A stretch of DNA of 47,811 nucleotides, taken from positions 1-47,811 of the forward strand of contig JACRHW010000002.1 in the NCBI GenBank assembly GCA_016217555.1, given 5' to 3'. Every line of letters begins with the position of its first letter. Within the stretch, counting starts at the first letter, position 1. The translations under genes and the position numbers were made by a program. Source of the DNA: Parcubacteria group bacterium. Its GTDB lineage: Bacteria > Patescibacteriota > Minisyncoccia > UBA6257 > JACRHW01. Under the pieces are notes generated by a model. That model was not told where the DNA came from. It worked only from the letters and a program-made list of their open reading frames with translations, and made no database searches. Positions 1-47,811 of this stretch are shown here, piece after piece.

Positions 1-186
1 TTACAACAGGTGGATTTCTCGTGTTTTTTGTTCATACACAAGAATTCTGCTACAAAACAGAGACTTTGACAGTGTTTACCTATTCAAACGGAGATGTCTA
101 CCAACCAAATTTCGCTGGGTAACTGGACGTGTCATAATGGCACCTATCCATCTACGGACTTCTGCGCTTAAATTCCCAAGAGGTAA

Positions 187-222
187 TAAAAAAGCCGCTA
201 TGGTGCGGTACCTTTTTTTATT
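187..222 (-). terminator. Rho-independent terminator downstream of the 233..514 CDS
   Basis: taataaaaaaGCCGCtatggtGCGGtacctttttttatta hairpin with A/T tracts, just 3' of the minus-strand CDS. Confidence 0.6.
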
Positions 223-232
223 AGTTCCCTGC

Positions 233-514
233 CTAAACCGAAACGACCTGATGTGCTTCAATAATTTCAATTTCCCTAGGAAAAACATGGTTGATATGTG
301 CAAGCACACGCCTCGCAATGCTTGGGTTGAGCCTACGAACATACACATCAATCCAGCCATCGGTATCATTAGGGTCACGCGTGAAATCAGATCCCGCAAC
401 AACCTTTTCCGGTTCAGCAGAAATCGTCACATTGGGGGACTTTTTATTAAGAGACAAAAAATCCTCAAAGGGAATACCACGATAAAAATTCCCACCGATT
501 TTATATTCGATCAT
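233..514 (-). CDS. Hypothetical protein, 93 aa
   Basis: ORF with strong SD (GGAGGtaaggGATG on minus strand) and downstream terminator. Confidence 0.7.
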   Translation of the reverse strand: MIEYKIGGNFYRGIPFEDFLSLNKKSPNVTISAEPEKVVAGSDFTRDPNDTDGWIDVYVRRLNPSIARRVLAHINHVFPREIEIIEAHQVVSV

Positions 515-600
515 CCCTTACCTCCTTTTTTCAATATCATTTTATAACACACCTACAAAATAAATGCAATAAGTCTCTTGAAAAAGATATTCCTACAAGG

Positions 601-719
601 AACATGTGTATTTAGATGCAGTATGAGGAAAATGCGAGGAGCGGAATAAACTGTATTTCAGACGATACAGCGTTGAGCACCGGAGCATTTGACGAAGTAA
701 TGCGCTAAATACACATGTT
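601..719. repeat. Element A1: ~120-bp structured repeat, family 1
   Basis: Perfect 15-bp arms AACATGTGTATTTAG/CTAAATACACATGTT around an 89-nt core that aligns with cores at 13780-13868 and 42513-42600. Confidence 0.85.
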
Positions 720-720
720 C

Positions 721-1317
721 TTAAAACATGATATCTTCCTCAGCTCGCGTATACGAATGTATCTCTTTTGGTGTAAACCAAAGTTTTATTTCTTGTTCCG
801 CCTCTGCATTATTTCCTGAAGCATGCACGATATTGCGCACCCCTCTTTTTTGTGCGTTTGCTAATAATGGAGAGTCTACTGAATAATCCCCTCGCAATGT
901 CCCCATTTCAGCCATAGAAGGAAGAGTGCCTCCCGTAATTTTACGTACCATCTCTACGGCATGAAGCCCCTGCACTACCATTTTAATAACAGGACCAGAA
1001 GCCATGAAATCTACTATCCACCCGTGTACCATCCTTCCTATCTTTACGGCGTCATCGGTTCCCATTTCATGAACGGGATCAAGATTATATTTTTGATAGG
1101 TGGCAAGAGTTTTTTCTCCCATCGCACGAAGATTTGCGTCAGAGGCGGAGTAGTGTTTCGAAAGGTCTTTTTTAGACGCCTGAAACATCTGCATTGCCAC
1201 GATTTTCAACCCACGCTGTTCAATACGCTTAACGATTTCACCCACCAACCCACGCTTCACTCCATCGGGTTTTACAATTACGAGCGTTCTCTCCTCCTTG
1301 AATAGTAATTTTGTCAT
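721..1317 (-). CDS. ndk: Nucleoside diphosphate kinase with insertions
   Basis: ERTLVIVKPDGVKRGLVGEI, active-site NIVHASG; ~40-aa insertion relative to the canonical NDK fold. Confidence 0.93.
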   Translation of the reverse strand: MTKLLFKEERTLVIVKPDGVKRGLVGEIVKRIEQRGLKIVAMQMFQASKKDLSKHYSASDANLRAMGEKTLATYQKYNLDPVHEMGTDDAVKIGRMVHGWIVDFMASGPVIKMVVQGLHAVEMVRKITGGTLPSMAEMGTLRGDYSVDSPLLANAQKRGVRNIVHASGNNAEAEQEIKLWFTPKEIHSYTRAEEDIMF

Positions 1318-1321
1318 GTTT

Positions 1322-2725
1322 TTATTTTTTCTTTTTAGTTTTAATTTCTAATGAAAGTTCTTTAAGTTGGTCTTCCAAAACAATAGACGGCGCATTCATC
1401 ATCAAATCTCTTCCATCTCCCGTCTTTGGAAAAGCTATTACCTCTCTGATATTTGGTTCATTATGCAGAAGTGCGACTAGTCTATCAAGCCCCCACGCGA
1501 TACCACCATGCGGTGGGGCACCAAAAGAAAATGCCTGAAGCATGTGACCAAAGTGATTTTTAATACGATCCTCATCAAACCCCATAACCTTAAATACTGC
1601 CTCGAGCGCCTCGGACTTGTGGTTCCTAATACTTCCTCCCCCGATTTCAAATCCATTTAATGCTACATCGTATTGTGTAGTAAGAATTCCTGGAATGTTC
1701 TTGCTGTGAAGTAGATCATCCATATGTTCTGGTTTGGGTGCGGAAAATGGGTTATGTGTAAATGTCCAACCACCATTATCTGCTTTTTCGAAGAAGGGAA
1801 AATCAATCACCCAACAAAAGGCTAAAAGATTTGGATCATCTTTATCTTTTCGCATATCGGGTCGGTCGTTACCATACTGTTCCATAGCATCTTTGTACGA
1901 TATTCTTGGAAAAGGAATTTTCTGAATTTTTTTGTGGGGGAAAAGAGTAGTAACAAGTTTTATGAGAAGCTCTTCGTTTAATGCCATTACATCCTCGCGT
2001 TCTACAAAACTCATCTCCATATCAAGCTGAGTAAACTCTGGCTGGCGATCTCCACGCGTATCCTCATCACGAAAACATCGTGCAATTTGGAAATAACGCT
2101 CCATCCCCGCAACCATGAGAAGTTGTTTATATTGCTGTGGAGACTGTGGAAGGGCGTAAAAATTACCAGGGTCAACACGTGATGGTACAAGATAATCACG
2201 AGCCCCCTCAGGTGTCGATTTCCCCAAAATTGGTGTTTCAATCTCAACAAAATTTTGTTCTGTTAAAAAATTTCGGATGAACGTGGTTATCTTCGAACGG
2301 TTGCGCATGTTGCGTTGAAGTCGATCGCGTCGAAGATCAAGATAACGATACGTCATACGCACCTCCTCGTTTACCTCCATACCATCGGCGGTAATTTCAA
2401 ATGGCGGTGTCTTAGCCTCTGCAAGTATTTCAAGCCCCTCAACAAGCACCTCATGGCCTCCTGTAGGCAAGTCATGATTCACCATCTTATCTGGACGCTT
2501 ATTTACCTGTCCCCTGATCTTAATCACCCACTCTGGACGTAATTTACTAGCAGACTCAAAAAGCTCTTTGTTTCCACCAAGAAAAACAAGCTGGGCGATA
2601 CCTGTCGCATCACGCAAATCAATAAAAATAATCTTTCCGTGGTCCCTACGAATAGAAACCCACCCAGAAAACTCAACGCTCTCCGTTTCTTTAGTAATAA
2701 TGTCTTTTATCCAAATACGATTCAT
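1322..2725 (-). CDS. aspS: Aspartate--tRNA ligase, bacterial type but lacking the GAD insertion domain
   Basis: MNRIWIKD...; class II motifs (RYLDLRRD, FRDEDTRGDRQPEFTQLD, GLDRLVALL). The 498-aa ORF start at 2818 lies in repeat E3; the ATG at 2725 is preferred. Confidence 0.93.
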   Translation of the reverse strand: MNRIWIKDIITKETESVEFSGWVSIRRDHGKIIFIDLRDATGIAQLVFLGGNKELFESASKLRPEWVIKIRGQVNKRPDKMVNHDLPTGGHEVLVEGLEILAEAKTPPFEITADGMEVNEEVRMTYRYLDLRRDRLQRNMRNRSKITTFIRNFLTEQNFVEIETPILGKSTPEGARDYLVPSRVDPGNFYALPQSPQQYKQLLMVAGMERYFQIARCFRDEDTRGDRQPEFTQLDMEMSFVEREDVMALNEELLIKLVTTLFPHKKIQKIPFPRISYKDAMEQYGNDRPDMRKDKDDPNLLAFCWVIDFPFFEKADNGGWTFTHNPFSAPKPEHMDDLLHSKNIPGILTTQYDVALNGFEIGGGSIRNHKSEALEAVFKVMGFDEDRIKNHFGHMLQAFSFGAPPHGGIAWGLDRLVALLHNEPNIREVIAFPKTGDGRDLMMNAPSIVLEDQLKELSLEIKTKKKK

Positions 2726-2789
2726 AGAACTACTATAAAATATCACAGACAAAAAATCCAGTCGTCTCCGTCCTGTCGCGATCTCTCGC

Positions 2790-2899
2790 CTACTACTTAA
2801 ACCAACACTCGTCTCCAAGGGGGTGACTATTACAACCCACCTATCCTAGCGATACCACTTGACTCCCCCTTGAGGACTCGTTTGTGGTTTAGGTAGTGG
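2790..2899 (-). repeat. Element E3: family-2 structured repeat, minus orientation
   Basis: Arms ACTACTTAAACCA (2792-2804)/TGGTTTAGGTAGT (2885-2897); core CGAGTCCTCAAGGGGGAGTCAAGTGGTATCGCTA..GTCACCCCCTTGGAGACGAG shared with 8481-8617 and 22468-22578. Confidence 0.85.
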
Positions 2900-2948
2900 A
2901 CTTAATAGATTTATCAAATGCCTGACGATCGTTCAGATTTTTAATAAA

Positions 2949-2977
2949 TTGACTAAAATTCCAAAATTTGGTAATAA
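2949..2977 (+). promoter_or_regulatory. Sigma70-type promoter for the 3017 CDS
   Basis: TTGACT (2949-2954), 17-bp spacer, TAATAA (2972-2977). Confidence 0.6.
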
Positions 2978-3016
2978 GTATGCAGTTCACTGAAAACAAA
3001 ATAGGAGGAAGATGGA

Positions 3017-3547
3017 ATGCAGATTAGCAAAAAAAGTTTGCACTATCGATGGATGAAATGGGTGTATGGCTGGTATTCATATAATCCGGTCCCCAATAAT
3101 CTTTGTAGTTATTTCTGGAGGCTTTTTTTAAGCCCAATTCTTTTTCTTCTTACACTTGTTATGTATGTACTTTCCTTGTGCATCTCTCTTGTCCTTGCAC
3201 TCTTTTGGTGGATTGCGGGATACAGACCAGATTTTGATTTTCTTAATTTAAGGGATCCGTGTTCTTATGCTCCACCAATCAATTCATTTTCATGCGGTGA
3301 TTATAAAACAGGTCTTTATGGAAAAAATAAGGAAACTCCATCACCCATAGCACCATGGGAAGTTTTTCTGGTGCTTGGCGGAATTATTTTAATGACCACG
3401 TCGATCAAGCTGTCACCGATTATTCTTGGAATTAGCATTTGTCTGTGGCTCCTTATTCTCGTTGCTATGCGTGGAGGGAAACTAGTAGGACCCTTTTTCC
3501 ATTCGGTGAAAGAAAAACATTGCAAAAAGTTAGACTTTGTGGATTAA
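3017..3547 (+). CDS. Hypothetical membrane protein
   Basis: SD AGGAGG at 3003-3008; several hydrophobic segments; promoter upstream. Confidence 0.75.
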   Translation: MQISKKSLHYRWMKWVYGWYSYNPVPNNLCSYFWRLFLSPILFLLTLVMYVLSLCISLVLALFWWIAGYRPDFDFLNLRDPCSYAPPINSFSCGDYKTGLYGKNKETPSPIAPWEVFLVLGGIILMTTSIKLSPIILGISICLWLLILVAMRGGKLVGPFFHSVKEKHCKKLDFVD

Positions 3548-3579
3548 GGAAGCAGTACAATACGTAAAAATTCATATCT

Positions 3580-3662
3580 TTTTGTCATCCCGAGCCTGTC
3601 GAGGTATCTCTAGGAAATGCACTGGCGGGAGATCCTTCAGTTGAAACTTCAGGATGACAAAA
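3580..3662. repeat. Palindromic repeat of the TGTCATCC..GAGCCTGTCGA.. type
   Basis: TTTTGTCATCC (3580-3590)/GGATGACAAAA (3652-3662) with internal GAGCCTGTCGAGG. Confidence 0.75.
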
Positions 3663-3703
3663 GAAGAGAAATTTGAATTTATAGATTGGCGCAGAAAAAA
3701 AAT

Positions 3704-3730
3704 AAAGCCCGCGATCGCGGGTTTTTAATT
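3704..3730. terminator. Rho-independent terminator
   Basis: aaaGCCCGCGATCGCGGGTTTTTaattt. Confidence 0.75.
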
Positions 3731-3966
3731 TATTCGTCTACGCTTTCAAGAAGTTTCAGAAGTTCCGTTTTTGAAAAACGAGTTACCCACACAATTCGCT
3801 CTATCCATCCTTCTTCTTTAGGAAATTCTTTATCTATTCTTTTGTGGTCGGTGCCAATAGCGTGCTCTTCTGTTCCTACGACCAAACCACTACCACCTTG
3901 TGCTGTAACAGAACAATCATTGTTCCGCTTCAGCACCATAAAGTTCGTACTCCAAAGTCTTGTCAT
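3730..3966 (-). CDS. Hypothetical protein, 78 aa
   Basis: SD GGAGG upstream of ATG on the minus strand; terminator at the 3' end. Confidence 0.65.
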   Translation of the reverse strand: MTRLWSTNFMVLKRNNDCSVTAQGGSGLVVGTEEHAIGTDHKRIDKEFPKEEGWIERIVWVTRFSKTELLKLLESVDE

Positions 3967-4055
3967 GAGTTAGTACCTCCTTTTTGTGCTAATTATAGAT
4001 ATCACCAATATCACAATGTGTCAACCTCCTCCTCTAGCGTTGTTCAACAATATGA

Positions 4056-4122
4056 TATCCCCTGAGCTTGTCGGGGGGTTTCCTTGAGAAAGGTAAGCCT
4101 TTCCTTCGACAGGCTCAGGATA
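4056..4122. repeat. Palindromic repeat with CCTGAGCTTGTCG/CGACAGGCTCAGG
   Basis: TATCCCCTGAGCTTGTCGGGGGG..CCTTCGACAGGCTCAGGATA imperfect inverted repeat. Confidence 0.75.
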
Positions 4123-4136
4123 AACTAGCTCAGGCA

Positions 4137-4988
4137 CTATAGTTCTGTCATGGTCACTTCTCCGCTTGGGGTTATGGTTGCTGTTGGGCGACCTCGGTCT
4201 GTTCTAAAAAGTTGTTCGGTGTGTGCGAGAAGAAGATCTATAATTTCTTTTTTTGGATGACCGTAGTTATTTTTTCCTACCTCAATAACATCTATTGTTG
4301 GGTGAATTAGACCAATAAGTTTTTCATCGAGCCCTGTCTTTGAACCATGGTGAGGAACTTTTAATATATCCACCGCGAGAAGTGCTGCAGGAAGTCTTTT
4401 GAGTATTTCTTTTGGTACATCTGCGGTAAAAAGAAGCGATTTACCCCCAAATACTATACGCATTACAACACCAGAATCATTTTTATCTTTCGCATTTCTT
4501 ACTTCTGCATCATCTTTTGGACTTAATACCAACATGTGGGCTCCTGAGATGTCGAGCATGTCTCCTGTGCGTAACACAATGGGGTTAAGGTGCTGATCGT
4601 ATAATATCTTCTTGTATATTCCAAATGTTTGCGTATCATTACCATCCCCATTTCCAAAAACATACCCCACACGATAGGTTTTAAGCACATCAATAAACCC
4701 AGCAAAGTGATCGCTTTGTGGATGAGTTGCCAAAATGGCATCAATACGTCGAGCCCATGGAGGAAGGACGTTTCCTATTTCACTTTCCGTTCGTGGACCA
4801 GGGCCTCCATCAATCACGAAACGTTTTCCACTAGGCATAACAAGCATTGTTGCATCCCCCTGCCCTACAGAGAGAAAATACACTTTGAGGTTCGGGGAAA
4901 AATAGAACGAAACAATAGAGAAGTAGAGCCAAATATCAAAAATAAGGATCAAAAAAAGAATACCAAGAAGGTGTTTATCATCTTTCAT
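4137..4988 (-). CDS. ComEC C-terminal-like MBL-fold hydrolase with N-terminal TM segment
   Basis: FLSVGQGDATMLVMPSGKRFVIDGGPGP, ATHPQSDHFAGF, LKVPHHGSKTG. Confidence 0.9.
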   Translation of the reverse strand: MKDDKHLLGILFLILIFDIWLYFSIVSFYFSPNLKVYFLSVGQGDATMLVMPSGKRFVIDGGPGPRTESEIGNVLPPWARRIDAILATHPQSDHFAGFIDVLKTYRVGYVFGNGDGNDTQTFGIYKKILYDQHLNPIVLRTGDMLDISGAHMLVLSPKDDAEVRNAKDKNDSGVVMRIVFGGKSLLFTADVPKEILKRLPAALLAVDILKVPHHGSKTGLDEKLIGLIHPTIDVIEVGKNNYGHPKKEIIDLLLAHTEQLFRTDRGRPTATITPSGEVTMTEL

Positions 4989-5001
4989 AGATTAACATAC
5001 C

Positions 5002-5089
5002 AATATACGAATGATACTAATACTACAAATCAATACGAATATCGTACGTATTCGTAACCATTTGTATCATTTGTATGGATTCGTATATT
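5002..5089. repeat. AT-rich cruciform-prone repeat (TACGAATA family)
   Basis: AATATACGAAT/ATTCGTATATT outer arms and TACGAATA/TATTCGTA inner arms. Confidence 0.7.
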
Positions 5090-5097
5090 AGTATTTG

Positions 5098-7587
5098 TTA
5101 TTCGCTTTCGACGACAGCTCTGAAGTAAAGAAGACAAGTTCTTTTCCAGGAAATGAAGAGATCCTTAAAGAGACGGTGGGATTCGTTTTTAAACTCTACA
5201 AGAGGATCGTGTTGACCATAGGCACGAAGCTGAACAGACTCTCGCAGCTCATCCAAGACATCAAGCTGATCCATCCAAAGTTGATCAAGCACAGTAAGAA
5301 GAAGTGATTTAAGAAATGCTGGTTTTTTCTCTTCGATGCGGTGAGTAACAAAAGCCTCCTCTATTTTTTTGGAAAATAATGATTGTACCGCTTTACGTAT
5401 CTCCTCATCCTCCCTGCCAGAACGACTTTCAATACATGTTTCGATTTCTTTGAGCACCACATCGGTGTGATCAATAACGCGATTCGATTCACACATTTTT
5501 ACAAATTCTTCAAAATTCCATTCTGAAATCGGTCCTATCGTCTCTGCTCTTACAAACTCTTTCATGGCATCCATTAAAATATCCTCGAACTCAGGAGCGA
5601 CAAATTCGTCAGCCATGCGTAATATGTCATCTCTTTTTTTATACACGGCGTACCGTTGTTTATTTAACACATCATCATATTCAAGTGTTCGTTTTCGGGC
5701 ATCAAAATGAAACCCCTCAACTTTCGATTGGGCTGCCTCAATCATACGCGTTACAAGAGGAGACTCAATGGGCATCGATTCGGGCACATTCATACGCTGC
5801 ATCATCTCTTTTAGTTTTTCACCTCCGAATATTTTTACTAAGTCATCGTCAAGAGAGATGAAAAACCTACTCTCTCCTTGATCTCCTTGTCTTCCACTAC
5901 GCCCTCGCAGCTGATTATCGATGCGTCGTGACTCGTGTTTTTCTGTCCCAATAACATACAATCCCCCCAACTGTTTTATTTTTTCCATATCCTCTGGCAC
6001 GACCGGATTGCCTCCCAAAATAACATCAACACCACGCCCCGCCATATTCGTAGCAACAGTAACTCCTTTATATTTTCCAGCTTGCGCGATCACCCCCCCC
6101 TCCTTTTCATGTTGCTTTGCATTGAGTACCTGGTGGCGGACTCCTTCGTGATGCAAGAGCGTGGAAACAATTTCGTTATTTTCAATAGAGGTAGTTCCCA
6201 CAAGCACAGGCTGCCCAAGCTCGTTTCTTTTTTTGATCTCTTCGATTACTGCAACCCACTTTGCATTTTTAGTCTGAAAAATAAAATCAGGTTTATCTTT
6301 GCGCACCATAGGGCGATTAGTAGGAATTTCTATAACATCGAGACCATACACTTTGTGAAATTCTTCAGCGCTTGTTTTTGCAGTTCCTGTCATTCCTGAA
6401 AGCGTTGTATAAAGTCTAAAATAATTTTGAATGGTTACCGAGGCAAGCGTGCGCGATTCTTTTTTAATAGCAACGTGTTCTTTTGCTTCGATTGCTTGGT
6501 GTAACCCTCCACTATAACGCCTCCCCGGAAGCATTCTCCCGGTAAACTCATCAACGATAATAATCTCACCATCTTTTACGACGTATTCTTTGTCTTTGTG
6601 ATAAAGTGCCTGCGCCTTCAAGGAACTCTCGAGATAATGGAGATAACGAAACCCTGCAGGATCATAGGCGTTCGGGAGACGCAACATGCTCTCGATTTTA
6701 GTGATTCCTTCTTCGGTAAATGTGGCCGAATGAAGCTTTCTATCTACAAGATAATCTTCATCTTCTTTGAGGCGTTTTACCACCTGTGCCATCTCACGAT
6801 AGAGATCACTCGATTCTTCTTGTGGCGCAGAAATGATGAGAGGCGTTCGTGCTTCATCAATAAGAATACTGTCTATCTCATCAACAATTGCATAATGATG
6901 CCCGCGTTGTACTTTTTGATCGAGCGAGTGTACAAGGTTATCGCGGAGATAATCGAACCCAAACTCAGTATTCGTACCATATACGATATCCGCCTCATAC
7001 GCTTCTCTCCGTGAAATGGGTTTAAGAAAATTTTGTATCACATGGAAACCACCCTCTTTGTCACGTGTGGTATCTAATTCTTTCTTTTTTTCTTCAATAA
7101 CATGTGCGGGATCATATAAAAAACTACCCTCGGAGGTAATACAACTCGTGGTGAGCCCCAAAAAGTAATATATTTGCCCCATCCATATGGCATCACGTCT
7201 TGCAAGATAATCATTCACCGTTACCACGTGTACAGACCCTTTTAGGGCATGCGTGTAGGCGGGAAGTGTCGCGACAAGCGTTTTTCCCTCTCCCGTTGCC
7301 ATCTGTGCAATGTCGCCTTCGTAGAGCACCATACCCCCAATAAGCTGAACATCGTAGTGGCGTTGTTTAAGTGTCCTCCTTGCCGCCTCGCGCACAAGGG
7401 CAAACGCCTGAACCATACATTCATCGAGTTCTGAGACACCTCTTAGTGCATGGGAAAGTTCACGCAACTCTTCGTCGGTTTTATCTTTTATTACAGCCTC
7501 TTGTGCATTAATTTCCGATACTTTTTTCTGGTAGGATCTTAACACACGTCCTTCACCTAAGATGTGAGAAAGGATTTTTTGTAACAT
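5098..7587 (-). CDS. secA: Protein translocase subunit SecA, no C-terminal SEC-C zinc motif
   Basis: MATGEGKTLVATLPAYTHAL, VNDYLARRDA, EIDSILIDEARTPLIIS, NMAGRGVDVILGG, GRSGRQGDQGESRFFISLDDDL. Confidence 0.97.
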   Translation of the reverse strand: MLQKILSHILGEGRVLRSYQKKVSEINAQEAVIKDKTDEELRELSHALRGVSELDECMVQAFALVREAARRTLKQRHYDVQLIGGMVLYEGDIAQMATGEGKTLVATLPAYTHALKGSVHVVTVNDYLARRDAIWMGQIYYFLGLTTSCITSEGSFLYDPAHVIEEKKKELDTTRDKEGGFHVIQNFLKPISRREAYEADIVYGTNTEFGFDYLRDNLVHSLDQKVQRGHHYAIVDEIDSILIDEARTPLIISAPQEESSDLYREMAQVVKRLKEDEDYLVDRKLHSATFTEEGITKIESMLRLPNAYDPAGFRYLHYLESSLKAQALYHKDKEYVVKDGEIIIVDEFTGRMLPGRRYSGGLHQAIEAKEHVAIKKESRTLASVTIQNYFRLYTTLSGMTGTAKTSAEEFHKVYGLDVIEIPTNRPMVRKDKPDFIFQTKNAKWVAVIEEIKKRNELGQPVLVGTTSIENNEIVSTLLHHEGVRHQVLNAKQHEKEGGVIAQAGKYKGVTVATNMAGRGVDVILGGNPVVPEDMEKIKQLGGLYVIGTEKHESRRIDNQLRGRSGRQGDQGESRFFISLDDDLVKIFGGEKLKEMMQRMNVPESMPIESPLVTRMIEAAQSKVEGFHFDARKRTLEYDDVLNKQRYAVYKKRDDILRMADEFVAPEFEDILMDAMKEFVRAETIGPISEWNFEEFVKMCESNRVIDHTDVVLKEIETCIESRSGREDEEIRKAVQSLFSKKIEEAFVTHRIEEKKPAFLKSLLLTVLDQLWMDQLDVLDELRESVQLRAYGQHDPLVEFKNESHRLFKDLFISWKRTCLLYFRAVVESE

Positions 7588-7588
7588 C

Positions 7589-7618
7589 TTGACAAATTTA
7601 ATAAAAAAGGTATATAAT
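7589..7618 (+). promoter_or_regulatory. Sigma70 promoter for speD
   Basis: TTGACA (7589-7594), 18-bp spacer, TATAAT (7613-7618). Confidence 0.8.
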
Positions 7619-7690
7619 TATAGTCTTGGTACATTATTAGTAACGCGCCAGACGTGTAGACATTACGTTTGTAGCACCCGATGTAAATGT

Positions 7691-8101
7691 ATGCAATACG
7701 GAAAACATTATATTTTAGAGTGTATCGTGAAGGAAAACGATATGCTCACAAATCTAGAAGGGGTTAAAGCCCTCTTTACCTCTATCGTTAAAACGCTTCA
7801 CATGACGCCTGTTTCAGATTGTGTCTCTCATGTATTTCCAGGTTCCAACGGGATTACTGCATTTCAAGTAATAGCCGAATCTCACATTTCGATCCACACG
7901 TGGCCTGAATACAATTACTTTTCATTCGATGTATTTTCGTGTAAAGATTTTGATGATAATGCACTTGATGCCCTTATCCACGAGGCATTTCCTGTTGCAA
8001 AGAAGGTACGTCAAATTGTACACAGAGGAACACTCATGATGAACGAAACCGATCTTCTAGAAGCTCCTATCGTAACACCTACTTCATCGACTTCTCTTTA
8101 A
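7691..8101 (+). CDS. speD: S-adenosylmethionine decarboxylase proenzyme
   Basis: Pyruvoyl-forming ESHISIHTWPE; start revised from 7589 (inside the promoter) to MQYGKHYILECI. Confidence 0.9.
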   Translation: MQYGKHYILECIVKENDMLTNLEGVKALFTSIVKTLHMTPVSDCVSHVFPGSNGITAFQVIAESHISIHTWPEYNYFSFDVFSCKDFDDNALDALIHEAFPVAKKVRQIVHRGTLMMNETDLLEAPIVTPTSSTSL

Positions 8102-8441
8102 GCTCGCGCGCACCCTTTCTCCTTTTTACCGACTTTCTTTCTTTATATGCTTTTATTTGACGTGCAAGTTCATCTTTGATTTCATCAATCGTAGAATACA
8201 TATCGAGATTTGTACTTTCCGCACGAAGCAAAGATCCCGGAAGTTTAAGGTTTGCTTCTGCATAATACACCTCTCCCTGTTTGTGGTGTCGCGATGTTTT
8301 TGAGACCTCAATCCTTGCTTCAGCAACACCACTCTCTTCATATAAACGGATAAGCTTGCTTAGTCCGTTTATTTTTTCACCAATGTATTGTTCTAGCCCG
8401 GGAGTAAGCTCAATATTTTTGGCACTCACAATTATTTTCAT
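8079..8441 (-). CDS. hpf: Ribosome hibernation promoting factor / RaiA family, short form
   Basis: MKIIVSAKNIELTPGLEQYIGEKINGLSKLI..AEANLKLPG; convergent 23-bp overlap with speD. Confidence 0.9.
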   Translation of the reverse strand: MKIIVSAKNIELTPGLEQYIGEKINGLSKLIRLYEESGVAEARIEVSKTSRHHKQGEVYYAEANLKLPGSLLRAESTNLDMYSTIDEIKDELARQIKAYKERKSVKRRKGARELKEKSMK

Positions 8442-8480
8442 ATATTTGTCATTTCCACAAAAATTCTATTTTTTATACTT

Positions 8481-8617
8481 TGTCCAGTTCAGGCCAAAGG
8501 CGAATCCTCAAGGGGGAGTCAAGTGGTATCGCTATTTATGGTGAGCCTGTCGAATCCATGATAGGGGGGTTGTAACGGTCTCCCCTTTGGAGATGAGCGT
8601 TTGGCCTGAACTGGACA
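8481..8617 (+). repeat. Element E1: family-2 structured repeat with nested palindrome
   Basis: Perfect 18-bp arms TGTCCAGTTCAGGCCAAA/TTTGGCCTGAACTGGACA; shared core; nested ATGGtGAGCCTGTCGAAtCCAT. Confidence 0.88.
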
Positions 8618-8661
8618 GTAAAAAGATCTTCTATTTATTCTAAAGTATTGGGCAAAAAACA

Positions 8662-8686
8662 CAAACTCCTACACGAGGTAGGAGTT
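8662..8686 (-). terminator. Rho-independent terminator downstream of the 13-aa ORF
   Basis: AAACTCCTACacgagGTAGGAGTTT, followed on minus strand by gtGTTTTTTG. Confidence 0.75.
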
Positions 8687-8704
8687 TGCTAAGGGAAGAA
8701 ATAA

Positions 8705-8746
8705 TTATTTCTTCTTCTTTGCTTTTGCTTTCTTTTTTGCTGCCAT
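8705..8746 (-). CDS. 13-aa lysine-rich micropeptide MAAKKKAKAKKKK (candidate)
   Basis: ATG..TAA read on the minus strand, terminator immediately downstream; no obvious SD. Confidence 0.35.
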   Translation of the reverse strand: MAAKKKAKAKKKK

Positions 8747-8993
8747 TGTAGCTTTCACTCTGCTTACCCAGCTTGCGCAAGGTGGCGCAGAATGATTATT
8801 GTTTTTTTTGTCGTCACCTATTAATCGACTGTATTAACACGTGATAACAATAATCTATTCCTACTCTTATTCTATACAATTAATTTCGTTTTGAAGTGTG
8901 GATAACTCTGTTAAATCAAAAATGTTTTTTAAAATTATTCTGAAAGAATACAAAAATTTTCCATTTTGATTTTTAAACTTTGCATTACCATTG

Positions 8994-9021
8994 TTGACGT
9001 AGTGTTATGAAACGGTACAAT
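8994..9021 (+). promoter_or_regulatory. Promoter of a candidate small RNA
   Basis: TTGACG (8994-8999), 16-bp spacer, TACAAT (9016-9021). Confidence 0.55.
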
Positions 9022-9027
9022 AATAGT

Positions 9028-9150
9028 GTTCGTTTTGCTTGGATTGATCTGCTAGCTAGCACTCACTTAAATCAAATGACGTGGAGTATAACTCTAGCAG
9101 ATCACTCTGAGCACAACAAAAAACTGCCATCACTGTGGCAGTTTTGTTTT
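9028..9150 (+). ncRNA. Candidate small RNA of ~120 nt
   Basis: Promoter, 10-bp hairpin GATCTGCTAG (9046-9055)/CTAGCAGATC (9094-9103), terminator AAAACTGCCA/TGGCAGTTTT plus T-tract; no credible short CDS. Confidence 0.45.
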
Positions 9151-9152
9151 TT
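9120..9152. terminator. Bidirectional terminator
   Basis: AAAACTGCCAtcactgTGGCAGTTTTGTTTTTT. Confidence 0.85.
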
Positions 9153-10926
9153 AACCAAGAGCTCCTCGCATTTCAAGATCACGCAAACGTTTATATATTC
9201 CATTCATTCGTGCAAGTTCTTCATGAGTACCAATCGCTTCAATCTTTCCTTCGTCGAGTACCACGACAAGATCCGCATTCATAATCGTACTGAAACGATG
9301 GGCAATTACAAGGATGGTACAGGCGCGATCTCTCATGAGATTGTCTATTGCATGCTGAACATGCTCCTGAGAAACGGCATCCAACGAACTCGTTGCTTCA
9401 TCGAGAATAAGAATTCTTGGATCACGATAGAGAGCACGAGCAATGGCAAGACGTTGGCGTTGCCCACCAGATAAACGGACACCATCTTCACCAATCATTG
9501 TTTCATAACCACTGGGAAGCGCCTGAATAAATTCTTCCGCATAGGCTTGTTGTGCAGCAACTTCTTCATAATTAACCGAAGCGCTAGGATTAACCATACG
9601 AACATTTTCTCTTATGGTCGCATCAAACAATTGTACGTCTTGTGAAACAATGCTAATTTTTTCTCGACGATATGTATCGTAATCAAGAAAACGAAGGTTT
9701 ACACCATCAATCAGAATAGATCCCTCCGTCGGGTCATATTCCCTAAGAAGAAGCGATGCGAGAGTTGTCTTTCCTCCTCCAGAACATCCAACAAGCGCTA
9801 CTGTTGAGTGGGGTTTAATAGTGAGATTAATGTTTTGTAACGCATCTTGTTTTCCTTCAGGATATGAAAACGATACGTTTTTGAATTCAATACGACCCTT
9901 CGATTTTTCTGGAATCACTGTGTGCTCTGGTTGTTTGATGTCGGGTACAATAGCAAAAATTTCAATAAGTTCCTTACAAGCTTCAACACCCTCATTCAAA
10001 CGTCGCTGAAAATCTGACAATCGATACATATTCGAATACACTCGTTCCATCCACATAATGGTAAGAACAACATCGCCTATTCCGCGTATGGGTACATAGG
10101 TCCAATACACAATGAGATACATGATAATGCGCGAAATTGATACCACGTGCTCTTGCTGTATGAGACAACGAATGTATATCCTATGACGCACCACTTCATC
10201 CGTGCAAAATTGCCCAAGAAGTTTATCGTGTTCACTACTTTGATCTTCTTCGATACCAAATTGTTTTAAGGTTCTCCAGTTTTGAGTAAGTTCGGCGCCA
10301 TCACGTTCGATGCGTTTCATCTGTCCTCGAGAAGTTTTGCGGAGAGGCCCCAATTGTTTTTCGTTATACATCATCATGAGCACAAACAATACAACAGTCG
10401 AAAATGCAAGTACGCCAAAATGCCAACCAAGAAATGAAACTCCTATGCTTGTAACAAGTACGCGCACAATAGTGGGAAACGTATCGAAGATAACATTATC
10501 AATGAGATGTTCCACCTTCGCTATATTTTTATCAAGTATAGATTCTTTTTCTCCTGTTGAGTGGGCTATATGCCACGCCGTATCAAGCCGAAGTTCCTTA
10601 CGATGTCCTTGTCCCCACAGCACACGCCATCCTTTCCAGAAAAAATCATGTCTCTTAACATCCATTTCACCACGAACAATCGAACCGATAGTATAAAGAA
10701 CAAAAATCGTACCACAAATCCACATAAGATTAGTAATCTGTGGACCGTTCTGGAGTTCGTTAAAAAACTGTTTCGTAGGATACACCTGAAACACCATAAT
10801 TATTTCTGCGACAATAAGCCACAAAAAGGTAATCAAAATGGTGTGTTTTAATGCAACAACATCATTCTTAACTTCTTTTTCTTCACTTAGTTTTCTAAGA
10901 AATTCGCGAATCATGCGTATTCCCAT
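9151..10926 (-). CDS. ABC transporter, fused TM-ATPase exporter type
   Basis: VGCSGGGKTTLASLLL Walker A, RLSGGQRQRLAIARALYRDPRILILDEATSSLD. Confidence 0.95.
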   Translation of the reverse strand: MGIRMIREFLRKLSEEKEVKNDVVALKHTILITFLWLIVAEIIMVFQVYPTKQFFNELQNGPQITNLMWICGTIFVLYTIGSIVRGEMDVKRHDFFWKGWRVLWGQGHRKELRLDTAWHIAHSTGEKESILDKNIAKVEHLIDNVIFDTFPTIVRVLVTSIGVSFLGWHFGVLAFSTVVLFVLMMMYNEKQLGPLRKTSRGQMKRIERDGAELTQNWRTLKQFGIEEDQSSEHDKLLGQFCTDEVVRHRIYIRCLIQQEHVVSISRIIMYLIVYWTYVPIRGIGDVVLTIMWMERVYSNMYRLSDFQRRLNEGVEACKELIEIFAIVPDIKQPEHTVIPEKSKGRIEFKNVSFSYPEGKQDALQNINLTIKPHSTVALVGCSGGGKTTLASLLLREYDPTEGSILIDGVNLRFLDYDTYRREKISIVSQDVQLFDATIRENVRMVNPSASVNYEEVAAQQAYAEEFIQALPSGYETMIGEDGVRLSGGQRQRLAIARALYRDPRILILDEATSSLDAVSQEHVQHAIDNLMRDRACTILVIAHRFSTIMNADLVVVLDEGKIEAIGTHEELARMNGIYKRLRDLEMRGALG

Positions 10927-11015
10927 TGCGCATCACTCCTTTCTTTGGTGATGGTTGCGCACCCCTATTCTCTGTTTTTCAAAGATCAACTCCCCCACTT
11001 CTTCAAGAAAGCAAA

Positions 11016-11041
11016 ACTCGGCATAAAATTCATGCCGAGCC
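11016..11041 (-). terminator. Terminator hairpin
   Basis: aaCTCGGCATaaaattcATGCCGAGccttg. Confidence 0.6.
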
Positions 11042-11075
11042 TTGTTTATTCCTAAAGATGTTTAGAAAAAACCGC

Positions 11076-11153
11076 TCAGCATAATTGCACACCAAAGAGA
11101 ACCGGCTGGGTTCCGTTTGATGCTTCCGCAATCATGTATTGTGCGTTCTTCAT
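11076..11153 (-). CDS. Candidate 25-aa small protein MKNAQYMIAEASNGTQPVLFGVQLC
   Basis: Short ORF between two operons with a terminator hairpin downstream. Confidence 0.35.
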   Translation of the reverse strand: MKNAQYMIAEASNGTQPVLFGVQLC

Positions 11154-11190
11154 AATTATTTCTTTGTATCACCCTTAATATTTCCTGTCA

Positions 11191-11349
11191 AGTGCTTTGG
11201 GCGCTGTTCGGTAACATAATATTCCCTGAGCGAAGTCGAAGGGTTTCCTTAAGAAAGGTGGGCCTTCGACAAGCTCCTGCCTTTTGTAAGGCTCGCCAGG
11301 GCGGCAGACACTAGTAATTATGAGGTTACCGAATAGCGCCAGTGCTTTG
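11191..11349. mobile_element. MITE-like element with 9-bp direct flanks
   Basis: AGTGCTTTG at 11191-11199 and 11341-11349; TIRs GGCGCTGTTCGGTAAC.. and rc GGCGCTATTCGGTAAC..; no transposase inside. Confidence 0.75.
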
Positions 11350-11357
11350 TGATAAAA

Positions 11358-11381
11358 ATAGATGGCAGTGGCCATCTATGT
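11358..11381 (-). terminator. Terminator of the 11387 gene
   Basis: ATAGATGGC/GCCATCTAT hairpin, T-tract on minus strand. Confidence 0.65.
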
Positions 11382-11386
11382 TATAA

Positions 11387-12007
11387 CTATGCGTTCTCTA
11401 ATCCAAGCTGTGAAATAATCGATTTTTCATACCACTCTCTTACAACACCCCCAAGTTCTTTTCTACTTCCCATATTTTCTATTTTATAATCAGCACGAGC
11501 TCCAATAGTGGGAATTTCAATTTCTGTTGGGGCCGCCTCCTCACGTAAAAATTGTTCGAATGTTTTTTCGTGTTCCCCGGGACGAGAAAGACGCGGCCGT
11601 CCATAACGAACTTCAACCGGAGCCGTCACATACAATACTACCGAACCAGGAATACTCCTGATCATCTCTTCTTCGCTTGCTCTTCGAATACCATCTACAA
11701 CAATAATCGGTGCATCCCCACTCATAACTCTTGCACGCACCGCATTGGCAAGTGTTCCCTCTCCAAATCCGATATTCATCATTTGTCCAAATTTTTGTTG
11801 ATTCTCTCTCGTCTGCGAAAGATGCCAAAGAGTAAGAGATTCATTGATAATATCAGAAAATCTATGCCTCGAAAATCTCGTCTGCTTAATCTCATAGAGT
11901 AAACGACCAATCCGTACATCTTGTAATACAAGTGTTTTTAGAATATCTCCGACGGTTTCTTTTCCGCCACCTTTTTCTCCTGTTATACCAATTACAATCC
12001 TCGTCAT
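11387..12007 (-). CDS. P-loop (deoxy)nucleotide monophosphate kinase-like / dephospho-CoA kinase-like protein
   Basis: MTRIVIGITGEKGGGKETV P-loop; start revised to the internal ATG. Confidence 0.7.
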   Translation of the reverse strand: MTRIVIGITGEKGGGKETVGDILKTLVLQDVRIGRLLYEIKQTRFSRHRFSDIINESLTLWHLSQTRENQQKFGQMMNIGFGEGTLANAVRARVMSGDAPIIVVDGIRRASEEEMIRSIPGSVVLYVTAPVEVRYGRPRLSRPGEHEKTFEQFLREEAAPTEIEIPTIGARADYKIENMGSRKELGGVVREWYEKSIISQLGLENA

Positions 12008-12663
12008 CATGAGGGCACCACCCATCCCTGCAGAATGGAGAGCATTTCGGCAAGCGAATTTACCACATACGTTGGTTTTGCAGCAACAATCTGTTGCCTT
12101 GTGTTATACCCTTCGGTAAATCCAATAGTGCGTATACCAAGCTTCTTGGCGATAGAGATACCCTCAAGGGTATCATCAATATAAAATGTCTCCTCTGGCT
12201 TCACATCAAAATGTACAAGCACATCTCGTAGGGCAGCATTTTTAGGCCACGCCCCACCCACGACGCAATCAAACACGTCTTCAAGCCCAAACTGAGCCAT
12301 ACGCCTTGCAAGCACATCGGGGATTTCCGCACTCACGATAGCAAGCCTTAGACCAAGCTGTTTCACTCGCACCAAAATATGTTTTGCCATAACAGGATCG
12401 TGAAGTTCGACCTTATCCCAATTCTCCTCAAATATCTTTCTCCGCATCCTATTATTAAAATCAAAATCAAATTGTGTTATGCCATGTTGGATATAAAACT
12501 TGCTAAAATCCGACTCAATTTCATTTTGATATTGCAGAAGAGTTGGCGCGGGTACTCCGTATGCTTCAAAAATCGCCTTAGTACTTACATACGCAAGCCA
12601 TAAATCATTCAAAAGCGTTCCATTCCAATCACACACCAAAAGTCTTGGTTTCAAAGGTATCAC
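12007..12663 (-). CDS. HAD-superfamily hydrolase
   Basis: LLVCDWNGTLLNDLW (DxDGT variant), IVSAEIPD, FYIDDTLEGISIAKKLGIRTIGFTEGYN. Confidence 0.88.
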   Translation of the reverse strand: MIPLKPRLLVCDWNGTLLNDLWLAYVSTKAIFEAYGVPAPTLLQYQNEIESDFSKFYIQHGITQFDFDFNNRMRRKIFEENWDKVELHDPVMAKHILVRVKQLGLRLAIVSAEIPDVLARRMAQFGLEDVFDCVVGGAWPKNAALRDVLVHFDVKPEETFYIDDTLEGISIAKKLGIRTIGFTEGYNTRQQIVAAKPTYVVNSLAEMLSILQGWVVPS

Positions 12664-12711
12664 TCCTTTATTGTCTAAGAACTAGGCATAGTATAACAAA
12701 AAAATGAAAAG

Positions 12712-12793
12712 TGTAAATCTCAAAATGTAAAGTTACGGTATCTCTTTGGGATAATTTTAAATTTTGCATTGTCATTTTACACTTTGAGATTTG
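12712..12793. repeat. AT-rich imperfect inverted repeat
   Basis: TGTAAATCTCAAAATGTAAAGTTAC against rc TGCAAATCTCAAAGTGTAAAATGAC. Confidence 0.65.
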
Positions 12794-12816
12794 CATTTTT
12801 AACTTTTATAAATAAT

Positions 12817-12840
12817 AAGGCCCCGCTTGTGCAGGGTCTC
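12817..12840 (-). terminator. Terminator of the candidate large RNA
   Basis: AGACCCTGC-ACAA-GCGGGGCCTTATTATTT on minus strand. Confidence 0.6.
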
Positions 12841-13371
12841 ATGGTCGGGGTTGCTACCCCTAGTTGCTAGGTGCTCGAATGCCATTGCCTGGCTTTCATG
12901 TCGAGCACCCATCTCCTCACTTCGGCATCGCTTTTGCGCTGCCTCCTTTCTTTTTCCCGCAATCGTTGCGGGAGGGCGCGATGCCCCTTTGCATTGCTGC
13001 GTCGGGGCGTGGGGTGGGGGGCTGCCGGCTGGCTGCGCGCTAACTACTCCGGTGAGCGTTGCGCGGTGCCCGGTGTGTCGGGTCCCCCTAGGTTTTTCGG
13101 GGTTGCGGAATGGATTTCCACAACCCCTAGATTCACAGAAAACCAGTTGGATGCTTGCGCATGGCGCTACCTTCCCCCTTTCTTTTTTTTCGAATATGCT
13201 GCAGGATTTTCGCGAGAACGGGCTCCCCTGGTTACCCTGTCATGGTTCTCGCTACGCCCAGCGTCCCTAAGGCGGAACGCCGGTTGGATGCCGCAAAATG
13301 TTCATTCGGCTCTCCTTTCTGGTGCGGCAATCTCGCTTGCCCGACACCATTTTCTTGGTACTCCGCGTGGC

Positions 13372-13464
13372 CTAGTGGCCAGTCGGGGCGCCGTAGACAG
13401 CGGTACTCGCCTCGGGCTTCCTGCCCTCGGCGAGACGCCTTTTTTCTGCCTTACGGATTTTCAT
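13372..13464 (-). CDS. Candidate 30-aa ORF inside the large RNA: MKIRKAEKRRLAEGRKPEASTAVYGAPTGH
   Basis: SD GAAGGAGG with ideal spacing to ATG on the minus strand. Confidence 0.35.
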   Translation of the reverse strand: MKIRKAEKRRLAEGRKPEASTAVYGAPTGH

Positions 13465-13715
13465 TTTTCACCTCCTTCGGTGTTTTTTCTTTTTTCAAAA
13501 AGCGGGTTAGTAAGAAGGAGGAACCACACTCCTTACTAACCACAAAAAATGGGGAAATTAGTGGGAGAGTTGTATAGTACAGCCTCTCATGAACGTAGTC
13601 GATCGCCTAGGGCGAATTATCCATACTACGTTTCCACCAATGCCCCAAAATATAATCGAGGATAGTTGAGCAATGATCTGAGCCCAACTATCCCCAACTT
13701 CAATCTTCTGCTTTT

Positions 13716-13743
13716 AGTAGAGCATATCCACAAATATTGTCAA
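13716..13743 (-). promoter_or_regulatory. Promoter of the candidate large RNA
   Basis: TTGACA (rc of 13738-13743), 16-bp spacer, TCTACT (rc of 13716-13721). Confidence 0.45.
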
Positions 13744-13762
13744 GTACCTGTTTTGCCTTGAT

Positions 13763-13885
13763 AAAACCTATCTATTCGGATGAAATGCGAGGCGCACATG
13801 AGAAACGGACTGAGCTGTATTTCACTGATACAGCGAAGGAGTATCGCAGTGTGCAACGAAGCAGTTCGCCAAAGAGGTAGGTTTT
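13763..13885. repeat. Element A2: family-1 structured repeat, diverged copy
   Basis: Arms AAAACCTATCTATTCGG/CCAAAGAGGTAGGTTTT; 89-nt core alignable to 616-704 and 42513-42600. Confidence 0.8.
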
Positions 13886-13890
13886 TGCTA

Positions 13891-13918
13891 AGAAAGTACG
13901 CCTTGCGGCGTACTTTCT
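13891..13918. terminator. Strong hairpin, possible terminator of zwf
   Basis: AGAAAGTACGCCttgcGGCGTACTTTCT, 12-bp stem. Confidence 0.55.
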
Positions 13919-14027
13919 CCAAATGACGTAAGTGACAGATCCGATAAAGGTTCTGAAATTCACCCACCTATGTCTGAAGTATAGCAGATTACGTTTTGTT
14001 TGTAAAGGGGGGTAAGGCTATCCCTTC

Positions 14028-15551
14028 TCATTCAATCTTTTTTCCTTCTTCAATAATCGTGTTGGTGTCTGGTACATAGGTATGAAGAGGAATAACATCA
14101 ATTCCTCCTTTCCATGCCCTTACGATAGGATCGATAAAACTCCACATGGCCACTACCTCATCAGTACTTACAAAAAGAATTTGTTCTCCAAGAATGCAGT
14201 CGAGAAGAAGCTTCTCATACTCCTCAACATATTGAATCCCTTGCCTATTCTTCCGTAGCACAAAATCGAATGCTCTTTCTTCCATCACAAAATCAAGCCC
14301 CGGCTTCTTCGACCAAAATTGGATGGTGATTCCCTCCTGCGGTTCTAAACCAATAACAACTTTATTTTTATAATGTCTCCCCTCAGTAATAGGGCACAAA
14401 CAAGGTTCTGGATGTTTAAATGTAATTACAATCTCTTTTTTTATCTCACCCATACGCTTCCCTCCTTCAAGCATAATAGGAACCCCCTCCCAGCGAGGAA
14501 CATTGAGTGTCGTCATAATCTTAAAATAAGTCTCTGTGATAGAACGTGGATCCACTCCTTTTATTGAAGCATACCCCTTGTATTGAGCACGGAATGTTTT
14601 CTTCACAACATCCCCCTCGGTGATACTTACAAGATGCTCTAATACTCGCGCACGCTCCTCTCGTATTGCCTCGGCACCATAAGCACGAGGTCGTTCCATG
14701 GTGACAAGCGCAAGCATTTGTAATACGTGGTTTTGCCCTACATCAACAAGCGCACCCACACCATCATAAAACGCACCTCGCTCCTCGACACCGAGTGTTT
14801 CAAAAAAACGAATATCAATACGCTCTATGTGCTTAGCGTTCCAATTATCTTCAAAAAGATTGTTCGCAAAACGGAAACTTAGTACATTTTGAATCATCTC
14901 TTTTGCAAGATAGTGATCGATACGATATACCTGGGTCTCCTTAAAAAGTGTTCCCAACAACTCATCGAGTTCTATTGCTGTTTTTAGGTTACTCCCAAAA
15001 GGCTTCTCAACAAGAACCCTTGTCCATCCCGTTAGGGGGAGAGGCGTGCTGCGAGCCATCGCAACCTCTAATGGGATCCGCCCTTCTTCCTCCCCACCAC
15101 ATGGTATCGTAAGCCCTGAGGTAGCAAGATGCTCAAAAATACCTTTATAAAGTTCTGGGGGCACTGCAAGATAAAATAATTTATTCGTACAAATACCCCA
15201 CTCTTCATCGATGTCCTTAAGACGTTTGGCAAGTGAGATGTAACATGAATCTGTATCTAAAAACCCTTGGTGATAAACAAATGAGTTGAGAAAGTTTGTT
15301 GGATCGCTCTCCTTGTCTTGATCACCCACGTATTTGAGAAAGGCAGACCTAAGATGTTCTCTAAACATTTCATCCGATAATTCCCGCCGCGCAAGGCCAA
15401 CCACCCTAAACGTTGTTGGTAATTTTCTCGCCTTGTATAAATAGAAAAGCGCGGGGGCAATTTTCCTCGCTATCAAATCCCCCGTTGCTCCAAAAATTAC
15501 AAGAATTGTAGGGGTAAGACCATCCCCGCAACCATCTATATTTTTTTGCAT
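14028..15551 (-). CDS. zwf: Glucose-6-phosphate 1-dehydrogenase
   Basis: VIFGATGDLIARKIAPALFYLYK, RVLVEKPFGSNL, RIDHYLAKEMIQNVLSFRFAN; start revised to MQKNIDGC. Confidence 0.95.
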   Translation of the reverse strand: MQKNIDGCGDGLTPTILVIFGATGDLIARKIAPALFYLYKARKLPTTFRVVGLARRELSDEMFREHLRSAFLKYVGDQDKESDPTNFLNSFVYHQGFLDTDSCYISLAKRLKDIDEEWGICTNKLFYLAVPPELYKGIFEHLATSGLTIPCGGEEEGRIPLEVAMARSTPLPLTGWTRVLVEKPFGSNLKTAIELDELLGTLFKETQVYRIDHYLAKEMIQNVLSFRFANNLFEDNWNAKHIERIDIRFFETLGVEERGAFYDGVGALVDVGQNHVLQMLALVTMERPRAYGAEAIREERARVLEHLVSITEGDVVKKTFRAQYKGYASIKGVDPRSITETYFKIMTTLNVPRWEGVPIMLEGGKRMGEIKKEIVITFKHPEPCLCPITEGRHYKNKVVIGLEPQEGITIQFWSKKPGLDFVMEERAFDFVLRKNRQGIQYVEEYEKLLLDCILGEQILFVSTDEVVAMWSFIDPIVRAWKGGIDVIPLHTYVPDTNTIIEEGKKIE

Positions 15552-15677
15552 ATATGTCCAAACAAGCACATTTTACCACAAACGCATGGTTTTTAAGTGC
15601 CCGACAAACGATTGACTTTTGAGTTAATTATTGTAAAACTCTTATTAGTTTCTTCACAACACAAAAGGAGGGGTCAT

Positions 15678-15866
15678 ATGAAACATAATCCGTGGTATCA
15701 ATTTGGAAATATAACCATGATGATACTTCTTAGAGTCCTCATTGTATATGGAGTACTTATGGTTATCATTCAACTCCCCATATGCTTTCTCGCCCCCGGT
15801 CTCATTGTGCTTTTTGCTATCCTCTACCTCATTCTTCCAAGATATTTGAATGGGTTTATTGATTAA
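15678..15866 (+). CDS. Small hypothetical membrane protein, 62 aa
   Basis: SD AGGAGGGG before ATG at 15678; two hydrophobic stretches; terminator follows. Confidence 0.7.
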   Translation: MKHNPWYQFGNITMMILLRVLIVYGVLMVIIQLPICFLAPGLIVLFAILYLILPRYLNGFID

Positions 15867-15898
15867 AAAATCCTGATCTCGATCATTAAACACAAACC

Positions 15899-15930
15899 CG
15901 TCTCTTAAGACGGCTTTTAATTTTTTTTAG
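15899..15930. terminator. Rho-independent terminator
   Basis: CCGTCTcttaAGACGGcttttaattttttt. Confidence 0.8.
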
Positions 15931-15934
15931 AACA

Positions 15935-16399
15935 TTATATCTCAAAAATTTCGCGAAGAGAGTGTTCTAGTATTTCGTTTTGGTCATTAAACACAAATTG
16001 TCCTTTAAACCTCTTGTTTGCAAGGAGTAGTGGCATCCAATGTTTATCATCAGCCCACATAGTATGAAATGGAATCTCATTTACATGGAACCACTCGGGC
16101 CTCATCTCTTCGGTCTCTGTGGGCTTCCCTTTTATATCACGTGCTAAAAACACATGCACCTCCATTTCTTCCAACTTATCCTTCCATGCAAAATCAAGAA
16201 CTCCTACACGTTCAAACATATTAGCCTCAAGTCCGGACTCCTCCAAAAGTTCTCGCCTTGCTGCAACTTCTACCATCTCCCCCTCCTCCACTTTTCCCCC
16301 AAATCCGTTCCACTTTCCCATTCCAAACCCCCGCTTCTTCATACCCAATAATACATGGGGGTGTTTATGCACCACGCACAATGTAAGAATTTTTTTCAT
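15935..16399 (-). CDS. NUDIX hydrolase, MTH1-like 8-oxo-dGTP diphosphatase
   Basis: Nudix box GFGGKVEEGEMVEVAARRELLEESG; FGMGKWNGFGG and EMRPEWFHVNEIPF..MWADDKHW. Confidence 0.92.
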   Translation of the reverse strand: MKKILTLCVVHKHPHVLLGMKKRGFGMGKWNGFGGKVEEGEMVEVAARRELLEESGLEANMFERVGVLDFAWKDKLEEMEVHVFLARDIKGKPTETEEMRPEWFHVNEIPFHTMWADDKHWMPLLLANKRFKGQFVFNDQNEILEHSLREIFEI

Positions 16400-16466
16400 G
16401 ACAATATTGTTTTTCTATGATACTCTAGATAAAGAATATTGAAAAACAAAGGGAGGTGAATAGACC

Positions 16467-16631
16467 ATGTTAATTTGTAAAATTTGTGAAGGGCACATGC
16501 ACACCATGCAGGTTAAGGTATGCAAACGATGCAAGACGTCGAGTGATAAAGATCCAAAAACACTCAAATACTGTACTGCATGCGCAAAGGCTCTCAACAT
16601 CTGCCGCTCTTGTGGCAAAAGCCTTGTTTAA
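16467..16631 (+). CDS. 54-aa protein with four CxxC motifs (zinc ribbon)
   Basis: MLICKICEGHMHTMQVKVCKRCKTSSDKDPKTLKYCTACAKALNICRSCGKSLV; SD GGGAGGTG; terminator downstream; absent from the ORF track. Confidence 0.8.
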   Translation: MLICKICEGHMHTMQVKVCKRCKTSSDKDPKTLKYCTACAKALNICRSCGKSLV

Positions 16632-16635
16632 TTTC

Positions 16636-16662
16636 CAATGCTCCCTTATGGAGCCTTTTTAT
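16636..16662 (+). terminator. Rho-independent terminator
   Basis: GCTCCcttaTGGAGCctttttatttc. Confidence 0.7.
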
Positions 16663-16889
16663 TTCTCAATATACTTAAATCTAGGCATTTTATTCCCATC
16701 CACATCAACATCTTCTAAAAACATCGCAATGGGTCTCACCCATATATGTCTCTCACCATACAACACACGATACACCACCATCTCTTCGAGTGTTTCACTA
16801 TGTCTTGCAATCCCAATCACCTCATATCTATTCCCTTTATAGTGCTCGTATATTCCTAATTTTATTTTTCTAAGTTCTTCCATAGTCAT
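16659..16889 (-). CDS. DUF1653-type protein
   Basis: KLGIYEHYKGNRYEVIGIARHSETLEEMVVYRVLYGERHIWVRP; start revised to MTMEEL. Confidence 0.8.
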   Translation of the reverse strand: MTMEELRKIKLGIYEHYKGNRYEVIGIARHSETLEEMVVYRVLYGERHIWVRPIAMFLEDVDVDGNKMPRFKYIEK

Positions 16890-17208
16890 CTTCGTAACGG
16901 ATGATATCGTCCTCATCAAACACGCCAAAACCAATCTCCACAAGAGTTCCTCCACGTTTTGAAAAAAGACGATGTTTCGCTCTTTTGGGTACGCGTATAA
17001 CATCCCCCACACGATGTCTCATCTCCCTACCACGCACAACAGACCCAATGTCCCCCTCAACAACAATCCACGTTTCACTCCTCTTCCTATGACTCTGCAA
17101 ACTCAATCGTGAGTTGGGCTTAATGCCAATGGTCTTTAAATGCCACCCCATTCCACTTTCTAGGTTAGTAAAATATCCCCAAGGTCTTTTTACTGTATTG
17201 CGTTTCAT
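16870..17208 (-). CDS. Cupin, mannose-6-phosphate isomerase type II-like
   Basis: KRPWGYF..LSLQSHRKRSETWIVVEG. Confidence 0.88.
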   Translation of the reverse strand: MKRNTVKRPWGYFTNLESGMGWHLKTIGIKPNSRLSLQSHRKRSETWIVVEGDIGSVVRGREMRHRVGDVIRVPKRAKHRLFSKRGGTLVEIGFGVFDEDDIIRYEDDYGRT

Positions 17209-17214
17209 ACCATT

Positions 17215-17748
17215 TTATTTTAGCTGATGACGATACCACCCGACAAGCCTCTTCACAAGAATCTCCACATCCTCACGACTTCTCTTGCGCACCTCCGAGC
17301 TCGGTGTCCCAGGACCATCGTCGTCTTCTAATTCATATACAATATGTCCTGGTTGTACCTTTGCAAAAAGATCCTCTGGTTGTTTCTCAACCCCACTCAA
17401 CTCCTTATTATAATAAAGCGAAGGAATACCGGCACCCCCTGAAAATAGTTTAATTCCGTGTGAATTATAGATCCTCTTCATTACATCGGGATCTTCATGT
17501 GAACTATCAAAACCTATTGTAGCGACATCAAACATAAGCCCAGCATAAATCGTATCCATAACTTTTCTCATAATAAGCGTCGGAATCCTTCCCGATGCAT
17601 CATCGCCAATAATCAAACGATACTCATTTTTCTCTAAATGTGGACGTAATTGGTCAAGAAGGCGTTGAATCGGCTCCTCAAGCTCCACTATTTCTTTATA
17701 GTGAATATGCTCCTCCATTTCTCGACTAGAAATTGTTTCACGTGACAT
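17215..17748 (-). CDS. Hypothetical phosphoribosyltransferase-like protein
   Basis: RLIIGDDASGRIPTLIMRKVM. Confidence 0.5.
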   Translation of the reverse strand: MSRETISSREMEEHIHYKEIVELEEPIQRLLDQLRPHLEKNEYRLIIGDDASGRIPTLIMRKVMDTIYAGLMFDVATIGFDSSHEDPDVMKRIYNSHGIKLFSGGAGIPSLYYNKELSGVEKQPEDLFAKVQPGHIVYELEDDDGPGTPSSEVRKRSREDVEILVKRLVGWYRHQLK

Positions 17749-17778
17749 ATTTTTAGGTATCCCTGTTTCATAATATCC

Positions 17779-18159
17779 TTACCCCTTCTTTCTATGCTCT
17801 TTTTTAATACGCCAATATACGCTTTCAGTTCCTGGCTCCTGTTTTGTATTCTTCATTAATTTTGCTGGATATTTCTTTGCGACACATGCAAGCCTTTTTC
17901 GAATTATCTTTTCAGTATCAATACCGAGAAGTACCGACATCTCAATTGCATAAATCAAAACATCAGCAAGCTCACCTCTTATTTCTTCCAGTTTCTCCTT
18001 ATTCTTTTTTACCTCTTCAAGAGAAAGATTCTCCCATTGAAATAGCTCCAAAAGTTCTGCTCCTTCAATCATAATAGACTTCGCCACATCCGAAGGGCGC
18101 AAATTGTCCCAACCACGATCCTTTAAGTGTTTATAAATTTTCTTCTCTAATTCTTTCAT
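17779..18159 (-). CDS. MazG-like nucleotide pyrophosphohydrolase
   Basis: EGAELLELFQWE..EIRGELADVLIYAIEMS; start revised to MKELEKK. Confidence 0.85.
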   Translation of the reverse strand: MKELEKKIYKHLKDRGWDNLRPSDVAKSIMIEGAELLELFQWENLSLEEVKKNKEKLEEIRGELADVLIYAIEMSVLLGIDTEKIIRKRLACVAKKYPAKLMKNTKQEPGTESVYWRIKKEHRKKG

Positions 18160-18695
18160 ATTGTTTTCTTTACCCCACAACAATTCTTAAATAATTTTTC
18201 ACTTCCACACGAGCAGGGAGAATTATTCTTATACTTCTCGACAAGCCACGAGCTAGATTGCACCTTTCCTCCATATCCAATACCAAACACCATTTTACAT
18301 CCTATATCCCGACACACCGGAACCTCTGGTATATTTTTTCGCGTCCTGTCTCCCCCATTTACAAAGATGTCTGGTTTAACCCTAATAAGATCTTCGCACA
18401 CACTACGATCCTCAACCTCTTTTGTGTGCCGCGTAAGCACCACTCTATCCACGCACCCGATCGCTTCAATTAATTCTTTTCGCTCTTTCTGTGGCATAAA
18501 CACATACCCCTTTTTCTTTTTGAGCCAGTTATCATTATTTAAAATTACCACGAGTTTATCGCCCAGCTTTTTTGCCTCTTGCATCATGCGCACGTGACCA
18601 ATATGAAGTGGATCAAATCCACCACTTACCGCAACAACAATTTTTTCTTTTTTCTTCGAAAGATTAAACCCAATCATAAAAAATGTTTCACACAT
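18156..18695 (-). CDS. Cytidylyltransferase-like protein with C-terminal SEC-C zinc motif
   Basis: VAVSGGFDPLHIGHVRMM; C-terminal SPCSCGSEKLFKNCCG. Confidence 0.88.
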   Translation of the reverse strand: MCETFFMIGFNLSKKKEKIVVAVSGGFDPLHIGHVRMMQEAKKLGDKLVVILNNDNWLKKKKGYVFMPQKERKELIEAIGCVDRVVLTRHTKEVEDRSVCEDLIRVKPDIFVNGGDRTRKNIPEVPVCRDIGCKMVFGIGYGGKVQSSSWLVEKYKNNSPCSCGSEKLFKNCCGVKKTI

Positions 18696-18837
18696 ATACT
18701 ATAGAAATATTTTTTCTAAATATCAATCACGAAATTCAAGAATACAAAAAACACTGCCATTATGTATCGACAACAACAAAGGATTTTTAACTCCCTTATC
18801 TAACGATCGTCACTTAAGGGAGTGGGTGTAAAAAAAG

Positions 18838-18862
18838 AAAAAACCGCCCTGGTGGCGGAAAT
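18838..18862 (-). terminator. Terminator of the 18867 CDS
   Basis: CCGCCctggtGGCGG, T-tract on minus strand. Confidence 0.75.
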
Positions 18863-18866
18863 AGTG

Positions 18867-19610
18867 TTATGAACGTATTCTAAGAATTTTTATCAATTCC
18901 TCAGTATATTTACAATGTCCACAAGAAGGAGATGTCGGAGGAAGTGTTCCATTAAGGCATGAGTATGCTGCAAAGATTACGGGCTCAATCCACGCATCAT
19001 TTCCTGTATAAGGAATAATCTCCTCCTTAAATTCAAGTTTCGCATCAAACCGATCACGATCTTTCGTTGCATTTTCATAGACAAAATATCCTGTATCCGA
19101 AACCTTGAACCCATTTCTCCTCAGAAGCCATTGATATACTTCTATTTGTCGTTTGTAGGCATCACCATATCCTCCGTCGAGTGTAATAGGTTGCGATGTA
19201 CTTGTTGCTTTGTAATCAACGACAAATAGTGTTCCATCGGGTCCAACCCAAATATCATCAACCGCACCGAAAATAATAAGGTTAGTTTGAGTATGTAAGA
19301 AACGAATCCCCTTAAAATTCTCACGCCATATATCGAGATCGGGGTGTGAAAAAGGTATTGCATCAATACCATACTGCACCATAAGAGGGTGCGAAATTCT
19401 TTGTGCACGATAGATATCAAACTCCTTTTTGAGAAGCGCGTCCACGGCGAGATTTAAATTAAGCCCAAAATCGCTCGACGTGCTTAGATCGGTCCGTCGA
19501 TCAAGAAAGAAACAACGCGGACATTTCATAAAAAGCTCGAGTTTTGTTCTGCTTACCTCAAAAGGGATTATCGAACCAGGTAGATACAAACGTTTTTTCC
19601 ATGAACCCAT
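18867..19610 (-). CDS. PD-(D/E)XK (RecB/Cas4-like) nuclease, paralog 1
   Basis: RTKLELFMKCPRCFFLDRR, GAVDDIWVGPDGTLFVVDYKAT, QIEVYQWLLRRNG. Confidence 0.85.
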   Translation of the reverse strand: MGSWKKRLYLPGSIIPFEVSRTKLELFMKCPRCFFLDRRTDLSTSSDFGLNLNLAVDALLKKEFDIYRAQRISHPLMVQYGIDAIPFSHPDLDIWRENFKGIRFLHTQTNLIIFGAVDDIWVGPDGTLFVVDYKATSTSQPITLDGGYGDAYKRQIEVYQWLLRRNGFKVSDTGYFVYENATKDRDRFDAKLEFKEEIIPYTGNDAWIEPVIFAAYSCLNGTLPPTSPSCGHCKYTEELIKILRIRS

Positions 19611-19709
19611 GAGAAAACCCTCCCTATCAATGTACTAAAAACACCATAGCACAGAAATGGATTTCATAACAAAAAAAACCACCCGAATGAGTGGTCCTGA
19701 AAATTGTTA

Positions 19710-20210
19710 TTATAAACGTGAATCTTTGATTTCTTGTGCAACCCTTAAACGATTTATGCGGCGAATATCTGCCTCCTTATATCGACGCTTCTGTGCTTCT
19801 GTTTCTGGTATCGCTTGTTGGATTTTCGTAGACTTACCATCGGCGTCTACAGCAACAAATGTGAAATAGGCAGAGAATACGTGTCGGCTTTTACACGTAA
19901 GTAAGTTGCCAGCAAACACCTTAATCCCTATCTCCATTGAAGATCCCCATACCCGATTTACAGAGGCCTTGAAGACAAGTGTCTCCCCGCGCCTTGCAGG
20001 GGCAAGAAAACGGATAGAGTCTACGAGAAGAGTTACACAAATCAAATTACTATGATCTTGGGCGACGATGCCAGCCAACCGATCTGCAATCTCAAGCACC
20101 CTTCCTCCAAATACGGTTTCAATAGCATTCAGGTCATTATGAAAAATCTGATAGGGATAATGATCAATTACTGAATAAGAAACTTTTTTTGCTGGCGGAT
20201 CGTCAATCAT
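19710..20210 (-). CDS. Hotdog-fold acyl-CoA thioesterase
   Basis: NDLNAIETVFGGRVLEIADRLAGIVAQDHS. Confidence 0.85.
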   Translation of the reverse strand: MIDDPPAKKVSYSVIDHYPYQIFHNDLNAIETVFGGRVLEIADRLAGIVAQDHSNLICVTLLVDSIRFLAPARRGETLVFKASVNRVWGSSMEIGIKVFAGNLLTCKSRHVFSAYFTFVAVDADGKSTKIQQAIPETEAQKRRYKEADIRRINRLRVAQEIKDSRL

Positions 20211-20557
20211 GGCATTTCCTGGTAGATCCCAAGAATAACAATCTCAGCAATAGGAGATGTCCATGAATATCTTGCTAGTTCAGCACCATGAACAATTCTT
20301 TCTCCAACACAAAATTCCTGAGAGATATATCTAAGCCCCTTATATCCCCGGTGTGCCTGAAAGCTATCCTTATAGCGAACGACGTGCGCAAGACACATTT
20401 CTGGTCTTACAATCTCAAAAAGATAGATATTTCTAGATTGTGTAGTCACCACAATAAGAGTCTTTGATCTCAGGGAAGAAATCGTTATTTTCTCCGCCCC
20501 AATTCCAGTCGCACTAACCAATTCATCGAGTTGCGTATTGGTTGCGATTTCCAACAT
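20207..20557 (-). CDS. Hypothetical protein, 116 aa
   Basis: SD GGAGGAG upstream; start codon overlap with the thioesterase gene. Confidence 0.65.
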   Translation of the reverse strand: MLEIATNTQLDELVSATGIGAEKITISSLRSKTLIVVTTQSRNIYLFEIVRPEMCLAHVVRYKDSFQAHRGYKGLRYISQEFCVGERIVHGAELARYSWTSPIAEIVILGIYQEMP

Positions 20558-20777
20558 AGCCAGTCTCCTCCTTTTTTACCCACGTTTTTTATGGCAATGG
20601 GCTGAGAATAGGATAACATGCTTCAATAATTTTGTCCATACTTTTGCGTAGGATACTCTATACAAACAAGAGTAGGCTTGTTTGGAAAAACAAAGAAAAC
20701 AAAATAATAAAAATACTGCGCACAAGCGCGGTTTTCTTTTTTAAAAAAAGATCCTGAACGTATTGAAGAATTCTCTA

Positions 20778-20981
20778 TTACTCCTCAAACGCTAAATCTT
20801 TTTTGATCTCGACAAATTCATTCTCAACCTTCTTGAGACGCTCATTAAGATTTTTAATAAGCTCCGCTCCTTCTTTCACCTTCTCCAAGCCTTCTTCCAC
20901 ATCAACATCTTTCTGGGTATTGAACCATTTCACAATTCCCTCAAGTTTTGATAACGAATCACTTATTTTTTCTTTTTGCAT
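20778..20981 (-). CDS. xseB: Exodeoxyribonuclease VII small subunit
   Basis: ISDSLSKLEGIVKWFN..DVEEGLEKVKEGAELIKNLNERLKKVENEF; adjacent to xseA. Confidence 0.85.
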   Translation of the reverse strand: MQKEKISDSLSKLEGIVKWFNTQKDVDVEEGLEKVKEGAELIKNLNERLKKVENEFVEIKKDLAFEE

Positions 20982-21002
20982 GTTAGTTGTTTATTTTTAA
21001 AT

Positions 21003-21158
21003 TACGAAGTATCTATTCCGAATCATTCCGCAGGCACGAAGCAGGGTGTTGTCAATCCTTCGGTGTATCCGAATTGGATTGACAACGAAGTGCCTGCGGA
21101 CAGAGCGAGAATATCGCTGGGTATTCTCGCGTGTGAGAAATAGATATTTCGTAATTTA
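21003..21158. repeat. Multi-hairpin structured element between xseA and xseB
   Basis: Outer arms ACGAAGTATCTATTCC/GAAATAGATATTTCGT; inner CCGCAGGCAC/GTGCCTGCGG, GTTGTCAATCC/GGATTGACAAC, GCGAGAATA/GTATTCTCGC. Confidence 0.75.
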
Positions 21159-21161
21159 CAA

Positions 21162-22817
21162 TTATTTAATTTCTTCAATTTTTGATACGAACTCACCCTT
21201 ATATAATTTTGTCATAACTTTCTCTCCAACAGCAAGATCCTCCACACTTTTCACGACACCACCTTTTACATTCCTAATAATACTATACCCTAATTTTAGA
21301 TTTCTTTCAGGGCTTACCCCCTCAAGGTATGTTTCATACGAAATAAGTTTCCGAGAGACTTCTTTAAAAATCTGTTCGAGTGCAGCACGAGCAAGACCAA
21401 TCATTTCTCGACTTCGTTTTCGTATCTCCTCCAAACGTAAGCCAATACCAAGAAGTGCCTGCTCAAGTTCACGTCCAAGATATTTATAGCGCAAGAAAAG
21501 CTGGCTCATATATCCAAGCATCTGATCCACAGAACCTCGTATATAATTTTTCCGCTCAGAGAGTACTGCTTCGAAAGAATATAATAAATCTTGTGCGAGT
21601 GTAGGTACCCCTTCATGGAGTCGTTTCCATGATTCATTAATAGTCATTGCAACAATAGAAGGGGTTGAGGTTGCCCTGTCAGCAACAAGGTTAGTAATAG
21701 GTACATCCCTATCGTGACCAATACCACAGAGCGTTATAATTTTTGAACTAAAAATGGCACGCGCCACAAACTCATTATTAAACGCCTGTAAATCTTCTAA
21801 ACTTCCCCCACCACGAATGATGACAAGTATATCAAGATCGTCCATGTGTGTATTAAACCACCTGATCCCCCTAAGAATGTCATCAACCGCCCGTGCCCCT
21901 TCGACACGCGCATCATAAAAATATAATTGCAATCCCAACGACTCCAAATTTCTTCTAAAATCATCAATTACCGCCCCAGTACGCGAAGTAATAATACCTA
22001 TACGGGTAATAAATTCTGGAAGCGCTCTTTTTCTCTCAAACAACCCCTCGCTCTCAAGTTTCTTCTTAAGCATCTCATACGCCTTCTTAAGTGATCCCTC
22101 ACCTGCAAGCTCCAAAGAATAAACGAGAAAACTTAATCTCCCTTTTGGCTTATATACATTTGGTACTCCACTTACTTTCACCTCAAGCCCCTCCTCAATC
22201 TGAACCCCCATCCGTTCATAGGTTGAGGGGCGGATATAGCAATTCAAAATACTCTCATCTATTTTATCCTTAAGCGTAAAATAAATTCCAGATGGGTGCA
22301 CCTGCACACTCGACACCTCACCTCGAATAAACACATCTCGCTCTCCAAGAACAGTATTCAAAAAATTCAAAAATCCACTCACCGTAAAAACCTTCTCATT
22401 TTTTTCACCCTCCTCTCCAAAGTTCGAAAGAAGTTGCCTCTGAGCGGCTTTCAAATCTGACCCTCCAGATACCCCCGTCCTCGTCCGAAGCGAATCCTCA
22501 AGGGGGAGTCGATTTATACTAGGGGGGTTGTGGGGGTCACCCCCTTGGAGATGAGTCTTGGACGAGGACGGGGGTATCACAGCACACTCTTTTACTAACG
22601 CCAAAATCTCGCTTCCAAACTCATGGAGTTTTTTCTTCCCAATTCCCTTCACATCGGCAAGCTCCTCATACGTCTTTGGCATTGTTTCTGCCAAAATCTC
22701 TATCGTCTTATTTTGTAGAATATGAAAACGCTCAACTCGCGACCTCCTCGCCGTCTCATTTCTCCACGCCGTCAATTTTTGAAATAATTCTCTCTGCATC
22801 ATACTCAAATATACCAA
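21162..22817 (-). CDS. xseA: Exodeoxyribonuclease VII large subunit with N-terminal HRDC domain and in-frame E2 insertion
   Basis: SGIYFTLKDK, IGIITSRTGAVIDDF, DILVIIRGGGSLEDLQAFN, GIGHDRDVPITNLVADRATSTPS; N-terminal HRDC-like TYEELADVKGIGKKKLHEFGSEIL. Confidence 0.93.
   Translation of the reverse strand: MVYLSMMQRELFQKLTAWRNETARRSRVERFHILQNKTIEILAETMPKTYEELADVKGIGKKKLHEFGSEILALVKECAVIPPSSSKTHLQGGDPHNPPSINRLPLEDSLRTRTGVSGGSDLKAAQRQLLSNFGEEGEKNEKVFTVSGFLNFLNTVLGERDVFIRGEVSSVQVHPSGIYFTLKDKIDESILNCYIRPSTYERMGVQIEEGLEVKVSGVPNVYKPKGRLSFLVYSLELAGEGSLKKAYEMLKKKLESEGLFERKRALPEFITRIGIITSRTGAVIDDFRRNLESLGLQLYFYDARVEGARAVDDILRGIRWFNTHMDDLDILVIIRGGGSLEDLQAFNNEFVARAIFSSKIITLCGIGHDRDVPITNLVADRATSTPSIVAMTINESWKRLHEGVPTLAQDLLYSFEAVLSERKNYIRGSVDQMLGYMSQLFLRYKYLGRELEQALLGIGLRLEEIRKRSREMIGLARAALEQIFKEVSRKLISYETYLEGVSPERNLKLGYSIIRNVKGGVVKSVEDLAVGEKVMTKLYKGEFVSKIEEIK
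22468..22578 (+). repeat. Element E2: family-2 repeat inside xseA, 111 bp = 37 codons
   Basis: Perfect 19-bp arms GATACCCCCGTCCTCGTCC/GGACGAGGACGGGGGTATC; shared core GCGAATCCTCAAGGGGGAGTC. Confidence 0.92.
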
Positions 22818-22837
22818 ATGTCTTATAAAAAAGAAAA

Positions 22838-22866
22838 ACCGTTAATTAACGGCCTTGTTTTTTGTT
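22838..22866 (-). terminator. Terminator hairpin
   Basis: CCGTTAATTAACGG palindrome with flanking A/T tracts. Confidence 0.6.
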
Positions 22867-22867
22867 T

Positions 22868-23164
22868 TTAGAGCAGAGGATCTACAGACAAACCTTCTAC
22901 ATAAAACAATTGAGACCATTCAGCGTACATCTCATCACGATGATTTGCCCTTTTAGCGGCAACAAGAACGTCCTGCTCCCTTCCATTTTGAAACGCCTCA
23001 ATAATCTGCTTTGAGCTCATACCAGATCTTTCTGAATCATCAAGATAGCGGCCGACGGTTGGGCTACCAGCATCTAATGCGGAATGCAATTTTTTATAAT
23101 CAGGAAATTCTGCCTTAACCTTTTTCACAAAATCTGTAGAATATCTCACTGCAATTTTCCTCAT
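22868..23164 (-). CDS. Hypothetical protein, 98 aa
   Basis: ORF with terminator downstream. Confidence 0.6.
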   Translation of the reverse strand: MRKIAVRYSTDFVKKVKAEFPDYKKLHSALDAGSPTVGRYLDDSERSGMSSKQIIEAFQNGREQDVLVAAKRANHRDEMYAEWSQLFYVEGLSVDPLL

Positions 23165-23205
23165 TTTTTATAGGCTACTATGCGACCGCATGATATGTGG
23201 GAAAC

Positions 23206-23229
23206 AAAAAAGCCTCACGTTATGAGGCA
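23206..23229 (-). terminator. Terminator overlapping the 3' end of the 23215 CDS
   Basis: aaaaaaGCCTCAcgttaTGAGGCa. Confidence 0.7.
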
Positions 23230-23436
23230 ATCTATTTCATAATCATGATTTTGAACGAGACCCTGTTGCAAAAGTTCTCCCCAAATCATATGTGGTGACA
23301 TCCAATCGTTCGTGTGTTTAAGTATCTTCAGAATTGCTTTTTGATATTCATTACTGAGATAACTTTCTACCCTATGGAAATCTTTTATGAGCCGGGCCCT
23401 CGTTCTAAGTGCACCTTGAACAGAAGATAGTTTCAT
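23215..23436 (-). CDS. Hypothetical protein, 73 aa
   Basis: SD AGGAGG upstream of ATG. Confidence 0.65.
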   Translation of the reverse strand: MKLSSVQGALRTRARLIKDFHRVESYLSNEYQKAILKILKHTNDWMSPHMIWGELLQQGLVQNHDYEIDCLIT

Positions 23437-23483
23437 CTGAGTATCCTCCTATTTATAATCAAAGATCTGATTTTAAAATAACA

Positions 23484-24188
23484 CTAATATGCTTGTGACA
23501 CAAGATAAGTACTTACAATTGCAGCGGTTTCGGCACGTAACGTAAGCTTACCCAAATTCACAAAAATAAATTTATTTTTCTTTGCGGTTTCAACCTCCTC
23601 TTCACTCCATCCGCCTTCGGGACCAATAAAGATGTTTATTTTTTGTTCACCCTTCATAAGCTTTTTATCAAACACTTTCCCTGTTATATCAAAAAACAAA
23701 GTCACACCATTCAATTTCGCTTCATTCATCGCCTGTTCAAACCCCATAGGAATTTGAAGCTTTGGAAGCACACTTCTTCCTGACTGCTCAGCTGCCTCTT
23801 GTATAATTTTCTTTAATCGCTCTTCTTTTAACTCAAGCTTCACCGTATGTTGCGTAACAAGTGGCACGATTTCTTTCACACCAATCTCTGTCGCCTTTTG
23901 CGCTACCCACTCAAAATTTTCTCGTTTCAAGATGGAACAATAAAGCACCACACTATTCACCAGTTCATTTTCATTTTTTTCTCTTCCGATCACCTCAACA
24001 GTTACTATATCTTTGGTACTACCGAGAATCCAAACACGCACATCGTTCCCGTCCCCATTGCAAAGAATTAATTCTTGTCCATCATGCATACGAAGTACAC
24101 GCACAATTTGATGTACAATATCACCATCGCGTATTTCTATACGATCCTCATGTAGAGCAAATGAAACAAAAAAACGTGGAACCCTCAT
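23484..24188 (-). CDS. rsmE: 16S rRNA m3U1498 methyltransferase, RsmE family
   Basis: RVPRFFVS, HQIVRVLRMHDGQ, FIGPEGGWSEEEVE, LGKLTLRAETAAI. Confidence 0.93.
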   Translation of the reverse strand: MRVPRFFVSFALHEDRIEIRDGDIVHQIVRVLRMHDGQELILCNGDGNDVRVWILGSTKDIVTVEVIGREKNENELVNSVVLYCSILKRENFEWVAQKATEIGVKEIVPLVTQHTVKLELKEERLKKIIQEAAEQSGRSVLPKLQIPMGFEQAMNEAKLNGVTLFFDITGKVFDKKLMKGEQKINIFIGPEGGWSEEEVETAKKNKFIFVNLGKLTLRAETAAIVSTYLVSQAY

Positions 24189-24216
24189 ATCTTGTATTAT
24201 ATCAATACTATAGGAA

Positions 24217-24249
24217 TTGAGTACCCTTCGACAAGCTCAGGGTGCTCAA
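24217..24249. repeat. Palindromic repeat with CCCTTCGACAAGCTCAGGG
   Basis: TTGAGtACCCttcgacaagctcaGGGTgCTCAA. Confidence 0.85.
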
Positions 24250-24363
24250 AATTGTAATTGCGTATAACAACGCAAACAATTTTGGCAAAAGAGAAACGCC
24301 ACCACACAAGATATACCCAAAAAACTTAGACAAATTTAAAACTTCGAGATAGAATACAACCGT

Positions 24364-25797
24364 ATGATGCAAATTTTAAATACCCTCTCGAATAAAAAAG
24401 AACGGCTCACCCCACGTCGTGCAAAACGTATTCAGCTTTTTGTTTGTGGACCAACAGTATACGATTACGCCCATATCGGACACGCACGCACCTATCTTGC
24501 TTTTGATTTCATTGCAAAGTACCTTAATAAGCTTGGATACAAAACATACTATCTGCAAAACATTACCGATATCGATGATAGAATTATTACACGAGCAAAA
24601 GAGATGGGCATACACACAAAAGAGCTCGCACGAAATTTTGAAAAAGCATATCACGAAGATGAACGCAAGCTTCGTATCACAAGCATATCAAAATATGCTC
24701 GCGCTACAGATTATATTCCTACAATTATACGACAAGTAAAACTACTCCTTAAAAAGAAACACGCCTATAAAATTGAAAATGATGGGTACTATTTTGATCT
24801 TTCAACGTTTCCTAGATATGGAGTACTCTCAAAACGTACATCACTACAGGCAGAAGACTCAGTGTCGCGAATTGACGAGAGTAAGGGAAAACGCAATAAA
24901 GGAGATTTTGCCCTTTGGAAGTTTTCAAAACCAAGCGAACCCTATTGGAATACAGAGTTAGGAAAAGGACGTCCAGGTTGGCACATTGAAGATACTGCTA
25001 TTACCGAATCTATATTTGGCCCACAGTATGATATTCATGGTGGTGCAGTAGATCTTATATTCCCTCACCACGAGGCAGAAATTACTCAACAAGAGTCTCT
25101 TTCGAATAAAAAACCTCTTGCTAAATACTGGCTTCACACTGGGTTTCTTACGATCAATGGGGAAAAAATGTCCAAAAGTCTTGGAAATTTTATTACCATA
25201 CGCTCTTTTCTTGAACAACACGAGACACCAACACTTCCTTTTGATGCTACAACACTTTTGAGATACATGGTGCTTTCTCAACACTATCGCACCCGTGTCG
25301 ATTTCACCGGCACCCTCGTTACACAAGCAAAACAAGCTCTGATTACCCTCTTTGATTTCGAAAAACGCCTTACCATGTATGCAACACGAACTCTAAAATT
25401 AAAGCCTGGAGAAGATCATAAAAAACAAAAATTGAACAATAAATACATTCTGCAATTTCATAAGGCTCTTCAAAATGATTTTAGTACCCCCCAAGCACTT
25501 GCAATAATCTTTGAAGTCATACACACCATAAATACAAAAATGGATAAACAAAAAGCAACAATACACGATATTGTAAATACAAGAGCCCTTCTCGCGCTTC
25601 TTTATGAGCTTTTCGGACTTCGTTTTCGTACCGTACAAATCCCAAAAGAGGTAAAAAAAATTGTAACTGAGCGCGAAGAAGCTCGAAAATTAAAAAACTG
25701 GCAACGCGCCGATGAGCTTCGTGATAAGGCAAAGGCTCTTGGCTTTTCAATCGAAGATACACAAAAAGGACCCATCATCCACTCCTTATATCACTAG
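24364..25797 (+). CDS. cysS: Cysteine--tRNA ligase
   Basis: FVCGPTVYDYAHIGHARTYLAFD, WHIEDTAI, HGGAVDLIFPHHEAEITQ, KMSKSLGN. Confidence 0.96.
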   Translation: MMQILNTLSNKKERLTPRRAKRIQLFVCGPTVYDYAHIGHARTYLAFDFIAKYLNKLGYKTYYLQNITDIDDRIITRAKEMGIHTKELARNFEKAYHEDERKLRITSISKYARATDYIPTIIRQVKLLLKKKHAYKIENDGYYFDLSTFPRYGVLSKRTSLQAEDSVSRIDESKGKRNKGDFALWKFSKPSEPYWNTELGKGRPGWHIEDTAITESIFGPQYDIHGGAVDLIFPHHEAEITQQESLSNKKPLAKYWLHTGFLTINGEKMSKSLGNFITIRSFLEQHETPTLPFDATTLLRYMVLSQHYRTRVDFTGTLVTQAKQALITLFDFEKRLTMYATRTLKLKPGEDHKKQKLNNKYILQFHKALQNDFSTPQALAIIFEVIHTINTKMDKQKATIHDIVNTRALLALLYELFGLRFRTVQIPKEVKKIVTEREEARKLKNWQRADELRDKAKALGFSIEDTQKGPIIHSLYH

Positions 25798-25806
25798 ATT
25801 TTCTCC

Positions 25807-27165
25807 ATGTCAGACAAATCGAAACAAGAAACAGTAAGACTCCTTCCACAAAATGTCGAGGCAGAAGAATCTGTCCTTGGCGCGCTTATGATTGATCGTC
25901 TCGCAATGTCGCGCATCGCGGATATTATTAGTCCCCGCGACTTCTATAAGCCCGGACATCAAAAAATATTTGAAGGGATGCTACGACTTTATGAACGAAG
26001 TGAGCCCATCGATCTTGTGAGCGTCTCGAACAAACTCAAGGAGCTTGGCACCCTCCAAGATATTGGTGGATCATCCTACCTTTCGGGTCTTGTAAATAAA
26101 GTCCCTACTGCGACACACATCGTCCATTATTCAAAGATCGTGCATGGGAAACGTATCCTGCGTGATCTTATTAGCACCGCACACGCTGTCGCCGGTGAAG
26201 CATTCGAAGAACCAGAAGACATTGAACAATTTCTTGATCAGGCAGAATCACGGTTTTTTAGTATCGCCCAACAAACCTCCCAAAAACAATTTGTTCCCAT
26301 GGCACAAGATCTTCCCGAAGCCTTTAGTCGTATCGAACGACTCCAGCAGAGAGAAGATGGAATTCGAGGTATCACCAGTGGTTTTCCTGGTCTTGATAAT
26401 ATTCTTTCGGGATTTCAAAAGTCAGATCTCATTATTATTGGCGCTCGCCCCTCTGTTGGTAAAACATCGCTTGCACTTGCCGTCGCTCGGCAGGCAGCCA
26501 CAAAAACGGGTCTTCCTGTTGGCATATTAAGCCTCGAGATGTCACGCGAACAGGTTATCGATCGTATCATAGCCGCAGAATCACGCGTCCCCCTTTGGAA
26601 ACTTCGTACAGGCAAGGGACTCTCCGAACTCGAATTTGAACTCCTGCATCATGCACTCGATCGTCTCTCCCAAGCTCCTATATTTATAGATGACACCACC
26701 TCGCCCAATATTCTTCAAATTCGTGCCATGGCTCGCCGTCTTCAAGCTGAACAAGGACTTGCTATGCTCGTCGTGGATTATCTCCAACTTATTCAACCAC
26801 GCACTAATTCGGATAACGTCGTACAACAAATGACAGAAATCTCACGCGCCCTAAAAGGCCTTGCACGCGAACTTGATATCCCCATCATTGCTCTCTCACA
26901 GCTCTCTCGTAATATAGATAACCGGGAAATTAAAATTCCAAGACTTTCTGATCTGCGAGATAGCGGTTCTATCGAACAAGACAGCGATATTGTTATGTTC
27001 CTCTATAGGAAGGAGAGAGAAAAACTCGAAATGAATGATAGTGATGGAGATACTATTGAAATTATTGTTGCAAAACACAGAAACGGACCATTAGGAAATG
27101 TGAAACTTCATTTTGATCAAGAATACGCAACATTTACCACCATCGAAAATCGTCTTAATAATTAA
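25807..27165 (+). CDS. dnaB: Replicative DNA helicase DnaB
   Basis: PQNVEAEESVLGALMID, GARPSVGKTSLALAVARQ, MLVVDYLQLI. Confidence 0.96.
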   Translation: MSDKSKQETVRLLPQNVEAEESVLGALMIDRLAMSRIADIISPRDFYKPGHQKIFEGMLRLYERSEPIDLVSVSNKLKELGTLQDIGGSSYLSGLVNKVPTATHIVHYSKIVHGKRILRDLISTAHAVAGEAFEEPEDIEQFLDQAESRFFSIAQQTSQKQFVPMAQDLPEAFSRIERLQQREDGIRGITSGFPGLDNILSGFQKSDLIIIGARPSVGKTSLALAVARQAATKTGLPVGILSLEMSREQVIDRIIAAESRVPLWKLRTGKGLSELEFELLHHALDRLSQAPIFIDDTTSPNILQIRAMARRLQAEQGLAMLVVDYLQLIQPRTNSDNVVQQMTEISRALKGLARELDIPIIALSQLSRNIDNREIKIPRLSDLRDSGSIEQDSDIVMFLYRKEREKLEMNDSDGDTIEIIVAKHRNGPLGNVKLHFDQEYATFTTIENRLNN

Positions 27166-27267
27166 AAAACAGCCCTTGAATCACAAACCATCTATTTCGT
27201 GTGAGAAATATGAGTTTTGTAATTCAAAGTATCTAGTACCTAAAAGCTAACACCTAAAATCTCGTTT

Positions 27268-27867
27268 ATGGTCCCAGAAATAATTCATTCTTGTATCAAA
27301 CGCATTGCGCGACTTCCTGGTATTGGTCAACGACAGGCCTCGCGCATCGTCTTCTCTTTACTACGATCAAAAGAACATGTTGCGACGCCTCTCGTTACAG
27401 ATCTGGAACACCTTCTCCTTCTTCAGTCATGTTCCTCGTGTTCCTTCCCTCATGAACCACGTGAAACAACACTCTGTACTATATGCGCCAATCCACATCG
27501 TAATAAGAATACTATCATGATTATTGAGAAAGAGACCGATCTCCTTACCATAGAAAAGGCAAAGATATTTAATGGCACCTATTTTGTTCTCGGTAGCCTT
27601 GTAAATCCGATAGAACCCGACTCAGAACATCGATTTAATCTGCAACCTCTCCTTGTACGTATCACAACCAATCCTGAAATTAAAAAAGAAATTATCTTTG
27701 CCCTTTCCCCTACCGCAACAGGCAACCTTACTGCAACCCACATTGGACGCATCCTCAAAGAGCATAATGTACACACAACCCACCTCGGAAGGGGCCTCCC
27801 CAACGGAGGCGACGTAGAATTCACCGACGAAGAAACAATTATCGCCGCATTCACAAATAGAAAATAA
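27268..27867 (+). CDS. recR: Recombination protein RecR
   Basis: RLPGIGQRQASRIVFSLL, CSSCSFPHEPRETTLCTIC, TOPRIM region. Confidence 0.93.
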   Translation: MVPEIIHSCIKRIARLPGIGQRQASRIVFSLLRSKEHVATPLVTDLEHLLLLQSCSSCSFPHEPRETTLCTICANPHRNKNTIMIIEKETDLLTIEKAKIFNGTYFVLGSLVNPIEPDSEHRFNLQPLLVRITTNPEIKKEIIFALSPTATGNLTATHIGRILKEHNVHTTHLGRGLPNGGDVEFTDEETIIAAFTNRK

Positions 27868-27891
27868 AAACCCGTGACGTGCGGGTTTTCT
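27866..27891. terminator. Bidirectional terminator recR/rplU
   Basis: aaaACCCGtgacgtgCGGGTttt. Confidence 0.75.
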
Positions 27892-27895
27892 AAAC

Positions 27896-28207
27896 TTACA
27901 TAACAATTTTTGTAATCTTCACTTCGCTAAAATGCTGTCTGTGCCCCTTCTTCTTTCGATAACGTGTTTTGTTGTGATAACGAAATACGATTTTCTTGTC
28001 ATCCCGCCCCTGCTCCACCACCTTTGCCTCTACAGAAGCTCCAGCGAGAAGTGGATGGCCGAGAACTGGATCAGCGTCTTTTTGCACCATGAGAATATCA
28101 GTAAAAGTATACGAAGTACCCACCTCTACAGGAAGTTTTTCTACTTGAATAGTATCACCCTCTTCGACGAGGTACTGTTTTCCCCCTGTTTTTATGATGG
28201 CTAACAT
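27896..28207 (-). CDS. rplU: 50S ribosomal protein L21
   Basis: MLAIIKTGGKQYLVEEGDTIQVEKLPVEVG..HYNKTRYRKKKGHRQ-like C-terminus. Confidence 0.95.
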   Translation of the reverse strand: MLAIIKTGGKQYLVEEGDTIQVEKLPVEVGTSYTFTDILMVQKDADPVLGHPLLAGASVEAKVVEQGRDDKKIVFRYHNKTRYRKKKGHRQHFSEVKITKIVM

Positions 28208-28301
28208 GAGAATACAGGTCTTTAACTACTATCATGATTATACGTGATTATACATAATTCAAGAAGAAAGTGCAAGAGGCCGTATGGTTGGCCTTTATTT
28301 A

Positions 28302-29045
28302 CTAGTGGGCATTGCCAACAAAGTACTCTATGAACCTTCCCACAAACAAAGACATGGTCACAATGATTACAGCAAGACCAACATTTCTCACGATTGCGGA
28401 CCAAGCTGATTCACGGACAACAATTGCCTGCTCAATTGAAAGAAGAGTCAGCCCAAAAACTCCCCACAAAAGATCAATTGCAACACCAACCCCCAATTGG
28501 CATAAAAGGATTGGAATGATAAATGTAATAGGAAAAATGAATTTCCCCACCAAGGTGCCACACGCATAGCGTAGTGCTACCCCCTTACAAATACCACGCT
28601 CTGATACCTTAGATAAATACATACCGAAAGCATCGGAGAAACTATCAGCTATTGCAATCGTTGCAATGGTCGCGATAACAGCGATACGAGATTCTGTCGC
28701 AGAATTTACACCAACAAGCAATCCAGAAGTTGTTAAAATTCCAGAAGTGATACCAAAAACAAATTCCCCAATCTTCTCATGAAAACGAAGCACCATCTGA
28801 AACCATTCTGGTAATTTTTTATCACACATCAAATCAAAATAACTTTCCTTAACGAGTATCTCATTTTCTAAATTGAGCAGAGTAATTACATCAAACAGTG
28901 CCTTCTCACTGGAAGCACGTAACTCGATAAACACACCAAGGTGCTCAACATCATCACACGCAATAACAACTTCATGGAAACGATAAAGAGTACGATTCTT
29001 GCAAACGACAACACGAATACCATGTATACGCATCAGAGGGGGCAA
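28302..29045 (-). CDS. Truncated CYTH-like domain fused to a VIT/CCC1-like membrane domain
   Basis: GIRVVVCKNRTLYRFHEVVIACDDVEHLGVFIELRA (CYTH C-terminal half), then EFVFGITSGILTTSGLLVGV; ORF N-terminus is antisense to the nicotinamidase fragment. Confidence 0.6.
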   Translation of the reverse strand: MPPLMRIHGIRVVVCKNRTLYRFHEVVIACDDVEHLGVFIELRASSEKALFDVITLLNLENEILVKESYFDLMCDKKLPEWFQMVLRFHEKIGEFVFGITSGILTTSGLLVGVNSATESRIAVIATIATIAIADSFSDAFGMYLSKVSERGICKGVALRYACGTLVGKFIFPITFIIPILLCQLGVGVAIDLLWGVFGLTLLSIEQAIVVRESAWSAIVRNVGLAVIIVTMSLFVGRFIEYFVGNAH

Positions 29046-29401
29046 AATTTCATAAGGAACTGGCTCTTGAAAAGCGGTGTCATGTTGTCTCAAAAGGAAC
29101 GCGGTTTGGAGAACATGGATACTCCGCCTTTGACGGTACTTTTGATGACAACACACTTCTCGGGGTTTTTATTAAAGAAGCCGAGATAAGTAAAATTTTT
29201 GTGGGGGGTCTTGCAACTGATTATTGTGTAAAAGCAACAGTGCTTGATGCCCTAAAACATAAGCTTGAAACCATTGTACTCATTGATGCTTGCCGTGCAG
29301 TAAATGTTCACCCTGGTGATGGAGACAGAGCAATTCTCGAAATGCAAAAAGCAGGAGCCATTATATCCACGACACAAGAAATCATTAAAACAAATCCATA
29401 A
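29036..29401 (+). pseudogene. 5'-truncated nicotinamidase/isochorismatase-family gene
   Basis: Open frame GAKFHKELALEKRCHVVSKGTRFGEHGYSAFDGTFDDNTLLGVFIKEAEISKIFVGGLATDYCVKATVLDALK...; N-terminal half missing. Confidence 0.75.
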
Positions 29402-29406
29402 AAAAT

Positions 29407-29434
29407 ACCGAGCAATGCTCGGCTTTTCTTTTTT
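29407..29434. terminator. Terminator
   Basis: ccgAGCaatGCTcggcttttcttttttt. Confidence 0.8.
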
Positions 29435-29829
29435 TATTCCCAATCACTACGACGACCCTCCTTCTTTTTTCCTAACCTCTTTTTTGATTCCAATCGCCTC
29501 TCTTTTGCTCCATGCGTAGGCGTTGTCTCAACTCGCTCCTTCTGCACCTCAAGTGCTTTTGCGATACGCTCCTCAAGCCATTTACGTGCTCGAGCTCTAT
29601 TTTGCTCACGCATGCGCTCTTCGCTACACTCGATAAGAAATTCTCCACCATCGGTAACTGCACCAGGATATAATTCCCTAAGTCGAGCAAGAAGTGCCTC
29701 ATTATTCACCTGTACACGAAGCCGTACGGCCGTTTCAACTTTATTTACATTCTGACCGCCCTTTCCCCCAGAACGAAAAAACTCCTCTCTCACAATAAAA
29801 ACACCATTTTCCTTCAACATTTCTTCCAT
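29434..29829 (-). CDS. arfB: Peptidyl-tRNA hydrolase ArfB/ICT1-like (GGQ domain)
   Basis: FFRSGGKGGQNVNKVETAVRLR and basic C-terminal tail. Confidence 0.9.
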   Translation of the reverse strand: MEEMLKENGVFIVREEFFRSGGKGGQNVNKVETAVRLRVQVNNEALLARLRELYPGAVTDGGEFLIECSEERMREQNRARARKWLEERIAKALEVQKERVETTPTHGAKERRLESKKRLGKKKEGRRSDWE

Positions 29830-29882
29830 TTCCTTTCTTTTTTTACATTATATCACAAATTTATGAATCTTGCAAATTTTTC

Positions 29883-30215
29883 CTAGACATTAAGTCCAAT
29901 AAGATACATTATTCCGACCAACGCAAGAACGTTAAGAAATAAGGTAAACCCTGCCACGAAATATGCAAAAAAACGAATGCGTATGTAGAGCAACATACTT
30001 ATTCCAAAGTTAAACAATGAAATCAAAAAAGTCCCAAAAAGAATTCTATAAAAATCAAAACGATCACCAAGATAATCAATCCCACGAAGGGGGTCATAGT
30101 GTGTAATCAAAGCACCACTCAATCCCCTTGTATAGACAGCAACGTACAGCAAGGAAAAAAGAAATACTACTAGACTTATCCCATATACCACAAAAAGACG
30201 TTTTGGCATGATCAC
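29883..30215 (-). CDS. Hypothetical membrane protein, 110 aa
   Basis: Three hydrophobic segments. Confidence 0.6.
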   Translation of the reverse strand: MIMPKRLFVVYGISLVVFLFSLLYVAVYTRGLSGALITHYDPLRGIDYLGDRFDFYRILFGTFLISLFNFGISMLLYIRIRFFAYFVAGFTLFLNVLALVGIMYLIGLNV

Positions 30216-30249
30216 AAGAATCTAGAAAAACAATTTAGTTTTGTAATTT

Positions 30250-30783
30250 TTAATATAATTCAGGATGTTCTAGGTGGATCATCGCGGTTAACACTGCCTG
30301 TTTGGTGTAATCTTTTCGTGTAAGTCGCCCCTTAGTAAGCACCCCTATAATCCCCTCTGCGGATCCTATCTGCGGATTGGTAGTAAGTCCTATCTTATTA
30401 AATGCTTGTGTAGAATCAACCCCTTCTTCAAAGATAAGGCGTGTAACCTCGCGCGGAAACTCAAGTGCGGAGGATAATCCAAACGAAAATTGCTTTCCAT
30501 CGTAAATTGCACACACGCACACATCCATATATCCCGTTTTGGTATTGGGTACCACCATGAGTCCACTTTCAATACCAAAACTATATGCACAATCCCTAAA
30601 TGCTCCACGTGCGCGGTTCATTGCTCCTTGCATTGTTTCATCAATCGACTTTGGTTGAGCAGAAACAGCAGAATCAACTTCATGTGAACATATCTCTGCA
30701 TCACGCAAATCATCATAATAAGCAAGCACCTCTTTTACAGCACTGATCTTCACATCGTTTTTCGATCCCACACAGATCTTCAT
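30250..30783 (-). CDS. YjjX/DUF84-family ITP/XTP phosphatase
   Basis: KICVGSKNDVKISAVKEVL, GIESGLMV, GSAEGIIGVLTKGRLTRKDYTKQAVLTAM. Confidence 0.9.
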   Translation of the reverse strand: MKICVGSKNDVKISAVKEVLAYYDDLRDAEICSHEVDSAVSAQPKSIDETMQGAMNRARGAFRDCAYSFGIESGLMVVPNTKTGYMDVCVCAIYDGKQFSFGLSSALEFPREVTRLIFEEGVDSTQAFNKIGLTTNPQIGSAEGIIGVLTKGRLTRKDYTKQAVLTAMIHLEHPELY

Positions 30784-30787
30784 ATAC

Positions 30788-31357
30788 TTATGCCAAAATT
30801 TCGTTGGTTAGTTCCTTTATACCAATCTTTTTAAACGAGGAATATGGAATAACCTTTCGATCCTTAAAAACATCCTGAATTTTTTTAAGTTGTTTTTTAT
30901 ACTCGGATTGCTTTAATTTATCTATCTTATTTGCCACCACAATAATATTCTTCCCCTGTCCTATAAGCCTCTGAAACACCTCCAAATCAATTTCGGTGGG
31001 ACCCACATAAGCATCGATAATAAACACAATCTTTTTTTGGATATATCCCGAACGCAATAAATACCAATCAATCAATTTTAAAAGTCGCCCCCGTAACTCG
31101 TGTGATCCTTGGGCAAACCCATACCCTGGCAAGTCAACAAGATAAAAAGACCTATTTATTAAAAAAATGTTTATCTCCTGCGTACGCCCAGGGAAAGAGC
31201 TTGTTCGTGCTAAATCCTTCTGTTTAGTAAGGGAGTTGATAACACTCGACTTCCCTACATTTGAGCGCCCAATAAAAGCAATTTGAGGCGTACCATCCTC
31301 AAAAATCTCATCAGTCCCCACCACCCCCTTCATAAATTCTGCAGATGTAATTTTCAT
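30788..31357 (-). CDS. engB: Ribosome biogenesis GTPase EngB/YsxC
   Basis: IAFIGRSNVGKSSVINSLT, LVDLPGYGFA, VANKIDKL. Confidence 0.95.
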   Translation of the reverse strand: MKITSAEFMKGVVGTDEIFEDGTPQIAFIGRSNVGKSSVINSLTKQKDLARTSSFPGRTQEINIFLINRSFYLVDLPGYGFAQGSHELRGRLLKLIDWYLLRSGYIQKKIVFIIDAYVGPTEIDLEVFQRLIGQGKNIIVVANKIDKLKQSEYKKQLKKIQDVFKDRKVIPYSSFKKIGIKELTNEILA

Positions 31358-31493
31358 ATATAAATGTAGTATGCGCAAGCGATAGTATACAAAATAGCAT
31401 ACCAGAGATAGTTAGCACGCGACACCTTGCTATTTTATAAAATGTGTGCTAAAAATAACACGGCACCATAACAACAGAAAAGAGGTATATACC

Positions 31494-31775
31494 ATGCACA
31501 CACGTGTACGAGTAGGACTTATGGTGGTTTGCTTGCTTCTTGCAACTCTCATCGCTTCATGCAGTAGCCCAAAACAAAAGAACACACCAACAGCAACGGC
31601 AACGGAAGCTACGAATACTAGCGATGAAAATACCACAGCAGATACAGCACCAGAAGAAACACAACCCACCGAAACAGATAAAAAAGAACTGGCTCCAGAC
31701 ATCACCGAAATTAAAATAGGAGACGTAGGAATCATATTGTCAAAAGCTACTCGATCAAGTCTACCTGTACAATAG
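31494..31775 (+). CDS. Short lipoprotein with foreign C-terminus
   Basis: Lipobox LLLATLIASC, T/E-rich linker; last ~11 residues are antisense to the nuclease fragment. Confidence 0.6.
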   Translation: MHTRVRVGLMVVCLLLATLIASCSSPKQKNTPTATATEATNTSDENTTADTAPEETQPTETDKKELAPDITEIKIGDVGIILSKATRSSLPVQ

Positions 31776-32317
31776 ACAAAATATCCTGTATCAGAAACCT
31801 GTAAACCATTCCGCCTCAGAAGCCACTGGTATACCTCCATCTGTCGCTTATAGCTATTCTGCCACTCCTTATCAAGCTCTTTAACCGCCTCTTCCTTTGC
31901 TGTCGCCTTATAATCAACAACGATGTATTCACCCTTACTATCAATCCATAAGTCGTCGATGGCGCCCGTAACAACTAATCCCGTTGGTACATGTACATGC
32001 TTAACACCGCCAAAATTCCTCCTCCATTCATCGAGTTCATTATGAGGTGCTGGCTTTGCATCTATTCCATATTCTTTTTGTAGGGGATGCTGTTCGCCTC
32101 TAGCACGATGCGTATCAAACTCTTGTTTCAATAAATAGTCTACTGCGCTATTTAGAGCAAAGGGAAATCCAGGGACACGCTTCACACCAAGCTTGTTATC
32201 CATATAAAAACACCTTGGGCATTCCAAAAACAAATCGATCTTGGAACGACTCAATTTCCAATTGCCACCTCCATAATTCCACGCGGACCCTCTATTCGCT
32301 TTATAGTATTCGGACAT
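31738..32317 (-). pseudogene. 3'-truncated PD-(D/E)XK nuclease, paralog 2
   Basis: SRSKIDLFLECPRCFYMDN, GAIDDLWIDSKGEYIVVDYKAT, QMEVYQWLLRRNG; similarity to paralog 1 stops at RVAFD. Confidence 0.75.
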
Positions 32318-32382
32318 ATTTTTTTATTACACTAAAAATAGGATCGTATAAATATAATCCTATCATAGTAGCAAGGAAAAAA

Positions 32383-33048
32383 TTAATATATCGGAGCGTA
32401 TTTGATATCGAATGACTTAGGAATACGAATAGTGCGCAATACTTTTCCAAATATCTTATACGTCGCATCTTCTCCCAGAATAATTGAACGGTGTGAAGAA
32501 TCAGATGAGACTGGTTTAAGGATAATAAGATCATCGGATCGTACATAGCGTTTAATAACAGCGCTATCATCAATTATGGCAACCACCGTATCACCCATCT
32601 CATACTCCCTATCAACAATGCGTTCTACGAGAACGTAATCTCCATCTTCTATACCCGCCTCATTCATAGAATTTCCCACCGCCTTAATCACAAAAAGATT
32701 TGCCTTTTTCTTACCTGTTATAAGATTTGAGGCTACTTCTATAAACTCATCAAAAGTACGCTCTGCTATCACCGAAGGACTTCCACACCCCGCAGAGGCA
32801 AACACAGGAAGCTGCACCGTCTCACCCTCTTCCATTTCTTTGGTGAGTATAATACCACGCCCCTTGTAACGCTCCCGACGTAATAATCCCTTTTTAGAAA
32901 GCGCCTCGAGATATTGTGTTATCGATCGGGATGAAGAGAGACCCATCTTGTCGCGTATCTCTTCGATCGTAGGGGACTCCTGATACTTTTTAAAATGCTG
33001 TTCGATGATGGCGAGCACCTTTTTTTGAAACTTTGTGAGTTGCACCAT
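32383..33048 (-). CDS. lexA: LexA repressor
   Basis: wHTH; VFASAGCGSP cleavage region, AVGNSMNEAGI Ser, AVIKRY Lys; start revised to MVQLTK. Confidence 0.93.
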   Translation of the reverse strand: MVQLTKFQKKVLAIIEQHFKKYQESPTIEEIRDKMGLSSSRSITQYLEALSKKGLLRRERYKGRGIILTKEMEEGETVQLPVFASAGCGSPSVIAERTFDEFIEVASNLITGKKKANLFVIKAVGNSMNEAGIEDGDYVLVERIVDREYEMGDTVVAIIDDSAVIKRYVRSDDLIILKPVSSDSSHRSIILGEDATYKIFGKVLRTIRIPKSFDIKYAPIY

Positions 33049-33073
33049 ATGTGTATATTGGTTATACACATAT
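33047..33073. promoter_or_regulatory. Predicted LexA operator (autoregulatory)
   Basis: ATATGTGTATA-ttggt-TATACACATAT, perfect 11-bp arms, abutting the lexA ATG; extra half site TATATACACAT downstream in the same intergenic region. Confidence 0.75.
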
Positions 33074-33127
33074 CATACAAAAAGAGTATATACACATCAA
33101 CTGTGGAAAAGTGTATTGTGAAAACAA

Positions 33128-33158
33128 AAAACCGACATTTTACATATCGGCTTTTTGT
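33128..33158 (-). terminator. rpoC terminator
   Basis: aaaaaCCGAcattttacataTCGGcttttt. Confidence 0.7.
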
Positions 33159-33189
33159 TGTGATTATTTGTCCCTGTCGTTACTTTGTT

Positions 33190-36100
33190 CTACTCAGCTG
33201 ATTCCTTAGATTCTTCTTGTGGTGAGCCAGGTCGAACCACTCTTTCACTCATCTCTTCTAAACTCGCCGCATATCCTGTTCCTGCTGGAATAAGTCTCCC
33301 AATAATAACATTTTCTTTAAGACCTCGGAGGTAGTCGATTCTTCCCTCGACAGCAGCTGACACAAGAGCACGTGTCGTCTCTTGGAAAGAGGCCGCGGAC
33401 AAGAACGAATAACTACTTGAAGCAATATTCTTGATTCCAAGCAAGAGTTCACGCCCGTGAGCTGGCTTCTTTTTAGCCCTCACAAGCTCCCTGTTTCTTT
33501 CGATGAAGATAGATCGTTCTACCGTTTCCCCTATAGAAAATTGAGAGTCGCCGGCATCTACAATACGTACACGACTAAACATCTGACGCACTACGATCTC
33601 AACGTGCTTGTCATGGATTTTTGCCCCCTCTGAAAGATACACTTTTTGAATTTCACGTACAACATAACGCCATACCCCGTCCTTCCCCGCCACCTTATAT
33701 AAATCATGAAGGTCAATGTGCCCCTCAGTAAGCTGTGTTCCTGGTAATACCGCCTGACCCTCTTCAACAACAATACTTATGCCACGAGGAATCTTGTACT
33801 CCTTACGAAGTTTCTTCTTACCCTCCTGCACGATGTGTACCGTAACACCTCCTCCATCTTCCATCTCTTCTATCTTCTCTACCCATCCCTCCGCCTCAGC
33901 AATAGCTGCGCTGTTCTTTATAGCTCGTGCTTCAAAAAGCTCTTCGATACGAGGAAGACCGTGAGTAATATCAAGTCCTGCAACACCTCCAATATGGAAG
34001 GTTCTCATAGTAAGCTGTGTTCCTGGTTCACCAATAGATTGGGCGGCTATTACACCGACAGCACTTCCAAGCTCCACAGGTTTGTGCTGAGAAAGATCCA
34101 GGCCATAACAACTCTGACATACCCCAAAAAGAGAACGACATGACAATGGAGAACGTACGCGTACACTTTCGGCACCACTTTCTTCAATAGCTTGTGCCTC
34201 CTCGAGGGAAACCACATCACCTGCTCGCGCAATAATTTTGTTTCCTACCTTCACGTCATCAAGCAACGTGCGTGAAAATACCCTATCTTTAAGTCTATGA
34301 TGAAACTCTTCACCATCCTTTTTGTAAATAGTAATTCCATCCTCTGTGCCACAGTCATCCTCTATCACAAAGGTAGATTGCCCCACATCAACCAATCGGC
34401 GTGTGAGGTATCCTGCTGATGCTGTCTTTAAGGCAGTATCAGTTGTTCCCTTTCTTGCACCATGCGTTGAGATAAAGTATTCGAGCAAGTTAAGCCCTTC
34501 TTTAAAAGATGACTTAACAGGAAGTTCGATGGTCTCGTTGCGTGGATTCTGTACAAGACCCTTCATTGCTACCATTTGTTCTACAGGAGCCCAACTAGCC
34601 CTTGCGCCAGAATCAATAATCATAAAGACAGAGTTATCACCCTTAAAGGCATGCGGTACCAACCTTGAAAGATCCGTCTTTGCCCTTTGCCACACCACCA
34701 CAGAACGAACGCGACGTTCCTCGAGAGACAACAACCCCTCTTGGTATTGCTCCCAAATTTTTTCTGTCTCTGTTTCTGCCTGGGTAACAATCTCCTTCTT
34801 TTCGTGAGGTGCAACGAGATCTCCCATTGCCCAACTAATGCCAGAAAGTGTTGAATATTTAAATCCTAAAAACTTAATAGCATCCAAGAGATTGGTAAAT
34901 GTTTCATTATCATACTTTCTCTGCAAGGTAGCAGTAAGCTTCTTTATTTCGCCTTTATCAAGTACCTTATCGAGATAAGGATAATCTGCGGGAAGTATTT
35001 CGTTTAAAATAAGTTTCCCCGCCGTTGTAGTAAGTACCTGCTTTCCTTTCTCGTGCTTTGGGTGAAGAACCTTGATCGGTTCGTGGAGAGTAATCACTTC
35101 GTTTTCGTAGGCAAGAAGTACCTCGTCTACTGCACTAAACGCACGCATCTTGCCTCCCTTAGCCTCATATTCCGATTGTGTACGTGTGAGATAATAACAC
35201 CCCAACACCATGTCTTGTGTAGGGGACACAATAGGCTCACCGGTTGCAGGGCGCAGCACATTCTTCTTCGCATCCATATACATGCGAGCCTCTTCCTGTG
35301 CCTTTTCAGTTAGGGGAAGGTGCACAGCCATCTGGTCACCATCGAAGTCAGCATTAAAGGCAGTACACACCATGGGGGGAATACGAATACAAAGATCTTC
35401 AATGAGGAGAGGTTGAAATGCCTGAATACCAAGCCTGTGAAGAGTAGGCGCACGATTTAAGAGCACGTAGCGATTTTGGATAACTTCTTCAAGAATTGCC
35501 CACACCTCAGAAGGGGCTTCTTCAATAAGACGGTTTGCTCTTTTTATAGTATTTGCTAAACCAGAACTAAGAAGTTTATGAATAACAAATGGTTTAAATA
35601 ACTCAAGCGCCATCTTTTTTGGCAATCCACACTGATTAAGTTTAAGTTCAGGGCCAACTACGATAACGGAACGACCCGAATAATCCACACGTTTACCAAG
35701 AAGATTCTGTCTGAAACGCCCCCCCTTACCCTTCAACATATCTGCAAGAGATTTAAGAGGTCTCTTCTGTGCGTTCATCTGCTGTTGGCCACTGATACGA
35801 ATACTGTTATCAATAAGTGCATCTACCGCCTCTTGCAACATACGCTTTTCGTTACGAATGATAACTTCAGGCGCCTTAAGCTCTTTTAATTTTCTCAAAC
35901 GGTTGTTTCTATTAATTACACGGCGATAAAGATCATTAAGGTCCGAAGAAGCATAACGTCCTCCATCAAGTGCCACCATTGGTCTTAAGTCTGGTGGAAT
36001 AACAGGAAGTACGGTAAGAATCATCCACTCCGGTCGCTGGTTAGATTGAATAAGATTTTTTACGAGGCGTGCCCTTTGAAGTACCTTTTTGTCAATTTCC

Positions 36101-36810
36101 TTAGTGGAGGTAAGCTCTTGGTCAAGTTGAGCCTTTAACAAATGTAAATCAACGGTCTCAAGAAGAGCACGAATCGCTTCAGCCCCAATGCTTGCCTCGA
36201 ACACCTCACCATATTTTCTACTGAGTGTAAAATAATCAAGTTCAGAAACGACATTCATAGGCTGTATTGCAGCAAGTTCATTCATGGTCTCCTGCTTTAA
36301 GCCTTCAAGCTGTGTACGCTCTTTTGGATTTGCCCGTTTCATTTTATTTTCAAACTCTCTATTCACCTCATCAACTACTCGTTTTCGTGCACCCTCATTC
36401 ACTTTTGTAATAATATAACTGGAATAATAAATAACTTTTTCAAGTTTCTGTGAAGGGACGCCTAAAAGAAGAGCGAGACGCGAAGGAATGCTTCTCAAAA
36501 ACCAGATATGAGCCACAGGTGTCGCAAGCGAAATATGACCAAAACGTTCACGGCGTACGATGGCACGCGTTACCTCAACACCACACTTGTCACACACCAC
36601 GCCTTTGTATCGAACACGTCGGTATTTTCCACAATAACACTCCCAATCTTTTGTTGGACCAAAAATACGCTCCGAAAAAAGACCATCTTTTTCGGGGCGC
36701 TGTGTACGATAGTTAATCGTCTCTGGTTTAACTACCTCACCGTGGGACCATGCAAGGATCCCATCCGGAGAAGCAATTTTTAAACGTAATGCATTGAAAT
36801 TATTAATCAT
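33190..36810 (-). CDS. rpoC: DNA-directed RNA polymerase subunit beta'
   Basis: [37 protein letters not shown]. Confidence 0.99.
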
Positions 36811-36828
36811 AGTAATGAATACGTTGTA

Positions 36829-39800
36829 TTATCTTTTATTTCGTCCCTTAGCACCATCTATAGGGGCCACCACTTCTTCCTCACCTTCGTAGGCAGTAAG
36901 AAGATCGACTTCGAGCCCCAACCCCTTGAGTTCACTAGTTAACACATTAAATGATGCGGGAATGTTTGCTGTCTTGATATCTTCTCCATAAATAATAGAT
37001 TCATAGGTTGCGGAACGGCCAAGTACGTCGTCTGATTTAAGGGTAAGCATCTCCTGCAACATATGTGCGGTTCCATATCCTTCAAGTGCCCACACCTCCA
37101 TCTCTCCAAAACGCTGACCTCCATGCTGAGCTTTTCCTCCAAGAGGTTGTTGTGTAATAAGCGAGTAGGGACCAATAGACCTCATATGAAGTTTGTCCTC
37201 TACGAGGTGGTCGAGCTTCATCATATAGGTGTATCCAACCGTAACCTTCTGATCAAATTTTTTACCCGTTCTTCCATCTATCACAGTAGTTTTACCATCT
37301 TCGGGAAGTCCCCCTTTTCTCAACTCCTCCTGAATGTCTTCTTCGGTGGTACCGCTGAAGATAGGTACCACAGCTCGATACCCATTTGCATGGGCTGCCC
37401 AACCGAGGTGTGTCTCAAGAATCTGTCCAATGTTCATACGTGAGGCAATGCCAAGTGGATTCAAAACAATATCAACAGGAGTTCCATCTTCCAAATAAGG
37501 CATATCCTCAACCGCTACAATACGCGAAATAACACCCTTGTTACCATGACGACCAGCAAGCTTGTCTCCTGCCATCACACGACGAAATACGGCGACTTCG
37601 ACACGAATTCTTTTAATAATACCCGGTTCGAGTTTATCCCCTCGCTCACGAGAAAAGATACGAATACCTACGATGCGTCCTCGTTTTCCATGAGGCAAAG
37701 TAAGCGATGTATCTTTTACATCCCTTGCTTTTTCACCAAAGATAGCACGCAATAATCGTTCTTCTGCGGTAAGATCCGTCTCTCCCTTTGGAGACACCTT
37801 CCCCACAAGAATATCACCGGAACCAATCTCGGCACCAATACGAATAATACCCTCCTCGTCAAGATTTCTTAGCTTATCTTCTGAAACATTTGGAATATCG
37901 GGAGAGGTAAGTTCGGGTCCAAGTTTTGTCTCACGCACATCGGCATAAAATTCCTCAATATGAATAGAACTAAAACGATCCTCCTGAACAACACGTTCTG
38001 ATAAAATAATGGCATCCTCATAATTACCGCCCGCCCATGACATATAAGCAACGAGAAGATTTTGTCCAAGACCCAACACCCCATTTTGCATAGAAGGACC
38101 ATCAACAAGCACCTGCCCCTTTTTCACCTTTTGACCCTTCTGAACAATTGGCCTTTGACTCAACGAAGTAAACTGGTTTGAACGCCTAAAATGATGGATC
38201 TTATAGGTAAGTGGCTCTTTTTTATCATCACATTTTAACACGAGATGGTCTGCATCAACTTCAATAATCTCTCCATCGCCAACAGCCTTGATAAGATATC
38301 CTGAATCTTCAGCCACCTTCTGCTCAATACCAGTCCCTACAAGAGGAGCCTCCGGCTTTACATAGACTACTGACTGACGTTGCATGTTTGCTCCCATAAG
38401 GGTTCTGTTCGCGTCATCGTGCTCAAGAAAAGGAACCATGGATGCAGCAATACTAAATGGCTGGTTTGAGGCAACATCAATATACTCAACCTCTTCTCGG
38501 GTACAAATAGTAGGCTGCCCCTTAACCCTTACGGCAACTTTTTTATCTACTATCTTTCCATCCTCACCATAACGAACACCACCGTGGGCGATAGCATGGC
38601 GCTCTTCTTCGTAAGCGTTAAGCCACGCAATTTCTTTGGTCACCCTTCCATCCTTTACTTTGAGATAAGGCGTTTCAATAAAACCAAACTGCCTCACGCG
38701 GGCAAATGTTGCAAGATAGTTAATAAGACCCACGTTTCCACCCTCAGGAGTCTGAATAGGACACAATCGTCCATAATGGCTTGTGTGTACATCACGTACC
38801 TCAAAACCCGCACGCTCTCTCGTTAAACCTCCGGGACCCATAGAAGAAATTCTTCTCTTGTGTTCTACCTCTGCAAGAGGATTTACCTGATCCATGAACT
38901 GAGAAAGCTGAGAAGAAGAATAAAATTCTCTTACCACCGCCATAAGCTGACGAGGTACCACGAGCTGAGAGGGGGTAACCAAAAAGATGTCACTTGTAGA
39001 CATTTTATCCTGAATAACTCTTCGCATACGTGCCAAACCAACACGCATACGACTCTGCAATAGCTCTCCTACTCCCTTTACACGGCGATTGCCAAGATGA
39101 TCAATATCATCAGGATCAGCACTAGAATCGTTGTTAAGCTTAATAATCTCCTTAATAATAGCCAAAAGATCTTCCAGGGTAAGAAGTTTGTCCTCCCCCT
39201 TCACATTGAGGCGGCTGTTCATTTTAAATCTTCCCGCTGAAGAAAGATCATAACGATCTAACCTGAAAAACATAGCATCTACAAATGCTTGTGCATTCTC
39301 TGGTGTCGCAAGATCTCCTGGGCGTACACGTTTATAAATTTCAACATAAGCATCTACTTTATTATGCGAAGGATCCTTTGTAAGCGTCCGTTTAATAAGC
39401 TGCGTATCGTCGGTGATACTTGCAAAAGCTTTTTCTATCTCTTCGTTGGATTCAAGCCCAAAAATACGCAAAAGCGCAGATGCCGGTATTTTTCGTTTGC
39501 GATCAATCTTAATGATAAGCCCATGGTCTGGTTCCGTCTCAAACTCAATCCATACCCCACGACTTGGGATGATTTTTGCCCCAAACAACTTATCCCCCCG
39601 AAATACCTTTGCTGTTACATAAATACCACTTGAACGAATAAGCTGGGAAACCACAACACGTTCAACCCCATTAATAATGAACGTGCCCCTGCCTGTCATC
39701 ATGGGGATATCACCAAAATACACCTCCTGTTCTTTTATCTCCTTCGTGCGCTTATTTAAAAGGCGCATCTTCACACGGAGAGGCGCCTCAAAAGAAGCAT

Positions 39801-40032
39801 CGCGTTCGCGTGCCTCCTCTTCATTAAACTTTGGCTCATCAAAATAATGACCAACAACAGAAAGCTCAAGATCCTTACCCGTATAATCCTTGACGGGGGA
39901 AATTTCATCAAAAAGCTCCTGCAACCCATCTTTCACAAACCAATCAAACGAATCTTTCTGCACATCGACCAAATTTGGAATATCGAGAATTGACTTTTGG
40001 TAATGAGAAAAAACTTTTGTTTTTGTAAACAT
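36829..40032 (-). CDS. rpoB: DNA-directed RNA polymerase subunit beta
   Basis: GPGGLTRERAGFEVRDVHTSHYGRLCPIQTPEGGNVGLI, GDKLAGRHGNKGVIS. Confidence 0.99.
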   Translation of the reverse strand: MFTKTKVFSHYQKSILDIPNLVDVQKDSFDWFVKDGLQELFDEISPVKDYTGKDLELSVVGHYFDEPKFNEEEARERDASFEAPLRVKMRLLNKRTKEIKEQEVYFGDIPMMTGRGTFIINGVERVVVSQLIRSSGIYVTAKVFRGDKLFGAKIIPSRGVWIEFETEPDHGLIIKIDRKRKIPASALLRIFGLESNEEIEKAFASITDDTQLIKRTLTKDPSHNKVDAYVEIYKRVRPGDLATPENAQAFVDAMFFRLDRYDLSSAGRFKMNSRLNVKGEDKLLTLEDLLAIIKEIIKLNNDSSADPDDIDHLGNRRVKGVGELLQSRMRVGLARMRRVIQDKMSTSDIFLVTPSQLVVPRQLMAVVREFYSSSQLSQFMDQVNPLAEVEHKRRISSMGPGGLTRERAGFEVRDVHTSHYGRLCPIQTPEGGNVGLINYLATFARVRQFGFIETPYLKVKDGRVTKEIAWLNAYEEERHAIAHGGVRYGEDGKIVDKKVAVRVKGQPTICTREEVEYIDVASNQPFSIAASMVPFLEHDDANRTLMGANMQRQSVVYVKPEAPLVGTGIEQKVAEDSGYLIKAVGDGEIIEVDADHLVLKCDDKKEPLTYKIHHFRRSNQFTSLSQRPIVQKGQKVKKGQVLVDGPSMQNGVLGLGQNLLVAYMSWAGGNYEDAIILSERVVQEDRFSSIHIEEFYADVRETKLGPELTSPDIPNVSEDKLRNLDEEGIIRIGAEIGSGDILVGKVSPKGETDLTAEERLLRAIFGEKARDVKDTSLTLPHGKRGRIVGIRIFSRERGDKLEPGIIKRIRVEVAVFRRVMAGDKLAGRHGNKGVISRIVAVEDMPYLEDGTPVDIVLNPLGIASRMNIGQILETHLGWAAHANGYRAVVPIFSGTTEEDIQEELRKGGLPEDGKTTVIDGRTGKKFDQKVTVGYTYMMKLDHLVEDKLHMRSIGPYSLITQQPLGGKAQHGGQRFGEMEVWALEGYGTAHMLQEMLTLKSDDVLGRSATYESIIYGEDIKTANIPASFNVLTSELKGLGLEVDLLTAYEGEEEVVAPIDGAKGRNKR

Positions 40033-40090
40033 GAGGGGGTATGTTTAAAAATTTAAGATTTATAAAAGATATGAAATATAAAAAGAGCCA

Positions 40091-40144
40091 AAAAAGCCTA
40101 CAAAAAACAACATCACCTGAACTTGTTGTTTTGAGGCTTTTTTA
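40091..40144 (-). terminator. Terminator-like hairpin in the rpoB 5' leader (putative attenuator)
   Basis: Minus strand AAAAAGCCT-caAAACAACA-loop-TGTTGTTT-tttgtAGGCTTTTTT, T-rich tail. Confidence 0.75.
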
Positions 40145-40157
40145 CATAGTGAATTTA

Positions 40158-40185
40158 ATTATATATCCTTTACAAAAAAAGTCAA
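40158..40185 (-). promoter_or_regulatory. Strong sigma70 promoter for rpoBC
   Basis: TTGACT (rc 40180-40185), 16-bp spacer, TATAAT (rc 40158-40163). Confidence 0.8.
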
Positions 40186-40287
40186 CCCCGTTAGGGGTAA
40201 GGAAGATATTTGACTATTTACGAAATCTCATAGCTGGAAAAACATATCACCAATTCAATAATCCTTTTTGGTTACCTCTAACGGGGT
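40185..40287. repeat. Solo ACCCCGTTAG inverted-repeat element
   Basis: ACCCCGTTAGGGGTAA (40185-40200)/TTACCTCTAACGGGGT (40272-40287), 15/16 match. Confidence 0.75.
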
Positions 40288-40315
40288 CAAGCTTGACTAT
40301 CCACAAAAGGTTACT

Positions 40316-41338
40316 CTAGTCCAGCAGGTACTTAGCACGCAAATTGTCATGCTCCTTAAACGTCTTTGAAAAAAAGGTTTTTCCATCTGGGGTAGAAAGG
40401 TAATACCAATAAGGAGTGGGCTCCGGAGCAAGTGCCGCCCTCAGGGCTGCACTACCAAAATTTGCAATTGGCGATGGTGGTAGCCCCTTATTTGCATACG
40501 TATTGTAAGGTGAAGGAGAGGAAAAATCTTGCCTGTGGAGAACCCGATCACAATTTTGACGTTCCACACACACCCCATACAACACTGAGGCATCAACCTG
40601 AAGTGGCATACCTGCCTTAAGGCGCCTCTCGATAATACCACTCACAACCCCCCTCTCATAATCACCAGCAACTTCTTTTTCAATAAGCGAAGCGATAATA
40701 ATTTTTTTATGCCTCTCGTCAGGCGTAAATATCTTAAGGGACAAACCGACCTTATCCTCAAAATTAGCCACCATTTTTGTAACAACACTTTCTGCCCCTT
40801 CCTCTGGTACAAACCTATACGTATCGGGAAAAAGAAAACCCTCAAGGGGATAAGGGGATTGTTGCAGAGAAAATCCAAATTCGGAAAGTTGCTCTTTCAA
40901 ATGGTTATCTGGCTTGAATGAGAAAAGCGATCCACTAGTGATAATCCCCTGTTGAGTTAAAAGTGCATCCATTTCACGAAGAGTCATCCCTTCTCGCAAG
41001 GTGACATTGGTAGCCACTGGTCCCTTTGTGATTTTTGAAAGAACCTCGAGAAGAGTGCTATTGGCCGCTATCTCATACACACCCGGGAGAACATGCGTGG
41101 CATCACCTCTTAAAAATACGTATGCAACAAAAACAGATGATGAACGAACGAGCTTTTTCTCTTGAAGCATGGCTGCAATCTCTCGTAACGATTCCCCTTT
41201 TGTAATATTTATACGAATTGAGATCTTAGAATCACTCACGGGTATCGTAAGCATAGCTACAGCAAGTACCCCAAAAACTAAAAACAAAAAACAACCCCCT
41301 CCTATTATCATCAACCATTTCATTATTTTGTATTTCAT
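40316..41338 (-). CDS. mltG: Endolytic murein transglycosylase MltG/YceG family
   Basis: ITKGESLREIAAMLQ, EGFLFPDTYRF, IASLIEKE, YNTYANKGLPPSPI; start revised to MKYKIMKW. Confidence 0.93.
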   Translation of the reverse strand: MKYKIMKWLMIIGGGCFLFLVFGVLAVAMLTIPVSDSKISIRINITKGESLREIAAMLQEKKLVRSSSVFVAYVFLRGDATHVLPGVYEIAANSTLLEVLSKITKGPVATNVTLREGMTLREMDALLTQQGIITSGSLFSFKPDNHLKEQLSEFGFSLQQSPYPLEGFLFPDTYRFVPEEGAESVVTKMVANFEDKVGLSLKIFTPDERHKKIIIASLIEKEVAGDYERGVVSGIIERRLKAGMPLQVDASVLYGVCVERQNCDRVLHRQDFSSPSPYNTYANKGLPPSPIANFGSAALRAALAPEPTPYWYYLSTPDGKTFFSKTFKEHDNLRAKYLLD

Positions 41339-41349
41339 TGTATTAAGTT

Positions 41350-42441
41350 TTATGCCACCCGTGATCTTATGTGGATACTCTGTACTATCCCTAATGCAAT
41401 ACAATTAACAATTAAATTTGATCCTCCATAACTCACAAATGGTAAAGCAATCCCTGTAATGGGCAAAAGACCAATATTCCCGCCCACATTAATGACCATC
41501 TCGATATATAACTTGAGAAGGAAGGCGAGCGTAAATATTCTTGAAAAATTATTAATCGCGTGGTCAGTGATTGAAGAGAGCCGTATAAATATGATACCGT
41601 ATGCACCAAAAAGCACGAGTGCACCAATAAGTCCAAGTTCTTCTGTATAAGCCGCAAAAATAAAATCAGTACGCGCCTCGGGCAGTAGGCGTAGTTGTGT
41701 TTGTGTACCCTGCCCCAACCCCTTACCCAAAAGACCGCTCGATCCTATTGCTATCTTTGCCTGCAAAGCATTATATCCCGTACCCAATGGATCTCGGTAG
41801 GGATTCAAAAAGGTAAAAACCCGCTCCTTCTGATATGTTTTAAGGAGACCGTACCAAGCCACAACAAGCACTATCAAAAAAACCACTATCCCAACAAACG
41901 CGTGTTTGGGTCGCAATCCAAGAAAAAAAACAAGACTTGCAAACATCAAAAATAATACCGCAGCTAAACCAAAATTGGGTTGTAAGAAAACAGGGACAAT
42001 AATTCCCAGTACATAAAGCAAGGGGACGGCAACATACCCTACAAGCCATATATCTGAATGTCTTCTCGAGAAATAACGCGCAAAAACAAAAAGAAGAGCA
42101 AGTTTTGCAATCTCCGAAGGTTCAACGCTAAATGCACCAAGCCTAAACCACGACGATGCACCACGCACACGACTTCCCAAAAAAAGAACTGCTATAACAA
42201 GCCCGACCGAAACAAGATAAAAAGAGAGAATAAAAATCTGATTTTCAAATAAGGTACGCCAATCCAAAAAGGAAAGGGCAAATATAATAGCAAGGCCAAT
42301 ACCAATCCACAAAGACTGTTTTGCTACATAAGAAACTCCCCCATCCCCAGGAAGGCTTCGTAACATCAACACACTTACTGACATAAGATATCCCGCAGCA
42401 AGCATAATCCACCAATCAATTTTCTTCAAAATCTCCATCAT
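41350..42441 (-). CDS. rodA: RodA/FtsW/SpoVE family glycosyltransferase
   Basis: RGASSWFRLGAFSVEPSEIAKLALLF, QAKIAIGSSGLLGKGLGQGTQ, LPFVSYGGSNLI. Confidence 0.94.
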   Translation of the reverse strand: MMEILKKIDWWIMLAAGYLMSVSVLMLRSLPGDGGVSYVAKQSLWIGIGLAIIFALSFLDWRTLFENQIFILSFYLVSVGLVIAVLFLGSRVRGASSWFRLGAFSVEPSEIAKLALLFVFARYFSRRHSDIWLVGYVAVPLLYVLGIIVPVFLQPNFGLAAVLFLMFASLVFFLGLRPKHAFVGIVVFLIVLVVAWYGLLKTYQKERVFTFLNPYRDPLGTGYNALQAKIAIGSSGLLGKGLGQGTQTQLRLLPEARTDFIFAAYTEELGLIGALVLFGAYGIIFIRLSSITDHAINNFSRIFTLAFLLKLYIEMVINVGGNIGLLPITGIALPFVSYGGSNLIVNCIALGIVQSIHIRSRVA

Positions 42442-42495
42442 ATATCACTTAGCATAGATCATTAAAATATGAAAAACAAAATATCATACCTACAA

Positions 42496-42617
42496 AAAAT
42501 CCGCGCATCTGGATGGAGTTCTAGGAAAAAGTAAGGAACGGAATAAGCAATAGTTAAATACTATCGCGTTGAGTACCGGAACTTTTGACGAAGAAATACG
42601 CCAGATGCGCGGATTTT
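42496..42617. repeat. Element A3: family-1 structured repeat
   Basis: Perfect 17-bp arms AAAATCCGCGCATCTGG/CCAGATGCGCGGATTTT around an 88-nt core. Confidence 0.9.
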
Positions 42618-43398
42618 ATTCTTGCAAGGGAGGAGCTGCCAACTCTACCTCCACCTGTTCTTTGCCAGTAAGAGGTAAGAACTGCAAAAGCGAAGACGGA
42701 AAATTAATTTCAAAAAAACGATTTTCCCTACTCAACACCGTTTTTACAAGCGTTGCAGAAGCCGCAAGAACATTCTTCTTGCTTGCATCATAGATAATAC
42801 CCGTAGCATAAAGATCGTCAATAACAAGATCTCCGTTATTGCGTGCAGTACCCGTGATACGCAAAGAATCTTTTTGTTTCTCCAAACTCACATTAGAGGT
42901 AATAATATTCTTGGAATAAAAACGATCCTCTACCGCAAACTTAGCGTCAGTTATTGTGAGAGTTACATTTTCTACATCTGTCGCCCCCACATTAAATCCA
43001 GATTCATAAATATATTTCAATTTTCCAGGATAAATAAACGTACTCCCATCACGCTCTTCCAACATTTCTCCGGTGGCATTCTCAAGGGCGATATGATAGA
43101 TAATCTCCGAAGCTCCTACCGTAAGATTAGGATTTTTAATCTGAGCGAGCACGTCACTCCTCGAAGAAGACACAGGGAGACTCTTTGCAAAAATAACCTG
43201 CAAAAATTGTGGATATTTCAAAGCACACGACATAGTACACACCCCACCACAATCAATCTGCACTTCATCCTGATTTTTCTTACTGTCAAAACACGTAGGC
43301 GCTATATTAAACCACTTCAAATACACACCAAACAAAAGCATCCCAAACATAGTAAGGTAAACCGAACTAATCACCAATTGTTTCGTCGTACGATTCAT
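42616..43398 (-). CDS. Hypothetical membrane-anchored protein
   Basis: N-terminal TM; CFDSKKNQDEVQIDCGGVCTMSC motif. Confidence 0.75.
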   Translation of the reverse strand: MNRTTKQLVISSVYLTMFGMLLFGVYLKWFNIAPTCFDSKKNQDEVQIDCGGVCTMSCALKYPQFLQVIFAKSLPVSSSRSDVLAQIKNPNLTVGASEIIYHIALENATGEMLEERDGSTFIYPGKLKYIYESGFNVGATDVENVTLTITDAKFAVEDRFYSKNIITSNVSLEKQKDSLRITGTARNNGDLVIDDLYATGIIYDASKKNVLAASATLVKTVLSRENRFFEINFPSSLLQFLPLTGKEQVEVELAAPPLQE

Positions 43399-43437
43399 AC
43401 CAAAATTTTATCATAAGAAATAAAAAACCACCATGAA

Positions 43438-43761
43438 CTATTTACGCTGGTGTTCCAATAGTTTTTCCGCTGGCGAAAGGCCACCCAACACCTCGTGTGG
43501 AAAGTAATTCCACGCATCGGTTACTAATTCAAGAACAGTATCAAACTCCGAAACGTCCCCACCACGGTCAAACATTGCCATAACCTTCATCATATCGTCG
43601 CTATCCTCCTCATGGTAAATAGCGTCCCGAACATGATCCAAGGTAAAATCACTGCCGGTTTCCTTCAACATATCCACAATATCTACTTCAATCTCTTCCC
43701 GTCGTTCAAGAATTTGCCTGCCCTGAGCCGTGTCGAAGGGTTGTTTTGATTCTATTTTCAT
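43438..43761 (-). CDS. Hypothetical protein with repeat-derived N-terminal PFDTAQGRQ
   Basis: ORF from MKIESKQ; N-terminus encoded by palindromic repeat DNA cctgccctgagccgtgtcgaaggg. Confidence 0.7.
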   Translation of the reverse strand: MKIESKQPFDTAQGRQILERREEIEVDIVDMLKETGSDFTLDHVRDAIYHEEDSDDMMKVMAMFDRGGDVSEFDTVLELVTDAWNYFPHEVLGGLSPAEKLLEHQRK

Positions 43762-43774
43762 ATATTTTACAAAT

Positions 43775-44752
43775 TTATTTAAGATCAACCATTATTTTCT
43801 GCGCGATATGGTGTGCGAAATTAACCGGCACAGCATTACCAATCATTTTGTATCCGTCAGCAACATCACGATATTTGAAAATAAAATCATCAGGAAATGT
43901 TTGAATTCTTGCACATTCCCTTACAGACAAACGACGATACAAATTTTCTTTTCCAGGAACAAAAATCCTTTCGTTTTGACTTATAAACTTCATCTTAGGT
44001 GCCTGCGGATGGATTGGGGCATGACGACCCCCCGCTTGAATTGTGAAAGAAGGTTCATCCCAAGAACGAACGCGATTTCGCGACATATAAATTGTTGAAA
44101 AACCACCATTCATATATTCATGGTTTGGAATTTTCAAATTGTTGCCATTTGTCTTATTTTTATCTAAAGCTGGTTTTGCTAAGCGCAAGTCATAAATTAC
44201 ATCTTTCAAAACAGGTTTATGTTTCTGTGGTTCTGGAAATTCAAATTTCTTTTTTAAATCCTTACGATATCCGATGATAATTATGCGCAAACGATCTTGT
44301 GGAACATCATAATCATTCGCGTTGAGCAATTTTTGGGATATTTCATACCCAGCATTTTCAAATTCCTTAATAATGTTTGTAAATGCTTCTGAGTGTTTGG
44401 GATGAAGAATGCCAGAGACATTTTCAGCAAGAAAAAATTTTGGCTGTTTATCTTTCAGAAGACGAATATAGTCGTGAAAAAGTTGCCCGCGCTTATCATT
44501 AATTCCACGACCGGCACCTGCCTCACTCCAACTTTGGCAAGGTGGTCCGCCAATAATCCCATCAGCATTGGGTATATCAGATGGAGAAATATCAATAATA
44601 CTTCTACGGTCTAGTTTGGTTTTCGGGAAATTATGTTCAAAAGTTTCCCAGATGGTTGAGTCATATTCATTTGCCCAAACAACATGAAAACCAGCTCTCT
44701 CGAAGCCCAGATCAAGTCCACCTGCGCCTGTAAATAATGATACTAATTTCAT
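43775..44752 (-). CDS. C5 cytosine methyltransferase, M.HaeIII-like
   Basis: [70 protein letters not shown]. Confidence 0.95.
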
Positions 44753-44754
44753 AA

Positions 44755-45735
44755 TTAATCGTGACTAATATTTAGTGTATTCTTAAATAATTTCTTTGGT
44801 GATTTTAAAAGATTGATATCAAATTTCAATGATAGCTCAACCCTTGAACTAGCGTTATGAATTCGGAATGAAAGAATCCAATCATTATTCATAGTTACTA
44901 TGGCAGTTGTGTCGCTATCTGCCTTAAGGGCGATGTCAACAATTTCTGTGGGTAATGGAACTTTTGGTGTCTTATATTTGGGTTGTGTATTTTTGAAAGG
45001 GAGGTTAAGCGTTCCATTCAAATTATAAGCGTGAATTTCAACCGAATTTTTTCCTTTGATAACTTTGTAAAAATCTTTATTACCAACCAAATATGCAACC
45101 AAATTTGAAGCAATCTTTTTAGAATCTTTTTTGTAGAGATTTTTCAATTCTTTTATAAAAGCTTTCAAAATCGGAACATAAATCGTTGAGTGATAATCAC
45201 CAAGCTCACTCCACCTTTTCTTTGCCTTACTGTCTTTTCTTATTTTCTCTAACTTATTGAAAATAGGGGTTACTATATCGAAATATTCTTTGGATGTTCT
45301 GATCCCAAGCCACTTTTCACCAAAATCAATACTTGCAGATAGACGAGAATGTTTTACGGCATGATGATTGTTTTTAGCTGATACGCCAATTTCCCATTTT
45401 TGCAGCAATCGAATCGCTAAAACATCTCTTACGTCGCCAAATTTTCCGTGATGATCTGATAAAATTTCAAGTTGTAAAATATCGTCTTTGCCGATGTCGT
45501 TTGAAAGGCGCGGTTCTATGTCCATGAGAAAATTGACCGCAAAACTAGCAGAGAGTAGATAATCGCTTCGTTCTGTCGCGCTCACATTTTCAAAGCAACC
45601 CTTAGCAACTTGAAAAGCCGAATTTTTAATGACCTCGAGATTGGTTTTATCCTTTATCTTTTCCTCGAACTGAATAAGCAAAGCGTATTCAAAGGATTTT
45701 CCCGTTATCATTTGTTTTGAGTTTGTACTTGTCAT
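44755..45735 (-). CDS. Type II restriction endonuclease, HaeIII-like
   Basis: [28 protein letters not shown]; directly upstream of the HaeIII-like methyltransferase. Confidence 0.85.
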
Positions 45736-45739
45736 AAAT

Positions 45740-45946
45740 TTATTTTGTGATTACTTCATAATCCTCTGGATTACCGATAACTCTCACTAACTCTTTAGAG
45801 CCATCGACAGAAATAGCCCCACACCTACATGAGGTTAAATTACTGTTCGTAATAGAAAGAACCTCGGTGCCGCATTTCTTGCACTTGATATAGGTTGCTT
45901 TCTCAGTTTTTGTGACGATTTCCTTTGGCATATATTTATTTTTCAC
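45740..45946 (-). CDS. Small zinc-ribbon protein, 68 aa
   Basis: CKKCGTEV...CRCGAISVDG. Confidence 0.75.
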   Translation of the reverse strand: MKNKYMPKEIVTKTEKATYIKCKKCGTEVLSITNSNLTSCRCGAISVDGSKELVRVIGNPEDYEVITK

Positions 45947-46631
45947 TCTCCAAGCGAGCTTTTAACAAAAAGATGGTCTCAGTTCGAAGCTTTTCACGTG
46001 CCCAATCCTTTTGAGATTCCGTAAGGAAATCTCCTAAACCATCGAGGATGTGCTTATTATCCATCTTCTCTAGTTGCTCAACGGATTTTTGCAGAAGTTC
46101 TTTGAAAAACATGTCAGAACGCTGTTCCACAATCTCTTTATTAATAGGCCAATTATTCTTAAGGAAAAACCAGGTATCATAAACATCACGGCTCGTTTTG
46201 CCGACCCGTTCGTGCATGGCCATAAGTTTGTGAGCAAACATATCCTCCCGAACCATCACAAGCATAGAAATACCAAGCAGGGTCATGATCTCATACCTCG
46301 AACCGAAGTTTCTCCGATTTACTTCAATTTTTATCTTCTGTGCTCCCGCTGCGTATGAGATAACATTTAAAAGATTAGAATGCTTTATGCGTGAATCGAT
46401 AATCGTCCCATAGCCTGCAGTAATGTTATGAATTTTTTCAAACACCTCAACCTCCTTGTTTTCATCCAACAAATCAAAATCTAAATCAACTGAATCGCGA
46501 TTCAAATTATAGAACAAGAGAGCTGCAGTACCACCCTTAAAACCCAAATGAGGTGCAATCGATGTATCAGAGTAAATATCCTTCAAAATCTGAAGCAATA
46601 TATTTTTATGTTTTGAGTAGTCTAGTGTCAT
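45936..46631 (-). CDS. AbiEii/AbiGii-like nucleotidyltransferase toxin
   Basis: FKGGTAALLFYNLNRDSVDLDFDLL; DMFAHKLMAMHER. Confidence 0.88.
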   Translation of the reverse strand: MTLDYSKHKNILLQILKDIYSDTSIAPHLGFKGGTAALLFYNLNRDSVDLDFDLLDENKEVEVFEKIHNITAGYGTIIDSRIKHSNLLNVISYAAGAQKIKIEVNRRNFGSRYEIMTLLGISMLVMVREDMFAHKLMAMHERVGKTSRDVYDTWFFLKNNWPINKEIVEQRSDMFFKELLQKSVEQLEKMDNKHILDGLGDFLTESQKDWAREKLRTETIFLLKARLESEK

Positions 46632-46637
46632 GCGTTT

Positions 46638-46892
46638 TTACCCCGTTAGATAATTTTTTAACCTTGTCTTAATATATCGTTTACCCCAAGTGGTTTTTAA
46701 ATACTTTTCCCGATGCGTTGCATCTTGTTGATTTAAACACGCTTCATAGTAAACCAGCGCTACGGGCAAACGATTCTTCGTTGATGTTACTTTGCCATCG
46801 TTATGTAACCTCAATCTTTCTTTGAGGTCGCTTGCATAGCCTGTATACAGTTGTCTATCTTTCTTACTTTGTAAAATATAAGTGTAAAACAT
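46638..46892 (-). CDS. GIY-YIG endonuclease-domain protein, 84 aa
   Basis: FYTYILQSKKDRQLYTGYASDLKERLRLHNDGK; REKYLKTTWGKRYIKTRL. Confidence 0.93.
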   Translation of the reverse strand: MFYTYILQSKKDRQLYTGYASDLKERLRLHNDGKVTSTKNRLPVALVYYEACLNQQDATHREKYLKTTWGKRYIKTRLKNYLTG

Positions 46893-46904
46893 ATCTAACG
46901 GGGT
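46640..46904. mobile_element. GIY-YIG gene bounded by 13-bp perfect inverted repeats
   Basis: ACCCCGTTAGATA (46640-46652)/TATCTAACGGGGT (46892-46904); ATG and stop lie at the repeat edges. Confidence 0.6.
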
Positions 46905-47512
46905 GAAGTTTTATTAGGTTGAGTGCTTTTATGGTGCTCAAAATATGTTTTTACCTTTTTCTCCATGCGTTTATTGTGGTAAATAGGCAAAATCTCAAAA
47001 ACTTTCTCCCAATCCAACACATCTAAGTTATCAAAGTGATAATCTTTGCTGATATAAATGCGATCCAAAAAAGCACGCTCTTTAGTTGCGGTGGCGATGC
47101 CACCAGTGTGTTCGATACCGGTGGTATTACTCAATACATAGTCTTTCATCCGAATGAATGAAATCTTTTGTCCATCGGCTTCGATTTCTCTCGTCACGTA
47201 TGTGGCAACAAAAATATTACCGTAGTATTGAAAATTGATTCCGGTATGGGTCAATACTGTTTCGAAGCTAATGTATGAGGGGGTATAAATACGAGTCGCC
47301 AATTCAAAGCGATTATAATTTTTGTCTTTTGCATAAATGCCACGATGTACTCGGATCAACTTACCGCTTCTTACATAACTGTTTAATCTGACCCTCACTG
47401 CATTTTCCGCCTCTACACCCCACATCAAAGCTACATCTTTGTTAGAAAAGATGGTCTTAGAAGATCGCAACAATATCTCTACGTATTGACCTTTTGTTGG
47501 TTTGTTATCCAT
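46895..47512 (-). CDS. AbiEi-like wHTH antitoxin
   Basis: wHTH KGQYVEILLRSSKTIFSNKDVALMWGVEAENAVRVRLNSYVRSGKLIRVHRGIYA; IATATKERAFLDRIY; start revised to MDNKPTK; stop TAG inside the CCCCGTTAG repeat. Confidence 0.8.
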   Translation of the reverse strand: MDNKPTKGQYVEILLRSSKTIFSNKDVALMWGVEAENAVRVRLNSYVRSGKLIRVHRGIYAKDKNYNRFELATRIYTPSYISFETVLTHTGINFQYYGNIFVATYVTREIEADGQKISFIRMKDYVLSNTTGIEHTGGIATATKERAFLDRIYISKDYHFDNLDVLDWEKVFEILPIYHNKRMEKKVKTYFEHHKSTQPNKTSPR

Positions 47513-47600
47513 ATAATGACTACTGGTTAATTTAAAGCTAACTTCCAGTACATTATATGCCATATTGAATCTAAATGCAATAGGCCCCTTACAAAACAAA

Positions 47601-47652
47601 ACCCCGTCAGAAATCTTAGCCACCCACTCTGGGCGACTTATTTCTAACGGGG
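47601..47652 (-). terminator. ACCCCGTTAGAAAT hairpin acting as probable rRNA terminator
   Basis: CCCCGTCAGAAAT (47602-47614)/ATTTCTAACGGGG (47640-47652); minus strand continues TTTTGTTTTG. Confidence 0.65.
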
Positions 47653-47671
47653 CAGGACACCACTATTTTTG

Positions 47672-47792
47672 CGTACCGGCGTACCCTACTTTCCCCTCCG
47701 CCGAAGCAGATAGTATCATTGGGCTCATGTAGTTTCACGACTCTGTTCGGAATGGGAAGAGGTGGGGCATACATGAGTAAAACACCGACACA
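47672..47792 (-). rRNA. rrf: 5S ribosomal RNA
   Basis: Minus strand CCCACCTCTTCCCATTCCGAACAGAGTCGTGAAACTACATGAGCCCAATGATACTATCTGCTTCGGCGGAGGGGAAAGTAGGG. Confidence 0.93.
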
Positions 47793-47811
47793 CAAAAATA
47801 GTGGTGCCAAA

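Follow-up and report, generated by a model that had tools for sequence, protein, structure and literature searches.

A MITE-type palindromic repeat family at gene ends in Patescibacteria

Palindromic repeats already described and three copies in one window

The enterobacterial ERIC sequences (IRU, RU-1) are intergenic palindromes of 127 bp with terminal inverted repeats, TA ends and a duplication made on insertion, and the ERIC hairpin is reported to be co-transcribed and, when in one of its two orientations only, to change how stable the upstream message is (PMC2229807). The MITE-like repeats RUP, BOX and SPRITE of pneumococcus, of about 107 bp, likewise have terminal inverted repeats and duplications and occur in scores of copies per genome (PMC3049150). 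REPs and REPINs, associated with RAYT, are palindromes found behind genes in many copies and form hairpins, while integron attC sites are imperfect palindromes situated just behind the stop codon of an ORF, with one strand folding better than the other. Mobile hairpins with variable self-complementary stems have also been reported as the double-hairpin elements of fungal mitochondrial DNA. In many of these features the systems named resemble an element present in a 47,811-nucleotide stretch (hereafter, the window) of the 818-kb genome of a Parcubacteria group bacterium (G000).

The element differs from ERIC in sequence, since a search of 5,426 E. coli genomes (blastn, word size 11, E ≤ 1e-3) gave no match, and also in that its arms drift with compensation around a conserved core and one of its ends is tied to stop codons. 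The mode of action of ERIC would be the closest documented one for it. IS partners with matching terminal inverted repeats have been proposed for RUP and BOX, whereas none was found for the Patescibacteria element; RUP, BOX and SPRITE are not known to be tied to stop codons. REPs measure 20–40 bp, as opposed to about 122 bp with a 5-bp duplication for the element, which ends in TARRAC..GTYYTA and lacks the GTAG or CGTC tag. The RYYYAAC/GTTRRRY ends of attC are replaced by TAGRAC/GTYCTA, and the element, instead of forming part of cassette arrays, follows individual core genes at loci that have empty orthologous counterparts. The fungal elements are organellar, smaller and composed of two hairpins, and their resemblance is taken as a lead only. 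A comparison with Rfam, which the initial annotation had proposed, gave no family match: the window matched only 5S rRNA, and nine loci searched at a permissive threshold gave no relevant match. By its features, the element is a MITE-type palindromic repeat and is neither REP/RAYT, ERIC by sequence, attC nor an Rfam family.

The initial annotation had assigned loci at 601–719, 13763–13885 and 42496–42617 (A1, A2 and A3) to one family. All three were present there and alignable end to end, with a mean column identity of 78%, and each formed one long interrupted hairpin (z of -5.9 to -7.4 versus shuffles for the + strand fold). The strand on which they were originally written (+) is antisense to the neighbouring genes, and the copies are accordingly given here on the minus strand. 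Copy A1 (600–720, sense to the adjacent gene; model match 594–726, E 1.2e-36; fold z -7.4 on the + strand) is delimited by an inverted repeat at 600–720 with perfect 16-bp arms at 600–615 and 705–720. Between these, alignment and modelled pairs define a conserved core of 88–89 nt (616–704) with two inner helices, internal loops that are purine-rich on the + strand and a tip hairpin. The stop codon of a nucleoside diphosphate kinase gene (721–1317, minus strand; Pfam NDK, 1.4e-38) abuts this copy directly (721–723, TAA as read on the minus strand).

Copy A2 (13763–13885, minus strand; model match 13758–13890, E 2.8e-34) lies downstream of a glucose-6-phosphate dehydrogenase gene (14028–15569, minus strand; Pfam G6PD_N and G6PD_C), the stop codon of which is 142 nt away. 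A short hairpin, AGAAAGTACGCCTTGCGGCGTACTTTCT, occupies approximately 13890–13920 in between, directly beside A2, and a similar hairpin was noted beside a copy (L074) in a congener. At copy A3 (42496–42617, minus strand; model match 42491–42622, E 3.6e-38), which has perfect 17-bp arms, the stop codon of the preceding gene (42616–43398, minus strand; no Pfam or NCBIfam match) overlaps the arm, such that the TAA (42618–42616) is supplied at the end of the element. The next co-directional gene past A3 (41350–42441, minus strand) belongs to the FtsW/RodA family (Pfam FTSW_RODA_SPOVE, 1.1e-84; best NCBIfam match RodA). Thus, the perfect terminal arms originally described were confirmed for A1 and A3 but not for A2, in which the arms contain two mismatches and one G-T pair. 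No conserved reading frame was seen in the element.

A covariance model built from A1–A3 detected 31 copies in the genome (E from 1e-11 to 4e-38), of which only A1, A2 and A3 are inside the window, and the 13-base motif ACGAAGNAATNCG occurred 11 times in the genome as opposed to 0 times for the reversed control. These two results indicate that the family is not due to chance. Three copies (L035:1501–1654, L037:701–854 and L067:6456–6608) have part of the core replaced by the same small GATRAAYGAAACTATTCGTTTCATTYATC-like hairpin and represent a sub-variant with a side branch.

Evidence of mobility and the history of the arms

The ends of the element were evident from a sharp limit of complementarity. 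Over three positions, the frequency of Watson-Crick pairs rose from 0.28 (a random level, two positions outside) to 0.67 (the last T-A) and then to 0.89, with values mostly of 0.8 or more inside. Immediately outside these ends, a direct repeat was significant only at a length of 5 bp (z of 5.0 for 77 copies outside the genus; 0 of 500 shuffles), and perfect 5-bp duplications flanked 9 of these 77 copies compared with 0.3 expected. Duplications were mostly decayed around copies within the genus (z of 2.7). A duplication of TA or of 4 bp was rejected, as only 5 bp stood out. Comparison of two congeners revealed empty orthologous sites (e.g., L012 versus G001:C49, L035 versus G001:C57 and L064 versus G000:C19), and the arm sequences were absent from the empty sites. 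The suggestion that the loci represent a hairpin mobile element is thus supported by both empty sites and target-site duplication. At some other orthologous gene ends (L024, L028, L034 and L037), the congener G001 carries a different, low-complexity long hairpin (of the GTTAACGAGTTAAC.. or GTTAGC.. type), as if a hairpin were kept at the gene end while its kind changes.

A recent burst, in which the element behaves as an ordinary one with terminal inverted repeats, was found in a Magasanikbacteria genome (G545, JACPGS01), which contains 27 full-length copies, many pairs of which have cores only 0–5 differences apart; most copies show the duplication, which was intact at all five positions in 10 of the 20 copies scored. 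The near-identical arms and the 5-bp target-site duplications of these copies are the reason for regarding the element as MITE-like. Its size (about 122 bp), its copy number (31), the terminal inverted repeat TAGGACTTACGCGTTTGG common to the young G545 copies, the 5-bp duplication and the empty sites are all features of a MITE. The conserved core is a point against this reading, as a MITE requiring nothing but its terminal inverted repeats would not be expected to have one.

Searches for a mobilising enzyme gave negative results. In G545, pairs of the terminal inverted repeat (three mismatches or fewer) flanked nothing longer than the element itself, the assemblies being fragmented, and everything recovered there in the search for an autonomous copy was either a copy of the element, a solo end or, in one case, a mini-hairpin. 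RAYT (Y1_Tnp, PF01797) was absent from six copy-rich genomes (G002, G038, G090, G277, G462 and G414) and present in six genomes that had been sampled because they were poor in the element, a phyletic mismatch on which this enzyme was rejected as the mobiliser and which further separates the element from the REP/RAYT system. Similarly, DDE_Tnp_1 (PF01609, IS4/IS5-like) was rejected on its absence from the copy-bearing genomes G545, G000 and G038. A viral origin was also rejected, since the core pattern had no match in IMG/VR and the element none in plasmid and phage records.

The arms of different copies had been described as unrelated, which proved incorrect, as they are diverged versions of one terminal inverted repeat, TAGRACYTACGYRTTTGG. 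The arm consensus was TAGAACCTACGTATTTGG for 51 copies of the genus (mean pairwise arm identity of 0.59), TAGGACTTACGCGTTTGG in the G545 burst and TAGAACTTTCGCATTTGG elsewhere, and is common to the phylum. The outer AGAAC and the inner ATTTGG were best kept, and the middle was the most variable part. These results bear on the proposal that a hairpin core takes new arms from each insertion site. In agreement with that proposal, arm divergence within the genus (31–39%) was independent of core divergence, and pairs of copies with 0–3 core differences differed at 8–23 of 34 arm bases with pairing still good. However, arm identity was 0.92 among the 27 copies of the G545 burst, where identical cores were accompanied by identical arms. 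In that burst the arms were copied along with the core and hence were not taken up anew, which contradicts the acquisition of new arms per site. Together with the absence of arm sequences from empty sites and the consensus common across the phylum, this renders the proposal extremely unlikely.

Given that burst arms were copied with the core and that the consensus is phylum-wide, arm divergence arises after insertion and in matched pairs. Where both congeners have a copy at the orthologous site (six sites), 13 arm pairs had changed on both sides with pairing kept, compared with 8 one-sided changes. Such matched drift would be produced by selection on the hairpin or by one arm serving as the template for the other, singly or in combination.

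Other palindromic families were noted in the same window. One with a core containing GGAATGGTTC / TCACACGT.. and CCCAGCG (20998–21158) numbers about two dozen copies genome-wide, and its self-complementary arms are long and divergent. Another, with core CTCCCCCTTGAGGATTCG..TCTCCAAGGGGGTGACC (8481–8617 and 22468–22578), has arms of 18–26 bp that appear wholly unrelated between copies, and may illustrate site-specific arms better than the 122-bp element does. A third (40185–40287) combines a conserved terminal inverted repeat, ACCCCGTTAGARRTNR, with a variable interior in about 15 genome copies, some of which enclose tRNA genes. A conserved 98-bp palindrome, ATACYAATATACGAAT.. (4997–5094), is present in about 15 copies, and stop codons adjoin 9 of these as well.

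Placement of copies relative to stop codons

For the scoring of placement, ORFs of 80 codons or more were considered, and their stop codon had to start no more than 10 nt (0 to 10) ahead of the end of the element; results of this test agreed with those of a simple gene call. In the genus, a stop codon was located at the sense end of 43 of 57 copies and at the other end of 2, and in 14 of the 43 the first triplet of the element itself (TAG or TAA) was the stop codon. The same bias was seen among 172 copies from many genomes (102 at the sense end versus 10 at the other, 52 at neither and 8 at both), compared with a pass rate of about 5% per strand for random intergenic positions. Among palindromic families of the genome, stop adjacency was noted for 15 of 16 copies of the element versus 1 of 15, 2 of 8, 4 of 11 and 9 of 15 for families E, C, B and F, respectively.

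A position behind stop codons, together with very stable hairpins, would be consistent with intrinsic (Rho-independent) terminators of the neighbouring genes; a terminator family was among the initial suggestions. However, runs of five or more T residues past the arm were found in 5 of 51 copies, near the 5% background, and in the absence of a U-tract the element is not an intrinsic terminator. The size of about 122 nt with a conserved core and the location of several copies only 3–20 nt ahead of the next co-directional gene likewise make a terminator family very unlikely. Insertion into pre-existing terminator hairpins was rejected as well, since the inverted repeats of the genome included no matching short palindromes.

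The bias might instead arise at insertion, if the machinery delivered the element to stop codons in a set orientation (e.g., by way of single-stranded or RNA-engaged DNA at gene ends) with no selection of survivors. The 43:2 orientation and the position of stop codons (0 to -10 nt), which holds even for copies with a long intergenic stretch beyond them, favour targeting of this kind, as does the composition of 20 intact duplications, which are AT-rich and often contain TAA, TTA or TAG. An AT-rich target alone, however, cannot set orientation, and among fresh insertions (i.e., the 20 copies with duplications intact at 5 of 5 positions) 9 were in the sense position, 3 were reversed and 8 were not stop-adjacent. 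The corresponding numbers for 140 copies with decayed duplications were 88 sense, 7 reverse, 39 neither and 6 at both ends. The lower bias of the young copies, both in orientation (p = 0.08) and in stop adjacency (p = 0.15), is expected if placement results partly from retention, and targeted insertion is considered unlikely.

Replication strand was also examined in relation to placement. Genes were co-oriented with GC skew in 73% of cases, and the strand of the element followed skew in a ratio of 44:10. Replication strand alone was rejected because the gene rule (43:2) fits better, although the two are correlated, and this correlation means that there may be a replication-strand effect on placement. 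On two contigs of another genome (C5 and C6 of G083), all listed copies (at least 18) were on the same strand, hinting at such an effect.

Base pairing, range and probable origin of the family

The observation that inner helices change together across A1–A3 was borne out, and selection, or another force, on pairing was strongly supported by a larger sample. Thus, compensated changes were found in 42 of 43 modelled pairs over 99 copies, with a covariation score of 0.639 compared with 0.203 for shuffled and at most 0.11 for slid controls, and 92.9% of paired cells were complementary as opposed to 68.3% and 35–43%, respectively. A further 56 copies from wider searches gave comparable values (92.9% and 0.610).

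Strong covariation would also be shown by a family of structured regulatory RNAs that is transcribed antisense to the gene and has been dispersed and maintained on account of its RNA function. In keeping with this, the antisense strand has the purine-rich loops, folds better than the other strand by 5–11 kcal/mol and, in the inner helices, favours G-T over A-C by about 4:1 (184:44 and 76:21). In contrast, G-T pairs made up only 5–6% of cells and were nearly even with A-C in the arms (64:31 and 32:27). Since a stem selected purely as RNA should give far more wobble on one strand, we infer that pairing at the DNA level or on two strands is at least part of the story. Considering also that closely related species differ by the gain and loss of copies with 5-bp duplications and that no Rfam family corresponds, a regulatory RNA of this kind is quite improbable, and the covarying arms caution against taking covariation by itself as proof of a functional RNA.

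Conservation of the core in place was apparent for three of the six orthologous pairs (12 of about 266 bases changed versus roughly 9–26% in the flanks). The other three were without clear core conservation, and in two of these another copy may have replaced the original one. The core shared without differences by copies from the two congeners (L011 in G000 and L062 in G001) points to constraint rather than gene conversion within a genome.

Further copies, the search for which was proposed initially, were found beyond the 31 in G000 with the same covariance model: 26 in the congener (G001), 16 in a genome of the same family (G002) and 19 in one of the same order (G038). None of three outcomes named initially as counting against the family (a lack of further copies, a lack of covariation and a match in Rfam) was observed. 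In a wider search with a model built from 99 copies, the numbers of genomes with the family were at least 58 of 293 in the class and at least 30 of 245 in the phylum (12–20% of those sampled), counts that are lower bounds because only the best candidates were scored. An exact core pattern, searched in 85,488 GTDB species, occurred at 34 places, all in Patescibacteria. Lineages with the element include at least Parcubacteria, Moranbacteria, Magasanikbacteria, Harrisonbacteria and Saccharibacteria. Full-text searches of open-access papers in PMC gave no description of small palindromic mobile elements in Patescibacteria; the family itself, its phylum-wide range, its fixed-orientation docking at stop codons and the drift of its arms in matched pairs are new.

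Taken together, these findings are probably best explained by a Patescibacteria-wide, non-autonomous, MITE-like palindrome, the surviving copies of which are kept as oriented gene-end hairpins. On this explanation, A1–A3 would be old copies of an element of about 122 bp with an 18-bp terminal inverted repeat (TAGRACYTACGYRTTTGG) and a self-complementary core of about 88 nt, presumably moved by a transposase acting in trans, which on insertion into AT-rich DNA would generate a 5-bp target-site duplication and new copies bearing the master arms. Copies would survive mainly directly behind a stop codon and in one orientation, a pattern in which the TAG or TAA of the element often becomes the stop codon, and the survivors may be those that end a gene without harm, leaving a hairpin within operons or at their ends. 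Persisting as oriented gene-end or intercistronic hairpins, they might contribute structure at mRNA 3' ends or between cistrons, while their arms would drift with pairing kept by coordinated change, through selection on the hairpin, arm-to-arm correction or both.

A bolder possibility, offered tentatively and with low confidence, is that bulk domestication has turned this phylum-wide mobile hairpin into a gene-end module. Such a module would dock at stop codons in fixed orientation, with the stop codon supplied by the base of its own stem, and would influence the termination of translation, the decay of the 3' end or the coupling of the next gene. A factor of the host or of the element would bind the core, and the pairing of the changing arms would be under selection.

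Patescibacteria have very small genomes, and little regulation has been described in them. With its tens of copies and its precise placement at the ends of genes, the element would rank among the most abundant non-coding features of these bacteria, and its docking at stop codons with a bias in orientation provides a testable case of a transposon family turning into gene-end hardware.

Follow-up and report, generated by a model that had tools for sequence, protein, structure and literature searches.

A candidate stand-alone structured RNA with a string of mini-ORFs in one Patescibacteria family

The window analyzed here, a 47,811-nt stretch of a Parcubacteria group bacterium contig (JACRHW010000002.1), contains a GC-rich block between zwf and a HAD-phosphatase gene, and the question was what kind of element this block encodes. 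A structured RNA of no recognized family had been proposed in a preliminary description. Annotation misses structured RNAs without a family as well as ORFs below about 30 codons, and this locus holds both; in addition, the RNA biology of Patescibacteria is almost unstudied. From the features described below, we consider it reasonably probable that the minus strand encodes a stand-alone structured RNA of ~0.9 kb together with a string of translated mini-ORFs, restricted to one family. The unit appears to be more than a non-coding RNA, yet it does not resemble a typical protein gene.

The GC content was 0.53-0.58 across positions 12750-13500, compared to about 0.42 outside the block and about 0.40-0.45 in its flanks. 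The unit extends from promoter to terminator at 12810-13743 on the minus strand (Table 1). Both the promoter-like TTGACA-16-TCTACT at 13743-13716 and the closing GC hairpin with its tail at 12836-12811 were present as had been described. In the homologous copy G002, the promoter reads TTGACA-16-TATAAT with a nearly identical spacer, and this block is the best DNA match between the window copy and G002 (83% over 46 nt, E 4e-6). It was unrecognizable in the other homolog, G001. The unit measures ~0.9 kb in the window and about 0.6 kb in G002, and the aligned part in G001 is 0.5 kb.

Table 1. Features of the promoter-to-terminator unit in window coordinates, listed 5' to 3' on the transcribed strand. 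SD, Shine-Dalgarno sequence.
Feature	Position	Strand	Sequence	Conservation or basis
Promoter	13716..13743	-	TTGACA (13743-13738)-16 nt-TCTACT (13721-13716)	Sequence; counterpart in G002
5' leader hairpin	13505..13542	-	GGTTAGTAAG..CTTACTAACC	Gap in the alignment of both homologs
ORF1, 30 codons	13372..13464	-	MKIRKAEKRRLAEGRKPEASTAVYGAPTGH-TAG; SD AAGGAGGTG	Coding substitution pattern vs G002
ORF2, 12 codons	13267..13305	-	MNILRHPTGVPP-TAG; SD AAGGAG	Window copy only
Hairpin before ORF3	13212..13252	-	GCGAGAAC..GUUCUCGC (window); GUGAGGGC..GCCCUCAC (G001)	3 of 8 pairs changed on both sides, 0 broken
ORF3, 9 codons	13133..13162	-	MRKHPTGFL-TGA; SD AAAGGGGG	Same place and length in three genomes
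Hairpin after ORF3	13099..13127	-		6 of 12 pairs changed on both sides (window vs G001), 0 broken
ORF4, 3 codons	12917..12928	-	MPK-TGA; SD AAAGGAGG in window and G002	Same place and length in three genomes
Hairpin after ORF4	12870..12909	-	GGUGCUCGA..UCGAGCACC (window)	Other sequence in G001 and G002, still paired
Small hairpin ahead of terminator	12847..12860	-	GGGG..CCCC	Sequence, fold
Intrinsic terminator	12811..12836	-	Hairpin (12836-12821), then U-rich tail TTATTATTT	Retained with pair changes in G001 and G002

The predicted fold of the minus strand from 13500 to 12810 had an energy of -284.8 kcal/mol and thus a z of -7.1 relative to dinucleotide shuffles (-233.4 +/- 7.2). Every hairpin listed in the preliminary description was found in the sequence. 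The fold z value was -8.8 in G002 and -2.6 in G001. The plus strand of the window copy reached only -4.0 against its dinucleotide shuffles; therefore, the transcript most likely lies on the minus strand. The long plus-strand ORFs, which are antisense to it, most likely result from the GC richness of the block.

The two homologs were obtained as short matches in a DNA search of 200 relatives. G001 belongs to the same genus (Parcubacteria MAG JACRHX01) and G002 to the same family (Patescibacteria MAG JAGWJP01). Two other DNA matches were rejected, one being the SD-start region of another gene and the other the promoter of an unrelated gene. A kinase gene, or a HAD gene plus a kinase gene, follows closely downstream of the unit on the same strand in all three genomes. 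On the opposite side, the neighbor is zwf in the window; in G001 and G002, ORF reading points to a putative glycoside hydrolase and dnaX. Since the far-side neighbors differ, the conserved linkage of the unit is with the HAD/kinase side. Pattern and profile searches of 246 genomes of the order, 384 genomes across the phylum, GTDB r220 contigs and viral contigs confirmed no further member, and no such unit was found upstream of the kinase gene at 21 loci in other families. The unit has so far been seen in three related Patescibacteria species only.

No match to the locus was found in Rfam 15 at gathering scores, and a relaxed threshold gave chance-level matches only. The Rfam models of OLE, GOLLD, ROOL, HEARO and the raiA motif did not match any of the three copies. 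RNase P RNA (RF00010; contig C13 31249-31679, locus L010, 98.6 bits) and tmRNA (RF00023; contig C7, 90 bits) of the same genome are located on other contigs, and ARAGORN predicted neither tRNA nor tmRNA in the whole window. The absence of a recognized family and of RNase P or tmRNA identity therefore held up, and identity with a known RNA was dropped. A phage origin was also dropped, since phage records contained no match to the RNA or the peptide; a literature search returned nothing matching the unit. As a separate observation, the RNase P RNA score lies just under the cut-off of 100 bits, so threshold-based annotation could miss this RNA. A SAM riboswitch (47.8 bits) was observed on a G001 contig (locus L007, 12263-12358, plus strand), and a 5S rRNA lies at the end of the window (47673-47790, minus strand).

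Several other elements were observed next to the unit. Directly upstream, a second small conserved unit at 13867-14006 (minus strand) has a promoter-like TTTACA-17-TATACT, followed by GTGGGTGAATTTCAGAACC..CACTTACGTCATTTGGA and a GTACGCC..GGCGTAC hairpin. It is conserved at the same place in G001 (88%) and G002, has no Rfam match and is a candidate sRNA of ~90 nt. At 13762-13885 (minus strand) lies a dispersed repeat whose ends, AAAACCTA..TAGGTTTT, are inverted. The same genome holds five further copies (86-94% identical); G001 and G002 also have several, but almost none were found beyond the family. This repeat is palindromic and MITE- or REP-like, and no ORF was recognized in it. The stretch that separates the terminator from the HAD gene contains a long inverted repeat with imperfectly matching arms, AAAGTGTAAATCTCAAAATGTAAA..TTTACACTTTGAGATTTGCATTTT, at 12708-12799; it overlaps the promoter-like site of that gene (TTTACA-16-TATACT, 12717-12690).

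Covariation was analyzed between the window copy and G001 only, on six chosen helices in an alignment of two sequences. All 38 pairs were retained in both copies, 11 of them changed on both sides, and none was broken. The helices were picked from an RNAalifold prediction, which biases the percentage of paired positions upward, and the compensatory changes are directly visible, for example in the hairpin before ORF3 (Table 1). When the partners were slid by 1-3 columns as controls, 0 or 1 double-sided changes were obtained. Conserved secondary structure, one feature of a dual-function RNA, was thus found by covariation, in two sequences only. G002 was too diverged to be aligned across the hairpins; nonetheless, it has hairpins at corresponding places. 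Several hairpins of the 13500-13700 region, including that at 13505..13542, are exclusive to the window copy.

Between the strong hairpins of the minus strand lie SD-led mini-ORFs, overlooked in the earlier sequence reading, with AUG starts at 13464, 13305, 13162 and 12928 and lengths of 30, 12, 9 and 3 codons. Across all three copies, their sizes range from 3 to 33 codons. The window copy carries ORF1 to ORF4 and G002 carries ORF1, ORF3 and ORF4. G001 carries ORF3 and ORF4, together with the hairpins and the terminator, but has neither ORF1 nor ORF2 nor the promoter block. Since G001 retains the 3' part without ORF1, this part is the conserved core.

ORF1 is under protein-coding selection, as judged from its substitutions. 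In G002, it has 33 codons and a UUG start, and its peptide LKIRKKEKERLARGEKNPAAGTPQAVYAAPTGK is 73% identical to that of the window copy. The alignment of 90 nucleotides contains 32 differences, 19 of them in third positions. Sixteen codon changes are synonymous and nine non-synonymous, leaving 21 of 30 residues identical (22 when the TTG start is counted as Met); when these changes were placed at random 20000 times, no placement retained as many. Protein-type conservation of one frame, which the preliminary description had set against its own proposal, was therefore found between the window copy and G002 over 90 nt (13464-13375). On evolutionary evidence, ORF1 is a conserved small ORF that is probably translated. 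Its peptide follows the pattern MKIRKxEKxRLAxG...AVYxAPTG, and its profile, when searched against 246 genomes from the order and 384 from across the phylum, recovered only the window copy and G002. Two weak profile matches that were read proved to be located in unrelated sequence. No ORF1 family was found in Pfam, NCBIfam or PHROGs, and the best PDB match had an E of only about 0.4.

For ORF3 and ORF4, the evidence consists of the SD, start, length and stop conserved in three homologs, and the codon-level case is convincing for ORF1 only. The ORF3 peptides are MRRYQVGFL-TGA in G001 and MRRYTSGFL-TGA in G002. ORF2 has GCATCCAACYGG (HPTG) in frame in common with ORF3. Among 246 genomes of the order, a degenerate ORF3 pattern matched these three loci only, and the reversed pattern matched none. 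When GTDB r220 contigs and IMG/VR were added to the order, one Eubacterium MAG also matched, presumably by chance. Between the window copy and G001, alternative frames of ORF3 were as conserved, and the codon pattern alone is not decisive. UGA readthrough, a SECIS element and a frameshift at ORF3 were rejected, since a second in-frame stop follows one codon on in the window copy and G001, and the +1 frame is closed in both homologs. ORF4 reads MPG-TAA in G001 and MPG-TGA in G002. In 150 genomes, the MPX-stop pattern gave two matches at other loci, both within protein genes, and the reversed pattern gave one.

The density of these mini-ORFs was compared with that elsewhere. The window contains 17 ORFs of at most 35 codons with an SD of at least 6 nt (47.8 kb, both strands), and three of the 17 fall within 540 nt at this locus. 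None was present in the RNase P or tmRNA regions of the same genome, and three such ORFs occurred in 0 of 400 dinucleotide shuffles of the window region. In shuffles of G001 or G002 taken singly, the enrichment was not significant. The predicted accessibility of the SDs was mixed (0.17-0.66 unpaired) and not uniformly high.

The fold, the covariation, the promoter and terminator and the lack of an Rfam family uphold the structured RNA of the preliminary description, whereas its purely non-coding character is not supported in view of the coding ORF1 and the SD-led mini-ORFs. A purely structural non-coding RNA, with the SD-like purine stretches as single-stranded linkers and ORF3 and ORF4 as incidental, is rather unlikely. 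The strong covariation, the A-rich linkers (AAAGAAAGGAGG), which resemble those of other structured RNAs, the weak codon evidence of ORF3 and the missing ORF1 of G001 are consistent with it, but ORF1 has a clear coding signature, and ORF3 and ORF4 retained their start, stop and length in three diverged copies. Conversely, the unit might be an ordinary small-protein mRNA for ORF1, with the long stable 3' region as a stabilizing UTR. ORF1 is the sole frame with a statistically strong coding signature; however, the persistence of the other mini-ORFs, hairpins and terminator in G001 makes this very improbable.

The position of the unit in all three genomes and its succession of short leader ORFs, hairpins and terminator, which is the anatomy of an attenuator, would also fit a cis-acting leader of the HAD-phosphatase/kinase genes, in which mini-ORF translation decides whether the final terminator forms. 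We regard such a leader as unlikely, because the HAD gene of the window is preceded by a promoter-like site of its own, and promoter-like sequence was seen by eye in G001 and G002 as well. Moreover, general folds of the three copies revealed no mutually exclusive anti-terminator pairing, several ORFs over about 0.9 kb are long for a leader, and in more distant relatives the kinase gene is not preceded by such a unit.

Within the preferred reading, a structured RNA with translated mini-ORFs, we infer a function of the peptide or of ribosome loading and pausing. In all three copies, exactly 5 nt separate the ORF3 stop from the hairpin that follows, and about 7-8 nt separate the ORF4 stop from its hairpin. 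When the stop codon occupies the ribosomal A site, a hairpin 5-8 nt past the stop lies at the mRNA entrance. Ribosomes would be recruited again and again by the SDs, each reading 3-33 codons, and at termination a strong hairpin would sit at this entrance, so that each module may hold or slowly release one ribosome. The ORF1 product would be a basic micropeptide, probably RNA- or ribosome-binding. The most economical function is probably a stabilized ORF1 message that yields the micropeptide(s), with translation-dependent modules whose ribosome loading and pausing would regulate or protect the RNA. It is doubtful that the unit is a natural ribosome-loading array, in which ribosomes are captured by repeated modules of SD, mini-ORF, stop and hairpin and made to pause at stop codons, so as to buffer, park or regulate ribosomes in a reduced Patescibacteria cell. 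If the mini-ORFs are translated, the locus would provide a compact natural system for the effects of 3- and 9-codon genes with stop hairpins on ribosomes.

Among known systems, the large GC-rich intergenic structured RNAs OLE, GOLLD, ROOL, HEARO and the raiA motif are similar in general appearance, but the present unit has conserved mini-ORFs and matches none of their models. To our knowledge, conserved mini-ORFs are not known in these classes. Leader-peptide attenuators (trp, erm-type) likewise place short SD-led ORFs, then hairpins and a terminator, ahead of same-strand genes; the present unit differs in the separate promoter-like site of the downstream gene, in showing no alternative pairing in the folds and in having several ORFs over about 0.9 kb. 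SgrS/SgrT, RNAIII/hld and SR1/SR1P are dual-function bacterial RNAs, both coding and regulatory. Like them, the unit appears as a stand-alone structured transcript that ends in a terminator and carries a small SD-led ORF. Unlike them, it has two to four ultra-short ORFs in series with hairpins directly past the stops, is confined to one Patescibacteria family and has no known base-pairing target. The bar minigenes of phage lambda consist of an SD and a 2-codon ORF and cause peptidyl-tRNA drop-off. ORF4 (MPG or MPK) resembles them at the sequence level only, with a strong SD followed by an ORF of 2-3 codons, but is embedded in a conserved chromosomal structured RNA.

Follow-up and report, generated by a model that had tools for sequence, protein, structure and literature searches.

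We identified a 263-bp unit in the genome of a Parcubacteria group bacterium that is bounded by terminal inverted repeats and has a single-domain GIY-YIG nuclease as its sole protein. We consider it likely (probability of about 0.7) that this unit is a minimal autonomous DNA transposon, with MITE-like and tRNA-carrying derivatives. It lies in the window, by which we mean the whole stretch of 47,811 nucleotides that was analysed (Table 1). Mobility of the family is well supported by sequence, with the reservation that no transposition has been observed. Comparison of the copies established that the units insert at a 4-bp target of loose sequence (mostly TNNA, with TTCA favoured), which is duplicated around many of the non-coding copies. 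It also established that the same repeats bound non-coding derivatives of ~100 bp and tRNA-carrying derivatives, and that the repeat type covaries with the protein phylogeny. The role of the GIY-YIG protein as the mobility enzyme is inferred; neither cleavage nor transposition was observed.

Table 1. Features of the window discussed in the text, with window positions
Feature	Position	Strand	Basis or remark
AbiEii nucleotidyltransferase toxin gene	45936..46631	-	9 bp downstream of element
AbiEi-like antitoxin gene	46895..47512	-	ATG chosen as start by comparison with homologues; final codons and TAG inside element repeat
GIY-YIG element, 263-bp unit with terminal inverted repeats	46641..46903	-	Sequence and family-wide anatomy
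Terminal inverted repeat CCCCGTTAGATA, ORF 3' end	46641..46652	+	
Terminal inverted repeat CCCCGTTAGATA, ORF 5' end	46892..46903	-	
84-aa GIY-YIG nuclease gene	46638..46892	-	PF01541, conservation, AF2, Foldseek, dN/dS
4-bp flank TTTA	46637..46640	+	TAAA on element coding strand
4-bp flank TGAA	46904..46907	+	TTCA on element coding strand; usual upstream flank of subgroup A2
101-bp MITE-like element CCCCGTTAGG..TCTAACGGGG, second family member in window	40186..40286		Exact 4-bp duplication TCAA at 40182-40185 and 40287-40290
51-bp hairpin-like member between AbiEi and 5S rRNA gene	47602..47652		No matching 4-bp flanks

In the window, the unit is an insertion between the two genes of an AbiE toxin-antitoxin system. 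The genes before and after the GIY-YIG gene matched AbiEi_4 and AbiEii in Pfam, respectively, and PADLOC assigned them to AbiEi (7e-56) and AbiEii (1.5e-77). In relatives, the antitoxin and toxin genes are contiguous, ranging from a 4-bp overlap to ~12 bp apart in the pairs for which both genes could be delimited. Since AbiE pairs are contiguous in relatives and interrupted here, the unit was inserted. The pairs compared were about 31-57% identical to that of the window, except for that of G014, the closest homologue (74/78% identical), in which the AbiEi stop codon TGA overlaps the AbiEii ATG. In-silico removal of the element together with either 4-bp flank restored this type of overlap, which makes the 4-bp register the preferred one at this site. 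Both removals restored the overlap, so the test does not distinguish whether TTTA or TGAA was the original copy. For a TTCATAAA target without duplication, which was considered and not preferred, removal of the element alone leaves an in-frame TAA for AbiEi but does not restore the overlap. A direct duplication is not met at the window element (TTTA/TGAA). A group I or group II intron at the locus was also rejected, as an Rfam search gave no match beyond 5S rRNA. A HaeIII-type restriction endonuclease and a C5 methyltransferase are encoded beside the AbiE pair (43775-45735), forming with it a small defence cluster.

The coding sequence is packed tightly against the ends of the unit. Exact 13-bp inverted repeats are present (ACCCCGTTAGATA at 46640-46652 and its reverse complement at 46892-46904), of which the repeat proper is the perfect 12-bp CCCCGTTAGATA and the 13th base is part of the flanking 4-mers. 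The GIY-YIG start codon overlaps one repeat by one base. The other repeat encodes the C-terminal residues LTG, and the stop codon TAA extends into the flanking TTTA. The frame of AbiEi ends CCC CGT TAG inside the repeat. The two flanks of the element on the + strand have the T..A form of the target duplications of the family but differ from one another. A preliminary description had proposed a self-contained insertion into an AbiE-like pair, an 84-aa GIY-YIG ORF fitted between perfect 13-bp inverted repeats with its ATG abutting one repeat, its terminal codons drawn from the other and AbiEi ending in the repeat. All of this held, with the repeat proper refined to 12 bp, and the uninterrupted AbiE pairs of relatives show that the insert is not ancestral.

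The window protein is a member of the GIY-YIG nuclease superfamily by both profile and catalytic residues. It matched PF01541 with E=1.4e-14 (54.6 bits against a cut-off of 22.6). Its catalytic residues Y3/Y5, Y16-G18, R26, H30 and E62 are conserved; among 49 sequences, Y5, Y16, G18, R26 and H30 were invariant, and Y3 and E62 were found in at least 90%. AlphaFold2 gave a confident minimal GIY-YIG fold (pLDDT 93.5), and Foldseek matched the model to UPF0213 (1zg2), Slx1 and I-TevI. The median dN/dS in relatives was 0.11 (417 pairs, which are not independent), indicating purifying selection on the GIY-YIG codons. No other ORF lies inside the window repeats, and no transposase match was obtained in Pfam, NCBIfam, PHROGs or PADLOC. 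Of the features by which a transposon is recognised, a coding unit with a terminal inverted repeat at either end is present, and a recognised transposase or recombinase is not encoded.

Repeats of this kind accompany GIY-YIG genes widely. The 818-kb source genome contains seven GIY-YIG matches. A second copy, on contig 15, has ends of the same kind (TCCCGTTAGAGATA) and is flanked by an exact TGAA/TGAA duplication. A third (G000:C21:131696-131863) has quite different perfect ends, ACCCCGCCCCCTA, which suggest a further subgroup. In relatives of the same order, inverted repeats were found just outside the gene at most of the best-matching GIY-YIG loci, with at least three repeat sequence types. 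Across 80 loci, a pair of inverted repeats fitted tightly around the GIY-YIG gene in 71, compared to 17 of 400 shuffled flank pairs (4%; p=8e-58), when a repeat score of 9 or more was counted as positive. The loci came from GTDB genomes of patescibacteria, from MAGs of Planctomycetes, Desulfobacterota, Omnitrophota and others, and from the complete genome of Candidatus Brocadia pituitae; most of the source genomes are MAGs. The preliminary description would have been refuted by homologous GIY-YIG genes lacking repeats, and this count did not refute it. Repeat types clustered on the protein tree, with 9 changes compared to a shuffled mean of 42, on a tree built from few columns and with many open forks. 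All five proteins nearest the window protein have the TTAGATA repeat type. At loci L055, L057-L059 and L065, repeats of another type (CCCxGTxxTACAACTT and similar) surround the GIY-YIG gene, and some of these loci have TATG or CATA on each side. A phage, plasmid or viral origin was rejected, as only distant or single matches were found.

The repeats of the family also form gene-less, inward-facing pairs ~100 bp apart. In the source genome, the 11-mer TTCTAACGGGG has 16 exact occurrences, in inward-facing pairs, compared to 0 occurrences of a reversed-pattern control. Identical 4-bp flanks were found in 15 of the 24 elements tabulated in this genome (re-paired mean 2.0, maximum 8). Among 56 repeat pairs in relatives, 30 had an exact 4-bp duplication (re-paired mean 5.5, maximum 12) and none had one when the flanks were offset by 1-3 bases. 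Comparison of two genomes of the same genus revealed clean empty sites holding only one copy of the target, at C3:78507 and C3:77455 of the source genome and at C5:3851 of G001, so that the elements also meet the expectation of empty sites and multiple loci. The empty site of the window MITE could not be read, as the sister contig ends there. The ~100-bp derivatives have all the attributes of MITEs: they are short, non-coding, bounded by terminal repeats common to a coding element, flanked by target duplications and present at many loci. They were found in 22 of 61 relatives, all among the 49 with a GIY-YIG match and none among the 12 without (p=0.0025, uncorrected for kinship). Some genomes with many such elements (G006) have only a distant GIY-YIG match. 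A degenerate inward pair, TCCCGTTAGG..TCTAATGGGA, of about 50 bp at window positions 15027-15076 is probably another short hairpin member.

A complete tRNA gene was enclosed by 10 of the 56 repeat pairs in the set of relatives and by 22 units in the final set, several of which sit inside a broken tRNA gene. In the source genome, a tRNA-Gln(ctg) unit bounded by the window repeat CCCCGTTAGATA (G000:C3:15047-15230; L024 201-384) splits another tRNA-Gln in the T-loop, and its cargo is the sole intact copy found in the genome. At G000:C2:18279-18389 (L035 379-489, L289), tRNA-Val(cac) lies inside variant repeats, CCCCGTTACAAATT, adjoining the halves of a broken tRNA with a further insert. Genes for 41 anticodons were found in this genome, only one for each, and in the case of tRNA-Gln(ctg) and tRNA-Val(cac) that one is the cargo copy. 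When joined, the outer halves best matched the same isotype as the cargo in 14 of the 22 units (p about 3e-7 at an assumed chance of 0.15 each), with the tRNAs of the source genome as the comparison panel. In the other 8, the outer gene was decayed, absent or ambiguous. Deletion of 4 nt at the junction restored a same-isotype anticodon loop in several units. Units inside broken tRNA genes of relatives (L169, L175, L182, L201, L205, L222, L226, L228, L229, L231 and L244) mostly carry Pro, Val or Thr tRNAs and mostly lie at the anticodon loop. At L169, the outer broken tRNA-Arg is far closer to the tRNA-Arg(tcg) of the source genome than to its own cargo tRNA-Arg(tcg), and the cargo may therefore have come from elsewhere. 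A bolder reading joins two proposals: that a single-domain GIY-YIG nuclease alone is the mobility enzyme, which would define a new transposon class, and that its non-autonomous derivatives insert in an essential single-copy tRNA gene, often at the anticodon loop, carrying a same-isotype replacement so that insertion is tolerated and loss would be lethal. We hold that this joint reading could as readily fail as stand.

These observations bear on the possibility that the inverted repeats are RNA-level features, such as a terminator, a processing stem or a device for translational coupling, around small genes and tRNAs. In favour of this, the short family members (29-51 bp) are hairpins and some repeats flank tRNA genes. 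It is contradicted by the exact duplications of 4 bp, by the clean empty sites seen when sister genomes are compared, by the near-identical interiors of a pair of elements at different loci of one genome (the C13 pair) and by the tRNA-carrying units inside other tRNA genes. We regard it as all but excluded.

The flanks of subgroup A2, to which the window element belongs, require a separate explanation. A direct 4-bp duplication was found at only 1 of 46 A2 loci; duplications are found for the non-coding copies and for part of subgroup A1, including the second GIY-YIG copy of the source genome. The A2 flanks follow a strong pattern on the coding strand, with TTCA or TTTA upstream (usually TTCA) and TAAA or TGAA downstream, where the TRA also provides the stop codon. 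The tRNA-carrying units often have one A2-type flank and one target-like flank. The likeliest reason for the unequal flanks, inferred by analogy to Tn916, is that the element carries along a 4-nt overhang, which takes the place of one target copy. The upstream reading frames of A2 gave no consistent signal. Hairpin-loop targeting found no clear support either, as flank complementarity beyond 4 bp was not obviously above chance (15 of 46 at position 5; no formal test).

On the transposon reading, the GIY-YIG protein would recognise the repeats and cut both the element ends and the 4-bp target in a staggered manner. It would drive insertion not only of the element that encodes it but also, acting in trans, of the non-coding and tRNA-carrying elements, and host repair would seal the joints. 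In A2, one overhang would move with the element in the manner of a Tn916 coupling sequence. Known GIY-YIG enzymes hydrolyse DNA and none is known to join strands, which counts against this reading. Further evidence against it includes the near-absence of duplication in A2, the failure to find ~100-bp elements of the CCCTGTTAAA repeat type in the 61 relatives, the merely distant GIY-YIG match in some genomes rich in such elements, the enrichment of Y1 transposases in genomes with them (below) and the predominance of MAGs among the sources.

The main rival is that the GIY-YIG protein is a passenger or a retention nuclease, as proposed for TnpB/IscB, and that another transposase moves anything with the repeats. 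Genes for Y1 transposases of the REP-associated type are present in 16 of 61 relatives, including the source genome, and are enriched in genomes with ~100-bp elements (10/22 compared to 6/39, p=0.016). In the Tsy transposon, moreover, the GIY-YIG protein is merely accessory (PMC10293859). Against this rival, 12 of the 22 genomes with ~100-bp elements have no Y1 transposase, and no repeat hits lie near the two Y1 genes of the source genome. Transposition of the IS200/IS605 type is not known to make a target duplication, and this family has 4-bp duplications. The repeat type also follows the GIY-YIG phylogeny across phyla. The inward-facing pairs tabulated in the source genome enclose a GIY-YIG gene, a tRNA or no gene, and never another transposase gene. 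We therefore consider the passenger reading unlikely, with the qualification that Y1 transposases were the sole other candidate enzyme tested and DDE transposases were outside the survey.

A second rival is a free-standing homing endonuclease gene, in which the GIY-YIG protein would cut an empty allele and the gene would be copied in by homologous repair. I-TevI belongs to the same superfamily, and the second GIY-YIG copy gave a loose match, below the cut-off, to TIGR01453 (group I intron endonuclease). Homing is expected to involve a long recognition site of its own or an intron or intein; no intron family was found at the locus, and the insertion sites differ, having only ~4 bp in common. 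Nor does homing lead one to expect terminal repeats in inverted orientation, duplications of 4 bp or copies of the MITE-like kind, and we judge it very unlikely. The preliminary description had inferred a minimal homing or transposition unit. This is supported, and of the two, transposition fits better: save for the loose 4-bp target the sites are unrelated, 4-bp duplications accompany non-coding copies, and there are MITE-like copies. Both mobility and enzyme activity remain inferred from sequence.

If the transposon reading is correct, these elements would rank with the smallest known autonomous DNA transposons, and they would bring in a nuclease fold that is not known as a stand-alone transposase. 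In the tRNA-carrying forms, a genome parasite would be seen to replace an essential tRNA gene with a copy that it carries itself. Elements that measure 100-300 bp and have one small protein can easily be rebuilt and assayed, so movement of DNA by a GIY-YIG protein alone is directly testable. The reading could also account for the GIY-YIG genes reported in CPR rRNA genes and for the short insertions there that lack an explanation. Tsurumaki and colleagues described, in such genes, GIY-YIG genes that are not part of group I/II introns, together with many ORF-less insertions of <200 bp, and judged that they were not spread by homing (PMC11270868). The term 'inverted repeat' is absent from that text, and we noted no proposal of a transposon in it. 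These genes and insertions may belong to the present family, which is a possibility we infer without having compared those sequences. An Rfam search of 60 of our loci gave no empty site through insertion in rRNA, only tRNAs and one sRNA. Within the literature searched, which left out most subscription journals and all preprints, no GIY-YIG element of this kind is described, and this large family in small uncultured bacteria appears to be undescribed.

Among known systems, the UPF0213/YhbQ-like GIY-YIG proteins (PDB 1zg2, 1ywl) are the closest solved relatives by sequence (E 5.6e-11) and fold, and have the same minimal single-domain size. They are not known to be part of an inverted-repeat element, whereas the window gene is bounded by terminal repeats and the C-terminus is often repeat-encoded in the family. 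The GIY-YIG homing endonucleases I-TevI and I-BmoI and other free-standing homing genes are likewise selfish genes with little else, of the same superfamily. This family differs from them in lacking both an intron and a separate DNA-binding domain (84 aa) and in having a loose 4-bp target, terminal repeats, 4-bp duplications and MITE-like derivatives. The Tsy transposon (YRec, HTH, TnsF, GIY-YIG) is also a mobile element encoding a GIY-YIG nuclease, as a non-essential accessory to tyrosine recombinases and with no inverted repeats detected (PMC10293859); in the window element, the GIY-YIG gene is the only gene. REP elements with their RAYT (Y1) proteins also have short hairpin repeats dispersed between genes. 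Identity with them was rejected, as it would require a Y1 transposase tied to the repeats and no target duplication, whereas this family has 4-bp duplications, no Y1 gene among its repeats and many host genomes without Y1. The coupling sequences of Tn916 are proposed solely as an analogy, for short flanks that differ from one another and pass from the donor to the target. Tn916 differs in having a 6-bp coupling sequence and a tyrosine recombinase, compared to 4 bp and no tyrosine recombinase here. Unlike insertion sequences, the window element has no DDE, HUH, serine or tyrosine transposase, and its total of 263 bp is far below known IS size. With insertion sequences and MITEs it has in common terminal inverted repeats, short target duplications in its family, non-coding derivatives and tight packing of the ORF.
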